A stretch of DNA of 64,000 nt from positions 2,409,001 through 2,473,000 of the forward strand of contig NZ_JBBOPI010000001.1 of NCBI RefSeq assembly GCF_038003525.1, in the 5' to 3' direction. The translations under genes and the position numbers were made by a program. The notes beneath the pieces were generated by a model. That model saw only the letters and a list, made by a program, of their open reading frames with translations, searched no databases and had not been told where the DNA came from. Origin of the DNA: Solibacillus sp. FSL H8-0538 (GTDB taxonomy: Bacteria > Bacillota > Bacilli > Bacillales_A > Planococcaceae). This document shows positions 1-64,000 of the stretch, piece after piece (position 1 is the first letter of the stretch; every line of letters begins with the position of its first letter).

Positions 1-811
1 AACCGTGTGCACCAGCGCCAAAACCCGCGTATTCATCATTATCCCAATAAATTTTATTATGTGTTGAAGCGTACCCTTCATGCGCAAAATTACTTATTTC
101 GTATTGCCCCTTACCGTGAGCCGCCATCGTGTCCATTAATACGGCATACATATCTGCCTCTAAATCCTCTGTTGGCAAATGTAGCTTCCCCTTTGCATAT
201 TGGATGTAGAAAATTGTTTTTGGCTCAACGATTAATGAATACGCTGAGTAATGTGGCAAGCCTAGTGCTAGTGCCTTATCTAAAGTATCCTTCCATTGCT
301 CCATCGTTTGTCCAGGCAAGCCGTACATCAAATCGACACTAATGTTTTCGAAGCCGACACGTTTCGCATTTTCGATTGTTTCATACACATGCTCATTTGA
401 GTGTGTTCGGCCGATTTTTTGTAGCAGCCCCTGATCAAATGACTGGACGCCCATACTTAGACGGTTTACCCCGCCATTATAAAGTGCCTGTAACTTTTCA
501 ACTGTAAGCTCATCAGGGTTTGCTTCTGAGCTAAACTCTTTTAAGTTTGACATTGGAATATGTTTCGCAATATGCGCAAGTAATGTTGTAATTTGTTGTG
601 GAGACAAGGAGGTTGGTGTGCCCCCACCTAAAAATATTGTTTCAATATTAGCAAATGCTTCTGGCATCAGAGCAACCGTTAGTTCGATTTCTCTACCAAG
701 TGCCTCAATATATTCATCAACTGGCTGATTTTTAAAATACACTTTATTAAAATCACAGTAATTACAAATTTGATGACAAAAAGGAATGTGAATGTATACA
801 CCTCTAGCCAT
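1..811 (-). CDS. hemW: HemW-type radical SAM protein (3' part cut by window edge)
   Basis: Open to the window edge, so the C-terminus is missing; about 270 N-terminal residues are visible. The start is ATG at 811 (MARGVYIHIPF). The radical SAM cluster motif CxxxCxxC (CHQICNYC) falls at residues 12-19, followed by a GGGTPTSLS stretch typical of the HemN/HemW group. HemW proteins are heme chaperones that resemble oxygen-independent coproporphyrinogen oxidase but usually lack that activity. The name is chosen over hemN because it sits directly downstream of lepA, the usual Bacillales position. About 220 nt separate it from the next upstream gene, mostly filled by a family A repeat, so it may have its own promoter. 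Confidence 0.9.
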   Translation of the reverse strand, partial: MARGVYIHIPFCHQICNYCDFNKVYFKNQPVDEYIEALGREIELTVALMPEAFANIETIFLGGGTPTSLSPQQITTLLAHIAKHIPMSNLKEFSSEANPDELTVEKLQALYNGGVNRLSMGVQSFDQGLLQKIGRTHSNEHVYETIENAKRVGFENISVDLMYGLPGQTMEQWKDTLDKALALGLPHYSAYSLIVEPKTIFYIQYAKGKLHLPTEDLEADMYAVLMDTMAAHGKGQYEISNFAHEGYASTHNKIYWDNDEYAGFGAGAHG

Positions 812-914
812 TAAAACCACTTCCTTTAAATAATTTAAACGCTTCTACGTCTATTACTTCCCTTATTGTAGCGTTTCTTTCGTAAAAAACAATTTTCTGC
901 TATTTAAGAAATTA

Positions 915-999
915 GAAAGACACAACTCGCCCAAAATAGGGCGAGTTGATGTCCTTACTTATGTGGTTAAGAAAGTTATACTTTCTTAACCACTAAAAA
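915..999 (+). repeat. Family A two-hairpin repeat, copy 1
   Basis: Two hairpins: caactcgccc/gggcgagttg with an aaaata loop (about 924-949), and gtggttaagaaagt/actttcttaaccac (963-993). Near-identical copies lie at 46925, 51432 and, split, at 28591-28807; diverged ones at 16525, 27861 and 32887. In hairpin 2 the changed bases on the two arms still pair, which argues for selection on structure. The right end abuts the T-tract of the terminator at 1001-1025. Confidence 0.85.
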
Positions 1000-1000
1000 A

Positions 1001-1025
1001 CCGTACTCTGCGTATGAGAGTACGG
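1001..1025 (-). terminator. Terminator of the 1033-1359 gene
   Basis: Perfect stem ccgtactct/agagtacgg; read on the minus strand it is followed by a T run (the A run at 994-1000). It lies 8 nt past the stop codon of the hypothetical gene. Confidence 0.85.
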
Positions 1026-1032
1026 CAACATT

Positions 1033-1359
1033 TTATATTGAAAATACTGGTTCTTCTTTATTCAACATCATGACAAGATCGATAGCATTGAGCTCTGGTA
1101 ACTTCGCCGAGAAACGTTTTGCCTCAACCGTTGAATTAAACGGAAATGCATCCAGCTCTTTTATTACTTCATATTTATCGTCTATTAAACGCATTAAATA
1201 TAGTCGTACAGTTGGGCTGCATGTTTTTGATAAATCAAAGTTCTCACCCGCCATTAAAATACCGATATTTTCCGAATTTGGACTAATAATCGTATCAAGT
1301 GTATGTAGTTCGTCAAGAACAAACCACTCTGGCACATTGATTTCAATTTGCTTACTCAT
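1033..1359 (-). CDS. Hypothetical protein, 108 aa
   Basis: I do not recognise the family. The product is small and acidic with no signal peptide or membrane segment. It begins MSKQIEINVPEW and contains a central MRLIDDKYEVIKELD stretch. An earlier in-frame ATG at 1368 is possible, but GGGAGA lies about 8 nt before the ATG at 1359, so that start is preferred. The clear ribosome binding site and the matched terminator support a real gene. It stands alone between lepA and hemW, where B. subtilis has no equivalent that I know of, so it is probably lineage-specific. Confidence 0.65.
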   Translation of the reverse strand: MSKQIEINVPEWFVLDELHTLDTIISPNSENIGILMAGENFDLSKTCSPTVRLYLMRLIDDKYEVIKELDAFPFNSTVEAKRFSAKLPELNAIDLVMMLNKEEPVFSI

Positions 1360-1368
1360 AAAATCCAT

Positions 1369-2039
1369 CTCCCTAACTGAAGTATTTTTTGCTCCATCAC
1401 ATAGGATGTAATTACTTGCTCGCTATAGTGATTGTCATATCTATCAAGATGCTTTTACGTGTATTGCTTATTTAGTACTTGTTTCAAATTTAGGGAACAA
1501 ATTTGTTTCTCTAAATCTAAATCCTAGATTCACTCGCCATAAACGGGCGATAAAACTCCAACACAATTGAAGTTTTACGTAACGTGCTAGGCACTAAAAA
1601 TAACAAGCATGTGAAGCTTCATAGCTACTAACATCATTTGTTAATATTAACACCATTTTACTACAATCATAAAATTATTAAAAGAACCAATATTAAAAAT
1701 ATTTTTATTATTCAGATATTCAAAATAGGTATTTATACTATTTTTTACCATATAATTATAAACTTCTTTTGCTACACCATTTAAGCTAACAATAATGGTT
1801 TTTGTTATAAACTTATGAAAAATAGTAAAAATAAAATCTTATAATTATTGAATTATGTATACATATCACAAAAATATTACATCGCACCATAATATTTTTT
1901 TCTTAAACATCAATTTATTTTTAGCATTCCACACAAAAAACAACCCTTTTTTTACCAAAAACCATTTTATGTAGCATATAACGCTATGCTAAGATACGAA
2001 TTTTTATGCAACGGAAAGATTTTTTATTCAATTTGACCA
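1369..2039. other. Gene-free, very AT-rich interval
   Basis: About 670 nt without a credible reading frame on either strand. From about 1640 it is extremely AT-rich with long A and T runs. A small hairpin with tcgcc/gggcga arms near 1535-1552 resembles the first hairpin of family A and may be a decayed copy. I see no tRNA, riboswitch or clear promoter. Confidence 0.5.
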
Positions 2040-2041
2040 AA

Positions 2042-2089
2042 AAAAGAGGACGCCTGTAATAATTACATTACAAAGACGTACCTCTTTTA
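2042..2089 (-). terminator. lepA terminator
   Basis: Long imperfect hairpin with agaggtacgtc/ggcgtcctct arms; on the minus strand it ends in a T run (A run at 2038-2045). It lies just beyond the lepA stop. Confidence 0.8.
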
Positions 2090-2097
2090 GGAAATCA

Positions 2098-3924
2098 TTA
2101 TTTAGAATCATCCATTTTCAGTACAGCCATGAACGCTTCTTGTGGTACTTCTACTGATCCGACTTGCTTCATACGTTTTTTACCTTCTTTTTGTTTATCA
2201 AGAAGTTTACGTTTACGTGAAATATCTCCACCGTAACATTTTGCAAGTACATTTTTACGCATTGCTTTGATTGTTGAACGGGCGACAATTTTTTGACCAA
2301 CCGCTGCTTGAATTGGTACTTCGAATTGTTGACGCGGGATCAGCTCTTTTAATTTTTCTACGATTATTTTTCCACGCTCATATGCGAAGTCACGGTGAAC
2401 GATGAAGCTTAGTGCATCTACTTGCTCAGCATTCAATAAAATATCCATTTTTACAAGCTTCGATGGTTTGTAGCCGATTAATTCGTAATCAAATGACGCA
2501 TAACCTTTTGTATTTGATTTTAAATAATCAAAGAAATCATAAACGATTTCTGATAACGGCATTTCATACGTAATTTGTACTCGAGTTGTATCGATATACT
2601 CCATGCCCATGAAATTTCCGCGTTTTAATTGGCAAAGCTCCATTACAGCACCAACATAATCATTTGGTACCATAATTGTTGCTTTTACATAAGGCTCTTC
2701 AATGCGGTCGATTTTTTGTGGATCTGGCATCATTGATGGATTATCGACTTTCAGCACTGTGCCATCCGTCATGTTTACATCATAAATTACAGATGGTGCT
2801 GTTGTAATTAGGTCGATATTGAACTCTCGCTCGATACGTTCCTGGATAATTTCCATATGAAGAAGACCTAAAAATCCGCAACGGAAACCGAAACCTAACG
2901 CTTGAGATGTTTCTGGCTCGTATTGCAGTGCAGAGTCATTTAGCTCTAATTTTTCTAATGCATCACGAAGATCGTTATATCTTGCTGTATCAATTGGGTA
3001 AAGACCACAGTATACCATTGGATTTAAACGACGGTATCCTTCAAGTGGTGCCTCTGCAGGACGGTTAGCGAACGTTACTGTATCACCTACACGTGTATCA
3101 CCCACATTTTTGATAGAAGCTGTTAAGTACCCAACATCTCCTACGGTTAATTCAGCTTGTGGTACTGATTTCGGCGTATGAACACCAACTTCAATAACTT
3201 CAAACTCAGCACCAGTAGCCATCATTCGAATTTTATCGCCTTGCTTCAGTGTACCATTCATAATTCGAATCGAAATAATAACCCCTTTATAGGCATCATA
3301 AACCGAGTCAAATATTAGTGCCTGTAGTGGCGCATCTGGGTCTCCAGTTGGTGCCGGTACTTTTTCTACGATTTGCTCTAAAATATCTTCAATTCCAATT
3401 CCAGCTTTTGCAGAAGCGAGTACTGCTTCAGAAGCATCAAGACCAATTACATCTTCAACTTCTTGACGTACACGCTCTGGATCCGCTGCTGGTAAATCGA
3501 TTTTATTTATAACAGGTAAAATCTCTAATTCATTATCAAGCGCTAAGTATACGTTTGCTAACGTTTGTGCTTCAATACCTTGTGCCGCATCTACTACTAA
3601 AATAGCACCTTCACATGCAGCTAATGAACGCGAAACTTCATACGTGAAATCGACGTGTCCTGGCGTGTCAATTAAGTGGAAAGTATATACTTCACCGTTT
3701 TTTGCTGTGTACTTCAACTGTACAGCATTTAATTTAATTGTAATGCCGCGCTCACGCTCTAAATCCATAGAATCAAGTAATTGCGCCTTCATTTCACGTT
3801 GTGTGATTGATTTTGTTTTCTCTAAAATACGGTCAGCTAACGTCGACTTCCCGTGGTCAATATGTGCGATAATAGAGAAATTTCGAATGTTCTCTTGTCG
3901 TTTTAAACGTTCTTCTCGGTTCAT
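2098..3924 (-). CDS. lepA: Elongation factor 4 (LepA) GTPase
   Basis: Ribosome-associated translational GTPase of the EF-G superfamily, linked to back-translocation, stalled ribosomes and 30S maturation. G1 motif AHIDHGKS is near residue 20, G3 DTPGHVDF near 90 and G4 NKIDLP near 140. Domains II and III and the LepA-specific C-terminal domain ([20 protein letters not shown]) follow. From this start it is 608 aa, normal for the family. The ATG at 3924 is chosen because an AGGAGTG box lies about 9 nt upstream; the GTG at 3936 would fall inside that box. It is upstream of hemW as in B. subtilis. Confidence 0.97.
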
Positions 3925-3944
3925 GTATTCGTCCACTCCTATAT

Positions 3945-4140
3945 CAATTACGCCTCGGCGTAATTGCGTCTAGATTTTGAATTGTGCATGCACAATTAAC
4001 TCCTTTCAAAATCTATGACATCCACCGTAGGCATTAAATTCATTCAGCGGGTAACAGCTACCCTATAAAAGAGCCAAAAATTAATGCATTCCACCGCTGT
4101 AATCGGTGAAAGAATTTGGCTGAATGGATTTAAACTATCT
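3945..4140 (+). repeat. Family E hairpin-chain repeat, copy 1
   Basis: A run of short hairpins: attacgcc/ggcgtaat, then aattgtgcatgcacaatt, then a cattcagc/gctgaatg pair enclosing further stems. The copy at 22466-22566 has the same module order, and its hairpins carry paired changes (aattcgcc/gcgaatt, aatcgtgc/gcacgatt). It fills the gap between spoIIP and lepA, where B. subtilis has yqxA. No open frame is present. Confidence 0.7.
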
Positions 4141-4238
4141 GAATTATAGCAGTCGAACGCCTACTTTAGCAATGTTGTAGTAAATTATTCACTTGTCTTT
4201 CTCTATTTCAGTAAAACAATTTCTCCCTCACAAATGTA

Positions 4239-5048
4239 TTACAATTGTTCGGTTACAAAAGTTTTTGCAATCGCCTGTGCTAGCACCGCCATTGTCCTTT
4301 GTAACTGCTCTTCAGAATTATCAATTCCACCTAACTCCACAAGTAGCATAACCGGTGATAAATCTTGATTATAAACACCATCAACATCTTCACCTTGCTT
4401 TTTAATAACACCACGTGAAATTCCTGGCACAATTGTATTTAAGCGTTCACTTAGGATTTCCGCATAGGCAAAATTACTTTCATAGCCCGCATGCTCTGCA
4501 CCGATCACGAACGCAATTTTGGCAAATTTTTGTCCGTCAGCTTCAATCGTTGTTACAGCCGACTTTGCTGAATCACGGTGAATATCTAATACAAGATCAT
4601 ACTGATTTTTATTCAGTTCCTCCGCTAAATATGGACGCACCACATCGTACGCTTGATAAAAATTAGCGCCTTGCTGTTTCATCACCGTCATCACATCTAA
4701 ATCCAGTACAGTAGATTGTAAGCCATTTAGTTGTAAATAATGACCGATTAGCTCCTGCATTGAAAAAATATTCGTTTGCTCATCATAAACAGCCTGCACA
4801 CCACTTTTTAACTTGACAACTGGTTTATACGTCTCATGCGAATGCGTAAATAGCAGGAGTACTTGAAATGGTGATGGTAAATATGGTTCCTCTGTCTCGA
4901 TCATCGGTGCTGCTGCATAAGCTACCAATTTTTGCTCCGGCTGTTCTTCCAATGAAGTTTTGTTATTTGGAAAAGGTAATTGCCCAATTGCAATTGGTAA
5001 CATAAATAAAAAAAGGAGTAAACCTAATAATCGTTTCAATTTATGCAT
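4239..5048 (-). CDS. spoIIP: Stage II sporulation protein P, amidase/endopeptidase
   Basis: SpoIIP is the membrane-anchored peptidoglycan hydrolase of the SpoIIDMP machine that drives engulfment in the mother cell. About 269 aa from the ATG at 5048. An N-terminal hydrophobic anchor (LLGLLLFLFMLPIAIG) is followed by a linker and the SpoIIP/amidase-like domain. Family motifs are FTHSHETY, DIHRDS, YNQDLSP and LLVELGGIDN, which carry the metal-binding His and Glu residues. It is clearly shorter than the B. subtilis protein, mainly in the linker. It follows gpr, and a strong hairpin covers its ribosome binding site. In B. subtilis it is under sigma-E control. Confidence 0.93.
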   Translation of the reverse strand: MHKLKRLLGLLLFLFMLPIAIGQLPFPNNKTSLEEQPEQKLVAYAAAPMIETEEPYLPSPFQVLLLFTHSHETYKPVVKLKSGVQAVYDEQTNIFSMQELIGHYLQLNGLQSTVLDLDVMTVMKQQGANFYQAYDVVRPYLAEELNKNQYDLVLDIHRDSAKSAVTTIEADGQKFAKIAFVIGAEHAGYESNFAYAEILSERLNTIVPGISRGVIKKQGEDVDGVYNQDLSPVMLLVELGGIDNSEEQLQRTMAVLAQAIAKTFVTEQL

Positions 5049-5054
5049 GTATGA

Positions 5055-5092
5055 CACACCCTCTCTCCACTACATTATGGAGGAGAGGGTGC
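5055..5092 (-). promoter_or_regulatory. Hairpin sequestering the spoIIP ribosome binding site
   Basis: On the minus strand, between the gpr stop and the spoIIP start, arms caccctctc-c-tcca and tggagagagggtg form about 13 pairs with one bulged C. The 3' arm contains the GAGAGGG that must serve as the spoIIP Shine-Dalgarno. No T run follows, so it looks like a translational or mRNA-stability element rather than a terminator. Confidence 0.6.
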
Positions 5093-5094
5093 GA

Positions 5095-6126
5095 TTAGAA
5101 CGTATCTTCAGCAGTTTTTATCCATTTGAAAAGGCAGTTACTTAACAGGAGTGCATACTGAATTAGCCAAATATCTACTTCCTTTGGTGAAACAATTAAA
5201 CGCTCAGGGTGACTAGAGAATACTTCTTCAAATAACTGTCGACGATCCTCAGTAGTCCACGTCGACCATTCCCCGAAAATTGGTTTAATTAATTCTAAAT
5301 CCACACTCTCCGTTGATGGCGTCCACGGCTTAACAGATAATTTGCGTGATGGCTTTCCCCTTTCTTCAATTTGAGCAGCAATCGAACGAAAAACAACATC
5401 GATTGCATCTGCAATTAAAATCGGTGCTTCCACGACAGTCGGTATACCAATTGCCGTAACTGGTACGCCGATTGCTTCCTTTGAAACTTCGGCACGCTGA
5501 TTTCCAACACCAGAACCCGGATGGATACCTGTATTTGTTAGTTGAATTGTCCGACAAAGGCGCGCACTCCCACTCGTTGCAAGCGCATCAATGACAATAA
5601 CTAGGGCTGGCTTAATTTTATCGGTAAGAGCAGCGATAAAATCACTCGTCTCAAAGCCCGTTTGTCCTGTTACACCCGGCGCGTACAAAACAAATTGCGG
5701 CGACTCGAGCTCTGATTGTAGCTTATGCATCGAATCAATGGTAAATGGGCCGATTGCATCTGGTGTAATTGTTTTATTTCCTAGTCCTATAACGAGCACC
5801 TTTTGATCCTTTGTAAAGACGATATCTCGGTGCATTTCCTCTAAATGATGTTCGAGTGCCGCTTCAAGCTGTGAAAAGCCATCTTTGTCATCTGGTGTCA
5901 ATGTCGGCACGGATAGCGTGACATAAGTTCCCTTTTTTTTACCGATTTGCTTTTCACCTTTTTCATCCACCGTTACTTTTGTTATTTTTACTCGATTCTC
6001 CTGTGACTCTTCTATTAGAATTCCACTCGAATCCTTCAATTTCTCCTTTTGCTGTTTTGTTTGATGAATGACAACTTCTTCTGCCTCATCAATTAAATCC
6101 GTTCGATTCCACTCGATCTTTTTCAT
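5095..6126 (-). CDS. gpr: Germination protease GPR
   Basis: GPR is the forespore aspartate-type protease (family A25) that degrades small acid-soluble spore proteins at germination. It is made as a zymogen that self-processes. 343 aa, somewhat shorter than the B. subtilis protein. Conserved stretches include VLVIGLGNKTITPDAIGP, YAPGVTGQTGFETSDFI, IDALATSGSARLCRTIQ and HPGSGVGNQR. The start ATG has GAGGTGATGAA just upstream. A sigma-G-like promoter lies 16-46 nt before the start, fitting forespore expression. spoIIP follows directly. Confidence 0.96.
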   Translation of the reverse strand: MKKIEWNRTDLIDEAEEVVIHQTKQQKEKLKDSSGILIEESQENRVKITKVTVDEKGEKQIGKKKGTYVTLSVPTLTPDDKDGFSQLEAALEHHLEEMHRDIVFTKDQKVLVIGLGNKTITPDAIGPFTIDSMHKLQSELESPQFVLYAPGVTGQTGFETSDFIAALTDKIKPALVIVIDALATSGSARLCRTIQLTNTGIHPGSGVGNQRAEVSKEAIGVPVTAIGIPTVVEAPILIADAIDVVFRSIAAQIEERGKPSRKLSVKPWTPSTESVDLELIKPIFGEWSTWTTEDRRQLFEEVFSSHPERLIVSPKEVDIWLIQYALLLSNCLFKWIKTAEDTF

Positions 6127-6141
6127 TTCATCACCTCATTT

Positions 6142-6172
6142 TAAGTGTGGTCAAACTGTCAAGTAAATATTC
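6142..6172 (-). promoter_or_regulatory. Candidate sigma-G promoter of gpr
   Basis: On the minus strand, -35 GAATA (6168-6172), an 18-nt spacer and -10 CACACTTA (6142-6149). The -35 and spacing fit the sigma-G consensus; the -10 is an approximate match. Confidence 0.55.
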
Positions 6173-6186
6173 TTTGCATTTATGTA

Positions 6187-6257
6187 TTGCAATTAGTCTC
6201 ATCCTTTGGTAGAATGATTTTTGTTGTATTGACACATGAAATAAGTGAGAAGATACT
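6187..6257 (+). promoter_or_regulatory. Two tandem sigma-A promoters of rpsT
   Basis: Upstream promoter: TTGCAA (6187-6192), 17 nt, TAGAAT (6210-6215). Downstream promoter: TTGACA (6229-6234), 17 nt, GATACT (6252-6257). Both are followed by rpsT within 35-75 nt, as expected for a highly expressed ribosomal protein gene. Confidence 0.7.
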
Positions 6258-6290
6258 CATCTCGTACCTATAATTTAGGAGGTGAAAGAT

Positions 6291-6539
6291 ATGCCAAACA
6301 TTAAATCTGCAATTAAACGTGTTAAGGTTGCTGAAAAAGCAAACGCTGCTAACGTACAAGCTAAATCAGCTATGCGTACTACAGTGAAAAAAGCTGAACA
6401 AGCTCTAGCTACTGGTGCTGAAAACGCTCAAGAATTAGTTGTTGCTGCTTCTAAAGCTTTAGATAAAGCTGCTTCTAAAGGTCTTATCCACAAAAACGCG
6501 GCTTCTCGTAAAAAGTCTCGTTTAGCTAAAAAAGCTTAA
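6291..6539 (+). CDS. rpsT: 30S ribosomal protein S20
   Basis: S20 binds 16S rRNA early in small-subunit assembly. 82 aa from the ATG at 6291, preceded by a strong AGGAGGTG. It begins [11 protein letters not shown] and is rich in Lys and Ala, with the usual C-terminal [19 protein letters not shown]. It is the only plus-strand gene in this part of the block and lies between gpr and holA, as in B. subtilis. It has its own promoters and terminator. Confidence 0.97.
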
Positions 6540-6551
6540 TACCGACTCTTA

Positions 6552-6587
6552 AAGGTCAATCGTTCCATGGGACGATTGGCCTTTTTT
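6552..6587 (+). terminator. rpsT terminator
   Basis: Stem aaggtcaatcgt/acgattggcctt followed by TTTTTT, 12 nt past the rpsT stop. Confidence 0.9.
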
Positions 6588-6611
6588 CGTTTTGTTTTGT
6601 TTTGTTTTGTT
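6588..6611 (+). repeat. (GTTTT)n simple repeat
   Basis: Four to five tandem GTTTT units directly after the rpsT terminator T run. Such tracts are prone to slippage. No coding role is visible. Confidence 0.75.
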
Positions 6612-6619
6612 TGAATTCG

Positions 6620-6696
6620 ATATCCGCCAAATTCTACAGTATATCCGCGCATTTCATACAGATATCCGCCAATTTCCCCTACTTATCCGCCAAACG
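6620..6696 (+). repeat. Degenerate tandem ATATCCGCC repeat, about 21-nt period
   Basis: ATATCCGCC or close variants begin at 6620, 6641, 6662 and 6684 (last unit TATCCGCC). Each is followed by an AT-rich filler that keeps a 21-22 nt period, about two helical turns. It sits between the convergent ends of rpsT and holA, overlapping no gene. Confidence 0.65.
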
Positions 6697-6697
6697 T

Positions 6698-6724
6698 AAA
6701 AAACCGCCCCACAAGGACGGTTTT
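6698..6724 (-). terminator. holA terminator
   Basis: aaaaccgtcc/gggcggtttt stem followed by T's on the minus strand, 12 nt beyond the holA stop. Confidence 0.8.
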
Positions 6725-6736
6725 GCATCAAAATTT

Positions 6737-7747
6737 TTATAAAGCTTTCATTAAAAATAATTCTAAGTGGCGCTCACGATTACCGCCTGTTGTTTTTAAC
6801 TGTAAATCTACCTGCGCTAAGCTATACAATGCCTGCAACAACCGCTCATCAGATGGGCGATTCCGTTGTTCCGTAATCATTTTCACACGGTACGGATGAA
6901 TTTTTAGCTGCTTGGCAATTTGCTGTGGGTGATAGCCCTTTTTCTGTAAATAATACACATTACTCATCGTCCGAATATTCGACGCCAGCAATCCTACGAG
7001 CATAATCGGTTCTTCTTTTTGACGCAGTAGATCATGATAAATTTTCAGCGCCTCTGCTTGATTATGTGCTAAATACGCATTGAGCATTTTAAACGCATCA
7101 TGTTCCAATGTTTTGGCAACTAAATCCTCTACAAGCTCCACTGTAATTTCATAATCCTCACCAAGATATAACGCCAGCTTCTCAATTTCCTGTTGTAGCT
7201 GTAGCATATGTGCGCCGACCATTTCGACTAATTTCACCGCTGCATCATCAGCAATTACTTTACCAAACGCTTCAACCTCAGACTGAATCCATACATATAA
7301 ATCATTATTTTGCGGTGTTTCTGCGAGAAGCATTACACTTTTTTCTTTCATCAGCTTTGTCACTTTTTTGCGCTCGTCCAACTTTTCATACGGTGCAATA
7401 AATAGTGTTATCGCTGTATCTGACGGGTGTCCCAACCAATTTTCCAAACGTTTGAGATCATGATCTATTTTTTCCTTGCCTTTATCGGTCGCCTTTAAAA
7501 AGGATGCATTTTTTGCGATAATACATTTTCGGTCAGAGAAAAATGGAATCGTATCTGCCTCATCGATGACATAATCAATCGGCTGTTCATTTAAATCAAA
7601 GGTCATCACTTCAACCTCGTCACCATCGCCAAGTGCTTCTTTCAATCGCATAATTGTTTCATCTATGAAATAGGATTCTTCCCCGACTAGTAAATAAACA
7701 GGCGCAAATTTCCCATTCTTAAAATCTTTCCATACTTTTGTAAACAT
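6737..7747 (-). CDS. holA: DNA polymerase III delta subunit
   Basis: Clamp-loader wrench subunit (YqeN in B. subtilis) that opens the beta clamp. 336 aa from the ATG at 7747 (MFTKVWKDFKNG), with AGGGGGCT upstream; the in-frame codon at 7789 lacks a binding site. The N-terminal AAA+-like domain has PVYLLVGEESYFIDE, and the C-terminal helical domain has QIAKQLKIHPYRVKM. No Walker A is expected in delta. It lies downstream of yqzM/comEC as in other Bacillales. Confidence 0.93.
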   Translation of the reverse strand: MFTKVWKDFKNGKFAPVYLLVGEESYFIDETIMRLKEALGDGDEVEVMTFDLNEQPIDYVIDEADTIPFFSDRKCIIAKNASFLKATDKGKEKIDHDLKRLENWLGHPSDTAITLFIAPYEKLDERKKVTKLMKEKSVMLLAETPQNNDLYVWIQSEVEAFGKVIADDAAVKLVEMVGAHMLQLQQEIEKLALYLGEDYEITVELVEDLVAKTLEHDAFKMLNAYLAHNQAEALKIYHDLLRQKEEPIMLVGLLASNIRTMSNVYYLQKKGYHPQQIAKQLKIHPYRVKMITEQRNRPSDERLLQALYSLAQVDLQLKTTGGNRERHLELFLMKAL

Positions 7748-7919
7748 GTGGGAGCCCCCTCTATCTTCTGTAAATTCTAGTATACACATTTTTTTGTGGC
7801 TTGCGAATGTGTATAAATTAAGTCAATCTTTTGCAATCTTACATTAGGAAATCGTACTATTCCATATAGCTTTTTAAAACCCATTCACTTATAATAATAT
7901 TGGAGTAGGAGGGATATAT

Positions 7920-8087
7920 ATGGCACATCAAGATCCAAATTACGTTGCAGAAAATCCATTCGAAGGCCGAGGACGTGCATCTCAACGTAACGATGCAATC
8001 GACGCTGGAATTGGCATGGGCGTATCATTCGCTTTCTTCGCTGCTATGTTCATCATCGCTATGATCGTAGAAGTGGCAACACGCTAA
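7920..8087 (+). CDS. yqzM: YqzM-like small membrane protein, 55 aa
   Basis: A short gene on the plus strand with ATG at 7920 and GGAGTAGGAGGG just upstream. The product has a QRNDAIDAGIGMG motif and then one hydrophobic helix (VSFAFFAAMFIIAMIVEV). The small YqzM proteins at this locus share a KRND-D-G-G motif and one membrane segment, and the position between comEC and holA matches B. subtilis. Function is unknown. It stands alone, with a shared bidirectional terminator downstream. Confidence 0.8.
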   Translation: MAHQDPNYVAENPFEGRGRASQRNDAIDAGIGMGVSFAFFAAMFIIAMIVEVATR

Positions 8088-8097
8088 TTTTAAAGCA

Positions 8098-8136
8098 TAA
8101 GAAAAGGCTTTGTCGACATTGACAAAGCCTTTTCTT
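8098..8136. terminator. Bidirectional terminator, yqzM / comEC
   Basis: Near-perfect stem aagaaaaggctttgtc/gacaaagccttttctt with A/T runs on both sides, so it can serve the convergent yqzM (plus) and comEC (minus). Confidence 0.85.
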
Positions 8137-10453
8137 ATTTTATAAACCATTCATTCGACGTTTCCACCTGCATGCCACGGTTCGTAATCGTCACTTCAAC
8201 CGTACCAACCTCTCCTGTCGTTAAATGCATTAATCCCTTATCATCAAAACGACCTACTACTTCTGCGTGTGGATGCTTATAGCGATTATTTTTTCCTGCC
8301 ATAAAAATTGTAAGCATAGGATTTGTCAGTGCAATAAATTCTTCTGTACTTGATGTTTTACTCCCGTGATGCCCTGCTTTTAATAACGCGACATTCGAAA
8401 TTTCTGCAGCTGCCTGTTTCACCAGTTCCGCTTCCCCTTCTTTTTCTAAATCACCTGTTAGCAGCGCCTTAAATGGACCTGTTTGAACAAGTAACACGAG
8501 CGAATCATTATTGCCTTCGTATTCTGTTTCATACGGCCATAAATAGCTAAACTGCACACCTGCCTGCTCCCAGCTATGTCCGCTCATGCGCTCCCGAATA
8601 ATCGTCCTTGAGTTTTGTATTTCATCTAAAAAATCGTCCATGACAGGCTTTGCCAATGAATTCGGTGTGACATGTACTTCCTTCACGCGAATTTCGCGAA
8701 GTACCTCTTCCGCACCTTCAACATGATCTGCATCAGCATGCGTCAAAATAAAGGAATCCACCGACTGAATACCTTGCCCCTTTAAATACGGCACGACAAT
8801 TTCCCGACCTACCTCAAATAAATTAGTACGTGCCTTCCATTGCTCCTGCTCAAAACGTAGTAATCCACCTGCATCTATTAAATAGATTCCTTTTCGGTGT
8901 GGCAGTGAAATGACAATACAATCTCCTTGCCCCACATTCACAAATGATAACTTTAAATCCTTTTGCAAATACGGCTGCACATGAAAAGCAATCGCAGGCG
9001 CAAGTAATACCACAGCAACTTTCTTGTAACTAGCACGCGAATCCAGAAAATAGAACGCGGTAAAAACACTTACGTACATGATGATGATCCACAACAGTGA
9101 CGGTTTTCCCGGATTCCACATTTGGTACGAGGAAGCCTGTAAAAACAAGATGCCGTCTGTTAGCCATAAACGACAAGGCTCATACAGTTCAAAAAACAAG
9201 CCTGCAAAAGGGCCTGGTATCCACGTTACAATCAGGAGTACAATATTTACCGGCAAAATGACAAATGAAAATAACGGTACAAAAACAATATTGGCAATAA
9301 ACGAGGAAATACTAATCTCAAAAAAATGATAAAGCAAAAGTGGATATACAAGGATTTGGCATACAAACGTAATAAAAAAAGACTGCATCCACCAGTTTGC
9401 ATAGCGCGTTAAAATCTGCCCCGAATAAATTATACTAAGCGTTGCCAAATAAGATAATTGAAATCCTACTTGAAATACCACGCCTGGCTCTAGTAATACA
9501 AACACTATAAAACTCATTGCCATTGCATCATCAATCGGGATTGTCCAGTTTAAATAGCGAGCCAGCATAATGAGCTCAACGACGGAAACCGCGCGCCAAA
9601 CAGACGGCGCACCACCGGCTAAAATCGCGTACATCGGCAACAGCACTAATAAAATTATTGAAGCTAGCTCCCGACGCACACCTACTCGGAGCATACTTTG
9701 AAAAAACAGCCAAGAAATTAGTGCCACGTGTAGGCCAGAAATCGCAAATAAATGTGTAATGCCTAGTTTTTGATACGCTCGGTTTAATTCATCATCTACA
9801 TTTTCCTGCAATCCGATTAATAGCGCCTGTGCTTCTGCTACGAGCGTTTTAGGAAAGTATTGTTCAATATGTCGTTTCACCTTAAAACGTTGCTTATACA
9901 GTGGCTGAAGGGCATTATTTGCTTGTCCTACGTAAGTTAAACTCGAAATTTCTAAAATCCCCCGTGCACCTTTGCTCATCAAATAGCCTGCCATAGAAAA
10001 CCCGTAACGATGGGCAGGCATTGCCGGCTCTTGCAATTCACCCCGCACAATAAAACGATGACCACCAAGTGCGGTGCTTTGGAAGCTTTCCTTTTCACTC
10101 TCACTTTTTAACGTATACGTCGCATAAATTTTCGCCCCTTTGGCATCCTTCATAAAGCCGCGCAACGTCGTACCACTAATTTTATACTCATCGGTCCATG
10201 TTAATGTTGTTGGGAGCTGTAGTGGCTCCTGGAGTTTACCTACCTCATAGGAAAAATAATAAAAGGACAATAATCCAACGAGCGCTAGGGCAACAATTTG
10301 ACTTAAGCAAAAGCCTTTATAATAGCAAAACGCAGTTAATAAAATGAGCAAAAATAAAAGCCCCGCCGATTCATGAGCAGCAACCGCGCTAATAAGAATC
10401 GACAAGGCGTAAAAAATCCATTTATGCTTGAATAAGTTGACCAAATAATGCAT
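8135..10453 (-). CDS. comEC: DNA uptake channel protein ComEC
   Basis: Polytopic membrane protein thought to form the channel for single-stranded DNA in competence. 772 aa from the ATG at 10453, which has GAGGAG 8 nt upstream inside comEB; the earlier in-frame codon at 10495 is less likely. N-terminal helices are followed by an OB-like extracytoplasmic region and the ComEC/Rec2 core (HLFAISGLHVALISW near residue 235). The C-terminal metallo-beta-lactamase domain has THADADHVEGAEEV and GHHGSKTSS. It overlaps comEB by 32 nt, which implies translational coupling in comEA-EB-EC. Confidence 0.95.
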   Translation of the reverse strand: MHYLVNLFKHKWIFYALSILISAVAAHESAGLLFLLILLTAFCYYKGFCLSQIVALALVGLLSFYYFSYEVGKLQEPLQLPTTLTWTDEYKISGTTLRGFMKDAKGAKIYATYTLKSESEKESFQSTALGGHRFIVRGELQEPAMPAHRYGFSMAGYLMSKGARGILEISSLTYVGQANNALQPLYKQRFKVKRHIEQYFPKTLVAEAQALLIGLQENVDDELNRAYQKLGITHLFAISGLHVALISWLFFQSMLRVGVRRELASIILLVLLPMYAILAGGAPSVWRAVSVVELIMLARYLNWTIPIDDAMAMSFIVFVLLEPGVVFQVGFQLSYLATLSIIYSGQILTRYANWWMQSFFITFVCQILVYPLLLYHFFEISISSFIANIVFVPLFSFVILPVNIVLLIVTWIPGPFAGLFFELYEPCRLWLTDGILFLQASSYQMWNPGKPSLLWIIIMYVSVFTAFYFLDSRASYKKVAVVLLAPAIAFHVQPYLQKDLKLSFVNVGQGDCIVISLPHRKGIYLIDAGGLLRFEQEQWKARTNLFEVGREIVVPYLKGQGIQSVDSFILTHADADHVEGAEEVLREIRVKEVHVTPNSLAKPVMDDFLDEIQNSRTIIRERMSGHSWEQAGVQFSYLWPYETEYEGNNDSLVLLVQTGPFKALLTGDLEKEGEAELVKQAAAEISNVALLKAGHHGSKTSSTEEFIALTNPMLTIFMAGKNNRYKHPHAEVVGRFDDKGLMHLTTGEVGTVEVTITNRGMQVETSNEWFIK

Positions 10454-10997
10454 GCATCTTCTCCTCAAGAGGGGCCAATTCCTCCTGCTTTGCACCTAGT
10501 GCGCGCAACTTTTCTAATAGCTCAAAAGTAAGCGCATACTTCTCATCCTTCAAGAAGTCGATTTTCGTTTCGTTAAACGGCACTTGAACAACGTTGACAT
10601 TCGCTTTTGCAAATAGCTCCATAGCATACGGATTATTTTTATAATCTTTCGCATAGTACACATTTTTTATCCCTGCTTGAATAATCGTTTTCGTGCAAGG
10701 CAAGCACGGGAAATGCGTTACATATAAATCAGCTCCGTTTGCAGGAGTACCGTATTTTGCACATTGCAATAATGCATTCGTTTCAGCATGTACCGTACGT
10801 ACACAATGATTATCTATCACATAGCAACCTTGCTCATTGCAATGCTCATCGCCAGAAATCGAGCCGTTATAGCCGCCTGCAATAATGCGTTTTTCTCTTA
10901 CTATTGTTGCACCAACGGCAAGTCTTGCACATGTACTTCTAAGTGCTAGCAAATGGCTTTGTGCCATGAAAAATTGATCCCATGTAATACGCTCCAT
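10422..10997 (-). CDS. comEB: ComEB, deoxycytidylate deaminase family
   Basis: Zinc-dependent dCMP deaminase family, which forms dUMP for thymidylate synthesis. Its role in competence is unclear; in B. subtilis it is dispensable for uptake. 191 aa from the ATG at 10997, which has GGAGGT 6 nt upstream. The longer in-frame extension to 11066 is not supported. Zinc ligands are HAETNALL and PCLPC. It lies between comEA and comEC, and its 3' end holds the comEC ribosome binding site. Confidence 0.93.
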   Translation of the reverse strand: MERITWDQFFMAQSHLLALRSTCARLAVGATIVREKRIIAGGYNGSISGDEHCNEQGCYVIDNHCVRTVHAETNALLQCAKYGTPANGADLYVTHFPCLPCTKTIIQAGIKNVYYAKDYKNNPYAMELFAKANVNVVQVPFNETKIDFLKDEKYALTFELLEKLRALGAKQEELAPLEEKMHALFGQLIQA

Positions 10998-11081
10998 ATG
11001 ACAACCTCCAAAAATGTTCACTTTCATTAAGTTTAATCCTTGTCTGCGCTTATGGCAATGCAACATATTCCTAATTGTACG

Positions 11082-11738
11082 TTATTTTACATCGATTAAG
11101 TCTTTAAGTTGCTCAAATGATTTTTCGCCAATGCCGGACACCTTTTTTAAATCTTCTATTGTTTGAAAGCTACCAACCTCAGTACGGTAAGTGAGTATTG
11201 CCTGTGCTTTTGCCGGACCAACACCTGGTAACGTCACCAGGGCCGCCTCATCAGCCTTGTTGATATTTACCTTACTCGATCCATTCGTACTACCGATAGC
11301 ACCACTAGGCGATACGCTAGCAACCTGTACAAGGGTTTGCATTGCCTCCGTCAGCTCTTCTCCTTGCCTCGGAATATAAATGACCATTTCATCCTGCAAT
11401 TTTTGCGCATGATTAATAAGCTGCGGATTGGCATTCTCGGTATAACCGCCTGCAAGCTCAATCAAATCTATAATTCTGTCATCTTCTGTTAGTTCATAAA
11501 CACCTGGGTAATGGATAGCACCTTTGACATCGACAATGATAGGCTGTGTAACAGTTTCTTCTGTTAATACTTCAATTTGCTGTTGTTGTGTCGTTTCTTC
11601 AATAGGAATTGTTTCAATCAAATTAATAGTGGGACTTGCTGAATTGTTTTGAGGAAAGAAAAAATAAATAATTCCAATTATGCAAACGATGCCGGGGATT
11701 AGCACGCGCTTGCCATACTTCTGTAGAAATGGCTGCAA
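11082..11738 (-). CDS. comEA: ComEA, competence DNA receptor
   Basis: Membrane-anchored receptor that binds double-stranded DNA for uptake. One N-terminal membrane segment (VLIPGIVCIIGIIYFFF) is followed by a Gln/Thr/Glu-rich stalk, an SLBB domain (VDVKGAIHYPGVYEL) and tandem helix-hairpin-helix motifs (VNINKADEAALVTLPGVG, KKVSGIGEKSFEQLKDL). The start is uncertain. I prefer TTG at 11738, with AAAGGGTG about 10 nt upstream, giving 218 aa. A GTG at 11792 is in frame (236 aa), but the strong GGAGGT lies downstream of it. comER, normally next to it in B. subtilis, is absent. Confidence 0.88.
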   Translation of the reverse strand: MQPFLQKYGKRVLIPGIVCIIGIIYFFFPQNNSASPTINLIETIPIEETTQQQQIEVLTEETVTQPIIVDVKGAIHYPGVYELTEDDRIIDLIELAGGYTENANPQLINHAQKLQDEMVIYIPRQGEELTEAMQTLVQVASVSPSGAIGSTNGSSKVNINKADEAALVTLPGVGPAKAQAILTYRTEVGSFQTIEDLKKVSGIGEKSFEQLKDLIDVK

Positions 11739-11755
11739 AATAAAAAAACACCCTT

Positions 11756-11776
11756 TCAAGTCAGAAGGCAAATCAT
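11756..11776 (-). promoter_or_regulatory. Six-codon upstream ORF before comEA
   Basis: GGAGGT followed 8 nt later by ATG opens a frame encoding MICLLT. Its TGA lies at the beginning of the AAAGGGTG proposed for comEA. Translation of this mini-ORF could couple to or limit comEA translation. It may instead reflect the comEA start being elsewhere. Confidence 0.35.
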
Positions 11777-11856
11777 ATGGAGCTACCTCCACTATACAAA
11801 ATTTGCCTCTTAATGAAAAGATGTTCTTACTAAATCACGCTAAACTTACGATTTGA

Positions 11857-12594
11857 CTATTTAATTGCACGAATAAATACACGTTCGCTTTCATCTTCTG
11901 GTGCTTCAATTGACCAGTCTGCTGTTACAAAAACTTCAGAAAAGCCAATTTCCTTTAGCCACTTCACATATTGTGCTGGATCGAATGTTCGCTGAAAATG
12001 CTCCTCGTCGAAACGCTCAAATAAGCCGTTTTCTGTCGCCACGAAGAAGCTCATTTGGTGATATACCGAGTGTTCATAGTCACCCGGCGCGGTATGCCAA
12101 ATATACGTAATCGTACCATCATCATATGTGAACGGGCTCGTTAAAAAGATATCGTCCATTTTAAATAATGAATGCACATCGAAAAATAACTGCCCGCCTG
12201 CGCGAAGACTTGCAAATACACGTTTTAACGTTTCAATCACTGCTGACTCGTCGGTTACATAGTTGATTGAATCAATTGGAATAATTGCTACATCCAGCTC
12301 ATTAAAGCCGTCTAGCTCATCCATTGACATTGCAAATAACGGAATTTGGGCATTCGCCATTTCCATACGCGCGCTCGCAACTGCTAGCATATCCTCTGAT
12401 AGGTCAACACCTGACACAGCATAGCCTGCTTGATCAAGCATTAGCGCAAGTGTACCTGTGCCACAGCCAATGTCTAATAGATTTTTATTATCTGCTATCG
12501 GGGCATACGTTTGAATCCATTCAACATATTCATCGTAAGGAATATCTGTCATTAACTCATCGTACACTTTCGCAAAACGTTCGTAGCTATTCAT
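11857..12594 (-). CDS. yqeM: SAM-dependent methyltransferase YqeM
   Basis: Class I methyltransferase of unknown substrate, 245 aa. SAM-binding motif I LLDIGCGTGTLAL is near residue 40, followed by GVDLSEDML. It sits directly after rsfS (1-nt gap) in the conserved nadD-yqeK-rsfS-yqeM cluster, which suggests cotranscription. A biochemical function cannot be read from the sequence. Confidence 0.88.
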   Translation of the reverse strand: MNSYERFAKVYDELMTDIPYDEYVEWIQTYAPIADNKNLLDIGCGTGTLALMLDQAGYAVSGVDLSEDMLAVASARMEMANAQIPLFAMSMDELDGFNELDVAIIPIDSINYVTDESAVIETLKRVFASLRAGGQLFFDVHSLFKMDDIFLTSPFTYDDGTITYIWHTAPGDYEHSVYHQMSFFVATENGLFERFDEEHFQRTFDPAQYVKWLKEIGFSEVFVTADWSIEAPEDESERVFIRAIK

Positions 12595-12595
12595 C

Positions 12596-12940
12596 TTACA
12601 CTTCTGGTGCGTCTAGCTGAGGAGCATCTCCCCATAGGCGCTCTAGGTTATAATAAGCACGCTCATCTTTATGGAATACATGTGCAACAACATCGCCCAT
12701 ATCAACTAAAATCCAGCGAGCTGAATCAAAGCCTTCCATTTTGCGAACGTTAAAGCCGTTTTCTTCTGCTTTTTCTTTTAATTCACGTGCAACTGCTTGT
12801 ACTTGACGCTCAGAACCGCATTCAGTAATGATGAAATAATCTGCTAAAAGTGAAATACCTTGCATGTTTAATACAACAATATCCTCACCTCGTTTATCGT
12901 CGATTGCTTTATATGCTATTTGTAATAATGTTTCGTTCAT
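12596..12940 (-). CDS. rsfS: Ribosomal silencing factor RsfS
   Basis: RsfS binds L14 on the 50S subunit and blocks subunit joining when nutrients are scarce. 114 aa with the family signatures GISLLADYFII, RMEGFDSARWILVDMGDVVAHVF (shortened here to its key core) and YYNLERLWGDAP. It is tightly packed between yqeK (5-nt gap) and yqeM in the NAD/ribosome cluster. Confidence 0.95.
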   Translation of the reverse strand: MNETLLQIAYKAIDDKRGEDIVVLNMQGISLLADYFIITECGSERQVQAVARELKEKAEENGFNVRKMEGFDSARWILVDMGDVVAHVFHKDERAYYNLERLWGDAPQLDAPEV

Positions 12941-12945
12941 TAAAT

Positions 12946-13506
12946 TTATTCCTCTCTCATGAGATCATTATAACAGTCGATTGATACTGGATAAACTCGC
13001 TGCTTAGTATCCACTAAAAAAGCAATTGTATGACGGACGCAAGCTTTCATCGCCTGATCCAAGTCTTTTTGTGCTTTTACTCGTAGCTTCTCAAGGCCGT
13101 GAAATTTACGATTTGGCTCAATCATGTCTGCGATATAAATGATCTTTTCTAATTTACTCATTCCAGCACGGCCGGTTGTATGATGACGTATAGCATTTAG
13201 TATATCCTCATCCTGCACACCAAATTCAGTTTGGGCAATCCAAGCACCCACCGGACCGTGTAATATTTCGGCATTCCACTCAACTAAGCGAGTATCTAAG
13301 CCGTTTTCTAACACAATTTTTCGCATCCATTCGACGTCGGCATATTTTGCTACATCATGTATGATGGCAGCAATTTCTGCTTTTTTCGGGTCTTCGCCGT
13401 ATCGTTCAGCTAGTTGTATAGCTGTCTCCATTACACCAAGCGAATGAATGTAGCGTTTTTCAGGCATGCGAGGTTTAATCGCTGCGAGTAATGTCGCTCG
13501 TTCCAT
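12946..13506 (-). CDS. yqeK: HD-domain hydrolase YqeK (Ap4A hydrolase family)
   Basis: HD-superfamily phosphohydrolase, 186 aa; YqeK homologues cleave diadenosine tetraphosphate. Metal ligands are seen in RYIHSLGVMETA (His), IIHDVAKY (His-Asp) and NAIRHHTTGRAGMS. The reading frame starts inside the end of nadD, overlapping it by 32 nt, so the two are probably translationally coupled. In some relatives NadD and YqeK are fused. Confidence 0.93.
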   Translation of the reverse strand: MERATLLAAIKPRMPEKRYIHSLGVMETAIQLAERYGEDPKKAEIAAIIHDVAKYADVEWMRKIVLENGLDTRLVEWNAEILHGPVGAWIAQTEFGVQDEDILNAIRHHTTGRAGMSKLEKIIYIADMIEPNRKFHGLEKLRVKAQKDLDQAMKACVRHTIAFLVDTKQRVYPVSIDCYNDLMREE

Positions 13507-14065
13507 AAAGACCCTCCTTTCGAATATAAGCGTCTACAGCTGGATGTAGTAAAAATTGTAACGTTCTACCTGCTTGCAAGCGATTGCGAATAAACGATGA
13601 AGATAGGTTGATTTCAGGTGCTTCTACCATTATCACATTGTATGATGTTTCGCCTTGCGTACCTGGTCTTTTAACACCTACAAACTGGACAAGCTTGCTC
13701 AGTTCCTCAATGCAATACCATGTATGAAGCGAATCAATCATATCGCCACCGATAATAAAGTAGAACTGGACATCCGGCTCACGCTTAAGCATTTCGACAA
13801 TCGTATCATACGTATACGAAATCCCGCCGCGGTCCATCTCAAAATGTTCCACCTTAAACTGTGGATACAGTTCTGTCATAAGCTCTACCATGCGCATTCG
13901 CTGAGCATTTGTGACTGCATGCCCCGCCTCTTTATGTGGTGCTTTGGCATTTGGCATGAAACGAACTTCATCTAGACCAAGCGCATAATAAACTTCATTT
14001 GCCATAATTAAATGGCCAATATGTGGTGGATTAAATGTACCACCTAAAATGCCGACCTTCTTCAA
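13475..14065 (-). CDS. nadD: Nicotinate-nucleotide adenylyltransferase
   Basis: Makes deamido-NAD from nicotinate mononucleotide and ATP. 196 aa with nucleotidyltransferase motifs GGTFNPPHIGHL at residues 8-20 and SSSFIRNRL near 163. Also present are the FIIGGDMIDSLHTW substrate-site stretch and the MPNAKAPHKE loop. It lies 11 nt after the YhbY-type gene and overlaps yqeK. Confidence 0.96.
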   Translation of the reverse strand: MKKVGILGGTFNPPHIGHLIMANEVYYALGLDEVRFMPNAKAPHKEAGHAVTNAQRMRMVELMTELYPQFKVEHFEMDRGGISYTYDTIVEMLKREPDVQFYFIIGGDMIDSLHTWYCIEELSKLVQFVGVKRPGTQGETSYNVIMVEAPEINLSSSFIRNRLQAGRTLQFLLHPAVDAYIRKEGLYGTSDITRSD

Positions 14066-14076
14066 ATTACGTCACC

Positions 14077-14382
14077 TTACTTTTTCGCCACTTTCGGTAA
14101 CTCAATTTTTTTGCTGTTGCGTGATTCTTTATATAATACAACTGTTAAGCCGATCAATTGTACTAATTCTGCACGAGTACCAGCTGCTAAGCTTTGCGCC
14201 ACATCATGCTTGTCGTCTTCACAGTTATCTAAAATACGTACTTTAATTAATTCACGAGCTTCCAATACATCGCGTAATTGCGAAATCATCGCATCGTTTA
14301 CGCCACCTTTGCCTACTTGGAAAATCGGATCTAAATGATGTGCCTGGGCACGTAAAAAACGTTTTTGTTTGCCTGTTAACAT
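14077..14382 (-). CDS. yqeI: YhbY/CRM-domain RNA-binding protein YqeI
   Basis: Small CRM-domain protein (101 aa) thought to associate with pre-50S ribosomes. It shows the N-terminal MLTGKQKRFLRAQAH and the GKGG loop (FQVGKGGVND) near residue 24. The family is usually about 95-100 aa, so it is full length. It belongs to the aroE-yqeI-nadD run, with only 44 nt to aroE. Confidence 0.92.
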   Translation of the reverse strand: MLTGKQKRFLRAQAHHLDPIFQVGKGGVNDAMISQLRDVLEARELIKVRILDNCEDDKHDVAQSLAAGTRAELVQLIGLTVVLYKESRNSKKIELPKVAKK

Positions 14383-14426
14383 GAAAATTATTCCTCTCCT
14401 AAAACAAATCGACTTATGCGATTTAT

Positions 14427-15254
14427 TTATTTCTGCAATTGCTCTGTAAGCCTTGCAATCATTGAATTTGTATTTGGGGATTCACCAAGCCAGTATTCAT
14501 ACGCAATAGCGCCCTGGTGTACGAACATCCCCAGTCCGTTGACGATCACTGCACCTTTGTCCTGTGCTGCCAGTAAAAAAGGCGTCAATAATGGATTATA
14601 CACTATATCCGCCGCAATCGCTCCTTTTGGAAACTTGTCCATTGAAAAAGGGAGAGTAAATTCCCCGTTTTTCAGCCCTGCTGGTGTCATTTGGATGAAA
14701 ACCCCATACAAATCAAGCGTCGCTTCTGCCTGCTCAAGTGAAATTGCCACACCATCGCCAAGCTCATCTATAATTTTCTGCGCATTGGCTACAGTACGAT
14801 TTGCAATCGTTAAATCATGATAGCCAGCCGCCAGCAGTGCAAAGGCAATACCACGTGCAGCTCCACCCGCACCAATTAGTAAAATACGTTTGTTTTTATG
14901 CTTCGTGCCAATTGATTCTTCAAGCGAACGCACAAAGCCAGCACCGTCTGTATTATAGCCCTTTAGCTTGCCTTCTGCTGTCCGAACAACCGTATTCACT
15001 GCGCCCATTTTCTTGGCCATGTCATCTAACTCATCTAAGTAAGGAATGATCGTTTCCTTATGCGGAATAGTAATATTCCAGCCACTTGCACCGAGCGTTT
15101 TAAACGACTGAACCGCCGCCAGTAAATCATCTGGCTTCACGTGGACAGGAATATAGGTCGCATCTGCGTTCATTTCTTCATACCAAGCATTATGCATTTC
15201 AGGTGATTTCGAATGTGCAATCGGATCACCAATAACAGCAAACCATTTCTTCAT
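14427..15254 (-). CDS. aroE: Shikimate dehydrogenase
   Basis: NADPH-dependent reduction of 3-dehydroshikimate to shikimate in aromatic amino acid synthesis. 275 aa from the ATG at 15254 (MKKWFAVIGDPIAHSKSP), with a GAGAGGT box upstream. The frame stays open to 15494, but that part is family B repeat sequence and is not coding. Motifs are NITIPHKE (catalytic Lys), NTDGAGF, GAGGAARGI (Rossmann loop) and NGLGMFVHQGA. The repeat between yqeH and aroE may interrupt the ancestral operon. Confidence 0.96.
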   Translation of the reverse strand: MKKWFAVIGDPIAHSKSPEMHNAWYEEMNADATYIPVHVKPDDLLAAVQSFKTLGASGWNITIPHKETIIPYLDELDDMAKKMGAVNTVVRTAEGKLKGYNTDGAGFVRSLEESIGTKHKNKRILLIGAGGAARGIAFALLAAGYHDLTIANRTVANAQKIIDELGDGVAISLEQAEATLDLYGVFIQMTPAGLKNGEFTLPFSMDKFPKGAIAADIVYNPLLTPFLLAAQDKGAVIVNGLGMFVHQGAIAYEYWLGESPNTNSMIARLTEQLQK

Positions 15255-15274
15255 CTCGTCTCTACCTCTCTCTA

Positions 15275-15394
15275 GAAAAGCGCGTTCGCGCCAGTTTGCA
15301 CCTGATAAGCGCTGGAGGAGCCTGACGAGTGTGATTGCACACGTGGGAAGGAACCGAAGCGACCTCAAGGGTGCGGCGCGAAGGCCTGGACATT
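15275..15394 (+). repeat. Family B dispersed repeat, copy 1
   Basis: GC-richer than its surroundings. It starts aaaagcgcgttcgcgcc and ends gtgcggcgcgaaggcctgga, the same frame of motifs as the copy at 19441 (aaaagcgcattcgcgcc ... gcgcgaatgcctagac). It lies between yqeH and aroE. It lacks the AT-rich tail found in the 40305, 49981 and 58159 copies. Confidence 0.75.
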
Positions 15395-15406
15395 CTTTTT
15401 TAATCG

Positions 15407-16510
15407 TTAAATTAATGAAGTTCGAACAAAAACTTGTACACCCTTTGGCGCGTATGCTGCTACAACAACGTTCGCATGTTGTACTGTAATCCAACCAAGT
15501 CCAGAGAACACGACATCTGTTTTCGCTTCTTTAATTGAAAACTCGTGACGCACTAGTTCTGGTAATTTATCTATATGCGCAGCAGTTGGCGGTGCTAAAA
15601 GCTCGCCCTTATGCTCTTTATATAAATCATCCGCCTTTTCAAGCTTTGTGCGATGGATTGGTAAATCATTTGCCACGTGCACCGTGAATGCTGAACGCTC
15701 GCCTTGAATAAAATCAAAACGTGCAAGCGCCCCGATGAACAATGTTTGTCCTGGATTTTGTTGATATACTTTTGGTTTAATTTCTTTTTTCGGCATAATA
15801 TATTTTAATTCAGTTGCGTCAATATGATGCGCCATTTGGTGATGGTTAATTATCCCTGGCGTATCATATAATGCTGAGCCGTCATCAAGTGGAATTTCAA
15901 TCATATCTAATGTAGTTCCTGGGAAGTGAGAAGTTGTAATAATCTCTCCCTCACCTGTCGCTTGTTTAATAATGCGGTTTATGAATGTTGATTTCCCAAC
16001 ATTTGTACAACCAACAACGAATACGTCTTTGCCACGACGATATTTTTCAATGGCTTCCACTACTTCTACCATGCCCATACCTTTATGCGCAGATACAAGC
16101 ATCACATCTATTGGTTGAAGACCTAATGATTTTGCTTCGCGCTTTAGCCAATTGATTACTTTGTTTGACTTTACTGACCTTGGTAATAGGTCTGCCTTAT
16201 TTGCTACAAGTAATACAGGGTTTTTGCCGACAAATCGGTGAAGTCCTGGTAACCAGCTACCATTGAAATCAAAAATATCCACGATTTTTACGATAAGACC
16301 TTCCTGTTCGCCAAGGCCGTTTAAAATACGTAAAAAGTCGTCGTCAGTTAAGCTTACTGGTTGAATTTCGTTATAGTTTTTCAAACGGAAGCATCGTTGG
16401 CAAATAATTGTTTCTTTTTCTAGTGAAGAGGCTGGAGCATATCCTAGCCCGTCCTTATTTTCTGTCTGAATAACTGCACCACAGCCAATACAATTTGGCA
16501 TTTCTATCAT
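15407..16510 (-). CDS. yqeH: Circularly permuted GTPase YqeH
   Basis: Ribosome-biogenesis GTPase needed for 30S assembly. 367 aa. The N-terminal zinc finger (CIGCGAVIQ ... CQRCF) is followed by permuted G motifs: G4 NKADLLP near residue 110, G5 VSAHKG, G1 GCTNVGKS near 170 and G3 DTPGI near 217. The ATG at 16510 has AGGAGGAACAG just upstream. It lies between yqeG and aroE as in B. subtilis. Confidence 0.96.
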   Translation of the reverse strand: MIEMPNCIGCGAVIQTENKDGLGYAPASSLEKETIICQRCFRLKNYNEIQPVSLTDDDFLRILNGLGEQEGLIVKIVDIFDFNGSWLPGLHRFVGKNPVLLVANKADLLPRSVKSNKVINWLKREAKSLGLQPIDVMLVSAHKGMGMVEVVEAIEKYRRGKDVFVVGCTNVGKSTFINRIIKQATGEGEIITTSHFPGTTLDMIEIPLDDGSALYDTPGIINHHQMAHHIDATELKYIMPKKEIKPKVYQQNPGQTLFIGALARFDFIQGERSAFTVHVANDLPIHRTKLEKADDLYKEHKGELLAPPTAAHIDKLPELVRHEFSIKEAKTDVVFSGLGWITVQHANVVVAAYAPKGVQVFVRTSLI

Positions 16511-16524
16511 TACTGTTCCTCCTT

Positions 16525-16607
16525 AGTAAGACACATCTCGTCTAAAATAAAACGCGATGATGTCCTTACTTATGGAAGAATAAGAAGAAGCACCTTCTTA
16601 TTCCTCC
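16525..16607 (+). repeat. Family A repeat, diverged copy overlapping the yqeG stop
   Basis: Keeps gacacatctcg ... cgatgatgtccttactta and a second hairpin gaataagaag/cttcttattc with a different primary sequence from the consensus arms. The right arm of that hairpin covers the last codons and stop of yqeG (stop at 16598-16600). Confidence 0.65.
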
Positions 16608-17113
16608 CAAGTTTTAATACCTTTTCGTTTTAAATCATTAAATACACGTCGTTCTACAAATCGGTTGAAAAGCGTAACAAAACCGTCCGATTCCGCAACC
16701 GGTCGAACTAAAAATGTATAAAGCTTTTGACGTTTCGCACCGAGTACATCGGTTAATAATTGATCGCCAACCATTGCTACCTCATTTCGTTTTAGACGAA
16801 GTTGCACTAAGCCAGCATAGTACGCTGCCCCTAATGGTTTTTTGGCACGGTGAATATACGGGATGCCCAGTGGTTCAGCAAACCGTTTAACGCGATCTTC
16901 ATTATTATTTGACGCGATAATAATACGAATACCTGCTGCCTGTAATTCCTGCATCCACGTAGCAATTTCTGCTGTCGCATCTACACGATCCCATTCGACT
17001 AACGTATTATCTAAATCGGTAATAATGCCGCGAATGCCATTTGCTTGTAATTTTTCAGGTGTAATTTCAAATACACTATTAACAAATTCGTTAGGTAATA
17101 AAAAATTATACAA
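16598..17113 (-). CDS. yqeG: YqeG, HAD-superfamily phosphatase (IIIA)
   Basis: 171 aa HAD phosphatase; related proteins act on phosphatidylglycerophosphate, but the bacterial YqeG substrate is not settled. Motif I DLDNTLVEWD is near residue 36, motif II IIIASNN near 70 and the acidic motif GDQLLTDV near 117. The start is TTG at 17113, with AAGGGG about 9 nt upstream. The gene precedes yqeH. Its final codons lie within a family A hairpin. Confidence 0.92.
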   Translation of the reverse strand: MYNFLLPNEFVNSVFEITPEKLQANGIRGIITDLDNTLVEWDRVDATAEIATWMQELQAAGIRIIIASNNNEDRVKRFAEPLGIPYIHRAKKPLGAAYYAGLVQLRLKRNEVAMVGDQLLTDVLGAKRQKLYTFLVRPVAESDGFVTLFNRFVERRVFNDLKRKGIKTWEE

Positions 17114-17148
17114 AATCGTGACCCCTTAAACCAAATTTTATTACACTA

Positions 17149-17931
17149 TTATAACATAGTTGCGAATGCTTCTCCCATTCTGATTGCACAGCCTTGCTTG
17201 ACATTTTTCGAAAATGTGACGGATTGTGGCTCAAATAGCATGACAACCGTGGAACCGAATGAAAAATAGCCGACCTCATCGCCCTTATTCCATTGTTCCG
17301 TTGTATTCGTCAGCTTTATAGAATTAACAAATGTCGCCCCTACTTTAATGAATGCCGCAAGCGTATTTTCTGCATACTCGATTTCACTAATCATACGGTA
17401 GTTTTGGCTAATTGGCTTTTTACCATATGCTAGCCCCCACTGATTCACCGGATATGATTTTTGACCAAGTATGTATTGACGGACTACATGTGCGTCAATT
17501 GGACTATGAATGCGGTGGTAATCAGCTGGACTCAAGTAAAACACGATAAACTTGCCATCTCGATAGCGGGCTGATTGCACCTCACTTCCAAGCAAATCTA
17601 GTAAAGAATACGGTTTATTTTTAACATAAAATGTCATGCCGTCCACAATATCTCCATATGCTTCTACCTTGCCATCCACGGGACTTGCAAAAACATTGTG
17701 TCCTTGTGCAATTGTTCGCGCCTCTTGCTTCAGTGTACGAACAAAGAAATCATGCAAACTAGAAAAACTATCGATTTTATTTGAAACCTCTTCTATATTA
17801 ATTCCGTATACTTTACTATAGCTACGGATAAACTTTTTACTAAATGTCGATTGCGCAACTGCTTGTAGTAGCTTTGAACTTGTTTCGCCATTGGTTAGTT
17901 CAATTAAGCTTTGATATACTTTTTCTTTCAT
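17149..17931 (-). CDS. psd: Phosphatidylserine decarboxylase
   Basis: Pyruvoyl-dependent membrane enzyme converting phosphatidylserine to phosphatidylethanolamine. 260 aa. SPADYHRIHSPID holds conserved His residues. The self-cleavage site is FGSTVVML (Gly-Ser) near residue 227, giving a short alpha chain. It diverges from pssA, which makes its substrate, so the pair forms the complete phosphatidylethanolamine branch. In B. subtilis these genes lie elsewhere. Confidence 0.96.
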   Translation of the reverse strand: MKEKVYQSLIELTNGETSSKLLQAVAQSTFSKKFIRSYSKVYGINIEEVSNKIDSFSSLHDFFVRTLKQEARTIAQGHNVFASPVDGKVEAYGDIVDGMTFYVKNKPYSLLDLLGSEVQSARYRDGKFIVFYLSPADYHRIHSPIDAHVVRQYILGQKSYPVNQWGLAYGKKPISQNYRMISEIEYAENTLAAFIKVGATFVNSIKLTNTTEQWNKGDEVGYFSFGSTVVMLFEPQSVTFSKNVKQGCAIRMGEAFATML

Positions 17932-18078
17932 CTAGTCACCTCCATCTAATAATAAAACTAAATTATATAATTTAAATACGACGATGAAAAGAAAATCTTG
18001 CTTTTTTCAAACAGATACCAATTTTTCTTGTTTCGAAGTATAATAGACTTATCTTAATGTGCAAAGGAGTGTTTTCCA

Positions 18079-18618
18079 ATGTTTCTTCTCCACAAGGTCG
18101 ATTCGACTGTGAAGAAAATGAAATCGCACGCTGCCAACTTAATCACAATGTGTAACATGTCTTTTGGTGGAGCTTCTATAATGGCGACACTAAACGAATC
18201 ATATAACTACGCTGTCCTTTTTATTTTTATTGCTGCTTTTTTAGATCGTTATGACGGTAAGGTTGCACGTAAGTTTAATCAGGAATCCGAGCTAGGTAAA
18301 CAGTTGGATTCAATGGGTGATATTATTTCATTCGGTGTTGCACCAGCATTACTTATGTATGAATTTGTATTAGTTGATTTCGGTGTTGCGGGTATGTTTA
18401 TGACCGTGCTTTATATTGCATGTGGGGCGTTACGCTTAGCGCGATTTAATGTGATGGAGTCGACAGGCTATTTTGTTGGCCTACCGATTACAGCTGCTGG
18501 TACGCTACTCACGTTTTCATTTTTCCTTACTCATGTACTATCACCGGTAGTGTATATGTTCCTGTTCTTCATTTTGGCCATCTTAATGGTCAGTACATTT
18601 ACTCTAAAAAAAGTATAG
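18079..18618 (+). CDS. pssA: CDP-diacylglycerol-serine O-phosphatidyltransferase
   Basis: CDP-alcohol phosphatidyltransferase making phosphatidylserine. 179 aa with about six membrane segments. The catalytic motif DGxxARx8GxxxDxxxD is present (DGKVAR ... GKQLDSMGD, residues 57-79). GGAGTG precedes the ATG, and TATAAT at 18039-18044 is a likely -10. It is divergent from psd and 120 nt upstream of sigK. Confidence 0.95.
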   Translation: MFLLHKVDSTVKKMKSHAANLITMCNMSFGGASIMATLNESYNYAVLFIFIAAFLDRYDGKVARKFNQESELGKQLDSMGDIISFGVAPALLMYEFVLVDFGVAGMFMTVLYIACGALRLARFNVMESTGYFVGLPITAAGTLLTFSFFLTHVLSPVVYMFLFFILAILMVSTFTLKKV

Positions 18619-18682
18619 TGCTTGTAAAAAAACTCAATTTCCACTCTAAAAGTTTAGTGAGCCCTGCTCATTATTCTTTTTT

Positions 18683-18711
18683 TCATTTCCACGCAGTTTT
18701 CGTCATATACT
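18683..18711 (+). promoter_or_regulatory. Candidate sigma-E promoter of sigK
   Basis: -35 TCATTTC (18683-18689), 14-nt spacer, -10 CATATACT (18704-18711). Spacing and bases fit mother-cell sigma-E promoters, the expected driver of sigK. Confidence 0.6.
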
Positions 18712-18737
18712 GTCGAAAAGATGAAAGGATGTCGCCG

Positions 18738-19439
18738 TTGAGTGGGATTGTTACGTCTCTTCTCCAGCTTTGGCTTGAACTCCCAACACTACTCGGCTAT
18801 TTAAAGGGGCAGGCATTTTATAAGCCGTTTTCACGCGATGAGGAGGCACTCGCCATTGAAGCCTTTATAGGGGGTGATGAGCAGGCTCGGCTCGATTTAA
18901 TCGAACGGAATATGCGACTAGTGGCACATGTCGTAAAAAAATTCCATCCATCCCATGAACAGCTAGATGATTATATCTCCATTGGTACAATTGGTTTAAT
19001 GAAGGCTGTGAGCAGTTATACGCCCGATAAAAAAACGAGGCTAGCTACTTATGCCGCGCGCTGTATCGAAAATGAAATTTTAATGCATTTACGGGCACAA
19101 AAAAAAGTGCAAAAGGACGTCTCTCTTTTTGAACCAATCGGCGTAGATAAAGATGGCCAATCACTTCAAATACGTGACCTCCTACAGATGGAAGAAGTAT
19201 CCGCGATTGACCAGATCGAACAGCAGGAAAGCTTTAAACAGCTTTATGCCTACTTGAACACCTTAGAACCACGTGAGCTTGAAATTATTTCACATCGCTA
19301 CGGACTACATGACCGTGATCCATTAACACAAAAAGAAATAGCAAGTCTTCTCAACATTTCTAGAAGCTATGTCTCCCGTATTGAAAAAAGAGCACTAATT
19401 AAGCTTTACCAGCAATTCAAACATAATCAGAAAGAATAG
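18738..19439 (+). CDS. sigK: Pro-sigma-K, late mother-cell sigma factor
   Basis: Sporulation sigma factor. The TTG at 18738 is preferred because GAAAGGATG lies 8 nt upstream, giving 233 aa, almost the B. subtilis length. An ATG at 18729 is in frame but too close to that box. The N-terminal hydrophobic pro-sequence (about LSGIVTSLLQLWLELPTLLG) would be removed by SpoIVFB. Region 2 has NMRLVAHVVKKF, GTIGLMKAV and TYAARCIENEI; region 4 has TQKEIASLLNISRSYVSRIEK. The gene is continuous, with no skin-type insertion. Located after pssA. Confidence 0.92.
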   Translation: MSGIVTSLLQLWLELPTLLGYLKGQAFYKPFSRDEEALAIEAFIGGDEQARLDLIERNMRLVAHVVKKFHPSHEQLDDYISIGTIGLMKAVSSYTPDKKTRLATYAARCIENEILMHLRAQKKVQKDVSLFEPIGVDKDGQSLQIRDLLQMEEVSAIDQIEQQESFKQLYAYLNTLEPRELEIISHRYGLHDRDPLTQKEIASLLNISRSYVSRIEKRALIKLYQQFKHNQKE

Positions 19440-19440
19440 G

Positions 19441-19570
19441 AAAAGCGCATTCGCGCCCGTTTGCACGCGGGCAAGCTGCTTGCGAGCCCGAAGCGAAAGG
19501 AAATGCCCCACCACTTTCGCTAGAGGGCAGACCGCGACCTCGAGCGTGCGGCGCGAATGCCTAGACATTA
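19441..19570 (+). repeat. Family B dispersed repeat, copy 2
   Basis: Starts 1 nt after the sigK stop. aaaagcgcattcgcgcccg is mirrored by gcggcgcgaatgcctagac at the far end, with smaller stems inside (gcccgtttgcacgcgggc). The tail aaagttacactttcttatc resembles hairpin 2 of family A and runs into the A tract of the terminator at 19602. Confidence 0.8.
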
Positions 19571-19601
19571 TCAAAAAGTTACACTTTCTTATCGTTTAAA
19601 A

Positions 19602-19643
19602 AAAGCGCATTTAAAAGGAGGAAATTCCTTTTAAATGCGCTTT
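19602..19643. terminator. Bidirectional terminator, sigK / small ORF
   Basis: Perfect 18-bp stem aaagcgcatttaaaagga/tccttttaaatgcgcttt with A and T runs on the flanks. It lies between convergent sigK and the 28-codon ORF. Confidence 0.85.
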
Positions 19644-19654
19644 AGTTTATCCAC

Positions 19655-19741
19655 TTAATGCACTGTTTCACTCGTTTCAGCAAAAATAATTAATCCTAAA
19701 ACTGCTGTAATACCAACAGCGACTGCCATTAAAAATACCAT
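19655..19741 (-). CDS. Putative 28-aa membrane peptide
   Basis: ATG at 19741 with GGAGGCGTGTCT just upstream encodes MVFLMAVAVGITAVLGLIIF followed by AETSETVH. It is a single hydrophobic helix with a short polar tail, and a strong terminator follows. The good ribosome binding site and terminator suggest it is expressed. I cannot assign a family; small sporulation membrane peptides or toxin-like peptides look similar. Confidence 0.5.
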   Translation of the reverse strand: MVFLMAVAVGITAVLGLIIFAETSETVH

Positions 19742-19860
19742 TAGACACGCCTCCTTATTAAATAGCCGATTTTCAATTAAAATTATCGTACCATTTTACC
19801 GTATGGATGACTGTGATTTTTTTAACACCTGTTTCGTTTTTTTTTGAATAGATTATGAAA

Positions 19861-20553
19861 TTACAATTTCGTAATTGCTTTTAAGACGATTTCTGTTGAG
19901 TGCTTTGCAGCTACAGGTAAAAATTCATCAAAGCTAATATTTGATTCTTTTCCTGCAATGTCTGATAACGCACGAATGACTACAAACGGTGTATTGAATT
20001 GGTAGCATACTTGTGCAACTGCTGCTGCTTCCATTTCTACAGCTTTCATTGTCGGAAAATGCTCACGTACATTAGCCACCCTTACAGGATCATTCATAAA
20101 CGCATCGCCTGAACAAATTAAACCAATGCCGTATTGGTGCTCTCCTACTTCTGTTACTGCTAGTTTAGCAATGTCCATAAGTTTTTCGTCTGATTTATAA
20201 GCAGCAGGCATGCCGGCCATTTGACCAATTTCGTATCCAAAAATTGTCACGTCTACATCATGGTGACGAACCTCATCTGAAATGACAATTGCACCAACTT
20301 CAAGCGTCTCATCAAATCCACCTGCTGAACCTGTATTAATGACAACATCCGGTTTAAATTGTTGCAATAAAATCGTTGTCGACATCGCGGCATTTACTTT
20401 ACCAATACCACTTTTTAATAAAACAACATCCTTTCCTGCATACGTACCTGTTGTGTATTCACTACTCGCAATCGTTGTTATTTCTGTATTATTAAGCGCG
20501 TTACGTAGAAGTTCAACTTCTTCTTCCATTGCGCCAATTACTGCTATTTTCAT
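19861..20553 (-). CDS. mtnN: 5'-methylthioadenosine/S-adenosylhomocysteine nucleosidase
   Basis: Cleaves methylthioadenosine and S-adenosylhomocysteine for methionine salvage and methyl recycling. 230 aa from the ATG at 20553; the ATG immediately upstream is equally close to GGAGGA. Motifs are [29 protein letters not shown] and MEAAAVAQV, plus IRALSDIAG with the catalytic Asp. The mccA/mccB genes that accompany it in B. subtilis are absent. Confidence 0.96.
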
Positions 20554-20568
20554 CATTATTTCCTCCAA

Positions 20569-20757
20569 TTTAAGGCTCTACACCAAAATCTGTACTTGAC
20601 AGCACATTCCACTCCAGGCGGTCGCCTTCCGTTCCATGTGCTTATAAAGTAGTACACTTTCTTTTAAAGTAAAGCACATGTTTTGGTAAAGACCCCAATT
20701 TAATAACACTCTTTTAAAAGTAATCAAAGCATGCACCTTCGTCAAGGGAAACTTTGG
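20569..20757. other. mtnN upstream interval, weak repeat fragment
   Basis: About 190 nt. cactccaggcggtcgccttccg (20610-20631) resembles part of a widespread Bacillales intergenic repeat that is better preserved at 40838-41080. No promoter was confidently placed. Confidence 0.35.
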
Positions 20758-21438
20758 TTAAAATGCACCTTCAAGCGTATTTAACGTTTCTAGCTTTACT
20801 GGCTTCCATCCTGCTCCGTCAACCCACTCGATACTAACTCGGTATTTTAACGTCTTGTCAAGTGAGGATACCACTACGCTCGCCGTGTCGGCACTGCCGT
20901 TATTTTTCACATTCCATACAATGCTTGCCTCCGGACTAAGCTGAGTCACCGAAAAAGCCGCCCCTAGCTTTTCCTCATAATCAATATGCCCTTTTTGATA
21001 TGTGGAAGTATGGACACCATTTTGCTTGGTTGGATACGATTGCCAACTCGGATTCGTCTGCACTTCATTAACGACTGGATCATCCGATTGAGATACAATT
21101 GCCTCTTCCTCTTGTGCTCCTACCGAGGATTCGCCCTCCGATTTTTCAGATGAATCGTCCTCAGCTAACTCCTTTTCTACAGAAGCTTCCTGCGAAGAAT
21201 TTTTAGGCTCTTCTGCTAATGGTTCTGACTGTTGCTGCATATCGTTCTTCTGCTCTTTAGCAGAACTTACAGTATCATCCTGCGTACGTAAAATAATTAC
21301 TAAGCTTATTACAATGAGCATCGATACAATTGCGATTAATACATTTAAAAGCCGATCTAGCTTACTACTGTTTGAACTATGATCTTTACGCTCCGAATGC
21401 TCTCTACGCGTTAAAAATTGTCGCTTTTGTTCCGCCAT
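20758..21438 (-). CDS. yrrS: YrrS-like membrane protein (DUF1510)
   Basis: 226 aa. A cytoplasmic basic N-terminus is followed by one membrane segment (LLNVLIAIVSMLIVISLVIIL, residues about 28-50). Then comes a long acidic Glu/Ser/Gln linker and a C-terminal DUF1510 domain (QSYPTKQNGVHTSTYQKG ... VEWVDGAGWKPV). Function is unknown; in B. subtilis it pairs with a penicillin-binding protein gene, yrrR/pbpI, which is missing here. It lies upstream of mtnN and downstream of greA in transcription order. Confidence 0.8.
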   Translation of the reverse strand: MAEQKRQFLTRREHSERKDHSSNSSKLDRLLNVLIAIVSMLIVISLVIILRTQDDTVSSAKEQKNDMQQQSEPLAEEPKNSSQEASVEKELAEDDSSEKSEGESSVGAQEEEAIVSQSDDPVVNEVQTNPSWQSYPTKQNGVHTSTYQKGHIDYEEKLGAAFSVTQLSPEASIVWNVKNNGSADTASVVVSSLDKTLKYRVSIEWVDGAGWKPVKLETLNTLEGAF

Positions 21439-21517
21439 CGTTTTATCACCCTTACTTTCATGTGATTTAATTTTAGCAGGAAAAGAAAAGAAAGCCTATA
21501 TAATAACATATAAAAAA

Positions 21518-21543
21518 GCAGTTAACATTTTCTGTTAACCGCC
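21518..21543 (-). terminator. greA terminator
   Basis: gcggttaac/gttaactgc stem with a T run on the minus strand (A run 21512-21517), directly past the greA stop. Confidence 0.8.
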
Positions 21544-21551
21544 TTTATATA

Positions 21552-22046
21552 TTATTTAATGTTTAAGATAACGACTTCCATATCTCCACCTGGAGTTGTT
21601 AATTTTACAACGTCATCTACTGTATGTCCCATTAACGCTTTAGCAATTGGAGAATCATTTGAAATAAGTCCTTCAATCGGATCTGCTTCTGCTGAACCTA
21701 CGATTGTGTATGATTCTTCAAAATTAGCACGCTTGCCATTGATTAACTCGTCGAATGTGACAGTTTTACCAAGTGTAACGGTACCGCCACCTTCATCTTC
21801 AGTAATGATTAATGAATTACGTAGCATTGATTCGATCGTAGAAATACGACCTTCTACAAAGCCTTGCTCTTCTTTTGCTGAGTCATACTCTGAGTTCTCA
21901 GATAGATCGCCAAAGCTACGAGCAACTTTGATACGCTCTACAACCTCTTTACGTTTAACCGTTTTTAATTGTTCAAGCTCCTCTTCAAGCTTTGTTTTAC
22001 CCGCTAATGTCATAGGGTATTGTTTTTCATTTGACAAAATGCTCAC
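21552..22046 (-). CDS. greA: Transcription elongation factor GreA
   Basis: Stimulates transcript cleavage in backtracked RNA polymerase. 164 aa. The N-terminal coiled coil has the acidic tip motif [15 protein letters not shown] near residue 48. The C-terminal FKBP-like domain shows [18 protein letters not shown]. The N-terminus [13 protein letters not shown] is slightly longer than usual, so M12 could be the real start. Confidence 0.96.
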
Positions 22047-22465
22047 TCCTTAATGTTGCTTGAAAACATTACTATACACCTTAATGTTCAAAATGCAATC
22101 GTTTTCTTAATGTAAAGGCGCTGTTAAACGCTACTGTCGTTTTATTAGCTAACCCAACCGTGCTGAATGCCAAAGCAGGTATGGTCATTGGGGAAATGCA
22201 GTATCTATGCGCATGTTTGCCACCCGCTTTGCAAGAAACGGTTGTAGTAAGTTTTCACTACTCATGTTTATTTCCATAAAAACAACAATGTTATTTAACA
22301 TAGCCAATGTAAAAATAAAAATCGGTACATAGCACAAAACCCGACCACTAGTTCACGATATGAAAAAATGTCCCCCGTTAGAAGGACAAACTTCATCGTA
22401 ATAAACTATTAGCCGAATTTTCTCTACTACCTATGCAAATGACAATGTAAATCGTTTTACCAGTC
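22047..22465. other. Gene-free interval upstream of greA
   Basis: No open frame of note. Scattered short stretches (for example 22140-22270) are less AT-rich than the rest and could be decayed coding DNA, but I cannot recognise a family. Confidence 0.35.
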
Positions 22466-22566
22466 AATCAAATTCGCCTCTGCGAATTTGGAGTCCAGAT
22501 TTTGAATCGTGCAAGCACGATTAACTTCATTCAGCCGGCGTTTGAACGCCTGCTGAATGAAGTTAA
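22466..22566 (+). repeat. Family E hairpin-chain repeat, copy 2
   Basis: aaattcgcc/gcgaattt, then aatcgtgc/gcacgatt, then cattcagccggcgtt/aacgcctgctgaatg. Same module order as 3945-4140, with compensating changes in the stems. It lies just beyond the udk stop. Confidence 0.75.
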
Positions 22567-22600
22567 AAATGAAAAATATTGTCAATACTTATCCATCATA

Positions 22601-23236
22601 TTACACAATAGAGTCAGTTTCAAGAATTGTTTTAATTTTTGTAACCATTAGATCAATCGCTACGTCATTGTCGCCGCCTTCTGGAATAATTACATCAGCA
22701 TAACGTTTCGTTGGCTCAATGAACAGATTATGCATTGGACGAACAGCTGCTAAGTATTGATCGATGACTGAATCTGCTGTACGGCCACGCTCTTTAATAT
22801 CACGCTGAATTCGACGAATAATACGTAAATCCGAGTCAGTATCAACGAATAATTTAATATCCATTAGATTGCGCAGACGTTCATCCTCAAGCACTAAAAT
22901 ACCTTCTACGATAATAACATCCTTTGGCTCAACATGAATCACGTCTGTTGCACGAGTATGTGCTACATAATCATAAACGGGCTTATCAATTGCTTCATAT
23001 TTAACCAAAGAGTTTATATGCTCTATTAATAAATCGGTATCAAATGCAAGTGGGTGATCATAATTTGTTTTTAGACGTTCTTCAAATGTCATATGCGATT
23101 GATCTTTATAGTAATAATCTTGTTCGATTACAACAACGGAATGGTCACGGAAAACATCATAAATGGCACGTGTTACACTCGTTTTACCTGAACATGACCC
23201 ACCTGCGATCCCAATGACTACAGGACGCTTTGCCAT
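22601..23236 (-). CDS. udk: Uridine kinase
   Basis: Phosphorylates uridine and cytidine in pyrimidine salvage. 211 aa; Walker [10 protein letters not shown] at residues 11-19, then [10 protein letters not shown] and [10 protein letters not shown], and the lid region [13 protein letters not shown]. The stop codon of trhP2 touches the udk start, so they are likely co-translated in trmR-trhP1-trhP2-udk. Confidence 0.96.
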
Positions 23237-24514
23237 TTATTTATTCTCCTTTCGCATCATGTTGAATTTTGTCAACGGACGATCAACCTTGAATTTTAAA
23301 ATTTGTAATGGATGACGCGCTATATCGATCTCTGTACCCTCTTCATCCCAAATTGGGCCCACTTCCATTTTAAAAGTTTCGATGTCTGGACCGAAGAATT
23401 CGATTGTGTCGCCTGGTTTAAAGTAGTTACGTTGCTCCATTGTTACCATTTGAGTTTCTGCATCGTAATCAAGGACGAAACCTGCAAAGTCCCACTTCAT
23501 TTTGTGAGAGTGGAATCCAAACATTTGTTGTTTGTAACTAGGCTCTCCTTCAAAGAAAGAAGAAGCTGTTGCACGGTTTGCACAGCGCGCAAGTTCTTCT
23601 AACCACGCTTTTTTGATTTGGAAGTTTTCGGGATCTGCGCAATAGGCATCAATTACTTTTCGGTAAACAGAAATTACTGTTGCAATATAGTGAATTGATT
23701 TCATACGACCTTCAACTTTTAATGAGTCAATGCCTAGCTCAATCATATGAGGGATTGATTCGATTAGTTTTAAGTCTTTCGGGCTCATTGCAAATGGTGC
23801 TTCGCCTTCGATGAATAATGCTTTTTCTTCACCTTCAACATTTTCATATAAATCATAATCCCAACGACATGATTGGCAGCACCCACCACGGTTTGAGTCA
23901 CGAGCTGTCATATGGTTGGAAAGCGTACAACGACCAGAGTAAGCGATACACATTGCACCGTGCACGAATGCTTCGATTTCAATGTCCACTTCCTCTTTCA
24001 TTTTTTGCATTTCTTCGCCGCCTACTTCACGTGCAAGTACAACACGTTCTAACCCTTCTTGTTTCCAATACTTCACAGCTTTCCAATTTGATAAAGACTG
24101 CTGCGTAGAAAGGTGAATTTCAAGGCTAGGTGCTGCCTTTTTACAAGTCTCAATAATTAATGGATCCGCCACGATAATTCCTCTAACGCCTGCGCCCTCA
24201 ATAGCTTTTAAGTAATCGGCTAGTCCGTCCATATTTTCATTATGAGCAAAAATATTTGTTGTTACGTATACGACAGCGCCATATTTTTTAGCGAACTCAA
24301 CGCCTTCATGCATTTCTTCAATTGTGAAGTTTCCTGCATTTGAGCGTAGGCCGAATTCTTGACCACCTATAAATACAGCGTCAGCTCCGTAGTGAACGGC
24401 AACTTTTAATTTTTCTAAGCTTCCTGCTGGTGCTAAAAGCTCAGGTTTTTTCACGATAACTGTTTTGCCATCTATTGTTCCGCGAATTTTGTCGTTTTGA
24501 ATTAATTGAAGCAT
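23237..24514 (-). CDS. trhP2: U32 peptidase-family tRNA hydroxylation protein TrhP2
   Basis: YrrO/TrhP2 acts with TrhP1 to make 5-hydroxyuridine at tRNA position 34 from prephenate-derived chemistry. 425 aa. The U32 domain carries the Cys set for an iron-sulfur cluster (AYSGRCTLSNH ... GGCCQSCRWDYDL, residues about 190-222). The C-terminal U32-associated domain has YFKPGDTIEFFGP. The older peptidase/collagenase label is not supported by a known active site. It follows trhP1 by 16 nt. Confidence 0.92.
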   Translation of the reverse strand: MLQLIQNDKIRGTIDGKTVIVKKPELLAPAGSLEKLKVAVHYGADAVFIGGQEFGLRSNAGNFTIEEMHEGVEFAKKYGAVVYVTTNIFAHNENMDGLADYLKAIEGAGVRGIIVADPLIIETCKKAAPSLEIHLSTQQSLSNWKAVKYWKQEGLERVVLAREVGGEEMQKMKEEVDIEIEAFVHGAMCIAYSGRCTLSNHMTARDSNRGGCCQSCRWDYDLYENVEGEEKALFIEGEAPFAMSPKDLKLIESIPHMIELGIDSLKVEGRMKSIHYIATVISVYRKVIDAYCADPENFQIKKAWLEELARCANRATASSFFEGEPSYKQQMFGFHSHKMKWDFAGFVLDYDAETQMVTMEQRNYFKPGDTIEFFGPDIETFKMEVGPIWDEEGTEIDIARHPLQILKFKVDRPLTKFNMMRKENK

Positions 24515-24530
24515 TGTTTCGCTCCCCTCT

Positions 24531-25463
24531 CTAGTAGACTGTTTCCTTGAAGATGAAGCCTGTATCCAATGGTCGTAGCTCTGGTTGAATTGCTTCTATT
24601 TGCTCTAATAAGCCGTCTTTAATTTCTTCGTAAGCATCTTCACCTTGCTCATAGTACGCATCAATTGCTTGGCGGTAAAGGTTTGTTACTGTAACAGCAT
24701 AATCAAATGTCTGTAGAACGCTGTCGATTTTAAATGAATCTATTCCCGCTTCGAAAAGCTCCGTTAGTTCATCGATTACACACATATCATTTGGTGAGAA
24801 AATGTGTGTACCATTCAGATCTTCATAAATTGGATATTTATTTTTACGTTCTTTATCATGTAGGAACATATTTTTATTTTCTTTTCGGTTTTCAATTTCC
24901 ATCGCTTCGTCACGGTATAAGAAGTAGTTTCCTAAAAGTGAGCGTTTTGATTGGAACATGCAAGTCATCCCATGGACTTGAGCTTCGATTTCGTACTCTG
25001 TGTTTTCTTTAATTTCAACTACTTCATCTAAAGAAAGCTCACGTGCTAGTACGGAACGTTTTGAGCCGCGCTCGCCCCAATAATTAACTTGGAACCAGTT
25101 TGTTGCAATTGTTTCTGGGCTCCAGTGTAATGGAATTGTAACGCCTAATTCACGAACAGCTACAACGACAGCTGGGTCGCCAAAAACAAGCGCATCTACG
25201 CCAATACGTTGCATTTCTTGTAAATACACATCTAAAGCATCTAGTCGATCATTATGGAATATCGCATTAACTGCTACATATACTTTTTTTCCAGCTGCAT
25301 GAATTAGCGCAGTTGCTTCTTCAACTTGAGCTACTGTAAAATCTCCAGCAAGTCGTAAGCCAAATTTTTGTTCACCGATTACAAATGCGTCTGCACCTGC
25401 TTCAAGCAAAGCCTTCACATGCTCCACTGATTGCGGTGTTACTAATAATTCAGGTTTCTTCAC
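24531..25463 (-). CDS. trhP1: U32 peptidase-family tRNA hydroxylation protein TrhP1
   Basis: YrrN-type partner of TrhP2, 310 aa. U32 barrel with AGADAFVIGEQKFGLRLAG near the N-terminus, resembling TrhP2's equivalent stretch. It lacks TrhP2's CxxCxxxC arrangement (HGMTCMFQSKRSLLGNY instead), as is typical for the P1 subunit. Six nt after trmR, so part of one transcription unit for U34 modification. Confidence 0.9.
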   Translation of the reverse strand: MKKPELLVTPQSVEHVKALLEAGADAFVIGEQKFGLRLAGDFTVAQVEEATALIHAAGKKVYVAVNAIFHNDRLDALDVYLQEMQRIGVDALVFGDPAVVVAVRELGVTIPLHWSPETIATNWFQVNYWGERGSKRSVLARELSLDEVVEIKENTEYEIEAQVHGMTCMFQSKRSLLGNYFLYRDEAMEIENRKENKNMFLHDKERKNKYPIYEDLNGTHIFSPNDMCVIDELTELFEAGIDSFKIDSVLQTFDYAVTVTNLYRQAIDAYYEQGEDAYEEIKDGLLEQIEAIQPELRPLDTGFIFKETVY

Positions 25464-25469
25464 CTTTCG

Positions 25470-26102
25470 TCACCTCTTCAAACAAATTAATAATCCATCT
25501 CCAACCGGGAAAAATGCACTTGTATAATCTGGATGTTGCATAATCCACTCTGAAAAATGTTTTAAGTTGCGAATCATCGTTCTTTTTCTTCTAGGCACTT
25601 CTTTAATATCTAAATCCGAAAGTCCGTGCATATACATATTATCGATATACAACACACCACCTGATGGCACAAGCGGTGAATATTTTTCAAAAAACTTTTG
25701 ATATTGGCCTTTCGCCGCATCAATAAAAACAGCATCAAAAGTAGGTTGAATACTTTCAACATCTACCTCTAACGCATCCCCTTCAATGACCGTAATTCGA
25801 TTAGCTACTTCGGAACGTGCGATAAACGATTTTGCATGCGCCACACGGGCTGTGTCACGTTCAATCGTCACAATACTACATTCAGGTAGGGCCTGCGCCA
25901 TACGCATAGCAGAATAACCAATGGCCGTCCCAATTTCTAAAACTCTCGAAGGCTTTTGAATACGAAGTAATTGATTCAGTGACTCAATTCCTGCAAGTTG
26001 CATAATTGGCACATGATTTTCCTTCGCAAAACGCTCCATTTCTAGTAGCAGTTCGTTACGGGCTGGAATGAAGGAGTCGATATAAGCATCTGATAATTCC
26101 AT
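25470..26102 (-). CDS. trmR: tRNA 5-hydroxyuridine methyltransferase TrmR
   Basis: O-methyltransferase family 3 (formerly YrrM), which converts ho5U34 to mo5U34. 210 aa. SAM motif VLEIGTAIGYSAMRMA is near residue 57; VTIERDTARVAHAK and DAVFIDAAKGQYQKF hold metal and SAM ligands. It is first in the trmR-trhP1-trhP2-udk run. Earlier annotations call this family caffeoyl-CoA-type methyltransferase. Confidence 0.9.
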   Translation of the reverse strand: MELSDAYIDSFIPARNELLLEMERFAKENHVPIMQLAGIESLNQLLRIQKPSRVLEIGTAIGYSAMRMAQALPECSIVTIERDTARVAHAKSFIARSEVANRITVIEGDALEVDVESIQPTFDAVFIDAAKGQYQKFFEKYSPLVPSGGVLYIDNMYMHGLSDLDIKEVPRRKRTMIRNLKHFSEWIMQHPDYTSAFFPVGDGLLICLKR

Positions 26103-26217
26103 TCATAGAACCCCTTTAAGAAAAGCTCGGGTCACAAAGAAAAGTGCTAAAATGCCCACTTACACCCGTATCACCAAAAACACCGCTTCTATATCTAGAC
26201 GGCCTTTTTTTGCACCT

Positions 26218-26362
26218 AAAATCGTAGCGGCAGTTGCATTGGGAATATGACTGACAACGTGCGAGCCTCAGCTGCTTGCAGGTCCGAAGTGATAGTATCT
26301 TTTCGACTATCGCCCATGGGCAGACCGCGACTTTGTGGGTGTAGCGCTTTATTCTAGACATA
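26218..26362 (+). repeat. Family B dispersed repeat, copy 3 (decayed)
   Basis: Recognisable core tgcgagcctcagctgcttgc ... gggcagaccgcgac ... tctagacat, matching the 19441 copy. It lies upstream of trmR, between it and mltG. Confidence 0.65.
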
Positions 26363-26678
26363 TATTTCGTCTTTTACAAATTAAAAAGACGAAACGATGA
26401 TGTTTGCGCCCGTAGCTTCATAAATATATAAGGACAAAAAATTACAACTTATAATAGCACGAAAATAAAAGGAATGCGAATAATCTTTACTAGATTCATC
26501 GACCACTTATGAATATTTATCGCAAACACAATTCATTGAAAATTCAATCGTATCAACGAACTTAACAGGTTGATGCATAATTATTGAAAACTACGCGACT
26601 CAATCCTGCATAATTCTGCAATGAAATTCATACTTTCGGCAAAGAAACTGTAAATTTAGTCGATTCCTTTTTCATTCA
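26363..26678. other. Gene-free interval, mltG-trmR
   Basis: AT-rich with no convincing reading frame, terminator or RNA. The trmR promoter presumably lies near its 5' end but could not be placed confidently. Confidence 0.4.
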
Positions 26679-27800
26679 TTATTTTCGTAAATATTTTTTT
26701 ATATTAGCCAAGTGCTCATCATAAGACTTTGCAAAGTGATTAATGCCTTTTGAGTCAGCTAGGAAATATAAATACTCCGTACTTGACGGATTTAATGCAG
26801 CTTCAATGGATACTTTTCCTGCTCCAGCAATTGGTCCTGGAGGCAATCCAGTATTTTGATATGTGTTATACGGATTATCAATTTCTAAATCTTCATACAA
26901 TACACGGTCCTTATGTGAGCCAAGCGCATATAACACAGTCGGATCGGTTTGTAATGGCATATCAATATCTAACCGATTATAGAATACACTCGCTATCGTT
27001 TCGCGGTCTGTTTGGGCAGTTGCTTCTTCTTCTAATAGTGAAGCAAAGGTTAATAATTCATGAACTGTTAACCCATTCTCCTCTAAAGCTGCGCTGTATT
27101 CTAATACAATATTATTTGTAGTTGATAGCATGTCTTTAATAATTGCTTTTAGACTTGGATTTTCCTCATAAAATGCATAGGTTGCTGGGTACAAATAGCC
27201 TTCTAAATTATATCGAATTGCTTCACCGTAAATATCCTCAGATAGTAAATCCGGATATTCAGCTAACATCTCTTCTATAAAGGTTGGACTTGTTACCATT
27301 TCCATAAATTCATCTGCTGAATAGTTTGCATTTTTCTCAACAATTTTTGAAATTTGTTCCAGTGTCAAGCCTTCTGGAATTGTCATCGAAAACACCGGTT
27401 CACGATAAACTTTCCCTGTCTTTAAGCTTTCGATAATTTCATCTAGCGTCATCGCCTGCGTCATCGAATAATTTCCTGCTTGGAACTGCGACTCATTTTT
27501 AAACTTTGTATAATATTTAAAAATACGCGCATCTTTAATAATACCTTTTTCCTCTAAAATACTCGCGATTGCTGTAATGCCTGATCCCATTGGAATATCT
27601 ACTGCAACTTCAGCTGTTGCTTCCGAATTCATTGGTTGTAATGCCGATGTTACATAATTGTATGCGAAATAGCCACCAATTCCAATAATAAGTAGTACAA
27701 CCAACGCGACGATTGCAACGATGCGACGTACAACCTTCACTTCGCTTTTTTTGCTTTTCATTTTACTAAACATTTCCTGCTTCTTTTTGTCATTTTCCAC
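26679..27800 (-). CDS. mltG: Endolytic murein transglycosylase MltG
   Basis: YceG/YrrL family enzyme that cuts nascent glycan strands at the membrane. 373 aa. A basic cytoplasmic N-terminus is followed by one membrane helix (IVAIVALVVLLIIGIGGYFAY, residues about 27-48). Then come a LysM-like region and the catalytic domain with FASLLEEEA (catalytic Glu), NRLDIDMPLQTDPTV and NTYQNTGLPPGPI. It usually works with elongation and division synthases. Confidence 0.95.
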   Translation of the reverse strand: MENDKKKQEMFSKMKSKKSEVKVVRRIVAIVALVVLLIIGIGGYFAYNYVTSALQPMNSEATAEVAVDIPMGSGITAIASILEEKGIIKDARIFKYYTKFKNESQFQAGNYSMTQAMTLDEIIESLKTGKVYREPVFSMTIPEGLTLEQISKIVEKNANYSADEFMEMVTSPTFIEEMLAEYPDLLSEDIYGEAIRYNLEGYLYPATYAFYEENPSLKAIIKDMLSTTNNIVLEYSAALEENGLTVHELLTFASLLEEEATAQTDRETIASVFYNRLDIDMPLQTDPTVLYALGSHKDRVLYEDLEIDNPYNTYQNTGLPPGPIAGAGKVSIEAALNPSSTEYLYFLADSKGINHFAKSYDEHLANIKKYLRK

Positions 27801-27860
27801 AGGTGTCCCCCCTTAACTCTCTTTCATATGATACAAGATAATACAAAACGTGACAAATTA

Positions 27861-27946
27861 AAAAGACACATCTCACCCAATATAGGGCGAGATGATGTCC
27901 TTATTTATGTTGATAAGAAAGTGTTCCTTTCTTACCTACCAAAAAA
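27861..27946 (+). repeat. Family A two-hairpin repeat, copy at 27.9 kb
   Basis: gacacatctcaccc ... gggcgagatgatgtcc and a second imperfect hairpin gataagaaag/ctttcttac. Its right end abuts the terminator A/T run at 27941-27947. Confidence 0.75.
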
Positions 27947-27977
27947 AGAAGTGCATTTGCACTTCTTTTTTTTCGCC
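27941..27977. terminator. Terminator of the tandem DUF1292 gene
   Basis: Perfect stem aaagaagtgca/tgcacttcttt with A and T runs on both sides; it lies about 25 nt past the stop at 28000. Confidence 0.85.
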
Positions 27978-27999
27978 TCATACAACAAAATATTGAAAA

Positions 28000-28527
28000 C
28001 TAGTTACTTTGTTGAAGTGTTTGTAGTATTTCTTCAACTTTCGCCCATTCTGCGTCTGTTTCAATCGGTAGTAGCTCTTCTACAGCACCGTTTTCATCTG
28101 CAGTATAGCCCGCTGCAAAAATTTCTTGATGTACACCATCTTCATCAGCAAAGCCGTAGAATAAATATGATTTACCAAATTCTTTAAGCTCGAAGCGGTG
28201 TAAAATTTCACAAACGATATCATCGCCATTTTCATCCGTAATTGTGATGAATTTTGTTTGATCTTCGCCGAATTCTTCAATTAATGTATTCATAACCTCT
28301 TCAACCATAGCCCATTCTTCGTCTGACTCTAAATCAGCGAAATCAGCCATCTCACCGTTTTCATCTAATTCATAACGAAGTGCTGAAACATCAGCATTCC
28401 CTTCACCGTCTTCTCCAACTAAAGTGAATAATACATATGAATGATCTTCTGAATCGAATGTGAATACAACACGGCAAAGTTGTTCGCCGCCATCCTCTGT
28501 TTGTAATTTAAATAATTGCTCTTCCAT
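28000..28527 (-). CDS. Protein with two tandem DUF1292 domains
   Basis: Very acidic, 175 aa. Two similar halves each follow the DUF1292 pattern: residues about 1-85 (LQTEDGGEQLCRVVFTF ... SYVLFTLVG) and 90-172 (ITDENGDDIVCEILHRF ... SYLFYGFADEDG). The neighbouring yrzB homologue at 28862 has one such domain, so this gene looks like a duplication plus fusion. Function is unknown. GGAGGAACTAGAA precedes the ATG. Confidence 0.85.
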   Translation of the reverse strand: MEEQLFKLQTEDGGEQLCRVVFTFDSEDHSYVLFTLVGEDGEGNADVSALRYELDENGEMADFADLESDEEWAMVEEVMNTLIEEFGEDQTKFITITDENGDDIVCEILHRFELKEFGKSYLFYGFADEDGVHQEIFAAGYTADENGAVEELLPIETDAEWAKVEEILQTLQQSN

Positions 28528-28590
28528 TTCTAGTTCCTCCTTGTATAAAAAGTAGTTGTAGGTATGTTGCAGTTGCCTAAGTACTATTTA

Positions 28591-28807
28591 GAAAGATACA
28601 TCGCGCACCAAAATGAGACAACTGAAAAAGTCGATTTATCACGAAAAACATAATACAAAATCACTTATTTCATGGAAAAATCTCAATAAAAAAACAAGAT
28701 TTATACTATAAAAAACCGAACTTTTTCAGTGCCCTACCCCAAAATAGGGCGAGTTGATGTCCTTAACTATGTGGATGGGAAAGTTAACCTTTCTTATCCA
28801 CTAAAAA
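28591..28807 (+). repeat. Family A repeat split by a small inverted-repeat element
   Basis: The left piece (28591-28620, gaaagatacatcgcgcacca) and the right piece (28735-28807, ccccaaaatagggcgagttg onward) together make one family A unit. The 110-bp element at 28621-28730 separates them. The right piece keeps both the gggcgag arm and hairpin 2. Confidence 0.7.
28621..28730. mobile_element. Small MITE-like element with ACTGAAAAAGT ends
   Basis: 11-bp perfect terminal inverted repeats ACTGAAAAAGT (28621-28631) and ACTTTTTCAGT (28720-28730) flank an AT-rich non-coding core. The same ends, with a shared trailing gccct, occur around 40512-41109. No transposase is encoded. Flanking ccaaaat sequences on both sides could be a decayed target duplication. 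Confidence 0.6.
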
Positions 28808-28810
28808 GAA

Positions 28811-28838
28811 AACAGAGTCGGCCAAGGCCGCCTCTGTT
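28811..28838 (-). terminator. yrzB terminator
   Basis: aacagaggcggcc/ggccgactctgtt stem with T's after it on the minus strand (A run 28803-28812); the family A copy begins right behind it. Confidence 0.8.
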
Positions 28839-28861
28839 CCTCGTTTGTTCTATTGTAGAGA

Positions 28862-29158
28862 TTACTCTTCGTCTTCGCCTAGCTCATCTTCAATTGCATT
28901 TAATACGCTCTCGATAAAATCCCACTCTGCTTCTGTTTGAATTGGCTCTAATTCGCCATCTTCACCATTTTCAGCTGGTGTGTAAGATGAAGCGAAGATT
29001 TCTACTGCGCCGTCTTCGTCTTCTTCAGCACCTACTAAAGAATAAAGTACATATGATTTACCGAATTCTTCCGAATCCACTGTGTGTAGGATTTCGCAAA
29101 GTTGTTCGTTACCATTTTCGTCTACAATTGTAATATGTTTTTGTTGTTCTTGTTCCAT
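28862..29158 (-). CDS. yrzB: DUF1292 protein, YrzB-like
   Basis: 98 aa, highly acidic, single DUF1292 domain ([21 protein letters not shown] ... [14 protein letters not shown]). It is the positional equivalent of B. subtilis yrzB, next to yrrK/ruvX. Function is unknown. A longer tandem paralogue follows at 28000. Confidence 0.85.
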
Positions 29159-29333
29159 TTCTGGTCACCTCTTCATTAATAGTTAATAAAACATATTTTG
29201 ACTCCAAAAGGTCTCATCATATGTTATTACTTGTTTTTGCCCCTGTCGCTTCGCTTTCCGGGCAGAAAAAAACAAATTTTTGCCCCTGTCGCTTTGCTTT
29301 CGGGGCAGAAAACTAATGGTTCTAGAAGAACCA

Positions 29334-29750
29334 TTAGTTTTTGCTATCTAAATATCCTTGAAGGATCATGACAGCTGCCATTTTATCAATGACTAACTTT
29401 CGCTTTTTACGGCTTACGTCCGCTTCAATTAACATGCGTTCTGCAGCCATCGTTGTTAAGCGTTCATCCCAAAGTTTCACCGGAAAGCCGAATGTTTCTT
29501 CTAGTAACTTTTTATAGTTTTCTGAAGCTTCTCCGCGCGGACCTACTGTATTATTCATGTTTTTCGGAAAGCCGACAACAAATTCTGTTACCGAATATTC
29601 CTTCACAAGCTCTTTTAGACGTTCAATGCCAAATTCGCCTGCTTCTTCATTAATTTTTACAGTCTCGATTCCTTGAGCTGTCCAACCTAACGCATCACTA
29701 ATTGCTACGCCGACCGTTTTCGTGCCAACGTCTAAACCCATAATTCTCAT
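29334..29750 (-). CDS. ruvX: Holliday junction resolvase-like / pre-16S rRNA nuclease YqgF
   Basis: RNase H-fold nuclease (YrrK in B. subtilis), 138 aa. Motifs are [39 protein letters not shown] and a final Asp in [14 protein letters not shown]. The family processes 16S rRNA 5' ends; a recombination role was suggested earlier. It overlaps ireB by 4 nt (coupled translation). Confidence 0.95.
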
Positions 29751-30019
29751 TTTTCCGCCTCGGTATTCTTCCTAATATAAAATTTTACGAGCTCCTCGAG
29801 AATTTCATCCCGTTCAAGCTTGCGAATTAAATTACGCGCGTCCTGGTGGCGAGGGATGTATGCCGGATCACCAGATAATAAATAACCTACAATTTGATTA
29901 GTTGGATTGTAGCCTTTTTCTTCTAATGAAGCGTACACCTTTAACATCACTTGCTTTACTTCTTGTTCCATTGACTCTTCAGGAAAACTAAATTTCATCG
30001 TTTGATCGAAAGAACTCAA
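29747..30019 (-). CDS. ireB: IreB family regulatory protein (DUF965)
   Basis: 90 aa YrzL/IreB protein. In Enterococcus, IreB is phosphorylated by the PASTA kinase IreK and affects cephalosporin resistance. The body ([11 protein letters not shown] ... [22 protein letters not shown]) is highly conserved. The start is set at TTG 30019, because GAGGTG lies 7 nt upstream and family members begin at this point; the in-frame GTG at 30028 lies inside that box. It lies between alaS and ruvX. Confidence 0.92.
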
Positions 30020-30157
30020 GACCAGCACCTCGCTTTCAGAAATAAGGAGATGGAGAAAATCCCCATCTCCATTTTTTCTATTATAACCGATTCAGGTCAT
30101 CACATCAAATACGCCTTAGTATATTTTACGCTGAGAATTGTGTGAAACTGAATACTA

Positions 30158-32818
30158 TTAAATTGATTTAACATAATCATACACAGAATGTAACGCTTCT
30201 TCAAGTTTTGACGCATCTTTCGCACCAGCCATTGCCATATCTGGACGACCGCCGCCTTTACCACCGCAAGCTTCCGCTACCATTTTCACCATATTACCCG
30301 CATGGAAGCTACCGCCAACTAAATCTTTTGTCACACCTGCACAAAGCATAACTTTGTCGCCGTCAGTTGCACCAAGCACTACTACTGCACCCGTCATTTT
30401 TTCTTTCAGGTCGTCCATCATTTGACGAAGTTGGTTGTTGTCTTTTGCATCTACACGTGTTGAAAGTACTGTTACATCACCAATTTTTTGTGCTGAATCA
30501 AGTACTGCTCCAGCTTGTGCGTTCGCAATTTTTTGTGACAGTGATTCGTTTTCACGTTGAAGTTCTTTGTACTCTGCTTGTAAGCCTGTTACACGTGCTA
30601 CTAAATCTTTTGGATTTGCTTTGAAGTGAGTAGCTGCTTCAACAAGAACCGCTTCTTCTTCTTTTGCTGCCATGTATGCACCTTTACCTGTAACTGCTTC
30701 AATACGGCGTGTACCAGCACCGATACCACCTTCAGAAACGATTTTGAAAAAGCCGATTTCTGAAGAGCGTTTCACGTGGATACCACCACATAGCTCGATT
30801 GAGTAGTCGCCTACTGCTACAACACGTACAACATCTCCGTATTTTTCACCAAAAAGAGCCATTGCGCCCATTGCTCTTGCTTCGTCAATTGCCATTTCTT
30901 GAATAACCACTTCGATATCATCCCAAATTTTTTCGTTGACGATCAACTCAATTTGTTGCAATTCTTCTTTCGTAACTTGACCGAAATGAGAGAAGTCAAA
31001 GCGCAGACGATCCGGACCTACATAAGAACCTGCTTGGTTAACATGGTCGCCAAGTACGTCTTTTAGTGCACGTTGCATAATATGTGTAGCTGTATGGTTT
31101 TTTATAGTTAAATTTCGTTCCTCGCGGTTAACTGCTGCGTGTGCTGCTTCACCAACATGCATTTCACCAGATTCAACAATTACTGTATGTAATGGTTGAC
31201 CGTTTGGCGCTTTTTGCACATCTTTTACGAATGCTGTAAAACTATCATTTGAAATGGTACCGTGGTCAGCAATTTGGCCACCCATTTCAGCGTAGAATGG
31301 TGTTTCAGAAAGAACTACTAATGCTTCTTGTCCTTCTGATGCAACTTTAGCTACCTGACCATCCACAACGATTGCAGCAACTGTTGTATTAGCTGTTAAA
31401 GTATCAAAACCTACAAAAGTACTTTCTTCTTTGAGGTTTGCTAATACTTCATTTTGTACTTGCATTGAGTCTACGTCTTGACGCGCAGCACGTGCACGAT
31501 TACGTTGTTCTTCCATTGAAGCCTCGAAACCTGCGTGATCAACTGACATGCCAACTTCTGCCGCGTATTCTTCAGTAAGTTCTACCGGGAAGCCAAACGT
31601 GTCATATAATCGGAATGCATCTGCACCTGGAATAAACGTTTCGCCTGCTGCTTTTTGCGCGGCAACCACTTCATTAAAAATTGAAAGACCACCATCTAAT
31701 GTTTCGTGGAATCGCACTTCTTCATTTTTAATTACACGTTGAATGAAAGTTGTTTTCTCAGTCACTTCTGGGTAGAAGTCTTGCATAATCGCCCCAACAG
31801 TCGGGACTAATTCAAACATAAATGGTTTTTCGATACCGATTTGTTTTGCATAACGTACAGCACGACGGAGTAAACGACGTAAAACATAACCGCGCCCTTC
31901 ATTTGACGGTAATGCGCCATCACCAATGGCAAATGCTACTGTCCGGATATGGTCAGCAATTACTTTAAATGGTGTGTTAATGTCTTCTTCTGAACCGAAA
32001 ATTTCTTTTAAGTCGATTTCATTCGGACGTTTGTATTTACGGTTAGAGAATTCTTCTATTTTTCCAATGATCGGCATGAATAAATCTGTATCAAAATTTG
32101 TTGGTACATTTTGCACAACAGAAACGATACGCTCAAGACCCATCCCTGTATCAATATTTTGCTTTGGTAGTGGTGTATATGTGCCATCTGGGTTGTGATT
32201 GAATTGAGAAAATACTAAGTTCCAAACTTCCAGGTAACGTTCGTTTTCACCGCCTGGGTACATTTCTGGATCTGTTTCATCTGTACCGTATTCAACGCCG
32301 CGGTCATAGAAAATTTCTGAGTTTGGTCCAGATGGTCCTTCACCGATATCCCAGAAGTTACCCTCTAAGCGGATTAAACGTTCCTCAGGAATACCAATTT
32401 CTTGATACCAAACATCGTACGCTTCTTGATCTTCTGGGTGGATTGTAATTGTTAATAATTCCGGATCAAAGCCCATCCACTTTTTATCTGTAAGAAATTC
32501 CCACGCATAGTGAATTGCTTCTTTTTTGAAGTAATCACCGATTGAGAAGTTTCCTAGCATCTCGAAAAATGTATGGTGACGTGCTGTTTTACCAACGTTT
32601 TCTATATCGTTGGTACGAATAGATTTTTGTGCGTTTGTAATTCTTGGGTTGTCTGGAATAATACGACCATCAAAATAAGGTTTTAATGTTGCAACCCCTG
32701 AGTTAATCCAAAGTAAAGATGGATCATTTATTGGTACAAGTGGTGCTGACGGCTCATGATGATGCCCTTTTTCTGTAAAGAATTCTAAGTAAAGACGGCG
32801 AATATCTGCTGCTTTCAT
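30158..32818 (-). CDS. alaS: Alanyl-tRNA synthetase
   Basis: Class II synthetase, 886 aa. Catalytic domain motifs are [18 protein letters not shown] and [16 protein letters not shown]. The editing domain has [11 protein letters not shown] (zinc His) and [15 protein letters not shown]-Ala domain with [16 protein letters not shown] follows. Expression is under a T-box leader at 32940-33170. A family A remnant separates that leader from the start codon. Confidence 0.98.
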
Positions 32819-32886
32819 AGTGAAATTTCCTCCTAATATTATAATTACATAATTTTCTAAAACGACGATAGCATATCCGGAAAATT

Positions 32887-32940
32887 AGAAAGACACACCT
32901 TGCCTCCAAAAGAGGGTAAACCGATGTACTTTTTTAACAA
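32887..32940 (+). repeat. Family A repeat, truncated copy in the alaS leader
   Basis: gaaagacacaccttgcctcc ... agggtaaaccgatgta keeps hairpin 1 but hairpin 2 is lost. It sits just downstream, in alaS sense, of the T-box terminator T run. Confidence 0.5.
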
Positions 32941-33170
32941 CAAAAAAAGCCCTCATCCCCAAAAGGGACGAAGACTGTTATCTCGCGGTACCACCCTAAA
33001 TTATAAAAGCATAAAACTTTTACATCTCAAGCACTTGTAACGTAAGTGAACGGCAGGTATTAGCTGCACTCTGGAGTAGCTTTCCGAATCAAAATGAGGA
33101 GATTTTTTCAGCCGAGAAATCTCTTTCTAAAACACATCTATAAAACGTACTTTTTCCATCATCGTTTTCA
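32941..33170 (-). promoter_or_regulatory. T-box leader of alaS
   Basis: The minus strand contains the T-box sequence AGGGTGGTACCGCGA (32982-32997), preceded by an AGTA-containing stem I region and followed by a terminator hairpin (32945-32976) with a T run. A GCT triplet (33078-33080) directly before actccagag is the candidate Ala specifier. Uncharged tRNA-Ala would favour the antiterminator and read-through into alaS. Confidence 0.9.
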
Positions 33171-33232
33171 TTGTATTCTACTACACATTATAAATAAAAA
33201 CATGGATGTGTGTCAATCGCTTAGACACATCA

Positions 33233-34387
33233 TTAATATTTATATTGTTTACGTGTTAGTAAAATAATGAAAATAGCAGGAATTGAACAAACGATCATCC
33301 CTAAAAAAGCAAGTCCAGGTTTAATTTCATATAAAGCTCCGCCAATTAACGTTAAAACCGCCGCACTTAAACTCATCGCAAGTGCTGAGTATATACCTTG
33401 AGCATTTGGAATTTGTTCCTTGGGTAGCGCCTTAGAAATATAGCGAATAAAGGCAAAATGCGCAACTCCGAACGATAATGCATGTAGTGCTTGCGATAAA
33501 ATAAATACCCAAACATTCGGAAACATAAAAATCAAAATCCATCGTAGCGTAGAACCAATCGCTGCTAGCATTAATAGAGAGGATGGTCGCCATCTCGCTA
33601 AAAATGTATCTGCTTTTAAGAAATAAAGTATTTCAAAAATAACTGCGACATTAATAATCATCCCAATGTAAAATGGATTCACTTGTAAGTCCTGCAAATA
33701 AATATAACCGTAATTATAATAAGCCGCATGCGCACCTTGTAATAAAATAACAATAATCAACACGACTGGAAAACCTTTAATTTTTAATAAGCCCTTCATT
33801 GAAAGAGCTTCTCTACGCACTGGTTCAACAGCTAGTACTGCCGGCCCTGGCATGAATTGCATGATTAACATTGCTATCAACCCAATAATCATACTCCATA
33901 AAATAGCCTGCTCACCGAGGCTAGCTGTTAACATGCTAATAATTAATACGGATACGACAAAACCAAATGATCCGAGCGAACGTGCTTTTCCGTAATGCAC
34001 ATTCCCTTCTTGCATAAGTGATGCCGCACTACTTTCGACAGCCGGTAATAATGCTGGATATGCTGCACTAAACAGAAGCGTCATTACTAAAAGCGATGAA
34101 AATGAAGTCAGTGGAATATAGAGAAGCGCTACTACTAGCGATGCAATTGTGAACAAAATGATTACTTTTTTATTGCTTACATATTTTGAAACGAGCGGAA
34201 AAACAAACATTGTAGATACCGCACGTGCCAATAAACCGAACCCCATAACCATACTTGCCTCAGACACAGTTAGTCCTTTTGCTTGAACGAGCCACCCTGT
34301 CCAATACGGTAGAAATACGCCCCAAGTAAAGAAGAATGTGAAGAAATTTTGTGAAAGCCAACGCTGATTATTCATAATAAAATTCAT
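33233..34387 (-). CDS. MFS transporter, YwbF / phenylpropionate permease type
   Basis: 384 aa with about 12 membrane segments. The N-terminal half (FFTFFFTWGVFLPYWTGWL) and HYGKARSLGSFGFV place it in the MFS_1-like/HcaT-LacY-related group. The substrate is unknown; relatives carry aromatic acids, nucleosides or sugars. It is divergent from a Crp/Fnr-family regulator, with a CRP-like palindrome in the shared promoter region, suggesting linked control. Part of a block that is not found between alaS and recD2 in B. subtilis. Confidence 0.82.
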   Translation of the reverse strand: MNFIMNNQRWLSQNFFTFFFTWGVFLPYWTGWLVQAKGLTVSEASMVMGFGLLARAVSTMFVFPLVSKYVSNKKVIILFTIASLVVALLYIPLTSFSSLLVMTLLFSAAYPALLPAVESSAASLMQEGNVHYGKARSLGSFGFVVSVLIISMLTASLGEQAILWSMIIGLIAMLIMQFMPGPAVLAVEPVRREALSMKGLLKIKGFPVVLIIVILLQGAHAAYYNYGYIYLQDLQVNPFYIGMIINVAVIFEILYFLKADTFLARWRPSSLLMLAAIGSTLRWILIFMFPNVWVFILSQALHALSFGVAHFAFIRYISKALPKEQIPNAQGIYSALAMSLSAAVLTLIGGALYEIKPGLAFLGMIVCSIPAIFIILLTRKQYKY

Positions 34388-34436
34388 ACCTCCAATAACT
34401 TATGTTGAATCATATCATGATGCGTTTTACAATAAT

Positions 34437-34452
34437 GTGAGATATCTCATAT
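34437..34452 (+). promoter_or_regulatory. Crp-like operator candidate
   Basis: TGTGA-gatatc-TCATA, containing the perfect palindrome TGAGATATCTCA. It resembles the TGTGA-N6-TCACA Crp site and lies 24 nt before the regulator start and 50 nt before the divergent MFS gene. Confidence 0.45.
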
Positions 34453-34475
34453 TCTTCTCTGATTGGAGGAAAAAA

Positions 34476-35141
34476 ATGCAAATTTTAAAAAACGAATTGC
34501 GGAATACATATTTAGAGCGATACCCCATTCAACATTTTTTCTCCTTTGATATTACACCATATATTCACGTTTGCCGATTCGAAAAGGGGGAGTTTATTTT
34601 TCATGAGCATTCGTATCCTGAATATATCTATTATATGGTGGAAGGAAAAGCCAAACTATACGTGACCCATAAAAACGGCAAAGTATCATTGATCGATTTC
34701 CTAACGTCTCCTTGTTTTATGGGCGAAATTGAACTTTTAAACGAGGAAAATTACTCCAAAGGCATTCAGACGGTTACAAATACGATTTGTTTAGCCATTT
34801 CCATACGGGAATGCAAAGAAAAATTATTGTCCGATTCTGTTTTTCTCAGGATGCTTTGCGTCTTTTTAAGTAAAAAGGCAACTAGTATTACAGCAAAATA
34901 TACACAAAACCAAGCATACCCATTAGAGAATCGTTTAGCTTCATTTATGCTCATATCTTCTGACAATGCCATTTATAAAGAAAAACACACAGAGATTAGT
35001 GAATATCTCGGTGTGTCTTATCGTCATCTACTTTATGTCCTCGCTGAATTTACCGAGGCAGGGATCATTCAAAAAACGACTAAAGGCTATCTTATTTTAA
35101 ATGAAGAAAAATTACAGAACCTAGCATTAGAAATCAATTAG
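34476..35141 (+). CDS. Crp/Fnr-family regulator, YeiL-like
   Basis: 221 aa from the ATG at 34476, with GGAGGA just upstream (an in-frame earlier codon at 34437 lies in the palindrome). The N-terminal cyclic-nucleotide-binding fold has FEKGEFIFHEHSYPEYIYYMVEGKAKLYV. The C-terminal winged helix has HTEISEYLGVSYRHLLYVLAEF. No Cys cluster of Fnr type is seen near the N-terminus. The overall pattern is like E. coli YeiL. It probably controls itself and the divergent transporter. Confidence 0.85.
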   Translation: MQILKNELRNTYLERYPIQHFFSFDITPYIHVCRFEKGEFIFHEHSYPEYIYYMVEGKAKLYVTHKNGKVSLIDFLTSPCFMGEIELLNEENYSKGIQTVTNTICLAISIRECKEKLLSDSVFLRMLCVFLSKKATSITAKYTQNQAYPLENRLASFMLISSDNAIYKEKHTEISEYLGVSYRHLLYVLAEFTEAGIIQKTTKGYLILNEEKLQNLALEIN

Positions 35142-35207
35142 AAATAAAGCTTATTGCGAACAAACTTGCACTAAGCTTTTATTTTAACTTTTTAGTCTTA
35201 TTGCGGC

Positions 35208-35284
35208 ACAAGGTATTTTACAGCAACTTCCTCTACTATCAATGGCTTAGAAAAGAAATCCCCTTGAATAATTTTGGATGACAG
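35208..35284 (-). pseudogene. C-terminal relic of an EAL-domain (c-di-GMP phosphodiesterase) gene
   Basis: Minus strand translation gives SSKIIQGDFFSKPLIVEEV ... VPQ and a stop at 35208. The IIQGxxFSKPL pattern is the signature of EAL-domain C-termini. Upstream a TAG and loss of homology cut the frame, so only about 25 codons remain. The rest of the gene is gone, replaced on that side by the nupC terminator. Confidence 0.6.
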
Positions 35285-35332
35285 CTATGTTCATTGGATA
35301 TTAACAGAAAACCAAAAATCCACAAAAGAAAA

Positions 35333-35355
35333 AGCCTTCCACAAGAAGGAAGGCT
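35333..35355 (-). terminator. nupC terminator
   Basis: agccttcc/ggaaggct stem, with a T run on the minus strand, 8 nt past the nupC stop. Confidence 0.85.
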
Positions 35356-35362
35356 CTGTCAA

Positions 35363-36574
35363 TTATAAAAACATACCGGCAATTGACGCGCTTAATAGTG
35401 AAGCAAGGGTCCCTGCTACAACGGATTTCATTGCTAATTTTGCAATTGTTGAACGACGGTCCGGGGCCATTGATCCTAAGCCACCGATTAAAATTGCCAA
35501 TGAGCTAAGGTTCGCAAAACCACATAGTGCGAACGAAATGATAATAGTAGTTTTTGGAGATAGTGTATCGATCATCGGAGCAAAGTTTGAGAACGCAACG
35601 AATTCATTTAATACAAGCTTTTGACCAATAAATGAACCAGCTTGTACTGCCTCTGACCAAGGTACACCGATTGCAAAAGCAAGTGGCGAGAATACATAAC
35701 CTAAAATTCCTTCGATCGTTAAGTTATCAAAGCCAATCCAGCCACCGATTCCACCTAAAATACCGTTAAGAAGTGCGATTAATGCGATGAAAGAAAGTAA
35801 CATAGCACCAACGTTTACCGCAAGCTTCATACCGTCAGCCGCACCTTTAGCAGCCGCATCAATAACGTTTGCAGACTCTGTGTCTTTTTCTAATACAAAG
35901 TTCGATTCATCTACGATTTCTGTTTCAGGAATCATTAACTTCGCTAAAACTAAGCCTGCTGGTGCAGCCATGAAGCTTGCTGCAAGTAAGTATTCTAGAG
36001 GAACTCCTAGTAACGAGTAACCCACTAAAACTGAACCTGATACAGATGCTAAACCACCCGTCATAACAGCAAAAAGCTCTGATCTCGTCATTTTATTTAA
36101 AAATGGACGAATAACTAACGGTGCTTCTGTTTGCCCAACGAAAATATTCGCTGCCGCGTTAACAGATTCCGCTTTACTAGTACCTAATAATTTTGATAGT
36201 GTGCCACCGATTAATTTAATGACGAATTGCATAATACCTAAATAATATAGTGCAGAAATTAATGCAGAGAAAAAGATAATGATTGTTAATACGTTTATTG
36301 CAAAAATGAAGCCAACTGACTCAATATCTGCTAAACCACCGAAAACAAATGAAATTCCCTCATTAGCGTAAGAAATTAACTTTTGAACTCCGTTAGAAAG
36401 CGCCAATAACATTTCACGGCCTAATTCCCATTTTAATACGATGAAAGCGAATAATAGTTGAATTACTAAACCAACACCAATTGTACGCCATTTAATTTTT
36501 TTACGATCACTGGATAAAGCTAAAGCGATTCCTAACACGATTGCAATCCCTGCAATTCCCCAAATAATACTCAC
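35363..36574 (-). CDS. nupC: NupC-family concentrative nucleoside transporter
   Basis: CNT-family proton- or sodium-coupled nucleoside importer, 403 aa from GTG at 36574 (VSIIWGIAGIAIV), which has GAGGTG upstream. The open frame continues to 36610 without a better start. About 8-10 membrane segments. Family motifs are VNAAANIFVGQTEAPLVIRPF and ALCGFANLSSLAI. Monocistronic with its own terminator. Several CNT paralogues exist in Bacillales, so the nupC label is by family. Confidence 0.92.
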   Translation of the reverse strand: MSIIWGIAGIAIVLGIALALSSDRKKIKWRTIGVGLVIQLLFAFIVLKWELGREMLLALSNGVQKLISYANEGISFVFGGLADIESVGFIFAINVLTIIIFFSALISALYYLGIMQFVIKLIGGTLSKLLGTSKAESVNAAANIFVGQTEAPLVIRPFLNKMTRSELFAVMTGGLASVSGSVLVGYSLLGVPLEYLLAASFMAAPAGLVLAKLMIPETEIVDESNFVLEKDTESANVIDAAAKGAADGMKLAVNVGAMLLSFIALIALLNGILGGIGGWIGFDNLTIEGILGYVFSPLAFAIGVPWSEAVQAGSFIGQKLVLNEFVAFSNFAPMIDTLSPKTTIIISFALCGFANLSSLAILIGGLGSMAPDRRSTIAKLAMKSVVAGTLASLLSASIAGMFL

Positions 36575-36760
36575 AATGTCACCTCTTTTTATTTTTGAAA
36601 ACCTTTTCATTTTAACTTACATAAATTGACACTCGACATCAAACATCCGAAATATTTACTATATTAACACAGAGTAATAACACAACCTATATAATAGTTT
36701 TTTCACACATTTCTATTATTTTGCTCAATTTCTCCGTAAATATATTGGCGTATAAAAAAA

Positions 36761-36787
36761 AGCAAACCTAATTAATTTAGGTTTGCT
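36761..36787 (-). terminator. recD2 terminator
   Basis: agcaaacct/aggtttgct stem followed by a long T run on the minus strand (A run 36752-36760). Confidence 0.85.
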
Positions 36788-36809
36788 CAATCCTCTATAT
36801 AGTTGGAAG

Positions 36810-39320
36810 TCATTCTGATTTACAAAAGTCAAACGGTGAAATCCCATCCATTCCAATCAGAGGATGAATGTATGGGGCAGTTTCTGTTGTTAAGTTCATT
36901 GGTAGTGCTTCGGCAATTTTATGTGACTCAGAAATATTAAGAATCGCCATTTGCTCCTGTACTTGTTCAGGCTGTTTTTTGATTTTATCGACCTGCACAG
37001 GCTTGGCAGATACTTGTTCCATAGTGACAGTTATTTCCTCTACCTCGTCAATTGCCATCGGATTTAAACGGGCTTTTAGGCTAGTAAGACGGGCAAGATC
37101 ATCCGTCTTCGCCAAACCATTTGCAAGTACATCTGGTTCACCGCATAAAATTAGGAAGCTTTTCGCACGGGTAATACCAGTGTACAAAAGATTGCGGCGT
37201 AGCATTTTAGAATAGCCGCGCACGACTGGCATAATAACTGTTTGAAACTCCGACCCTTGCGATTTATGAATGGAGCAGCAATAGGCTAGCGTAAGCTGAT
37301 TTAAATCACCGCGCTGATACGTTACTTCAATCCCATCATAGGAGACGATGAGTACATCTTGTTTTTCAATTGTTTCCTTCGCTCGTATAATAGAAATCAC
37401 TTCGCCCATGTCCCCGTTAAACACATTGCTTTCTGGCTGATTCACAAGCTGTAATACTTTATCACCAATGCGGTAAATGGTATCACCAAAAACGAGTTCC
37501 TTGCGGGTGCCATCATTTGGGTTTACGAGCTCTTGAATTTGTTTATTCAGTGCATCAATGCCTGCTGGACCTTTGTACATCGGTGCGAGCACTTGAATAT
37601 CCCGGATTGCATGACCTTTTGCTACCGCACTTTTCACAACCTGTGTAACAACGCTCGTTACCTGATTTGCAGAAGCATTAATAAAAGAGCGATCGCTTGT
37701 TTTAGCCGTTAACGTTTCCGGTACAATCCCCTTTTTAATTTGGTGGGCTATGTCAATAATTGTTGAACCTTCAGCTTGTCGGTACACATCTGTTAATTCA
37801 ACTGTTGGAATTTGATTTGATGACAGTAAATCCTTTAATACCTGACCGGGGCCTACTGGTGGTAGCTGGTCCTGATCTCCAACGAATACAACTTGTACAT
37901 CTTCATGTAGTGCCTTGAGTAATTGGTGGGCAAGCCATGTATCCACCATCGACATCTCATCAATTATCACGAGACGTCCTGTTACTTCACGCTCTGTTTC
38001 CTCTTCCTTTTGCTGACCAGTAAAACCGAGCAGACGGTGAATTGTCATCGCTGGCAGTTCTGTCGACTCCGCTAAACGTTTCGCTGCACGTCCAGTTGGC
38101 GCTGCTAAAACAATAGGAAACGGTTCTTCCTTTTGCGCATAATCTTTCGGGTTCAATGACAAGCCGTGAAGCTCGGCATATACTTCAACAAGCCCTCGAA
38201 TAACAGTCGTTTTACCTGTTCCCGGACCGCCCGTTAAAATCATGACCGCAGAGTTTAATGCCGTTTCAATCGCCTGTGCTTGGGTCGGTGCATACGTTAC
38301 GTCATAGCGCTCTTCTACCTCTCCAATTGCTTTGCGAATTTCATCACGAGAAAAGCTTTCACTTTTTTTATTCTTTTCTTTTAAATCAAGAATTTTTGAC
38401 GCAATACCAACTTCACTGAAATAAAGTGATGGTAAGTACAGACGGGTTTCCTCGCCACAAATTTTTGACTCCTCGCGCATTTGAATACAGGCTTGTGAAA
38501 TCGCATCAAATGGAATTTCCACGCCCTGACTTTGCTCAAGTATCCCCTTTACCATGGGAAGTACAATTTCTGCGTCGAGATAAACATGTCCCTCTGATAG
38601 CGCGGCATTCGTTAGCACATGAAAAATTGCCGCCTTAATACGGTCTGGATGATTGCCTGTAATCCCTAATTTAGAGCCGAGTTCATCCGCACGACCAAAG
38701 CCGACACCATCCACTTCTTCAATGAGGCGGTATGGATTTTCGGTTAACATTGAAATGGTTTCTTCACGATATGTTTGGTAAATTTTCATGCCTAGCTGCG
38801 GTCCAAAACCCCATTCGTTCAGCTGAATCATGACACGCTCAAGGCCAAGGTTTTCTTCAATCGTTTGACGGATTGCGAGCTTTTTCTCTGTTGATAAACG
38901 CGGGACCGCATTAAGCGCTTCTGGATCTTCTAAAATACGTTTTAGTGCATTCACGCCAAGCTTTTCTACGATCGTTTCTGCCGTTTTCCGTCCAATGCCA
39001 GTGAATAGATCGCTTGATAAATAATGAACAATGCCCTGTTCTGTCGCTGGCACTTCTTTTTCAAACGTTTCCACTTGAAACTGGATGCCGTATTTCGGAT
39101 GACTTTTCATGACACCCGTAAAACGATAGAGCTCGTCCTCTGTAAGCTGCGGGAAGTAACCGACAACGATCATTTCTTTTTCTTCATATTGCAGATTTGT
39201 TTCTTGAATTTTTACGCGAAGAATCGAGTACATATTCGTCGCATTATGAAAAATTGACACGATGGGACGGCCGAGGATAAATAGCTTATTCATTTCAAAT
39301 AAATCAAGATTTTGTGACAT
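36810..39320 (-). CDS. recD2: RecD2-type DNA helicase
   Basis: 5'-3' SF1B helicase of organisms lacking RecBC, involved in repair and fork progression; YrrC in B. subtilis. 836 aa. The long RecD2-specific N-terminal domain includes helix-hairpin-helix stretches (FTGIGRKTAETIVEKLG). Walker A GGPGTGKTT is near residue 370, Walker B VIIDEMSMVD, and motif III GDQDQLPPVGPG. UvrD-like motif LAYCCSIHKSQGSEF follows. AAGGGGG precedes the ATG. The Gln/Glu-rich C-terminal tail is poorly conserved. Confidence 0.95.
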   Translation of the reverse strand: MSQNLDLFEMNKLFILGRPIVSIFHNATNMYSILRVKIQETNLQYEEKEMIVVGYFPQLTEDELYRFTGVMKSHPKYGIQFQVETFEKEVPATEQGIVHYLSSDLFTGIGRKTAETIVEKLGVNALKRILEDPEALNAVPRLSTEKKLAIRQTIEENLGLERVMIQLNEWGFGPQLGMKIYQTYREETISMLTENPYRLIEEVDGVGFGRADELGSKLGITGNHPDRIKAAIFHVLTNAALSEGHVYLDAEIVLPMVKGILEQSQGVEIPFDAISQACIQMREESKICGEETRLYLPSLYFSEVGIASKILDLKEKNKKSESFSRDEIRKAIGEVEERYDVTYAPTQAQAIETALNSAVMILTGGPGTGKTTVIRGLVEVYAELHGLSLNPKDYAQKEEPFPIVLAAPTGRAAKRLAESTELPAMTIHRLLGFTGQQKEEETEREVTGRLVIIDEMSMVDTWLAHQLLKALHEDVQVVFVGDQDQLPPVGPGQVLKDLLSSNQIPTVELTDVYRQAEGSTIIDIAHQIKKGIVPETLTAKTSDRSFINASANQVTSVVTQVVKSAVAKGHAIRDIQVLAPMYKGPAGIDALNKQIQELVNPNDGTRKELVFGDTIYRIGDKVLQLVNQPESNVFNGDMGEVISIIRAKETIEKQDVLIVSYDGIEVTYQRGDLNQLTLAYCCSIHKSQGSEFQTVIMPVVRGYSKMLRRNLLYTGITRAKSFLILCGEPDVLANGLAKTDDLARLTSLKARLNPMAIDEVEEITVTMEQVSAKPVQVDKIKKQPEQVQEQMAILNISESHKIAEALPMNLTTETAPYIHPLIGMDGISPFDFCKSE

Positions 39321-39487
39321 CCAAGTAGCGCCCCCTTTCTATTTTGTATGCCCATTTTACCATAGGAGCTAAACGCTGTCTTTTGTAAATGAAGCAATTG
39401 TTCTGCCAGTCAGATTTTTCTATAAATTAGCGCACTTAGAATGGTATGATAGAAGAAGAATTTTTTAGGAAAGGTTTGTGAATAGCA

Positions 39488-40243
39488 GTGGAATTTAGAC
39501 CTTGTATTGATTTACATGATGGAAAAGTAAAGCAAATTGTCGGGAGTACCCTCGGACATAAAGATCAAGCGGTTGTCGAAAACTTTACATCTGAGCATGA
39601 TTCAACGTATTTTGCTCAGCTGTTTGCGAATGATAAGTTAACAGGTGGGCATGTCATTATGCTAGGTAGCGGTAACGAAGAAGCGGCTATCCGCGCGTTA
39701 AACGCATATCCAAACGGTTTACAAATAGGCGGTGGTATTACTGCCGATAATGCTAAAATATATATTGATGCTGGTGCATCCCATGTCATTGTGACGTCGT
39801 ATATTTTCCATGACGGAAAGCTAGATATGGAGCATTTACAAAAGCTGATTGCGGCGGTTGGCAAAGATAAGCTCGTCATTGATCTTAGCTGTCGAGCGCG
39901 TGATGGTAAATGGTTTGTTGTCACGGATAAGTGGACGAAATTTAGTGATTTTGAAGTAAATGCAACTTCGATTAAAATGATGGAAAACTATTGTGACGAG
40001 CTACTCATTCATGCGGTCGATGTTGAAGGAAAACGCAGTGGTATGCAAGAGGGCTTAGTAGCAGACTTGGCGAAGTGGACGTCTATTCCGACAACTTATG
40101 CTGGGGGCGTTCGCTCTATCGAAGACTTAAAGCTATTCGAGACAATTGGAAACAATAAACTTCACGTAACAATTGGTTCCGCCCTCGATATTTTCGGAGG
40201 CGATCTTTCATACGAAGACGTTGTTGCATACTGCAAGGAGTAA
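39488..40243 (+). CDS. Eukaryotic-type phosphoribosylformimino-AICAR-phosphate isomerase (HisA/HIS6-like)
   Basis: 251 aa beta/alpha barrel starting at GTG 39488, with AGGAAAGG upstream. FRPCIDLHDGKVKQIVGSTL, GGHVIMLG, LQIGGGITADN, VIDLSCRARDGKW and GSALDIFGGD closely follow yeast HIS6 rather than classical bacterial HisA. HIS6 performs the ProFAR isomerase step of histidine synthesis. It stands alone with no other his gene nearby. Whether it is the only isomerase in the genome cannot be seen here. Horizontal origin is possible. Confidence 0.85.
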   Translation: MEFRPCIDLHDGKVKQIVGSTLGHKDQAVVENFTSEHDSTYFAQLFANDKLTGGHVIMLGSGNEEAAIRALNAYPNGLQIGGGITADNAKIYIDAGASHVIVTSYIFHDGKLDMEHLQKLIAAVGKDKLVIDLSCRARDGKWFVVTDKWTKFSDFEVNATSIKMMENYCDELLIHAVDVEGKRSGMQEGLVADLAKWTSIPTTYAGGVRSIEDLKLFETIGNNKLHVTIGSALDIFGGDLSYEDVVAYCKE

Positions 40244-40304
40244 TTCCGTAAATATGGGCTGCCTCATATCGCTGTGAGAAGGCCCTTTTAAAAACTATTT
40301 AAGC

Positions 40305-40490
40305 ACAAAAACGCTAAAACACCCGCTTAACCTCGACAAGTACTGAAGAGTCCGAAGTGAAGCGGCTCTTTGCATTCGCCCGAGGACAAATAGCGACCTC
40401 AAGGGGCTAGCGATTTCGCCTAGACTTTGCATTTACTTAGTTGACTGTTATCCACAAGGCGAAATTCAATAATTTCTCTTACAACAAAAA
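40305..40490 (+). repeat. Family B dispersed repeat with tail, copy at 40.3 kb
   Basis: cccgcttaacctcgacaagt ... gtccgaagtgaagcggctc ... gcgacctcaaggggctagcg ... cctagac, then a tail ttatccacaaggcgaaatt ... aatttc. It contains a perfect DnaA-box-like TTATCCACA at 40448-40456. It abuts the A run of the terminator at 40491. Confidence 0.8.
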
Positions 40491-40512
40491 ACACCTCCAA
40501 TTGTTAGGAGTG
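40491..40512 (-). terminator. Minus-strand terminator at 40.5 kb
   Basis: cactcct/aggagtg-type stem (cacctcc/ggaggtg with partial pairing) followed by T's on the minus strand. It may be the original hpaB terminator, now separated from that gene by the element at 40512-41109. Confidence 0.55.
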
Positions 40513-41109
40513 CACTGAAAAACTTACGCCTTAATAATGACGAATCTTCTTCAGGTAAAAATAAGGCGCTTCTTGTTCTATTTTGAACAGGAAGTACTTT
40601 ATTTCTTTCTCTATTCCTTACACTTTTTCATTTAGTAGCTTCAATATTCGTTTCAAATAGACAGCAAATATCGTTGTGGCACAACCATTTTGTAAATCGC
40701 CATAAACGAGCTTAAGTAGAGTCTTTCTTGGTTTGAAATAATTTGGAAACACTAACATTAATTAGTTCCTTTTAGAATACAAAAAAATCACTCTTTTTAG
40801 ATGAGAGAATGACGCATTCATTCTTAACAGTTACAAGTTGATTGGAGTGGAGGCGACGACTTCTAGGGGATTAGCGAGCAGCTTGAGACCCTGGACTGAG
40901 GCCAACACGATGTTGGTCACAAAGGCGTTGCCACAGGACGTGGCGTACTTAGCCTTTGTTCCATTGTTACACAGAAGCGGCTCAAGGCTCGCCCCCAGAA
41001 AAGCGTTCGCCGCAACGGAAATCAACGACATCGAAGTAAAAAGCCAGTTCTTAAACGATGTCTCGTTCAAGAACTGGCTAAACTACTTTATTGACTTTTT
41101 CAGTGCCCT
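40512..41109. mobile_element. Degenerate IS-like / composite element with GCACTGAAAAA ends
   Basis: Left end gcactgaaaaac and right end ctttttcagtgc are inverted repeats like those of the 110-bp element at 28621. Inside, the minus strand near 40531-40615 translates to IEKEIKYFLFKIEQEAP and so on, also found near 49155. A copy of a common Bacillales intergenic repeat fills the right half. No intact transposase remains. The insertion is 5 nt past the hpaB stop. Confidence 0.5.
40838..41080 (+). repeat. Family C repeat (gttgattggagtggaggc type)
   Basis: gttgattggagtggaggcga ... gggattagcgagcagcttga ... cggaaatcaacgacatcgaag, then a hairpin agccagttcttaaacga/tcgttcaagaactggct. I recognise the opening as part of a repeat common in Bacillales intergenic DNA. 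Parts recur near 49348 (ggaaatcaacgaaatcgaa). Confidence 0.6.
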
Positions 41110-41114
41110 CAATT

Positions 41115-42563
41115 TCAAGTCGGTGGGCTTTGGTCTAATAGATCCTTCACTCGTTGGACAAATATTTCTTTGTCGTACGTAAAGTATAATTCACTTGAAA
41201 TTTTCACTGGGTCGCCGAAGAAAAACCGCTCGTAAAGTGTTTGGCGCGTTCCAAATGAACTCATAGTTAAATCCCAAGCTAGACGGAATAATTTCACGCG
41301 ATTTTCTGCATCCTCTGCTTTAGCCTGTAAATATTGGTCTAAATCGTTTCGAATTGTCGAGCTAAATGCTTTTTCAGTTGGAATAGCCATTAAACCGCTC
41401 GCACCAAGAAGCTGAATAATGTCAGTAAACCTTGGGTAAATACGCGGAAATACATTGATAGCAACTTGAAGCGTTGTACGGTCTGGGCGCAAATATCCCC
41501 AATCATCTAGTTTTGCTTCGATCTCAGATTTGAGTACTAAAGCTTTCATCGTTTCAAGCGCAATTATTATTTCGGAAATTTTTTCCTGAACATGCTGATA
41601 TTCGGTAATATTAATCGTATTGGCGATCGACTCGACCAGTCCTAAAATGAATTCCGTCTTAATAATTTGCCTTGAAGCAACTTGATGCAAGGAAAATGAT
41701 TTGAACGCACATACATTCATAAAGTTATTTGCGACTTCCAAATTATCATAATAAAATATGCGATTCCACGGCACTAGTACATTATCGAACACCACAATGC
41801 AATCCATTTCTTCAAATCGCGCGCTTAAAGGATAGTTAAACACAGATTCTCCACCAACAAAAGATTCTCTACAAATGAACTTTAACCCTTCACTATTGCT
41901 CGGTATGGCAAATGCGTATGCATCCCCTTCACTTACCATCCATCCCGAAGATATGACGATGATTTCATCCGTCATCCCGCCTTGTGTTGCAAGTAACTTT
42001 GCACCTTTTATAAGGATGCCTTCTTTCGTTCGGTCGATTATTTTTGCAGCAATGGGTTCATCCGTATCCTCAAAATATACTTTAGAACGATTTACTTGAG
42101 GGTTAATAAATGTGTGCGTTAAAGATAAATCTTGCTCACGTGCCATTTCATAGAATGCCTTTAGATTCTCTGGAAAACAATTCTCTTTCCCATTCAAGTA
42201 ATCCGTAGAACAAACAAGGGCTGTTAATACGGTGTTCATATAATCTGGACTTCTCCCCATTAAACCATTCGTTAATTTCGCCCACTGTTGGACCATCAAT
42301 CGTCTTTTTGTCAAATCCTCTTGTTTCTTTGGTTGTAAAAACGACAGTCCTACTTTATCCCCTGTCAGAGGTGAGGGATACGTTAAGTCATCTTTTACTG
42401 CCATTTCATGTTGTAAATCATACAAGGCAGCCTGACTTTTCATAACGCCTTTAAATGCTGGATGTTCTGAAATTTTGCCTGTTACCTGCTCACCATCTAT
42501 CCAAACATTAGTTTTTAGCTGATCAATCCGTTCAATATATTGTTTTCCCGTAATCGCTGCCAT
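41115..42563 (-). CDS. 4-hydroxyphenylacetate 3-monooxygenase oxygenase family (HpaB/YoaI)
   Basis: Flavin-dependent two-component monooxygenase, oxygenase subunit; acyl-CoA dehydrogenase-like fold. 482 aa from the ATG at 42563 (MAAITGKQYIERIDQL), with GGGAG 8 nt upstream. Family patterns are NVWIDGEQV, HTFINPQVNRSK, YYDNLEVANNF and the NVLVPWNRIF stretch. The flavin reductase partner (HpaC) is not in the window. 4-hydroxybutyryl-CoA dehydratase is a related alternative. The C-terminus is followed at once by the 40512-41109 element. Confidence 0.85.
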   Translation of the reverse strand: MAAITGKQYIERIDQLKTNVWIDGEQVTGKISEHPAFKGVMKSQAALYDLQHEMAVKDDLTYPSPLTGDKVGLSFLQPKKQEDLTKRRLMVQQWAKLTNGLMGRSPDYMNTVLTALVCSTDYLNGKENCFPENLKAFYEMAREQDLSLTHTFINPQVNRSKVYFEDTDEPIAAKIIDRTKEGILIKGAKLLATQGGMTDEIIVISSGWMVSEGDAYAFAIPSNSEGLKFICRESFVGGESVFNYPLSARFEEMDCIVVFDNVLVPWNRIFYYDNLEVANNFMNVCAFKSFSLHQVASRQIIKTEFILGLVESIANTINITEYQHVQEKISEIIIALETMKALVLKSEIEAKLDDWGYLRPDRTTLQVAINVFPRIYPRFTDIIQLLGASGLMAIPTEKAFSSTIRNDLDQYLQAKAEDAENRVKLFRLAWDLTMSSFGTRQTLYERFFFGDPVKISSELYFTYDKEIFVQRVKDLLDQSPPT

Positions 42564-42747
42564 ACACACACTCCCACTTTGTATTAGCTGTTATTTTTGG
42601 ACGAAAGAATTCTACTGTAGTATAGTATTTATTTATGGATTCAATTGTTACAAAATATATGACTACTTTTTATCATTGTCCGAGCAAATAAAATAGGTTT
42701 AACAATTATTTTTTTATTTGAGGTAGTCTACGATTAAAGGAGCTTTT

Positions 42748-43080
42748 TTGAAGAAAAAAATTATTACTGTTTTTAGCCTATTACTTCTTGCCGGATGCAC
42801 AGAAGAGCCAAAAACACTGCCGACAGAAACAAATTCACCTGGAAATGGTGTATTAGATGTCCCAACAAATGAAGATAATACCTTACTAAATGATATACCT
42901 GAATACAGTGCTCTAACAGCCCATATTGATTTAATCGCTTATACGGCTCATATTGAAACAGACAACCCTGGTAGCCGCGTGATTTTTTATAAAAATGTTA
43001 GTGGAGTTAAAACATATAAAAGTATTTTTATTAAAATGAAAACCGTCTTAAAATTATCAAGCTCCAAGATGATCGTTTAA
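42748..43080 (+). CDS. Small lipoprotein with probable C-terminal frameshift
   Basis: Starts at TTG 42748 with AAAGGAG upstream. A signal peptide and lipobox (LLLLAGC, Cys at residue 16) are followed by a Thr/Glu-rich linker. As read it is 110 aa and ends KMKTVLKLSSSKMIV. Adding one A to the run at 43033-43036 would instead give KNENRLKIIKLQDDRLIYN ... ending at 43103, a much more natural ending. Either a recent frameshift or a base error. No function can be assigned. The family is unrecognised. Confidence 0.65.
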   Translation: MKKKIITVFSLLLLAGCTEEPKTLPTETNSPGNGVLDVPTNEDNTLLNDIPEYSALTAHIDLIAYTAHIETDNPGSRVIFYKNVSGVKTYKSIFIKMKTVLKLSSSKMIV

Positions 43081-43111
43081 TCTACAACGATCTCCTTCAA
43101 TAAAAAGATTA

Positions 43112-43143
43112 AGCCCTCGAAACAATGGAATGTTTCGAGGGCT
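43112..43143 (+). terminator. Lipoprotein terminator
   Basis: agccctcgaaaca/tgtttcgagggct stem followed by ATTTTTT; placed to serve the lipoprotein gene whose corrected stop would be 43103. Confidence 0.85.
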
Positions 43144-43212
43144 ATTTTTTACTAAAAGGCTATGTTAAATAACTAATTATGCAGTATATCCAGTATTATT
43201 CCCGAAATCACC

Positions 43213-43641
43213 TTACTGCTCAGGATATAGGTTTTTCAAAAAAATAATAGACTGTTCAATAAGCTCCTTTAAAACCTCCGTGCTGATATCGTCTACCTTA
43301 TTAATATAGACACAGGCTTTACCTGATGTATGTTTTCCAAACCGTTGTAAGAATGAATCCCGTTCGGTAAATCCTGTTGCGAAATAAAGACTAATTTTTG
43401 CTTTTCTTGGAGAAAAGCCGACAAATGGGGCATATCCTTCGTGACCAGTTGGATATTTATAATGATAAGAGCCAAAGCCAATAATGCTCGGTCCCCACAT
43501 TTTTGGCTCGTAACCTGAAGTTTCTTCAAAAATTTGTAGCAGTTTAAAGGCATCTGCTCTTTTTTTCGGACTGTCCACCGCTTCAATAAATTCAATGACG
43601 CTTTGAGCTGTTTCAGTTGTTTTCTGCTCGTACTTTGCCAT
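43213..43641 (-). CDS. DUF1801 / YdhG-like protein
   Basis: 142 aa. RADAFKLLQIFEETSGYEPKMWGPSIIGFGSYHYKYPTG is the hallmark stretch of DUF1801 proteins, and SGKACVYINKVDDI follows near the C-terminus. Some relatives have been linked to iron metabolism, but no activity is established here. Monocistronic; GGGAGGAG precedes the ATG. Not in the B. subtilis recD2-TPR interval. Confidence 0.82.
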   Translation of the reverse strand: MAKYEQKTTETAQSVIEFIEAVDSPKKRADAFKLLQIFEETSGYEPKMWGPSIIGFGSYHYKYPTGHEGYAPFVGFSPRKAKISLYFATGFTERDSFLQRFGKHTSGKACVYINKVDDISTEVLKELIEQSIIFLKNLYPEQ

Positions 43642-43734
43642 GTTGAACTCCTCCCTTTTGACTTTCTCTACCTTCGTAAATAATACTCCAAATCAAATTC
43701 ATTCACCATTTCCCTAAATGTAGCTAAAAAAATA

Positions 43735-43764
43735 GCGGTAGGCTTTTGACATCTCCTACCGCTG
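43735..43764 (-). terminator. Terminator of the TPR gene
   Basis: agcggtagga/tcctaccgct stem (imperfect loop) followed by T's on the minus strand, just past the stop at 43769. Confidence 0.8.
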
Positions 43765-43768
43765 ACCA

Positions 43769-44434
43769 CTAGTTTAAACGTTGACTAATCATATCATAAA
43801 TATAGCGTGCTTGATCAAACTCTGGCTGTAATGTATACGCTTGTTTTAAGTGATACATCGCTTTTTCCGTATCCGTCGTTGACACCGCATATAAGACACC
43901 TAAATTGTAATGCGCGTCTGCATTATTCCAGTCTTCATCAATTACAAATTGCAGTTCTTTTAGTGCGTAATCAAACATTTCAAGGGTACATAATAAAATA
44001 CCGTATGATAGACGAATTTGAATATCATTTGGTGCAAGTTCAGCTGCGCGCTGCATAAAAGGAAGCGCCAGTTTATACTGTTCCCCGCGCTCGAAGCATT
44101 TACCTAGCATATAGTAAGCATCTGCTCCCTCAACGCCGTAATCAATTGATTTTTGATATAGTTTTGCTGCTTCTGTATAGCGCTCCGCCTCATAGTACAA
44201 GTTCGCTAAGCCGTAATAAGCTGTTGCTGCTTTTTCATCTACTGTAATCGCCTTTTGGAAGAAACGCTCCGCACGCTCTATATCATTCATCGCTGCAAGT
44301 AAAGTACCAAAATTAATATAACCTACTGCATCTTCTGGGTTTGCATCAATTGCTTGTGTAAACGCTTGTGCTGCGTCCTCATAGTGTTTTTCTTGGAATG
44401 CTTTAATGCCAATTTCGTTAAAATCTATCTTCAT
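43769..44434 (-). CDS. yrrB: TPR repeat protein (YrrB-like)
   Basis: 221 aa made almost wholly of tetratricopeptide repeats (about six), for example KAFQEKHYEDAAQAFTQAI, NLYYEAERYTEAAKLYQKSI and NLGVLYAVSTTDTEKAMYHL. Such proteins bind partners through a helical groove. It is the position of yrrB, between recD2 and mnmA. The partner is unknown. Confidence 0.9.
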   Translation of the reverse strand: MKIDFNEIGIKAFQEKHYEDAAQAFTQAIDANPEDAVGYINFGTLLAAMNDIERAERFFQKAITVDEKAATAYYGLANLYYEAERYTEAAKLYQKSIDYGVEGADAYYMLGKCFERGEQYKLALPFMQRAAELAPNDIQIRLSYGILLCTLEMFDYALKELQFVIDEDWNNADAHYNLGVLYAVSTTDTEKAMYHLKQAYTLQPEFDQARYIYDMISQRLN

Positions 44435-44486
44435 CTAGTTCACCTCAAAAAGATAGACGACCGAAGCCGCCTATTTTATATTGTCT

Positions 44487-44543
44487 AGGCATTCCCGCTA
44501 CACCGAAGCGCTTGTCGGGTGTGAACGGACGCGAATGCCTTTT
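44487..44543 (-). repeat. Family B fragment, reversed orientation
   Basis: On the minus strand aaaaggcattcgcgtccgtt ... gcgggaatgcctagac: the two mirrored ends of family B with most of the core missing. It fills the TPR-mnmA gap. The only B copy in reverse orientation here. Confidence 0.6.
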
Positions 44544-44546
44544 CTC

Positions 44547-46866
<2,320 letters not shown>

Positions 46867-46924
46867 AAAACGTTAAAACTCCTTTAAAAGGTCTACCTTC
46901 AATAGATAGCCTTCATACAATTTT

Positions 46925-47010
46925 AGAATGACACAACTCGCCCAAAATAGGGCGAGTTGATGTTCATACTTATGTGGATGGGAAAGTTATGCTTTCTTAT
47001 CCACTAAAAA
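46925..47010 (+). repeat. Family A two-hairpin repeat, copy at 46.9 kb
   Basis: acacaactcgccc/gggcgagttgatgt, then gtggatgggaaagt/actttcttatccac (with G-T pairs). Almost identical to the 51432 copy. It abuts the A run (47006-47010) of the cymR terminator. Confidence 0.85.
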
Positions 47011-47013
47011 GAT

Positions 47014-47043
47014 GCATATCGCCCAGAGGATAGGGTAATATGC
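47014..47043 (-). terminator. cymR terminator
   Basis: gcatattaccc/gggcgatatgc stem with a T run beyond it on the minus strand. A shorter plus-strand stem ggatag/ctatcc with TTTTTTT overlaps it. Confidence 0.7.
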
Positions 47044-47085
47044 TATCCTTTTTTTGTAGATTAGGTCGGTATATTTTCTGCTCTA

Positions 47086-47505
47086 CTAAATATAAAACAT
47101 ATAGCCGTCGTCAACTGTGTTGTCTGTATACTTTGCTAAATCTTCTAAAGAAGTCGTATCAAGTACATCTTTCACAGCATTTTTAATGCGAAGCCATAAC
47201 TCGCGCTGTGGTGCTTCTTCATTTTCGAGGCCTTCTACAATTTGGATTGGTCCTTCTAAAACGCGAATAACATCAGCTGCTGAAATATCGGTCGGTTTAT
47301 GAGCCAACATATAGCCACCGTATGCACCTCGTACACTTTTTACAAGTCCCGCGTTACGAAGCGGCGATACTAATTGCTCTAAATACGCTTCTGATAAATC
47401 TTTTTCAGCTGCAATTTGGCGTAGTGGGATCGGTCCCTCACCATGATGCTTTGCTAATTCAATCATAATCGTTAATCCATAACGACCTTTTGTAGAAATT
47501 TTCAT
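47086..47505 (-). CDS. cymR: Rrf2-family cysteine metabolism repressor CymR
   Basis: 139 aa winged-helix regulator (MKISTKGRYGLTIMIELA; SEAYLEQLVSPLRNAGLVKS). It has no Cys residues, so it cannot bind a cluster as IscR does; this fits CymR, which senses sulfur status with CysK. Position upstream of iscS-mnmA also matches. It is separated from iscS by a terminator and a family A repeat. Confidence 0.88.
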   Translation of the reverse strand: MKISTKGRYGLTIMIELAKHHGEGPIPLRQIAAEKDLSEAYLEQLVSPLRNAGLVKSVRGAYGGYMLAHKPTDISAADVIRVLEGPIQIVEGLENEEAPQRELWLRIKNAVKDVLDTTSLEDLAKYTDNTVDDGYMFYI

Positions 47506-47623
47506 TATAACACCCCAATTTAGCTAGTCCATTTATATGCTCAATTATAGCACATCTCCTTTTATTCCACTCGGAAATACTCTATTATATTTTTTATAAG
47601 TATGTTTGAAGGAAGGTGACATA

Positions 47624-48904
47624 TTGCAAAATGAACCATTAGCTTATAAAATGCGTCCAAGAAATTTACAGGAAATTGTCGGGCAACGAGCGATTATCGG
47701 TCCCTCTACCCCACTCTTTAAAATGATTGATAAAGGTCATGTGCCATCGATACTATTATATGGTCCACCGGGTACTGGGAAAACATCGATTGCTAACGCG
47801 ATTGCCGGTAGCTCGAAGCTGCCATTCTTTGCGCTTAATGCGACACATGCTGGCAAAAAAGAAGTCGAGCAAGTCGTGATGGATGCACGTATGAGTGGTA
47901 AGGTTATTTTATTTTTAGATGAAATCCACCGGTTTAATAAATTACAGCAGGATACGCTACTGCCGCATGTTGAAAACGGATCAATTGTGTTGATCGGAGC
48001 GACTACTGAAAATCCATTCCACGATGTCAATCCTGCCATTCGTTCACGCTGCGGCGAAATTTTGCAGCTTGAGCGCCTAACAATTGAAGATGTCGTTCAG
48101 CTTTTAACATCTGCTCTAGCTGATGAGGAGCGTGGGCTTGGTCGCTACGAAATTCAAGCATCCAACGAGCAGCTTGAGCGCATTGCTAATGCCTGTAATG
48201 GTGACGCAAGAAAGGCGCTAACGCTATTAGAATCCGTTTATTACGCGTCGGATGAGCAGGACGGGGTAACGATTTTAAATGATAATGCGATTGACGCCCT
48301 TGCAAAAAGGATTGGTGTGTACGGAGATAAAGGCGGCTCGCATTTTTATAATTTGCTGTCTGCCTTGCAAAAGTCTGTGCGTGGTAGTGATGTCAATGCA
48401 GCACTCTACTATTTAGCACATTTACTTGAAAGTGGGGATTTAATTGCGGTTTGTAGGCGACTCCTTGTCATGGCGTATGAGGATGTGGGCCTTGCGAATC
48501 CCGCGGTGGGTGCACATGTTCAGTCGGCAACAGAGGCTGCAGTCAAACTTGGACTCCCTGAAGCACGTATTCCACTTGCTATGGCCGTTGTAGAAATGTG
48601 CCTATCTGATAAATCAAACTCAGCTTACAAGGCGCTAGATGCTGCCATTGCTGCGATTCATGCAGGTAAGACAGGGGATATTCCAAACCATTTAAAGGAT
48701 ACGCATTACGCTGGTGCTGCCACGCTTGGTCATGGTGGTTATCAATACCCTCATAATACCCCTGTCGGAACATTTGGCGGCTGGGTTGATCAGCAATATT
48801 TACCGGATGCACTTGTTGGCACAGAATTTTATAAACCGGTTATTGCCGGTGAGGAAAAACGAATGGCCAGTATTTATGAGAAGTTGAAAACGTTCAAGAA
48901 ATAA
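47624..48904 (+). CDS. rarA: Replication-associated recombination protein RarA (MgsA)
   Basis: AAA+ clamp-loader-like ATPase acting at stalled forks. 426 aa from TTG 47624, with GGAAGGTG upstream; the earlier in-frame TTG at 47606 overlaps that box. LAYKMRPRNLQEIVGQ, Walker A GPPGTGKTS (near residue 45), Walker B LFLDEIHRF and sensor region TTENPFHDV are clear. C-terminal tetramerisation domain HYAGAATLGHGGYQYPH is present. Confidence 0.94.
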   Translation: MQNEPLAYKMRPRNLQEIVGQRAIIGPSTPLFKMIDKGHVPSILLYGPPGTGKTSIANAIAGSSKLPFFALNATHAGKKEVEQVVMDARMSGKVILFLDEIHRFNKLQQDTLLPHVENGSIVLIGATTENPFHDVNPAIRSRCGEILQLERLTIEDVVQLLTSALADEERGLGRYEIQASNEQLERIANACNGDARKALTLLESVYYASDEQDGVTILNDNAIDALAKRIGVYGDKGGSHFYNLLSALQKSVRGSDVNAALYYLAHLLESGDLIAVCRRLLVMAYEDVGLANPAVGAHVQSATEAAVKLGLPEARIPLAMAVVEMCLSDKSNSAYKALDAAIAAIHAGKTGDIPNHLKDTHYAGAATLGHGGYQYPHNTPVGTFGGWVDQQYLPDALVGTEFYKPVIAGEEKRMASIYEKLKTFKK

Positions 48905-49477
48905 TAGTGGTAAATACATTAGGGCCACATAAAAGGCGCGTGACTCCAATAGTTAATTCATTCTTACCTACAAATAAAACTCAACAATGAAATTTAACAG
49001 CCACTTTTATAATCGCATATTTTTTATTCGCGAAAATTGAAAGTAGGTGATTTGAACATACAACTTAACTAAAAATAAGTGCCAGTTTCACTTTTTTTTT
49101 GAATAAGTCGTAGGTCAATTTCGCCAATTTTAACGAATCGTGTTTGAAAAACCCTCACGTAAATTTCTCCAAATAAATATCCGGCACTTCTTGTTCGATT
49201 TTGAACTGGAAGTATCGGATTTTTTCTATTTCTTCTATTTTTCCTTCAATCTTTTCAAAAATCAATTTCAGATTGACGACGAAGCTTGGGGCGAGTTATC
49301 TACCGTATACGGGAAGTTATTTATTCCTTGAGCCCATAGCCCGTGGAAATCAACGAAATCGAAAAAGATTTACTAATGGATTATCCCAATTTTTCCAAAC
49401 GTTCAAGAATTCGTTGTTTTTATATCCAGAATTTTAAGTTATTTGCTATAATCGAACTATACTAAGGAGGTAATTTT
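48905..49477. other. rarA-uspA gap with decayed transposase-like sequence
   Basis: About 570 nt. Minus-strand 49155-49274 encodes IEEIEKIRYFQFKIEQEVP, matching the relic at 40531-40615, and ggaaatcaacgaaatcgaa (49348-49366) echoes the family C repeat. Several stops break every frame. No terminator for rarA was confidently found. Likely a degraded insertion. Confidence 0.45.
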
Positions 49478-49900
49478 ATGCCAACTGTTTATCACCATAT
49501 CATCGTAGCCATTGATTTTTCTGAACAAGCTAAAAAAGCTTATCAGCGTGCAGTTGAAATTGCTAATTCAACAAATGCGACACTACATTTAGTAAGTGTT
49601 GTGGACACATATTCAAACGCTTCTGTCGAAACATTCGATCGAAAATATGCAGTAAAAATCCATGACGAATACGCACAAAAACTAGAAATTTATAAACAAA
49701 AAGCTATCGAATCCGGTGTTACACACGTTCTCACTCATGTTGAATTCGGCTCACCAAAACAGATTTTAACAAACTTTGAGAAAGCCGAACTTATTGTGAT
49801 CGGTGCAACTGGCTTAAATGCTGCACAACGCTTTATTTTAGGCTCTGTTTCATCAAACGTCGTACGCCATGCCAAATGCGATGTTTTAGTTGTCAAATAA
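49478..49900 (+). CDS. Universal stress protein A family
   Basis: 140 aa UspA fold. HHIIVAIDFSEQAKKAY at the start and the ATP-binding pattern GATGLNAAQRFILGSVSSNVVRHAKCDVLVVK (key residues G-2x-G-9x-GS) at residues about 108-140. Monocistronic; AAGGAGGT precedes the ATG. UspA proteins help stress survival; the specific trigger is unknown. Confidence 0.92.
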   Translation: MPTVYHHIIVAIDFSEQAKKAYQRAVEIANSTNATLHLVSVVDTYSNASVETFDRKYAVKIHDEYAQKLEIYKQKAIESGVTHVLTHVEFGSPKQILTNFEKAELIVIGATGLNAAQRFILGSVSSNVVRHAKCDVLVVK

Positions 49901-49980
49901 AAAAATTCAATAATTTTTTATTCCTTACATTAATTTGTTAGCTTTTTGTAAATTCGTTCTATACTTTATAATCAAGAACA

Positions 49981-50165
49981 AATGCGCTAAAGCGCCTGCT
50001 TAGCCCCGACAAGCGCTGGAGAGCCCGAAGTGAAGGCGCTCTCTTTGCCTTCGCCCGAGGGATCGAAGCGACCTCGAGGGGCTGGCGCTTTAGCCTAGAC
50101 GTAGCATTTACTTTTTTTGAATGTTATCCACATGGCGAAATTTTATAATTTCCTTATCAACAAAA
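49981..50165 (+). repeat. Family B dispersed repeat with tail, copy at 50.0 kb
   Basis: gcgctaaagcgcctgcttag ... gccttcgcccgaggg ... gcgacctcgaggggctggcgctttagcctagac (long inverted ends), then the tail ttatccacatggcgaaat with perfect TTATCCACA at 50124-50132. It abuts the A run of the terminator at 50164. Confidence 0.85.
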
Positions 50166-50208
50166 AAGCTGTCCGAGCGAAACGAATCTTTTCGCTCGGA
50201 CAGCTTTT
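50164..50208. terminator. Bidirectional terminator, uspA / 50252 gene
   Basis: Perfect stem aaaagctgtccgagcgaaa/tttcgctcggacagctttt with A and T flanks; convergent genes on either side. Confidence 0.9.
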
Positions 50209-50251
50209 TACTAGAAACTTTATCTAGCATTCTATTCATAACATGTCGTTT

Positions 50252-50755
50252 TTATTCATATGTCTTACATAATGAATAAAACGACTCCATACATTCCTTC
50301 ATAGTACAGCCGAGGGAAACATTCATAGTCGCACGATCTTCTTCTGGGGCAATTTCTTGTAGACTTACAGTAAGCTCTTGTAAAAATTGTTCATTTTGTT
50401 CGAGCTTAGCATTTGGTAAACAAGTTGCACTTTTTTTATACAAATTAACAATATGATTTTTTGCACCTTCGTCTTGCAAATCAATTAACTGGGCATGTGT
50501 TAGCCCATTAAAATAAACCAGTCGCGACGCAATATCCATAAATAGTACCCAGTACGGATTACTTTTTGGTAATTCACCAGCATTTTTTTCCACATATTGA
50601 TTAAAAAAGTTGACCATTTGGTGCAGTAAATCGTCGAGAATCGAATACGCTTTTTGCCAATTTTTTGTTGTATCAACATAATCGAAAACCGTTTCATCCA
50701 TTTTACTTTGAAGACTCGCCAAGTTTAACATTTTATTCGTTACTTGAATGTTCAT
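50252..50755 (-). CDS. Hypothetical protein, 167 aa
   Basis: Family not recognised. Soluble, helix-rich, no signal peptide. Features include two Cys near the C-terminus (SLGCTMKECMESF) plus CKTYE at the end, and a central NGLTHAQLIDLQDEG stretch. It has its own terminator and an AT-rich upstream region, so it is likely single-gene. Genus-level accessory is my guess. Confidence 0.7.
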   Translation of the reverse strand: MNIQVTNKMLNLASLQSKMDETVFDYVDTTKNWQKAYSILDDLLHQMVNFFNQYVEKNAGELPKSNPYWVLFMDIASRLVYFNGLTHAQLIDLQDEGAKNHIVNLYKKSATCLPNAKLEQNEQFLQELTVSLQEIAPEEDRATMNVSLGCTMKECMESFYSLCKTYE

Positions 50756-50976
50756 AAATAATCATCATTCTCCTTTACGTCCCCTGCGTGCGCATATACA
50801 ATACGTACCTTAACTATAACAAAAATAACGATGGGTTCTTTCAAAACGAAAAATTCATCAAAAAATGGGTTTAATTTTCATAAATTTAATCATTTTATAG
50901 ATAATTATGTAATTTGTCTAAGGAATATTACTTTTTCTATACTTACCTAAAGTATGCACCTGATAAGAAATATGCT

Positions 50977-51378
50977 TTATAAGCGTTGCGCATACTTCGG
51001 GTAAAATCCATTATCTAGCAATTCAGTGTCTGTCCACGATGAAAATTGCTCAAAAGGTGTCACATAAATGGTTGCATCTTTATATGTTTTTATTGTTTTT
51101 TTCGAGCTATAAAAATGCCATGTAATCGAGTCAATCCACTGTGGCAATGTCTGTTGCTGTTTTTTTTCGAAAAATTGCTTCCCCTCCAATACTACTGCCA
51201 TTTTGTAAAATCCTTCACTTAACATATAATTTTTATTAGAAAAATTGTACTCTGGCTCTACCACTTGTTGTATGTCAAAAACGTGTATTGTACGTGATTG
51301 CTCATGTAAAGCAATTTCCACTGTACTAATTTCATCGAAAAGATTAAGCCCTTTATATTCAAGTTCATTTAATTTCAT
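50977..51378 (-). CDS. Hypothetical protein, 133 aa
   Basis: Family not recognised. Soluble, with many aromatic residues (ITWHFYSS, FEQFSSWTDTEL). It is followed by no obvious terminator, and GAGATGACACGAAG precedes the ATG. It lies alone between tcdA and the 50252 gene. Confidence 0.65.
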   Translation of the reverse strand: MKLNELEYKGLNLFDEISTVEIALHEQSRTIHVFDIQQVVEPEYNFSNKNYMLSEGFYKMAVVLEGKQFFEKKQQQTLPQWIDSITWHFYSSKKTIKTYKDATIYVTPFEQFSSWTDTELLDNGFYPKYAQRL

Positions 51379-51431
51379 CTTCGTGTCATCTCCTCATACG
51401 ACCAAGCGCTAAGTATTATCGACAAATAGTT

Positions 51432-51517
51432 AGAAAGACACAACTCGCCCAAAATAGGGCGAGTTGATGTCCTTACTTATGTGGATGGGAAAGTTATACT
51501 TTCTTATCCACCAAAAA
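51432..51517 (+). repeat. Family A two-hairpin repeat, best-preserved copy
   Basis: gacacaactcgccc/gggcgagttgatgtc, spacer cttactta, gtggatgggaaagt/actttcttatccac. The right end meets the A run (T run on the minus strand) of the tcdA terminator. Used as the family reference. Confidence 0.88.
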
Positions 51518-51560
51518 GGGTGCCCGTATAGTAGAGTCCTACTACTGTTACGACACCCTT
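51515..51560 (-). terminator. tcdA terminator
   Basis: aagggtgtcgtaacagtagtag/ctactatacgggcaccctt type stem followed by T's on the minus strand, 6 nt past the tcdA stop. Confidence 0.8.
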
Positions 51561-51565
51561 TTTCT

Positions 51566-52327
51566 TTACCCGTGTACGCGTGTAATTTTCACATCTTTAA
51601 CAATTTGATTAATGACCCAACTGGCAGCAATAAGACCTGCAACAGAAGGTACAAATGCATTTGACGATGGTGGTAATTGCGCCTTACGAATCGCTGCATT
51701 GGGATTTCCTACTGTTTCTACAACATCCGGGCGCACGATGATTGGTGATTCATCTGAAAACACAACCGTTACCCCTTTTTTTATGCCTTCCTTGCGTAGC
51801 TTTGTGCGAATAACTTTTGCTAAAGGATCCGTATGCGTTTTCGAAATATCCGCAATTTGGAAGCGTGTAGGGTCCATTTTATTAGCAGCACCCATACTCG
51901 AAATAATCGGAATATCTCTTTTTAAGCATTCCTTCATTAGATGAATTTTATAAATGACTGTATCGGAAGCATCAATAACAAAATCTATGCCTAGATTAAA
52001 AAAGCTCTCATATGTTTCTTCTGTATAAAACATATGCATATCAATTACTTCACATTCAGGATTAATATCGGCAATACGCTCCTTCATAACACCTGATTTG
52101 GATTTCCCAACTGTCGATAAATACGCAACAAGCTGGCGATTAACATTTGTAATGTCTACATTATCCTTGTCTACTAAAATAATTCGACCAACGCCACTTC
52201 TCGCACAAGCCTCTGCAGCAAATGATCCCACACCCCCGATACCTAAAATAGCTACCGTTGTATTTTTTAATTTTTCTAGCCCTTCTGTTCCAACTGCTAA
52301 TTCATTACGTGAAAATTGATGCAACAT
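51566..52327 (-). CDS. tcdA: tRNA threonylcarbamoyladenosine dehydratase
   Basis: E1-like ATP-dependent enzyme (YrvM) that cyclises t6A37 in tRNA. 253 aa. GIGGVGSFAAEACARSGVGRI (key GxGGxGS) near residue 32, VDKDNVDITNVNRQ and the VIDASDTVIYK region are typical of ThiF/MoeB folds. It lies next to 6S RNA and aspS, as in B. subtilis. Confidence 0.94.
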   Translation of the reverse strand: MLHQFSRNELAVGTEGLEKLKNTTVAILGIGGVGSFAAEACARSGVGRIILVDKDNVDITNVNRQLVAYLSTVGKSKSGVMKERIADINPECEVIDMHMFYTEETYESFFNLGIDFVIDASDTVIYKIHLMKECLKRDIPIISSMGAANKMDPTRFQIADISKTHTDPLAKVIRTKLRKEGIKKGVTVVFSDESPIIVRPDVVETVGNPNAAIRKAQLPPSSNAFVPSVAGLIAASWVINQIVKDVKITRVHG

Positions 52328-52375
52328 ATTCTAAACACCTCAATCTATATGATTCTACTCGGAATTATACACAGT

Positions 52376-52622
52376 AAAAAACTCTCCTGCAAGTGCAGAA
52401 GAGCTTTAGACAAGGAATTAGACGAACCCCGAATATGCCGTTATGTTAATAACACCGTTTTGAACCCGCATCCTAGCAGGGGGGTGCCCTAATCTTTACG
52501 TTAAACGTCCCTCTCCAATGGGGCATGTTTGCAGCAAAAGAAATGAGTGGCTCCCAACGATATAATGTTCGGTCAAAACTGTTAAGAAACATTTGCGTAA
52601 CAAACATCTCAGGTTTCGTATT
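52376..52622 (-). ncRNA. ssrS: 6S RNA (bsrA/6S-1 position)
   Basis: Gene-free, GC-richer interval between tcdA and aspS, which is exactly where B. subtilis encodes 6S-1 RNA. A good promoter precedes it: TTGAAT (52652-52657), 17 nt, TAAGAT (52629-52634). A terminator hairpin (52381-52405) with T's ends it. The interior can pair end to end (gaccgaac at 52568-52575 with gttcgtc at 52421-52427) and holds G/C-rich inner stems. Called by position, promoter and foldability; ends are approximate. 6S RNA binds sigma-A RNA polymerase. Confidence 0.7.
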
Positions 52623-52725
52623 GATTTCATCTTATCATCGTAATTCTGAATATTCAATTAAAAAAACTTGAAATCATTTAAAATATTTAATATTTACTAG
52701 AAATTAGACAAAAAAATGTAAAAAA

Positions 52726-52761
52726 GAGCGATAAACCACAAAAAACTATGATTTATCACTC
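52726..52761 (-). terminator. aspS terminator
   Basis: gagtgataaa/tttatcgctc stem with TTTTTT on the minus strand, 40 nt beyond the aspS stop. Confidence 0.85.
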
Positions 52762-52802
52762 ATGTAATTATTTATGCTAATAGAACTACACCTTGGCTAA
52801 TC

Positions 52803-54578
52803 CTATTTTTTTTCCTTCACAGCTGTAACAGCCAGGCTAAGTTCACCTAATTGTGCATCTGAAACGCTCGATGGTGCAGATGTTAATAAGCAGCTTGCTG
52901 AAGCTGTTTTCGGGAATGCAATTGTATCACGTAAGTTTGTACGTCCTGCAAGTAACATAACAAGACGGTCAAGCCCCATTGCTAACCCACCATGTGGAGG
53001 AACGCCGTACTCAAATGCTTCTAATAAGAAACCAAATTGTGCTCTTGCTTCTTCTTCAGAGAAACCTAAAATCTCAAACATTTTCGCTTGTAAGTCTGGC
53101 TCATAAATACGTAATGACCCACCGCCAAGCTCGTAACCGTTTAATACGATATCGTATGCTTGTGCACGTACTGCTTGTGGATTTGTGTTCATTAATTCAA
53201 GATCTTCATCGAATGGACGCGTGAATGGATGATGCGCTGCGTAGTAACGACCATCTGCTTCGTCGTATTCGAATAGAGGCCAGTCGACAATCCAAAGGAA
53301 AGCAAATTTAGACTCATCGATTAAGCCAAGTTCTTTACCTAGTTTCGTACGTAATGCACCTAAAGCATCAGCTACAACTGATGATTTATCTGCTACGAAT
53401 AATAGTAAATCGCCAGCTTCTGCTTCTGTTGCATTAATAATCGCTTGTGCAGCTTCACCTTCGAAGAATTTTGCGATTGGTCCGTTTAAGCCTTCTTCTG
53501 TTACTTTTAACCAAGCTAGACCTTTTGCTCCGTAAACTGCAGCAAATTCACCAAGTGCATCGATATCTTTACGTGAATAATTGGCTGCAGCACCTTTTAC
53601 GTTAATTGCTTTTACTTCGCCGCCCGCTTTTACCGCGTTAGCAAATACGCCGAATGCTGAGTCTTTTACGATTTCTGAAAGCTGTTTTAATTCTAAGCCG
53701 AAACGTACGTCTGGTTTGTCTGAACCGAAACGATCCATTGCTTCTTTATAACTCATCCGTGGGAATGGTGCCGTTACTTCTACACCTTTCACGTCAATCA
53801 TTACTTGTTCAATTAAACGCTCATTCATTGCAATAATCTCATCCATTGACATAAATGACGTTTCAATATCTACTTGCGTAAATTCCGGTTGACGGTCTGC
53901 ACGTAAATCCTCGTCACGGAAGCAACGAGCAATTTGGAAGTACTTCTCAAAGCCACCAACCATTAATAATTGTTTAAATAGTTGCGGTGATTGTGGTAAT
54001 GCATAAAACTCACCATCATGTACGCGTGAAGGTACTAAATAGTCACGTGCGCCTTCTGGAGTTGATTTTGTTAAAATTGGTGTTTCCACTTCTAGGAAGC
54101 CTTCATTTTGTAAGAAATTACGAATTGTACGTGTAACGTCTGAACGCATCTTGAATGTATCGAACATGACTGGACGACGTAGGTCAAGGTAACGATATTT
54201 TAAACGAATATCCTCTGCAATTTCCGCTTTGTTGTCAATCGCAAATGGCGGGTTTTTCGCTTCGTTAATAATAGTTAATGAAGAAGCTAAAACCTCAATT
54301 TCACCTGTTTTAATGTTTTTATTTACTTGGTTTGCTTCGCGAAGAATTACTTTCCCCGTTACTTCGATTACATATTCATTACGGATTTTTTCCGCTACTT
54401 TAAGTGCTTCTGGTGCTTCGTCGCCGAATACTACTTGTACGATACCTGAACGATCGCGCATATCAACGAAAATTAGTCCACCTAAGTCACGACGCTTTTG
54501 TACCCAACCCTTTAATACGATTTCTTCACCTTGTTGTGCTGCAGTTACTTCCCCACATGCATGCGTTCTTTGTGCCAT
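52803..54578 (-). CDS. aspS: Aspartyl-tRNA synthetase
   Basis: Class IIb synthetase, 591 aa from the ATG at 54578 ([11 protein letters not shown]), GGAGGA upstream. N-terminal OB anticodon-binding domain ([22 protein letters not shown]), then YRYLDLRRP, the [16 protein letters not shown] motif 2 and the bacterial GAD insertion. C-terminal motif 3 [13 protein letters not shown] follows. It is cotranscribed with hisS (23-nt gap) under one T-box. Confidence 0.97.
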
Positions 54579-54601
54579 GATTGTTTCCTCCAAAAGTTTA
54601 C

Positions 54602-55870
54602 TTATTTATGTTCTAATACGAAATTCACTAAGTCGTGGAAGGCAATCTTTTCTTGATTTCCTGTTTCCATAACTTTCACATTAACTGCACCTTCTGCTAG
54701 CTCCGTTTCGCCTAATACGATTACGAATTTTGCACTAGCACGGTCCGCTGCTTTCATTTGCGCCTTCATTTTACGGTCAAGATAATCCATGTCCGCTGAA
54801 ATGCCTTTAGTACGGAATGAGCTGACAAGTTCCACAGCTTTTAACTTCGCTTCTTCACCCATCGTCACTACATACATATCAAGACCTTCCTGAACATCTA
54901 ACTCAATCCCCTCTGCTTCAAGTGCAAGCAGTAAGCGCTCGATCGACATTGCAAAGCCAATACCAGGCATATCTGGACCGCCGATATCTTCAACTAACCC
55001 GTTATAGCGTCCACCACCGCAAAGTGTTGTAATGGAGCCAAAGCCACTAGCCGTTGACATAATTTCAAATGCTGTGTGGTTGTAATAGTCAAGACCACGA
55101 ACTAAATTTGGATCGACTACATATGAAATACCTAATGCGTCTAAGTATTTTTTCACTTGTGAAAAATATGCTGCTGAGTCATCTGTTAAATAATCTGTCA
55201 GTGCCGGAGCAGTAGCCATTAATGGGTGCTCATGGTCTTTTTTACAGTCCAAAATTCGCAGTGGGTTTTTTGCTAGACGATTTTGGCAATCCGAGCAAAA
55301 CTCACTGATGCTTGGCTCAAAGTGATTAATAAGCGCTGTACGGTGTGCGTTACGTGTTTCCTTGTCTCCAAGTGAGTTGATCACTAGTTTTAAATCCTTT
55401 AAGCCAACTGAACCGTAAACGTCCATCGCCAGTGCGATAACTTCTGCATCGATTGCTGGATTCGCTGAACCGATTGCCTCAACACCGAATTGCACGAATT
55501 GTCGGTATCGTCCTGCTTGTTGACGCTCATAGCGGAACATTGGACCTGTATAGTAAAGCTTCACAGGTTGATCTGCTTGACCAAACATTTTGTGCTCTAC
55601 GTATGCGCGCACTGCTGATGCAGTTCCTTCTGGTCGAAGTGTTAATGAACGGCCACCACGGTCTTCAAATGTGTACATTTCTTTTTGCACAATGTCCGTT
55701 GTATCACCAACACCACGTTGGAATAATTCTGTTGCTTCGAACATTGGTGTGCGAATTTCTTTATAGCGGTAAACCTGACATAAATCACGAATTACCCCTT
55801 CTACTTGCTGCCATTTTTCCGTTTGTCCTGGTAAAATGTCTTGTGTTCCTCTAGGTACTTTAAAGCTCAT
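54602..55870 (-). CDS. hisS: Histidyl-tRNA synthetase
   Basis: Class II synthetase, 422 aa. [11 protein letters not shown] at the start, motif 2 [19 protein letters not shown], and the His-A motif [15 protein letters not shown] are present. Motif 3 [15 protein letters not shown] and the anticodon-binding C-terminal domain follow. First gene of hisS-aspS; its leader has a T-box at 56095-56390. Confidence 0.97.
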
Positions 55871-55974
55871 AAATAACTCCCCTTCCTGTCCGTTGATCTG
55901 TAAACTCTAAGTTGAATTGCTGTCTTTTAACTAGTTCAGCGTTTTCAAATGAATTCGCCATGGCGCATTTTTTA

Positions 55975-56085
55975 GCCTGCAGAATGCAGATCAGTTAGCC
56001 GTTGTCGCATGAATACGACGTTCTTAGGCTAGCATCCAACATTACGAAATCTGTGACATCCGCGGGAGGCTTTTTGTTTTCCCAT
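55975..56085 (-). repeat. Family E-like fragment in the hisS leader
   Basis: On the minus strand gcctcccgcggatgtcacag parallels gcctacggtggatgtcatag of the 3945-4140 copy. It is followed by imperfect hairpins (gctagcctaagaa/ggctaac, and a gcctgcagaatgcagat pair). It lies between the T-box terminator and the hisS start codon. Confidence 0.45.
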
Positions 56086-56094
56086 GGTAAAACA

Positions 56095-56390
56095 CAAAAA
56101 AGCTTTCGTCCCCTGCATAATAAATGCAAGGGACGAAAGCTTGAAAAGTCTTCCGCGGTTCCACCCTAGTTGATGTATTGCTACATCCTCTCGTATTCGG
56201 ATAACGGCCGATTCCGTTTTCCCCTACTAAACAACAAGTTGTTCGAAGAAAAGCCTCTTAAGTGTTGTTCGCATGTTACTTACTGTAGGAAAGATTTCAG
56301 CCTATGTCTTTCCCTCTCTTGTCAGCATTGGTAGCAGCTACTTGCTTGGTCAATGGCGATATTACGTCTTTAGATTAATCCTTATGTTAA
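56095..56390 (-). promoter_or_regulatory. T-box leader of hisS-aspS
   Basis: T-box sequence AGGGTGGAACCGCGGA (56152-56167) on the minus strand, then a terminator with stem agctttcgtccc/gggacgaaagct (56101-56142) and a T run. The specifier region holds overlapping triplets AAC and CAC (AACAC, 56262-56266). CAC would read tRNA-His. Confidence 0.9.
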
Positions 56391-56526
56391 TGTTGTCACA
56401 TGCAGTTGTCAACACTTTTGAAAAAAACTATGGATTTTAGTACATAATTGCTTTTACAATAAGAGGGTATATATCCTACGTTTACAGAATTGTTCATTTT
56501 TTAACAAATACGAAGGGAGGAATTCG

Positions 56527-58158
56527 ATGCGAAAAGTATCGCTTCAATTATTAATGAGTTGTGTATTAATATTTTTAGTAGCTACGCCCTCATTTCTTAA
56601 TGAGCACGTATTTGCAGATGATGGCAAAAAAGCGGATTTAGTCGTATCTGCTGAAATCTTACATTTACGTGAAGGACCAGGACTATCCTACCCTATAATT
56701 GAAACATTAAAGGATGGACAAGCGCTTAGATCTATTGAACAGCAAGGAGACTGGATTCATGTACAAGTAGGGGATTTAGATGGGTGGGTGGCTTCTTGGC
56801 TAACGCAACCCTCTGCACAGGAGGTTGTCGAAGAATCGCAAAAAAGTATCATCTCTCAAGTAGATCATTTAAATGTCCGTTCAGAGCCCTCACTATCAGC
56901 AGCCGTTTTGACACAGCTTTCATCTGGCACTGAAGCGGTTTTGATAAAGCAACAGCAAGACTGGATTCAAATTCAATATGGAGATTTTATAGGGTGGGTT
57001 TCAGCAATTTATGTAACGATTAATGACAACATCCTTACTTCAACAGAAACAGAGACAGAGACAGATACAGATACAGATACAGAAGAAGTCCCTCCTGAAC
57101 AACCAGAAAATAATTTGCTCGATATTGAAAATGATCCGAATACATTTATGATTTCAGTAAATGCAGTAAATATTCGTAAAAAAGCGGACTTAACTTCTAA
57201 AAAGCTTGGTGTCGGTAAAAAGGGGCAGCAGTTTAAAGTTGTGAGTCGCAATAATAACTGGGTGCAAATTGAATACACGAACAAGAAAAAAGGCTGGGTG
57301 TATAGCTTTTACGGCACATTTGCTGCGAAAACTGTTAGTACTACCGCAGATGAATCAGCACCACCTACAGAAAGCGTAACGATAATTTATAACGGCACGA
57401 ATTTACGCGAAAATGCCTCGACCTCTTCAAATGTTGTAACACGTGTAAATGCAGGAGAAACATTCACCATCCTTGCAACTGAAGGTGAATGGTATAAAAT
57501 TGACCTCGGTAATAATCAAGTAGCCTATGTGGCAAACTGGGTCGTTACAAATAGTAATTCACAAGATATCATAACAGCGACTACTACTGAACCGCGCAAA
57601 AAAGGGACCTTACAAGGGGTTACCATTGTTCTTGATCCGGGCCACGGTGGGAATGATCACGGCACTACCGGCAACCGTGGTACGGCAGAAAAAGAGATTA
57701 CTACTAAAACTGCCGAGTTGCTTAAATCAAAGCTACGCGCAGCTGGAGCCGATGTTATATTAACGCGTGAGTCCGATGTTTATGTAGATTTGCGTAAGCG
57801 TGTCGCAATTGCACATCAATCAGTAGCAGACGCCTTTGTCAGTATCCACTACGACGCAATTGAGGATACCTCAGTTACAGGCTTTACAACATACTATACA
57901 AATAGCTATCAGAAAAATCTAGCTGAATATGTCCATAGTGGCCTTGCTACAAAGGTGTCAATTCGTGACCGCGGCGTTCGTGCTGGCAACTATTTAGTAT
58001 TACGTGAAAATCGTCAAAATGCGATTTTAATTGAACTCGGTTATTTAAGTAATCCCAATGAAGAGCGTACAATCGCAACGGATTATTACCGTGAGCAAGC
58101 TACCCTTGGTATTTACCAAGGCTTATTGAACTATTTTGATGCACAACTAACAGATTAA
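56527..58158 (+). CDS. Secreted N-acetylmuramoyl-L-alanine amidase with four SH3b domains
   Basis: 543 aa, YrvJ-like. A signal peptide (residues 1-31, ending VFADD region) is followed by SH3b wall-binding domains at about 36-95, 108-168, 210-270 and 284-345. Each has an LxLREGPGLSYP or LNVRSEPS type core. The Amidase_3 domain (about 365-540) carries zinc ligands in VLDPGHGGND, AEKEI and SIHYDAIED, with the catalytic Glu in ILIELGYLSN. A Thr/Glu/Asp linker after domain 2 is encoded by a hexanucleotide repeat. Likely acts in cell separation or wall turnover. Confidence 0.95.
   Translation: MRKVSLQLLMSCVLIFLVATPSFLNEHVFADDGKKADLVVSAEILHLREGPGLSYPIIETLKDGQALRSIEQQGDWIHVQVGDLDGWVASWLTQPSAQEVVEESQKSIISQVDHLNVRSEPSLSAAVLTQLSSGTEAVLIKQQQDWIQIQYGDFIGWVSAIYVTINDNILTSTETETETDTDTDTEEVPPEQPENNLLDIENDPNTFMISVNAVNIRKKADLTSKKLGVGKKGQQFKVVSRNNNWVQIEYTNKKKGWVYSFYGTFAAKTVSTTADESAPPTESVTIIYNGTNLRENASTSSNVVTRVNAGETFTILATEGEWYKIDLGNNQVAYVANWVVTNSNSQDIITATTTEPRKKGTLQGVTIVLDPGHGGNDHGTTGNRGTAEKEITTKTAELLKSKLRAAGADVILTRESDVYVDLRKRVAIAHQSVADAFVSIHYDAIEDTSVTGFTTYYTNSYQKNLAEYVHSGLATKVSIRDRGVRAGNYLVLRENRQNAILIELGYLSNPNEERTIATDYYREQATLGIYQGLLNYFDAQLTD
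57043..57083 (+). repeat. acagag/acagat microsatellite in the amidase gene
   Basis: About seven tandem 6-bp units encoding Thr-Glu and Thr-Asp pairs. Unit changes of 6 bp keep the frame, so linker length could vary between strains. Confidence 0.8.
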
Positions 58159-58328
58159 AAGTGCTTGCTTTGCCCTAACAACCGCTGTAGACTCCGAAGT
58201 GAAGGCGCTCTTTGCCTTCGCCTGAGGACAATATACCGCGAACTCGAGGGGCTGGCGCTTTCGCCTAGACGTTGCATTTACTTTTTTAAATGTTATCTAC
58301 AAAGCGAAATTTTTTAATTTCCTTAACA
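58159..58328 (+). repeat. Family B dispersed repeat with tail, copy at 58.2 kb
   Basis: gtgcttgctttgccctaaca ... ggcgctctttgccttcgcctg ... ctcgaggggctggcgctttcgcctagac, and a tail ttatctacaaagcgaaatt ... aatttcc. The DnaA-like box has one mismatch here. It runs into the terminator at 58333. Confidence 0.8.
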
Positions 58329-58332
58329 GAAA

Positions 58333-58376
58333 TAAAGCGTAAGGAAAGTTCTTTTTCTGAACTTTCTTTACGCTTT
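58333..58376. terminator. Bidirectional terminator, amidase / Mn catalase
   Basis: aaagcgtaaggaaagttc/gaactttctttacgcttt stem with A/T flanks, between convergent genes. Confidence 0.85.
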
Positions 58377-58394
58377 TTTAATAGTACGTCATTG

Positions 58395-59288
58395 TTACAT
58401 CTTTGCCATCAATCGCTTTGCAATCATTTGGTATTCCTCTGGTCCAATGCCTGGAGCAAATTCCTCTGGCAGCTCATCTAGATCCGGCATATCATATCCT
58501 TTCGGGGAACCCTCCTGCACGATAAGCGGCTCACAGGATACCGGATGCACCCCTTTCCAAATTTTATCAATATCCTTATAATCCCCCACTGTATTCCATG
58601 TAAATAATACATTCCCATAGCCAAGTTCTTCATACTTGCGCGCTTGATCGAAGACACGGTTATCTAGGTTTGGAATTGGTAGCATTCTCGTCACATCGAC
58701 ACCTGTAGCTATTTCCAATGCTTTTGCGTAAGCAATGATATGCACACCTCCGCGCACTAATAAATAACCGATCATTTCACGCGCTACTGGATGGGCGGTC
58801 ATTTCATAGACTCGCATTTTATGAGTGCGTGCCCCGCATTCAAGGAAAAAATTATGCAAAAGATCGAGTACTAAATTTCCACTCGAAAAAACATTTTCTC
58901 CTGTCCAAGGTTTCCCCATTGAATCGACGGCTAGCGCTGTTTGTGCAGAGGCAATAAATGCCTGTGTGTTACGCATATTTTTTCCGTTTTGCAATGGCGT
59001 TAAATCGGGTGGTGCGGTGAAGGAAGAACTTTTATTGAGTAAGTTAATCGTATTCGCCACAAGCTCTACATGACCAAACTCTTCTGCTGTAATACTCGCG
59101 ACTAAATCATGAAACGGCTTCAGCTTCTTTTTACCTCGAAAGTTAAATGATTGGTACATATAATTATTCAATGTCGACATCTCGCCAAATTTGCCCCCGA
59201 GCAACTCCTGAACGGCACTTGCTGCATTTGCGTCGCCATATTCGACTTCTGGAAGTTCTATTATCAGCTTATTTACGCGTTGAAACAA
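58395..59288 (-). CDS. Manganese catalase family protein
   Basis: Dimanganese ferritin-like catalase, 297 aa from TTG 59288 (reads FQRVNKLIIELPEVEYG), with AGGAGGTG 7 nt upstream. The frame is open to 59327 but the family starts at this point. Metal ligands are Glu in ELPEVEYGDANAA region, ITAEEFGHVELVANTINLL, FLECGARTHKMRVYE and REMIGYLLVRGGVHI. Related to YdbD and spore coat CotJC. Catalase activity is inferred. Confidence 0.9.
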   Translation of the reverse strand: MFQRVNKLIIELPEVEYGDANAASAVQELLGGKFGEMSTLNNYMYQSFNFRGKKKLKPFHDLVASITAEEFGHVELVANTINLLNKSSSFTAPPDLTPLQNGKNMRNTQAFIASAQTALAVDSMGKPWTGENVFSSGNLVLDLLHNFFLECGARTHKMRVYEMTAHPVAREMIGYLLVRGGVHIIAYAKALEIATGVDVTRMLPIPNLDNRVFDQARKYEELGYGNVLFTWNTVGDYKDIDKIWKGVHPVSCEPLIVQEGSPKGYDMPDLDELPEEFAPGIGPEEYQMIAKRLMAKM

Positions 59289-59352
59289 AAAAACACCTCC
59301 TGAATTGTCATATGTAACATATGTCAACTTAGAGATGCGTATTCACTAGTAT

Positions 59353-59565
59353 TTAGTTTTTCGTTCGTGCTAACGTAATCCAAACGATCTCATCCATTCG
59401 TATAAAAAATGGTGTCCGACAAATTTCTACAACAATATGATCTGGCAATACAGCAGTTAGTATACCTTGCGTAATATTGTTTCCCGTTTGCACGACAATT
59501 GACTGGCCGATTAATCCTTTAATCGTTTCGAATAAATAAGGATTAGACACATTACCTGCTTGCAC
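59353..59565 (-). CDS. DUF2642 small protein
   Basis: 70 aa from GTG 59565, with AAGGAG about 10 nt upstream. The open frame to 59637 lacks such a site. LFETIKGLIGQSIVVQTGNN ... GILTAVLPDHIVVE ... PFFIRMDEIVWI is the DUF2642 (YuzF-like) beta-rich fold, found in sporulating bacilli and sometimes in coats. It lies next to the Mn catalase, possibly one sporulation unit (inference). Confidence 0.72.
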   Translation of the reverse strand: MQAGNVSNPYLFETIKGLIGQSIVVQTGNNITQGILTAVLPDHIVVEICRTPFFIRMDEIVWITLARTKN

Positions 59566-59675
59566 CGGTCTCCCACTCCTTTTACATAGTTCTGTATTGT
59601 ATGAGTGGGAAATAGAATTCGTGCCTTTATCCCCCAATAACGATTAGTAAATTTCCCGTTAATAGAGGTTTCACC

Positions 59676-60122
59676 TTATTTTTCTTTCGATTCGACAAGT
59701 ATTGTAACAGGGCCATCATTCGTTAATGCAACGTCCATCATCGCACCGAAAATACCTGTTTCAACACGTAAACCTTGATCGCGAAGGGCTACGTTAAATG
59801 CATCCCATAAAGGCTTGGCCACTTCTGGGCGTGCCGCATCGATAAAGCTTGGTCGTCTACCTTTTTTCGTATCAGCATACAAAGTAAACTGTGAAACGGA
59901 TAAAATATCGCCACCCGCATCGAGAATTGAGCGGTTCATCTTGCCTTCGTCATCTTCCCAAAGACGAATATCCGCAATTTTTTTGGCTACATAAGCTACG
60001 TCCTCTAATGTATCTGTATGTGTCATGCCCACGAGTAGTACATAGCCTTTGTTAATCGCTCCTGTAACTGCTCCGTCGACTGTTACTGACGCTTGTTTTG
60101 ATCGTTGAATGACTACTCTCAC
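59676..60122 (-). CDS. dtd: D-aminoacyl-tRNA deacylase
   Basis: Removes D-amino acids (and glycine from tRNA-Ala) from mischarged tRNA. 148 aa. Hallmarks are [36 protein letters not shown] and the cross-subunit NDGPVTIL (Gly-Pro cis motif region). 18 nt after relA, the usual Bacillales order relA-dtd. Confidence 0.96.
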
Positions 60123-60140
60123 ATAAAACCCTTCAATCTA

Positions 60141-62336
60141 TTAGTTAATGACGCGTTGCACCGAATAAATGTCAGGCAGCTGCTTTATTTTCTCTACGAC
60201 TTTATGCAATGCCGAAATATTTGATATCGAGATGGTTAAATGAATCGTGGCAATTTTATCTCGGTCTGCACGACCCGTCACGGCTAAAATGTTCGTTTTC
60301 GCTTCACTTACCGCATGCATAACATCATTTAATATACCTGGGCGGTCGAATGCCGAAATTTCGATATCTACTGGGTATTCCTTACGCGCTGGTGTTGGTC
60401 TATTCTCCCATTCAACCTCGATTATGCGCTCTGCATTATCACCATCTTGGATATTTGGACAGTCCCCGCGGTGCACAGAAACGCCTCTGCCTTTTGTAAT
60501 GAACCCAACAATTTCATCGCCTGGCACGGGTGTACAGCAGCGTGATAGACGAATTAATAAATTATCAATGCCTTTCACGACAACACCTGAATCAGTTGGC
60601 TTTTTATGATTTGGGTTATTCATTTCCTTGACGATTTTCTCGAGCGCTTCTTCTTGCTCGCGCTCCTTGCGCATCTTTTCAGCTAAGCGGTTTACGATTT
60701 GCTGTGCGGTAATGCCACCTACACCAACTGCTGCATATAGATCATCTTCGTGTGTATAATTAAACTTCTCAATGACACGTTTGAAGTTTTCATGTGTTAA
60801 TACTTCTTTTTGCTCGAATCCTTGTGCTTTAATTTCCTTCTCGACCAATTCCTTACCCTTAACGACACTATCTTCACGTACATGCTTTTTAAAGAATTGT
60901 TTTATTTTATTTTTGGCCTGTGAGCTTTGTGCGATTTTAATCCAGTCACGGCTTGGACCAAATGATTGTTTTGAGGTTAACACTTCAACAATATCGCCTG
61001 TTTTAAGTGGCGTATCCAGTGTCACCATCTTACCGTTAATTTTTGCACCGATTGTTTTATTACCAACTTCTGAGTGGACACGGTAGGCGAAGTCAATTGG
61101 CACGGAGCCTGCAGGAAGCTCGATGACATCTCCTTTTGGTGAGAAGACGTATACCATATCTGAGAATAAATCGAATTTTAATGACTCCATAAATTCCGCT
61201 GCATTCGACGATTCGTTTTGGAATTCTAAAATTTCGCGGAACCACGTTAGCTTTTGATCGATATTTTTTTCGCTATAATCCATCGTTTTGCCTTCTTTAT
61301 AAGCCCAGTGTGCCGCGATCCCGAATTCTGCGATTTGGTGCATTTCCTTCGTACGAATTTGTACTTCTAGTGGATCTCCGTATGGACCAATAACCGTAGT
61401 ATGAAGCGATTGATATAAGTTTTGCTTTGGCATTGCGATATAGTCTTTAAATCGACCCGGCATCGGCTTCCATAGCGTATGGACAATTCCGATTACCGCA
61501 TAGCAATCTTTAATGCTGTCCACTAAAATGCGTACAGCAAGCAGATCATAAATTTCGTTGAACTGCTTTTTTTGGAGCGCCATTTTACGGTAAATACTAT
61601 AAATATGCTTCGGTCGTCCATATACATCCGCGTCGATTTCTACTTCATGTAGCTGTGAAATTATTTCGTCCATGACATTATCTAAATACGCTTCACGCTC
61701 GTCACGCTTTTTCTTCATTAAGCTGACGATGCGGTAATATTGCTGCGGATTTAAGTAACGTAGTGCCGTATCCTCAAGCTCCCATTTCACCTTTGAAATT
61801 CCTAATCGGTGTGCGAGAGGCGCAAAAATTTCAAGCGTTTCGTTCGAAATACGCCGCTGTTTTTCTGCAGGTAAGTGCTTCAGCGTGCGCATATTATGAA
61901 GACGGTCCGCAAGCTTAATTAAAATTACACGGATGTCTTGTGCCATCGCTACGAACATTTTACGGTGATTCTCTGCCTGTTGCTCTTCTTTTGACATATA
62001 CTTAATTTTGCCGAGCTTCGTTACTCCATCGACAAGCATCGCCACTTCTTCACTAAATTCGCGCACTAAATCCTCACGCGTCACAGTCGTATCTTCTACG
62101 ACATCATGAAGGAAGCCTGCCGCGACCGTTTCAGGGTCCATTTGCAACTCAGCTAAAATACCGGCTACTTGAACCGGGTGAATAATATAGGGTTCTCCAG
62201 AGCTTCGGAACTGCTCTTTATGAGATTCTTTCGCTACCTCATACGCTTTTACGACAAAGGCAACATGTTCATCATTCATATACGATTTGACGAGCTCGAA
62301 AACATCTTCGGGCGCCAATATTTGTTCTTTCGCCAT
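60141..62336 (-). CDS. relA: Bifunctional (p)ppGpp synthetase/hydrolase RelA
   Basis: Stringent response enzyme, 731 aa. The HD hydrolase domain has [10 protein letters not shown] and [12 protein letters not shown]. The synthetase domain follows ([15 protein letters not shown] with G-loop region and YQSLHTTV). Then come TGS ([15 protein letters not shown]), a helical/zinc region ([14 protein letters not shown]) and ACT. Hydrolase residues are intact, so it should both make and degrade the alarmone. Confidence 0.97.
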
Positions 62337-62469
62337 AGTTTGTCCACCTTGTTAAGTAATTTTTTCACATTAGATATAACCTTAATTGTATAAAAAACAT
62401 GTACAAATTGTAAAGATAGGGGCAAATTTAGTTTTCTAAAAAAGAGAAATATGTAAAATATATGAACGA

Positions 62470-62505
62470 AAAAGCCTCATTCGTAACTATTTGCAGAATG
62501 AGGCC
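62470..62505 (-). terminator. apt terminator
   Basis: ggcctcattc/gaatgaggct stem followed by T's on the minus strand, 8 nt past the apt stop. Confidence 0.85.
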
Positions 62506-62512
62506 AGAAAAA

Positions 62513-63025
62513 TTAATATTGGATTAAAGTTTTTATTGGGTAGCCACCGATTTTCCCGCGTCCGTTAAGCTCCATTAATTCGATGATGAACGCGGCACCA
62601 ACTACTACGCCACCAAGTTGCTCGATTAGGCGAACTGTCGCTTCAACGGTACCACCAGTTGCAAGTAAATCATCACAGATTAATACTTTTTGGCCTGGCT
62701 TGATTGCATCTTTGTGCATTGTTAATGTGTCTGTACCGTATTCAAGACCATAGTCCGCTGAGATTACTTCACGTGGAAGTTTGCCTGGCTTACGTACTGG
62801 TGCGAAGCCAATTTCAAGAGCATAGGCAACTGGGCAGCCAATAATGAAACCGCGCGCTTCAGGTCCTACGATAATTTCAGCGCCAACTTCTTGTGCGTAC
62901 TTCACGATTTCATCAGTCGTATATTTGTAGGCTGGGCCGTTATCCATAATTGTTGTAATGTCCTTGAAGCTGATTCCTTCTTTAGGCCAGTTCTCAACCG
63001 TTGTTACGTATTGCTTTAAATCCAT
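62513..63025 (-). CDS. apt: Adenine phosphoribosyltransferase
   Basis: Converts adenine and PRPP to AMP. 170 aa. The PRPP-binding loop [13 protein letters not shown] is near residue 120; [19 protein letters not shown] and KPGKLPREV are also typical. 13 nt after recJ, the conserved recJ-apt-relA order. It has its own terminator, so relA likely has a separate promoter. Confidence 0.97.
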
Positions 63026-63038
63026 TTCTTTGTCCTCC

Positions 63039-64000
63039 TCAAGAACTCACTCGTTCATCAAACCATTGTTTTAACTCTATATAAGTTGCATATAAAAGCT
63101 TCTGCTCTAATTCAATTTGTTCTGAACGCATTTTGTACGACGGTGCCTCAGATAACCCCTTTTTTGGTGCATTTTCGACAACAGTCGTCAAACCATTCTC
63201 TATTTTAACAAATCCCAGCTCAAAAAACACCTTTGTCATAAACTTAATTACATCAATATTTAGTCCAATATGTTGTGATAATTGTACAATATGCTGTTTT
63301 AAGTTAAAGGTCGGACGTTTCTTTAAAAATCCATAATACCAACTAAAGTGCTCACGCGTTGGCATTCCGTTAAAATATTGAGAGCTTGGCGTATAAAAAT
63401 GCGCATAAATTCGGTTTGGTTTCACCGTTTTTAAGAGTCCTTCTAACAATTGAACATTTAGTGGCAGATCGAGTAAAACGATATTTTGACCAACGCGCGC
63501 GAATGCTTGTTCATTTTGTATGAGTACTATTTCTGTTCCAATTGCCTTCTCGTAATGCGCTACTGTAGCTTCCTCAAACGCAATAAAATCCGTTTGCTCT
63601 ACAGGAACTTTCGCGAGCCAGTTCGTCAATTGGCTTTTGCCACGAAAATCAAATAGCTGCCATTCCATCACTTGAACATCCTGAATCATAAACTGTGGCT
63701 TTTTTTTGCCTTGCCACTCGTTAATTTGCAAATCCCCTACAAAGGACGTATTCACATCGTACGAAATTTCATTGTGTAAATAGCCTTTCCCAAAGCCGAT
63801 TGCATCAATCGCTCCGTATGCATCTTCCAGCTCCATTTTTAAATGATTTTCCGCCGCACCAATTTTACGCATTGATTTCACCTTAACATTTTGAAGCGCG
63901 AACATTGGCTTTTCAAAATCCGCACCAAATGGACCCAGCTTGCGAATATCCTCAATAGCATCCACTGTAACTTCACTTAGCTCTACAGGTACATCAACTA
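63039..64000 (-). CDS. recJ: RecJ single-strand exonuclease, C-terminal part
   Basis: The gene runs off the window. About 320 C-terminal residues are visible and the DHH catalytic motifs lie outside. [13 protein letters not shown] belongs to the end of the DHHA1/OB junction seen in RecJ, followed by an OB-like domain ([29 protein letters not shown] region) and the Bacillales-specific C-terminal RecJ domain. Identification rests on that stretch and on the recJ-apt-relA order. Confidence 0.88.

Follow-up and report, generated by a model that had tools for sequence, protein, structure and literature searches.

A predicted HIS6/HISN3-type ProFAR isomerase gene far from a his operon that lacks hisA in Solibacillus sp. 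FSL H8-0538 and related genera

The window analysed here, a stretch of 64,000 nucleotides from the genome of Solibacillus sp. FSL H8-0538, carries a gene on its plus strand (hisA_euk, 39488..40243, 251 aa, GTG start) that was assigned to the HIS6/HISN3-type ProFAR isomerases by means of the TIGR02129 profile, the solved structures 9fcf and 2agk, and an AlphaFold model. ProFAR isomerase (EC 5.3.1.16) is the fourth enzyme of histidine synthesis, ProFAR being 1-(5-phosphoribosyl)-5-[(5-phosphoribosylamino)methylideneamino]imidazole-4-carboxamide. Judging from the gene content of the genome and its relatives, hisA_euk almost certainly encodes the only such isomerase of the cell. We are highly confident of the reading as a whole, namely that this sole isomerase goes back to an ancestral gain from another bacterium at the junction between recD2 and a TPR-repeat gene, with clean loss of the native hisA thereafter. 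The activity of the protein is predicted from its family, fold, catalytic-residue match, the gap in the operon, and the distribution of the gene.

Family Assignment

A search of NCBIfam profiles matched the window protein to TIGR02129 ('hisA_euk') with 355.7 bits (E 1.5e-106) over model positions 2-254 of 255, the curated cut-off being 229.3 bits. Membership in classical HisA (TIGR00007) failed, with 73.7 bits vs a cut-off of 228.95 bits, as did the test for PriA, the bifunctional HisA-TrpF (TIGR01919, 27.3 bits vs 306.45 bits), while the Pfam domain found, His_biosynth, represents the superfamily common to both HisA types. Among solved structures, the best relative was Medicago HISN3 (9fcf), with 289.5 bits, followed by yeast His6 (2agk), with 216.7 bits, classical HisA and HisF structures trailing far behind.

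The first-pass annotation had recognized a yeast/plant HIS6 pattern in this protein; its motifs CIDLHDGKVKQIVGSTL, VIDLSCRARDGKW and GSALDIFGGD are all present in the window ORF, and with 355.7 bits to TIGR02129 the pattern is not due to chance. That the protein is of the eukaryotic type rather than a classical HisA agrees with the family scores and with the well-supported branch (100/100) between both types. The enzyme family is already known, and a close homologue is publicly annotated as hisA (WP_110045644.1). A rumen bacterium (Fibrobacter) is reported to be mentioned in the TIGR02129 record. The GTG start, which had been considered a sign of horizontal gain, is uninformative, because the start codon at this position varies among relatives (ATG, GTG or TTG).

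Histidine Biosynthesis Genes

The strongest match to PF00977 in the same genome was hisF (286.5 bits), followed by hisA_euk (100.5 bits) and three weak matches. No classical HisA over the TIGR00007 cut-off was found in this genome, HisF being the best match with 126 bits, and none was found by PF00977 either. In control genomes, PF00977 gave detection in all 14, but TIGR00007 failed on the B. subtilis control, and the search for classical HisA thus has some false negatives.

The his operon of the genome (locus L238, contig G000:C1) consists of hisZ-hisG-hisD-hisB-hisH-hisF-hisIE, the genes being named by homology. It is complete for its type but for hisA, which is missing between hisH and hisF, and the latter two genes overlap. 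The operon is located at about 3.055 Mb of the same contig, approximately 600 kb from hisA_euk (about 2.448 Mb), and no other histidine-synthesis genes were found among the ORFs around hisA_euk. Hence the orphan position described in the first-pass annotation is real, and a genome search for classical hisA and the his operon recovered the operon with a gap in place of hisA and no classical HisA. Of the roles that had been suggested for the gene, replacement of HisA is the one favored by these data, given the gap in the operon and the absence of classical HisA from this genome and from the 85 carrier genomes described below.

Structure and Active Site

An AlphaFold model of the window protein, built with the help of sequences from 38 bacterial relatives, had a pLDDT of 93.1. 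In structure superpositions, it matched HISN3 (9fcg) with Z 40.7, an rmsd of 1.3 over 251 residues, and 53% identity, and yeast His6 (2agk) with Z 33.2, vs Z of about 27 and about 18% identity for classical HisA structures. The window protein is, as modelled, a HISN3/His6-like TIM barrel.

Structures 9fcf and 9fcg are D57N mutants of HISN3 with bound ProFAR/PRFAR; D57 corresponds to D8 of the window protein, as follows from the chain numbering (50..306 on model 1..251) and the sequence alignment. Residues D8, D132, H175, and E180 are invariant in 39/39 aligned bacterial hisA_euk proteins. Profile comparison of hisA_euk with the classical HisA of the window's bacterial family (hhalign, probability 98.9, 22% identity) aligned the second classical Asp with S134 instead of D132 and the Asp of the classical KDG motif with E180, leaving a one-position gap beside H175. 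Given the mismatches at the second Asp and the KDG motif, the two types have D8 and the barrel in common but not the full active-site constellation, and the function of the window protein is deduced from HISN3/His6. If the chemistry is carried over from HISN3/HisA, Asp8 would serve as the acid-base residue, and the TIM barrel would open the aminoribose ring of ProFAR, an Amadori-type rearrangement yielding PRFAR. This product would feed the HisH-HisF synthase encoded by the distant his operon.

The window protein shares the family model, the fold and the catalytic Asp with HISN3 of Medicago truncatula (9fcf/9fcg; 53-54% identity) and yeast His6 (2agk; 38-43% identity), but its gene is bacterial, and its sequence nests within a clade of Bacilli. 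With classical HisA (TIGR00007) it shares the His_biosynth domain, the TIM barrel and, presumably, the reaction, but it is only about 18% identical to solved HisA and deviates from it in the KDG motif and at the second catalytic Asp; moreover, classical hisA usually resides in the his operon, whereas the window gene is about 600 kb from its own.

Distribution in the Bacterial Family

The bacterial family of the window was sampled with 261 genomes from 19 genera (codes g1-g19). hisA_euk scored over the cut-off in 85/261 genomes: it was found in every sampled genome of seven genera (g1, one genome; g3, three; g7, 32; g8, three; g10, five; g16, 16; g18, 25) and in none of the other 12. Classical HisA exceeded its cut-off in 157 of the 261 genomes and in none of the 85 carriers, where the best matches to the classical model (4.5e-19 to 3.1e-42) were in the range of HisF or hisA_euk itself. 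Neither type passed its cut-off in the remaining 19 genomes, comprising eight genomes of g2 and two of g5 with a divergent HisA just below the cut-off (about 1e-65 to 1e-67), three genomes (G104, G118, G215) with weaker classical-HisA matches, and six with none. The HisA proteins of loci L257 and L258 (g2) and L255 and L256 (g5) are classical but divergent, below the TIGR00007 cut-off, L257 having a very long branch. A search at the level of the order yielded extra genomes only from the window's own bacterial family.

Insertion Site and Operon Gap

On the left, hisA_euk adjoins recD2 (36810..39320, minus strand). The two genes are divergent, and the plus strand of the intergenic region between them (39321..39487) presumably provides hisA_euk with its own promoter. 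On the right, a gene for an HpaB-type hydroxylase (41115..42569, minus strand; Pfam domains HpaB_N and HpaB) precedes the gene for a TPR-repeat protein (yrrB-like, 43769..44434, minus strand), which forms the right edge of an ancestral recD2-TPR-mnmA block, mnmA (44547..45677, minus strand) being the next gene of that block. The hydroxylase gene is outside the conserved arrangement, as none of the 16 carrier loci compared has it in the interval from hisA_euk to the TPR gene, and it occurs at other positions in relatives.

recD2, the TPR gene and mnmA are consecutive in 29/29 genomes of the 12 non-carrier genera, that is, the junction is empty there. Among the carriers, hisA_euk is adjacent to and divergent from recD2 in all 16 loci compared, as well as in the window, and the TPR gene was found beyond it in 12 of these 16 loci, but was not seen within the sequence span examined in the other four (three of g16 and one of g8). 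As for the operon, the order hisB-hisH-hisF-hisIE, with hisH abutting hisF, is present in 30/30 carrier HisF loci (g7, g8, g16, g18), and hisH also abuts hisF in L238 (g1), L251 (g7), and L252 (g10). Other genera have hisH-hisA-hisF in six of ten loci (g6, g9, g11, g12, g14, g19); in g17 and g15 hisA is flanked by hisB and hisF, hisH not having been detected at that place, and in g4 and genome G135 (g13) it is flanked by hisB and hisIE. The hisB-hisA-hisIE operons of the latter two (L245 of G015, g4; L242 of G135) contain neither hisH nor hisF, a divergent hisF being located elsewhere; in G015, this hisF is part of a hisH-hisF pair (L269, 2262-2885 and 1498-2268). This is another relocation of a histidine biosynthesis step in the same bacterial family.

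In the recD2 tree (46 rows), the 17 carriers form one clade with a support of 100, implying one state change, and this clade is sister to g19, g14 and g6, which retain classical hisA in the operon. Since the carriers form a single clade, one ancestral substitution suffices. hisA_euk would have been gained from another bacterium by the common ancestor of the seven genera, inserting at the recD2-TPR junction with an orientation opposite to that of these two genes; the native hisA, made redundant, would then have been cleanly deleted, leaving hisH and hisF to abut. We infer both the order of events, gain first and loss second, and the bacterial nature of the donor.

The horizontal gain suggested in the first-pass annotation is likely, but it would have happened once, in the ancestor of the seven genera, and most likely from a bacterial donor. 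The accessory setting cited in its support was not borne out, as the neighbors are core genes (recD2, the TPR gene, mnmA, iscS, and, further on, aspS, hisS, relA, and apt, all named by homology), and the base composition of hisA_euk is similar to that of adjacent recD2 (GC 0.425 vs 0.431; GC3 0.378 vs 0.368). A mobile element as the vehicle was considered and rejected: there is no tRNA in the window, the composition is recD2-like, and no transposase or integrase was noticed by eye in nearby ORFs.

Regulation

A TATGAT-like box, read by eye, recurs upstream of hisA_euk in the relatives and is a candidate promoter; a promoter scan found no consensus promoter on the plus strand of 39321..39487. 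The Firmicutes HisR consensus was taken from PMC9413887. Compared with this consensus, sites upstream of the his operon had two to four mismatches in 7/7 stretches (shuffle p 0.003-0.28), while the best matches upstream of hisA_euk had three mismatches in 3/6 loci of g16 (shuffle p 0.013-0.04) and four to six in the remaining 19 of the 22 loci tested, the window having five (p 0.57). On these mismatch counts, HisR control of the orphan gene is not claimed. No T-box was found in the vicinity of hisA_euk or in L238, the locus of the his operon. RNAs found in the window are two Bacillaceae-1 RNAs (RF01690), one of them (40902-40968) downstream of hisA_euk and the other at 55976-56043, as well as a 6S RNA (52422-52618) and two T-boxes (32961-33171; 56126-56362).

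hisA_euk in Other Bacteria

In a sample of the phylum, hisA_euk was found in 9/398 Bacillota genomes with four family codes. A scan of named genomes yielded at least 590 hisA_euk relatives, and 80 of them were taken further. The matches listed, classified by record title and NCBI rank, included Lachnospiraceae, other Clostridia, and Bacilli within the Bacillota; also among them were Thermodesulfobacteriota, MAGs ranked as Myxococcota, Gammaproteobacteria (Endozoicomonas), Verrucomicrobiota, Lentisphaerota, Kiritimatiellota, Latescibacterota, Armatimonadota, Gemmatimonadota, Planctomycetota, Nitrospinota, and Spirochaetota. Classical HisA over the cut-off coexisted with hisA_euk in 2/42 genomes (G676 and G659, both MAGs), these 42 representing loci out of the 80 kept from at least 590. 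Within the same 80 loci, hisA_euk is located between hisH and hisF in four (Cohnella, Paenibacillus), and the flanks of the other 76 yielded no his gene, although distant his genes can be missed there, because the queries came from the window's own genome and at most 6 kb on each side was searched, less on short contigs. Given the few coexistences and the lack of flanking his genes, exclusion of classical HisA and an orphan location are both typical of the hisA_euk family rather than peculiar to the window.

The hisA genes of Cohnella and Paenibacillus (L111, L114, L130, L138) and Gracilibacillus oryzae (L140) belong to the same Bacilli clade as the window gene (61-67% identity); in Cohnella and Paenibacillus the gene sits within the his operon, flanked by hisH and hisF, whereas in the window's bacterial family it sits beside recD2. 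The gene of Paenibacillus cellulosilyticus (WP_110045644.1, 68% identity, annotated hisA), located on a 508-kb replicon (NZ_CP054609.1), resembles the window gene in that the annotation shows no further his gene within a distance of 9 kb, but groups with Cohnella, unlike the gene of the window's bacterial family. Among the replicons with a close homologue, this one alone is recorded as a plasmid, though the spoVA genes beside hisA hint that it is chromosome-like. The single match in a 'phage' (MT839235.1; L284, 3633-4394, 52% identity) was discarded as unverified; this unannotated faecal contig of 4463 bases, titled 'Bacteriophage sp.', is perhaps gut bacterial DNA.

The Thermodesulfobacteriota carriers Desulfobacter latus and a Desulfobulbus MAG were found to have, by Pfam domains (GATase and His_biosynth), fused HisH-HisF proteins of 530 and 576 aa (L264, 350-1942; L266, 706-2436), as in yeast. 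Fused HisHF of delta-proteobacteria grouping with plants is reported in PMC1963479. The co-occurrence of hisA_euk and fused HisHF makes both steps 4 and 5 look eukaryote-like in these Thermodesulfobacteriota, and the two genes may have moved together.

Phylogeny

A first quick tree contained 81 rows; the careful tree was cut to 52 rows, with L257 dropped for its very long branch. Since a very long branch (about 5 on either side) separates hisA_euk from classical HisA, we place no trust in the root within hisA_euk. Classical HisA was separated with a support of 100/100, and no placement of the window protein inside it was found. The 12 rows of the window's bacterial family constitute a clade of their own (100/96), which belongs to a Bacilli clade of 17 rows shared with Cohnella, Paenibacillus and Gracilibacillus (100/99); by this placement, Bacilli would be the nearest known donor pool. 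The P. cellulosilyticus protein, when added, joined Cohnella (96/91), the clade of the window's bacterial family staying intact (99/95). Eukaryotes were represented in the trees by two sequences, Medicago, which had no supported partner, and yeast, which joined Verrucomicrobiota (99/86) on a long branch.

Alternative Explanations

Another role that had been suggested for the gene product was that of an additional isomerase, or of an enzyme performing some other task next to histidine synthesis. The orphan position would suit such a role, as would one carrier, G026 (a one-contig assembly of 5.3 Mb, with 96% completeness and 5% contamination), in which hisA_euk (C1:4004797-4005540) is retained without hisF and hisD. 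We consider it very unlikely, as classical HisA over the cut-off is found in 0/85 carriers, HisF was detected in 78 of the 80 carriers searched (all but G027, G028, G029, G031, and G032, which belong to g7), the exceptions being G010 and G026, and the remaining operon genes are present in the window's own genome; this mutual exclusion with classical HisA together with HisF retention speaks against both options. Moreover, trpF (PF00697) is present in 11/11 carriers searched, including the window's own genome, so that a PriA-like double role as HisA and TrpF, also considered, is unneeded. hisD is also missing in G010 and G249, both incomplete assemblies. G026 is the single result that fits the sole-isomerase account untidily: either hisA_euk can outlive the pathway, or the assembly is faulty, and block loss of the operon after the isomerase gene had moved out, or an assembly fault, would explain it.

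Direct transfer from a plant or a fungus into the window bacterium or its ancestor could be suspected from the 'euk' in the name of the family model and from the best solved relatives, Medicago HISN3 and yeast His6. However, the family is found in many bacterial phyla (at least 590 relatives, 80 kept), the window's bacterial family is nested with Cohnella, Paenibacillus and Gracilibacillus (100/99), and the AU test rejected a clade of the window group with Medicago and yeast (p-AU 0.0002), its grouping with Medicago alone having p-AU 0.02; a eukaryotic origin is thus extremely improbable. Vertical inheritance from an early Bacilli ancestor that had both types, with lineages retaining one or the other, would be consistent with the coherent Bacilli clade and with the patchy spread over distant phyla among the matches listed. 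Still, it would require very many losses, as 9/398 genomes of the phylum carry hisA_euk, and is at odds with the empty recD2-TPR junction in 29/29 genomes of other genera and with the different location of the gene in Cohnella and Paenibacillus (in the his operon) and in the window's bacterial family (elsewhere); we regard it as unlikely. Ancestral gain from another bacterium, with subsequent loss of the native hisA, remains the preferred explanation.

Implications

The his operon of Lysinibacillus and Solibacillus is given in PMC9413887, where two passages that mention hisA or Lysinibacillus make no remark about a missing hisA. No description of a clade-wide hisA replacement was found in the open-access literature searched. 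More generally, we tentatively suggest, with more doubt than confidence, that hisA_euk is a lone travelling bacterial gene that has repeatedly displaced the operon hisA in unrelated bacteria, and that it is the source of eukaryotic HIS6/HISN3, possibly separately for plants and fungi. Separate acquisitions are suggested by the rejection of Medicago and yeast together in the AU test (p-AU 0.003) and by the grouping of yeast, on its long branch, with Verrucomicrobiota, in trees with two eukaryotic sequences.

The case would represent a clean swap of a pathway enzyme for a distant homologue, with the operon closing over the gap, and the empty site, the filled site, the intact operon and the gapped operon are all visible in sister genera. 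It corrects the view of this HisA type as a marker of eukaryotes, and for annotation it means that a his operon without hisA need not signal auxotrophy. Finally, the origin of plant and fungal HIS6 becomes testable.

Follow-up and report, generated by a model that had tools for sequence, protein, structure and literature searches.

Short gene-less repeats behind terminators nearly all share one orientation relative to replication in Solibacillus and in two other genera

Four repeats in a stretch of the Solibacillus sp. FSL H8-0538 chromosome all belong to one family of mobile DNA pieces that are short and carry no gene. What is chiefly new is their orientation relative to replication, a link that is seen in four genomes. 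The stretch analysed, hereafter the window, is 64 kb long and covers positions 2409001-2473000 of a 3.741 Mb chromosome (C1). The repeats, 80-190 bp long, fall into three related types of non-autonomous mobile element, B, B' and A. They have defined boundaries and lie against terminators, and filled and empty sites differ by the element alone, with no duplication of the target.

All copies in the window lie on the plus strand. A family B copy at 49976..50160 (GAAC...CTTATCAA) consists of a long hairpin core followed by a tail, in which the DnaA-box-like TTATCCACA occupies 50124..50132. The right-end module of this tail (50136..50157) is a weak hairpin, GAAATT-TTAT-AATTTC, then CTTATC. Next to it, at 50161..50208 on the minus strand, the minus-strand gene 50252-50755 has its terminator, and insertion targets the T-run of this terminator (plus-strand A-run 50162-50167). 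Two further B copies lie at 40304..40486, with TTATCCACA at 40448-40456, and at 58156..58328, with a box carrying one mismatch (TTATCTACA, 58293-58301) and a decayed left end that abuts the stop codon of the plus gene. The copy at 19440..19593 has a core of the B type, the tail AAAGTTACACTTTCTTATC and no box. A first-pass annotation had reported repeats at 19441, 40305, 49981 and 58159. All four are present, as are the boxes that it placed at 40448 and 50124 and the mismatched box of the last copy, at 58293. The repeat at 19441, which it had grouped in family B, is real but belongs to a distinct subfamily, B', without the box. Two degraded copies were missing from its list: a B' copy at 15275..15397 and a B copy at 26269..26382, in a tandem (minus-minus) gap. 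Family A copies were found at 912..993, 27858..27939, 46923..47004 and 51430..51511; they follow the same placement and orientation rule as B and have a related right end. The plus-strand genes 5' of the four originally reported copies encode, in order, a sigma factor, His_biosynth, Usp and an amidase, and the minus-strand genes 3' of them a phosphorylase, HpaB, a product with no Pfam hit and a Mn catalase. Rfam searches of the window and of 49900-50250 gave no family matching the repeats. Elsewhere in the window, Rfam matches were to Bacillaceae-1 RNA (40902-40968 and 55976-56043, minus strand), T-box leaders (32961-33171 and 56126-56362) and 6S RNA (52422-52618).

Family B is about 183 bp long, too short for a transposase gene, and runs from GAACAAAAGCGC to CTTAACAA. 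Over its first 125 bp it folds into a long, imperfect hairpin in which some pairs are compensated, so that the long inverted core described earlier is real; wobble pairs in this core point to the plus strand as the one with pairing kept. The tail is made of GTTATCCACA, about 15 nt, a weak hairpin and TTTCCTTAACA. Palindromes are found near both B termini and terminal inverted repeats are absent. In B', the tail AAAGTTATACTTTCTTATC is attached to a B-type core, and the right end is that of family A, which is composed of two hairpins. A right-end hairpin followed by CTTAWC (CTTATC or CTTAAC) is common to A, B and B', in agreement with the earlier suggestion that A and B share a right-end module. 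Changes in hairpin 2 of family A are compensated (TTATCCAC to TTAACCAC or CTAGCCAC); therefore the letters of the "box" vary while pairing is kept.

The family is also larger than first reported. Homology searches of the own genome scored at least 40 B copies at E 1e-8 or better, far above chance. As 40 hits were scored per query and further candidates were left unscored, all copy counts are lower bounds. A profile search of 563 kb of the own chromosome, composed of the stretches around hits and a 200 kb stretch across the terminus, recovered at least 56 B, at least 23 B' and at least 86 A copies, which bears out the claim of a dispersed family B. Identity to the window copy reaches 95% among B copies and several A copies are 100% identical to each other, indicating recent spread. 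Among the scored matches, B copies were unevenly distributed along the chromosome, and the second contig (191 kb) was without any BLAST hit. Plasmid and phage collections gave no match to B, and the plasmid collection none to A; the genome's own plasmid stretch had no near match there either. The exact tail pattern had no match in a genome-contig collection, which may leave out the own records. No autonomous parent was found, the tail-only copies inspected being deletion variants.

Elements of all three types end on the A-run of a terminator. Their 3' flank consists of this A-run and then a hairpin, which together make up the terminator of the next gene downstream, a gene running in the opposite direction, as the first-pass annotation had stated for its four copies. 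A hairpin with z < -2 was detected in the 3' flank of 28/30 B and 10/11 B' copies, and less regularly in A (37/62). The corresponding values for the 5' flank were 1/34, 0/17 and 8/53. The stop codon downstream is mostly reached around 40-60 nt past the element 3' end, the length of a terminator, and the 5' end is often separated by only 0-2 nt from an upstream plus-strand gene's stop codon. Elements can also be stacked, B'-A and B-A pairs abutting directly. Flanking by a plus gene and a minus gene is true of the four listed copies but not of every copy, since 26269-26382 lies between two minus-strand genes. Indeed, convergent gaps hold only 20 of the 54 classified B copies (37%) and 7 of the 23 B' copies, compared to 7 of the 36 gaps of the window (19%), and more B copies are found in tandem gaps than in convergent ones. 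Convergent placement is thus a tendency, and the rule proposed earlier does not hold.

Orientation relative to replication is nearly always the same. The first base of the chromosome is at dnaA (recognised by translation), the GC skew changes sign near 1.86-1.885 Mb and a dif-like site lies near 1.873 Mb. Among copies at a distance of over 100 kb from the terminus, 137 of 143 share one orientation relative to replication, with 49/50 B, 21/21 B' and 67/72 A in agreement with the fork rule. Within 100 kb of the terminus, 13 copies agree and 9 disagree (far versus near, p = 8e-6). In convergent gaps, where the gene context is mirror-symmetric, agreement is found for 33/35 copies (p = 4e-8). The pattern is repeated, with a strand switch near mid-chromosome, in three genomes from two other genera. 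Assuming that contigs start near the origin, all copies agree in two of them (G090, 17/17; G146, 16/16), and in the third (G157) agreement is 33/40 with the switch at mid-length and 36/40 at the best switch point. At C1 1524657-1526105, one A copy and one B copy occur together and both point the wrong way, the arrangement expected from a small local inversion.

Empty sites in orthologous gaps of sister genomes, a check proposed with the first description of the repeats, were found in Lysinibacillus. One locus is occupied in three genomes (G177, G168 and G208) and empty in three others (G140, G188 and G199). The empty site reads ATATCT-TAAAAAAGGG and the filled site ATATCT-(GAAC...TTAACAA)-TAAAAAAGGG; joining is exact, with neither duplication nor loss. 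The sequence of the G177 copy is that of the L. xylanilyticus DSM 23493 copy. Similarly, a family A copy is present in one IS200 (L130) and missing from another (L128), again without target-site duplication. The L130 copy (1327-1413) lies directly 3' of the IS200 tnpA, opposite to the orientation rule. The elements are themselves hit by others: an IS with a 560-aa transposase and the ends GGGCACTGAAAAA...TTTTTCAGTGCCC has entered three B/B' copies at one and the same position of the hairpin (L221, L222 and L223; C1 274-279, 1852-1857 and 1945-1950 kb), in both orientations, which resembles insertions into REP or PATE palindromes. IS ends of this type also bound an insert of about 240 bp in the left-end hairpin of the L128 IS200 (1121-1360). 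In the window, one such end, at 28722, adjoins a family A hairpin, and two, at 40510 and 41096, enclose about 0.6 kb adjacent to the 40305 copy, adjoining its terminator hairpin.

The box had been taken as a possible link to DnaA. The DnaA box consensus has a fixed third base and a free fifth base. Among 51 own-genome B copies, conservation within the box is lowest at the third base (75%) and reaches 96% at the fifth. The mean identity of the box 9-mer is 0.92, versus 0.86 over all 9-mers, which ranks it 31 of 183. The consensus of the B tail reads TTATCCACA in the own genome, in Lysinibacillus and in two more genera, which leaves some probability to DnaA binding. It was exact in 6 of 16 cross-genus copies, a small sample picked without regard to the box. 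Two loci of another genus (L034 and L036, in G003) carry a B tail with a perfect TTATCCACA on a strongly diverged core and again end at a terminator. B' has no box, yet it is placed and oriented as B. The link to DnaA is therefore unsupported: the box is not preferentially conserved, B' lacks it, and in A its letters change together with their pairing partners. It is part of the repeat, with no clear sign of a working DnaA site, and most likely belongs to the end sequence of the element rather than being a DnaA control site.

Our preferred reading of how the elements move, which we hold with a little more confidence than doubt, is that a non-autonomous element inserts as single-stranded DNA behind terminator hairpins of the lagging-strand template, probably through an IS200-type Y1 TnpA acting in trans. 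On the element's minus strand, the target is a terminator hairpin and its T-run, and the element is spliced directly after the T-run without target-site duplication. Read on this strand, its first feature is a weak hairpin with TAAG at the foot; its last is a GC hairpin, behind which comes a T-rich end resembling the target. The minus strand of the element is the lagging-strand template, single-stranded at each fork. This exposure would explain why orientation is near-absolute, why it breaks down near the terminus and why elements stack behind one terminator, and insertion of a single strand behind a lagging-template hairpin would cover polarity, target, lack of duplication, mixing at the terminus and stacking together. 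IS200/IS605 elements make no duplications, have hairpin ends whose foot carries a guide and favour the template of the lagging strand (PMC7290912, PMC5371812). The own genome contains three intact IS200-type TnpA genes, and all three elements lie directly after a terminator T-run; a search of the same genome gave no reverse transcriptase domain. Both the single-stranded DNA pathway and the trans-acting enzyme are inferred, Y1 TnpA being the first candidate for the latter. IS200/IS605-type insertion occurs 3' of a fixed tetra- or pentanucleotide; here, the T-run of the target is most often extended by one purine, and complementarity to the guide is only suggestive. Several observations run against this reading. 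The ends of the resident IS200 show no sequence similarity to B ends, and an autonomous element with B-type ends was not found. The A copy in IS200 violates the orientation rule, wobble pairs favour folding of the plus strand when the proposed active strand is the minus, and the inverted core exceeds the typical length of IS200 hairpins. Other enzymes could yield the same pattern. We give some room to a distinct class of single-stranded DNA elements, unlikely as it is, that would use a recombinase other than the known Y1 or intron enzymes, with an end that mimics a terminator and so leads to stacking, and with an orientation that records replication direction.

The placement of the repeats is also that of group IIC (bacterial-C) introns, which insert right after rho-independent terminators with a preference for the lagging-strand template (PMC8919778). 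A minus-strand RNA could thus be inserted behind lagging-template terminator hairpins by an intron reverse transcriptase in trans, and the plus-strand 5' truncation of several copies would fit. We regard this route as rather unlikely, since the own genome has no reverse transcriptase domain although A copies up to 100% identical indicate recent activity, Rfam gave no intron match in the window or in 49900-50250, and a domain V was not recognised by eye. Polarity that is near-absolute in four genomes might instead reflect function: DnaA-binding sites, or sites for fork or transcription conflicts at gene 3' ends, would be kept for an action in one orientation relative to the fork, wrong-way copies being purged. 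The consensus of the box across several genera is consistent with this, as is the restriction of scored matches to the chromosome in the own genome, with no match in plasmid or phage collections. Nevertheless, positions are not conserved and sites are empty in close relatives, the box is without preferential conservation and absent from B', and the spread along the chromosome is uneven; such a selective origin is unlikely.

Gene orientation alone deserves still less weight. Elements with a fixed polarity relative to terminators would follow the mostly leading-strand genes, and terminators are indeed the target, with 82% of window genes co-directional with replication. However, 137/143 is above this 82% (p = 7e-7), and the 50% predicted in convergent gaps is contradicted by the 33/35 observed, which makes this explanation highly improbable. 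Least probable of all is a classic MITE of the bcr1 type, mobilised by a DDE transposase. Size, copy number and intergenic location fit such an element, but no terminal inverted repeats join the ends, and the lack of target-site duplication at two empty sites contradicts it.

Altogether, terminator targeting is here joined to a strict replication polarity in elements with no recognised ribozyme and in a genome where no reverse transcriptase domain was found. For Planococcaceae, the repeats offer a natural, high-copy readout of the direction of forks and of the exposure of the lagging strand, and their defined ends and empty sites provide a means to find the enzyme.

Among dispersed intergenic repeats of Firmicutes, they resemble bcr1 of Bacillus cereus, which differs in being flanked by TTTAT motifs, and BOX, RUP and SPRITE of pneumococcus. 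The pneumococcal repeats are likewise enriched between convergent genes, but the leading strand carries only 61-63% of them (PMC3049150). REP/REPIN-RAYT systems are also high-copy, non-autonomous palindromic repeats tied to Y1 transposases, whereas no Y1 gene flanked by B- or A-type repeats was found here. CGTC-tagged REPs were set aside: a CGTC motif is the sole link, and the text of the describing paper is without mention of Firmicutes. With group IIC introns, the repeats share insertion directly behind rho-independent terminators and the lagging-strand template; they differ in having no recognised ribozyme and a genome without reverse transcriptase. PATEs, the IS605-related palindrome-associated transposable elements of Haloquadratum, are close in several respects, as far as the cited passages go: a similar non-coding length, a palindrome close to either end, neither terminal inverted repeats nor target duplication, and hairpins that are themselves hit by other elements (PMC3119063). 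PATE ends nevertheless match IS605-type ends, whereas B ends are unlike the resident IS200 loci, and terminator targeting with strict replication polarity is not among the PATE features in those passages (PMC3119063). As the similarity to IS200/IS605 ends was lacking in the comparison with resident IS200 loci, we do not class the repeats as PATE members. Finally, compared with IS200/IS605 elements themselves, the repeats have no transposase gene and an end sequence unrelated to that of the resident IS200, but they share the lack of target-site duplication, the hairpin ends and the lagging-template orientation, and the resident IS200 elements also lie behind terminator T-runs.
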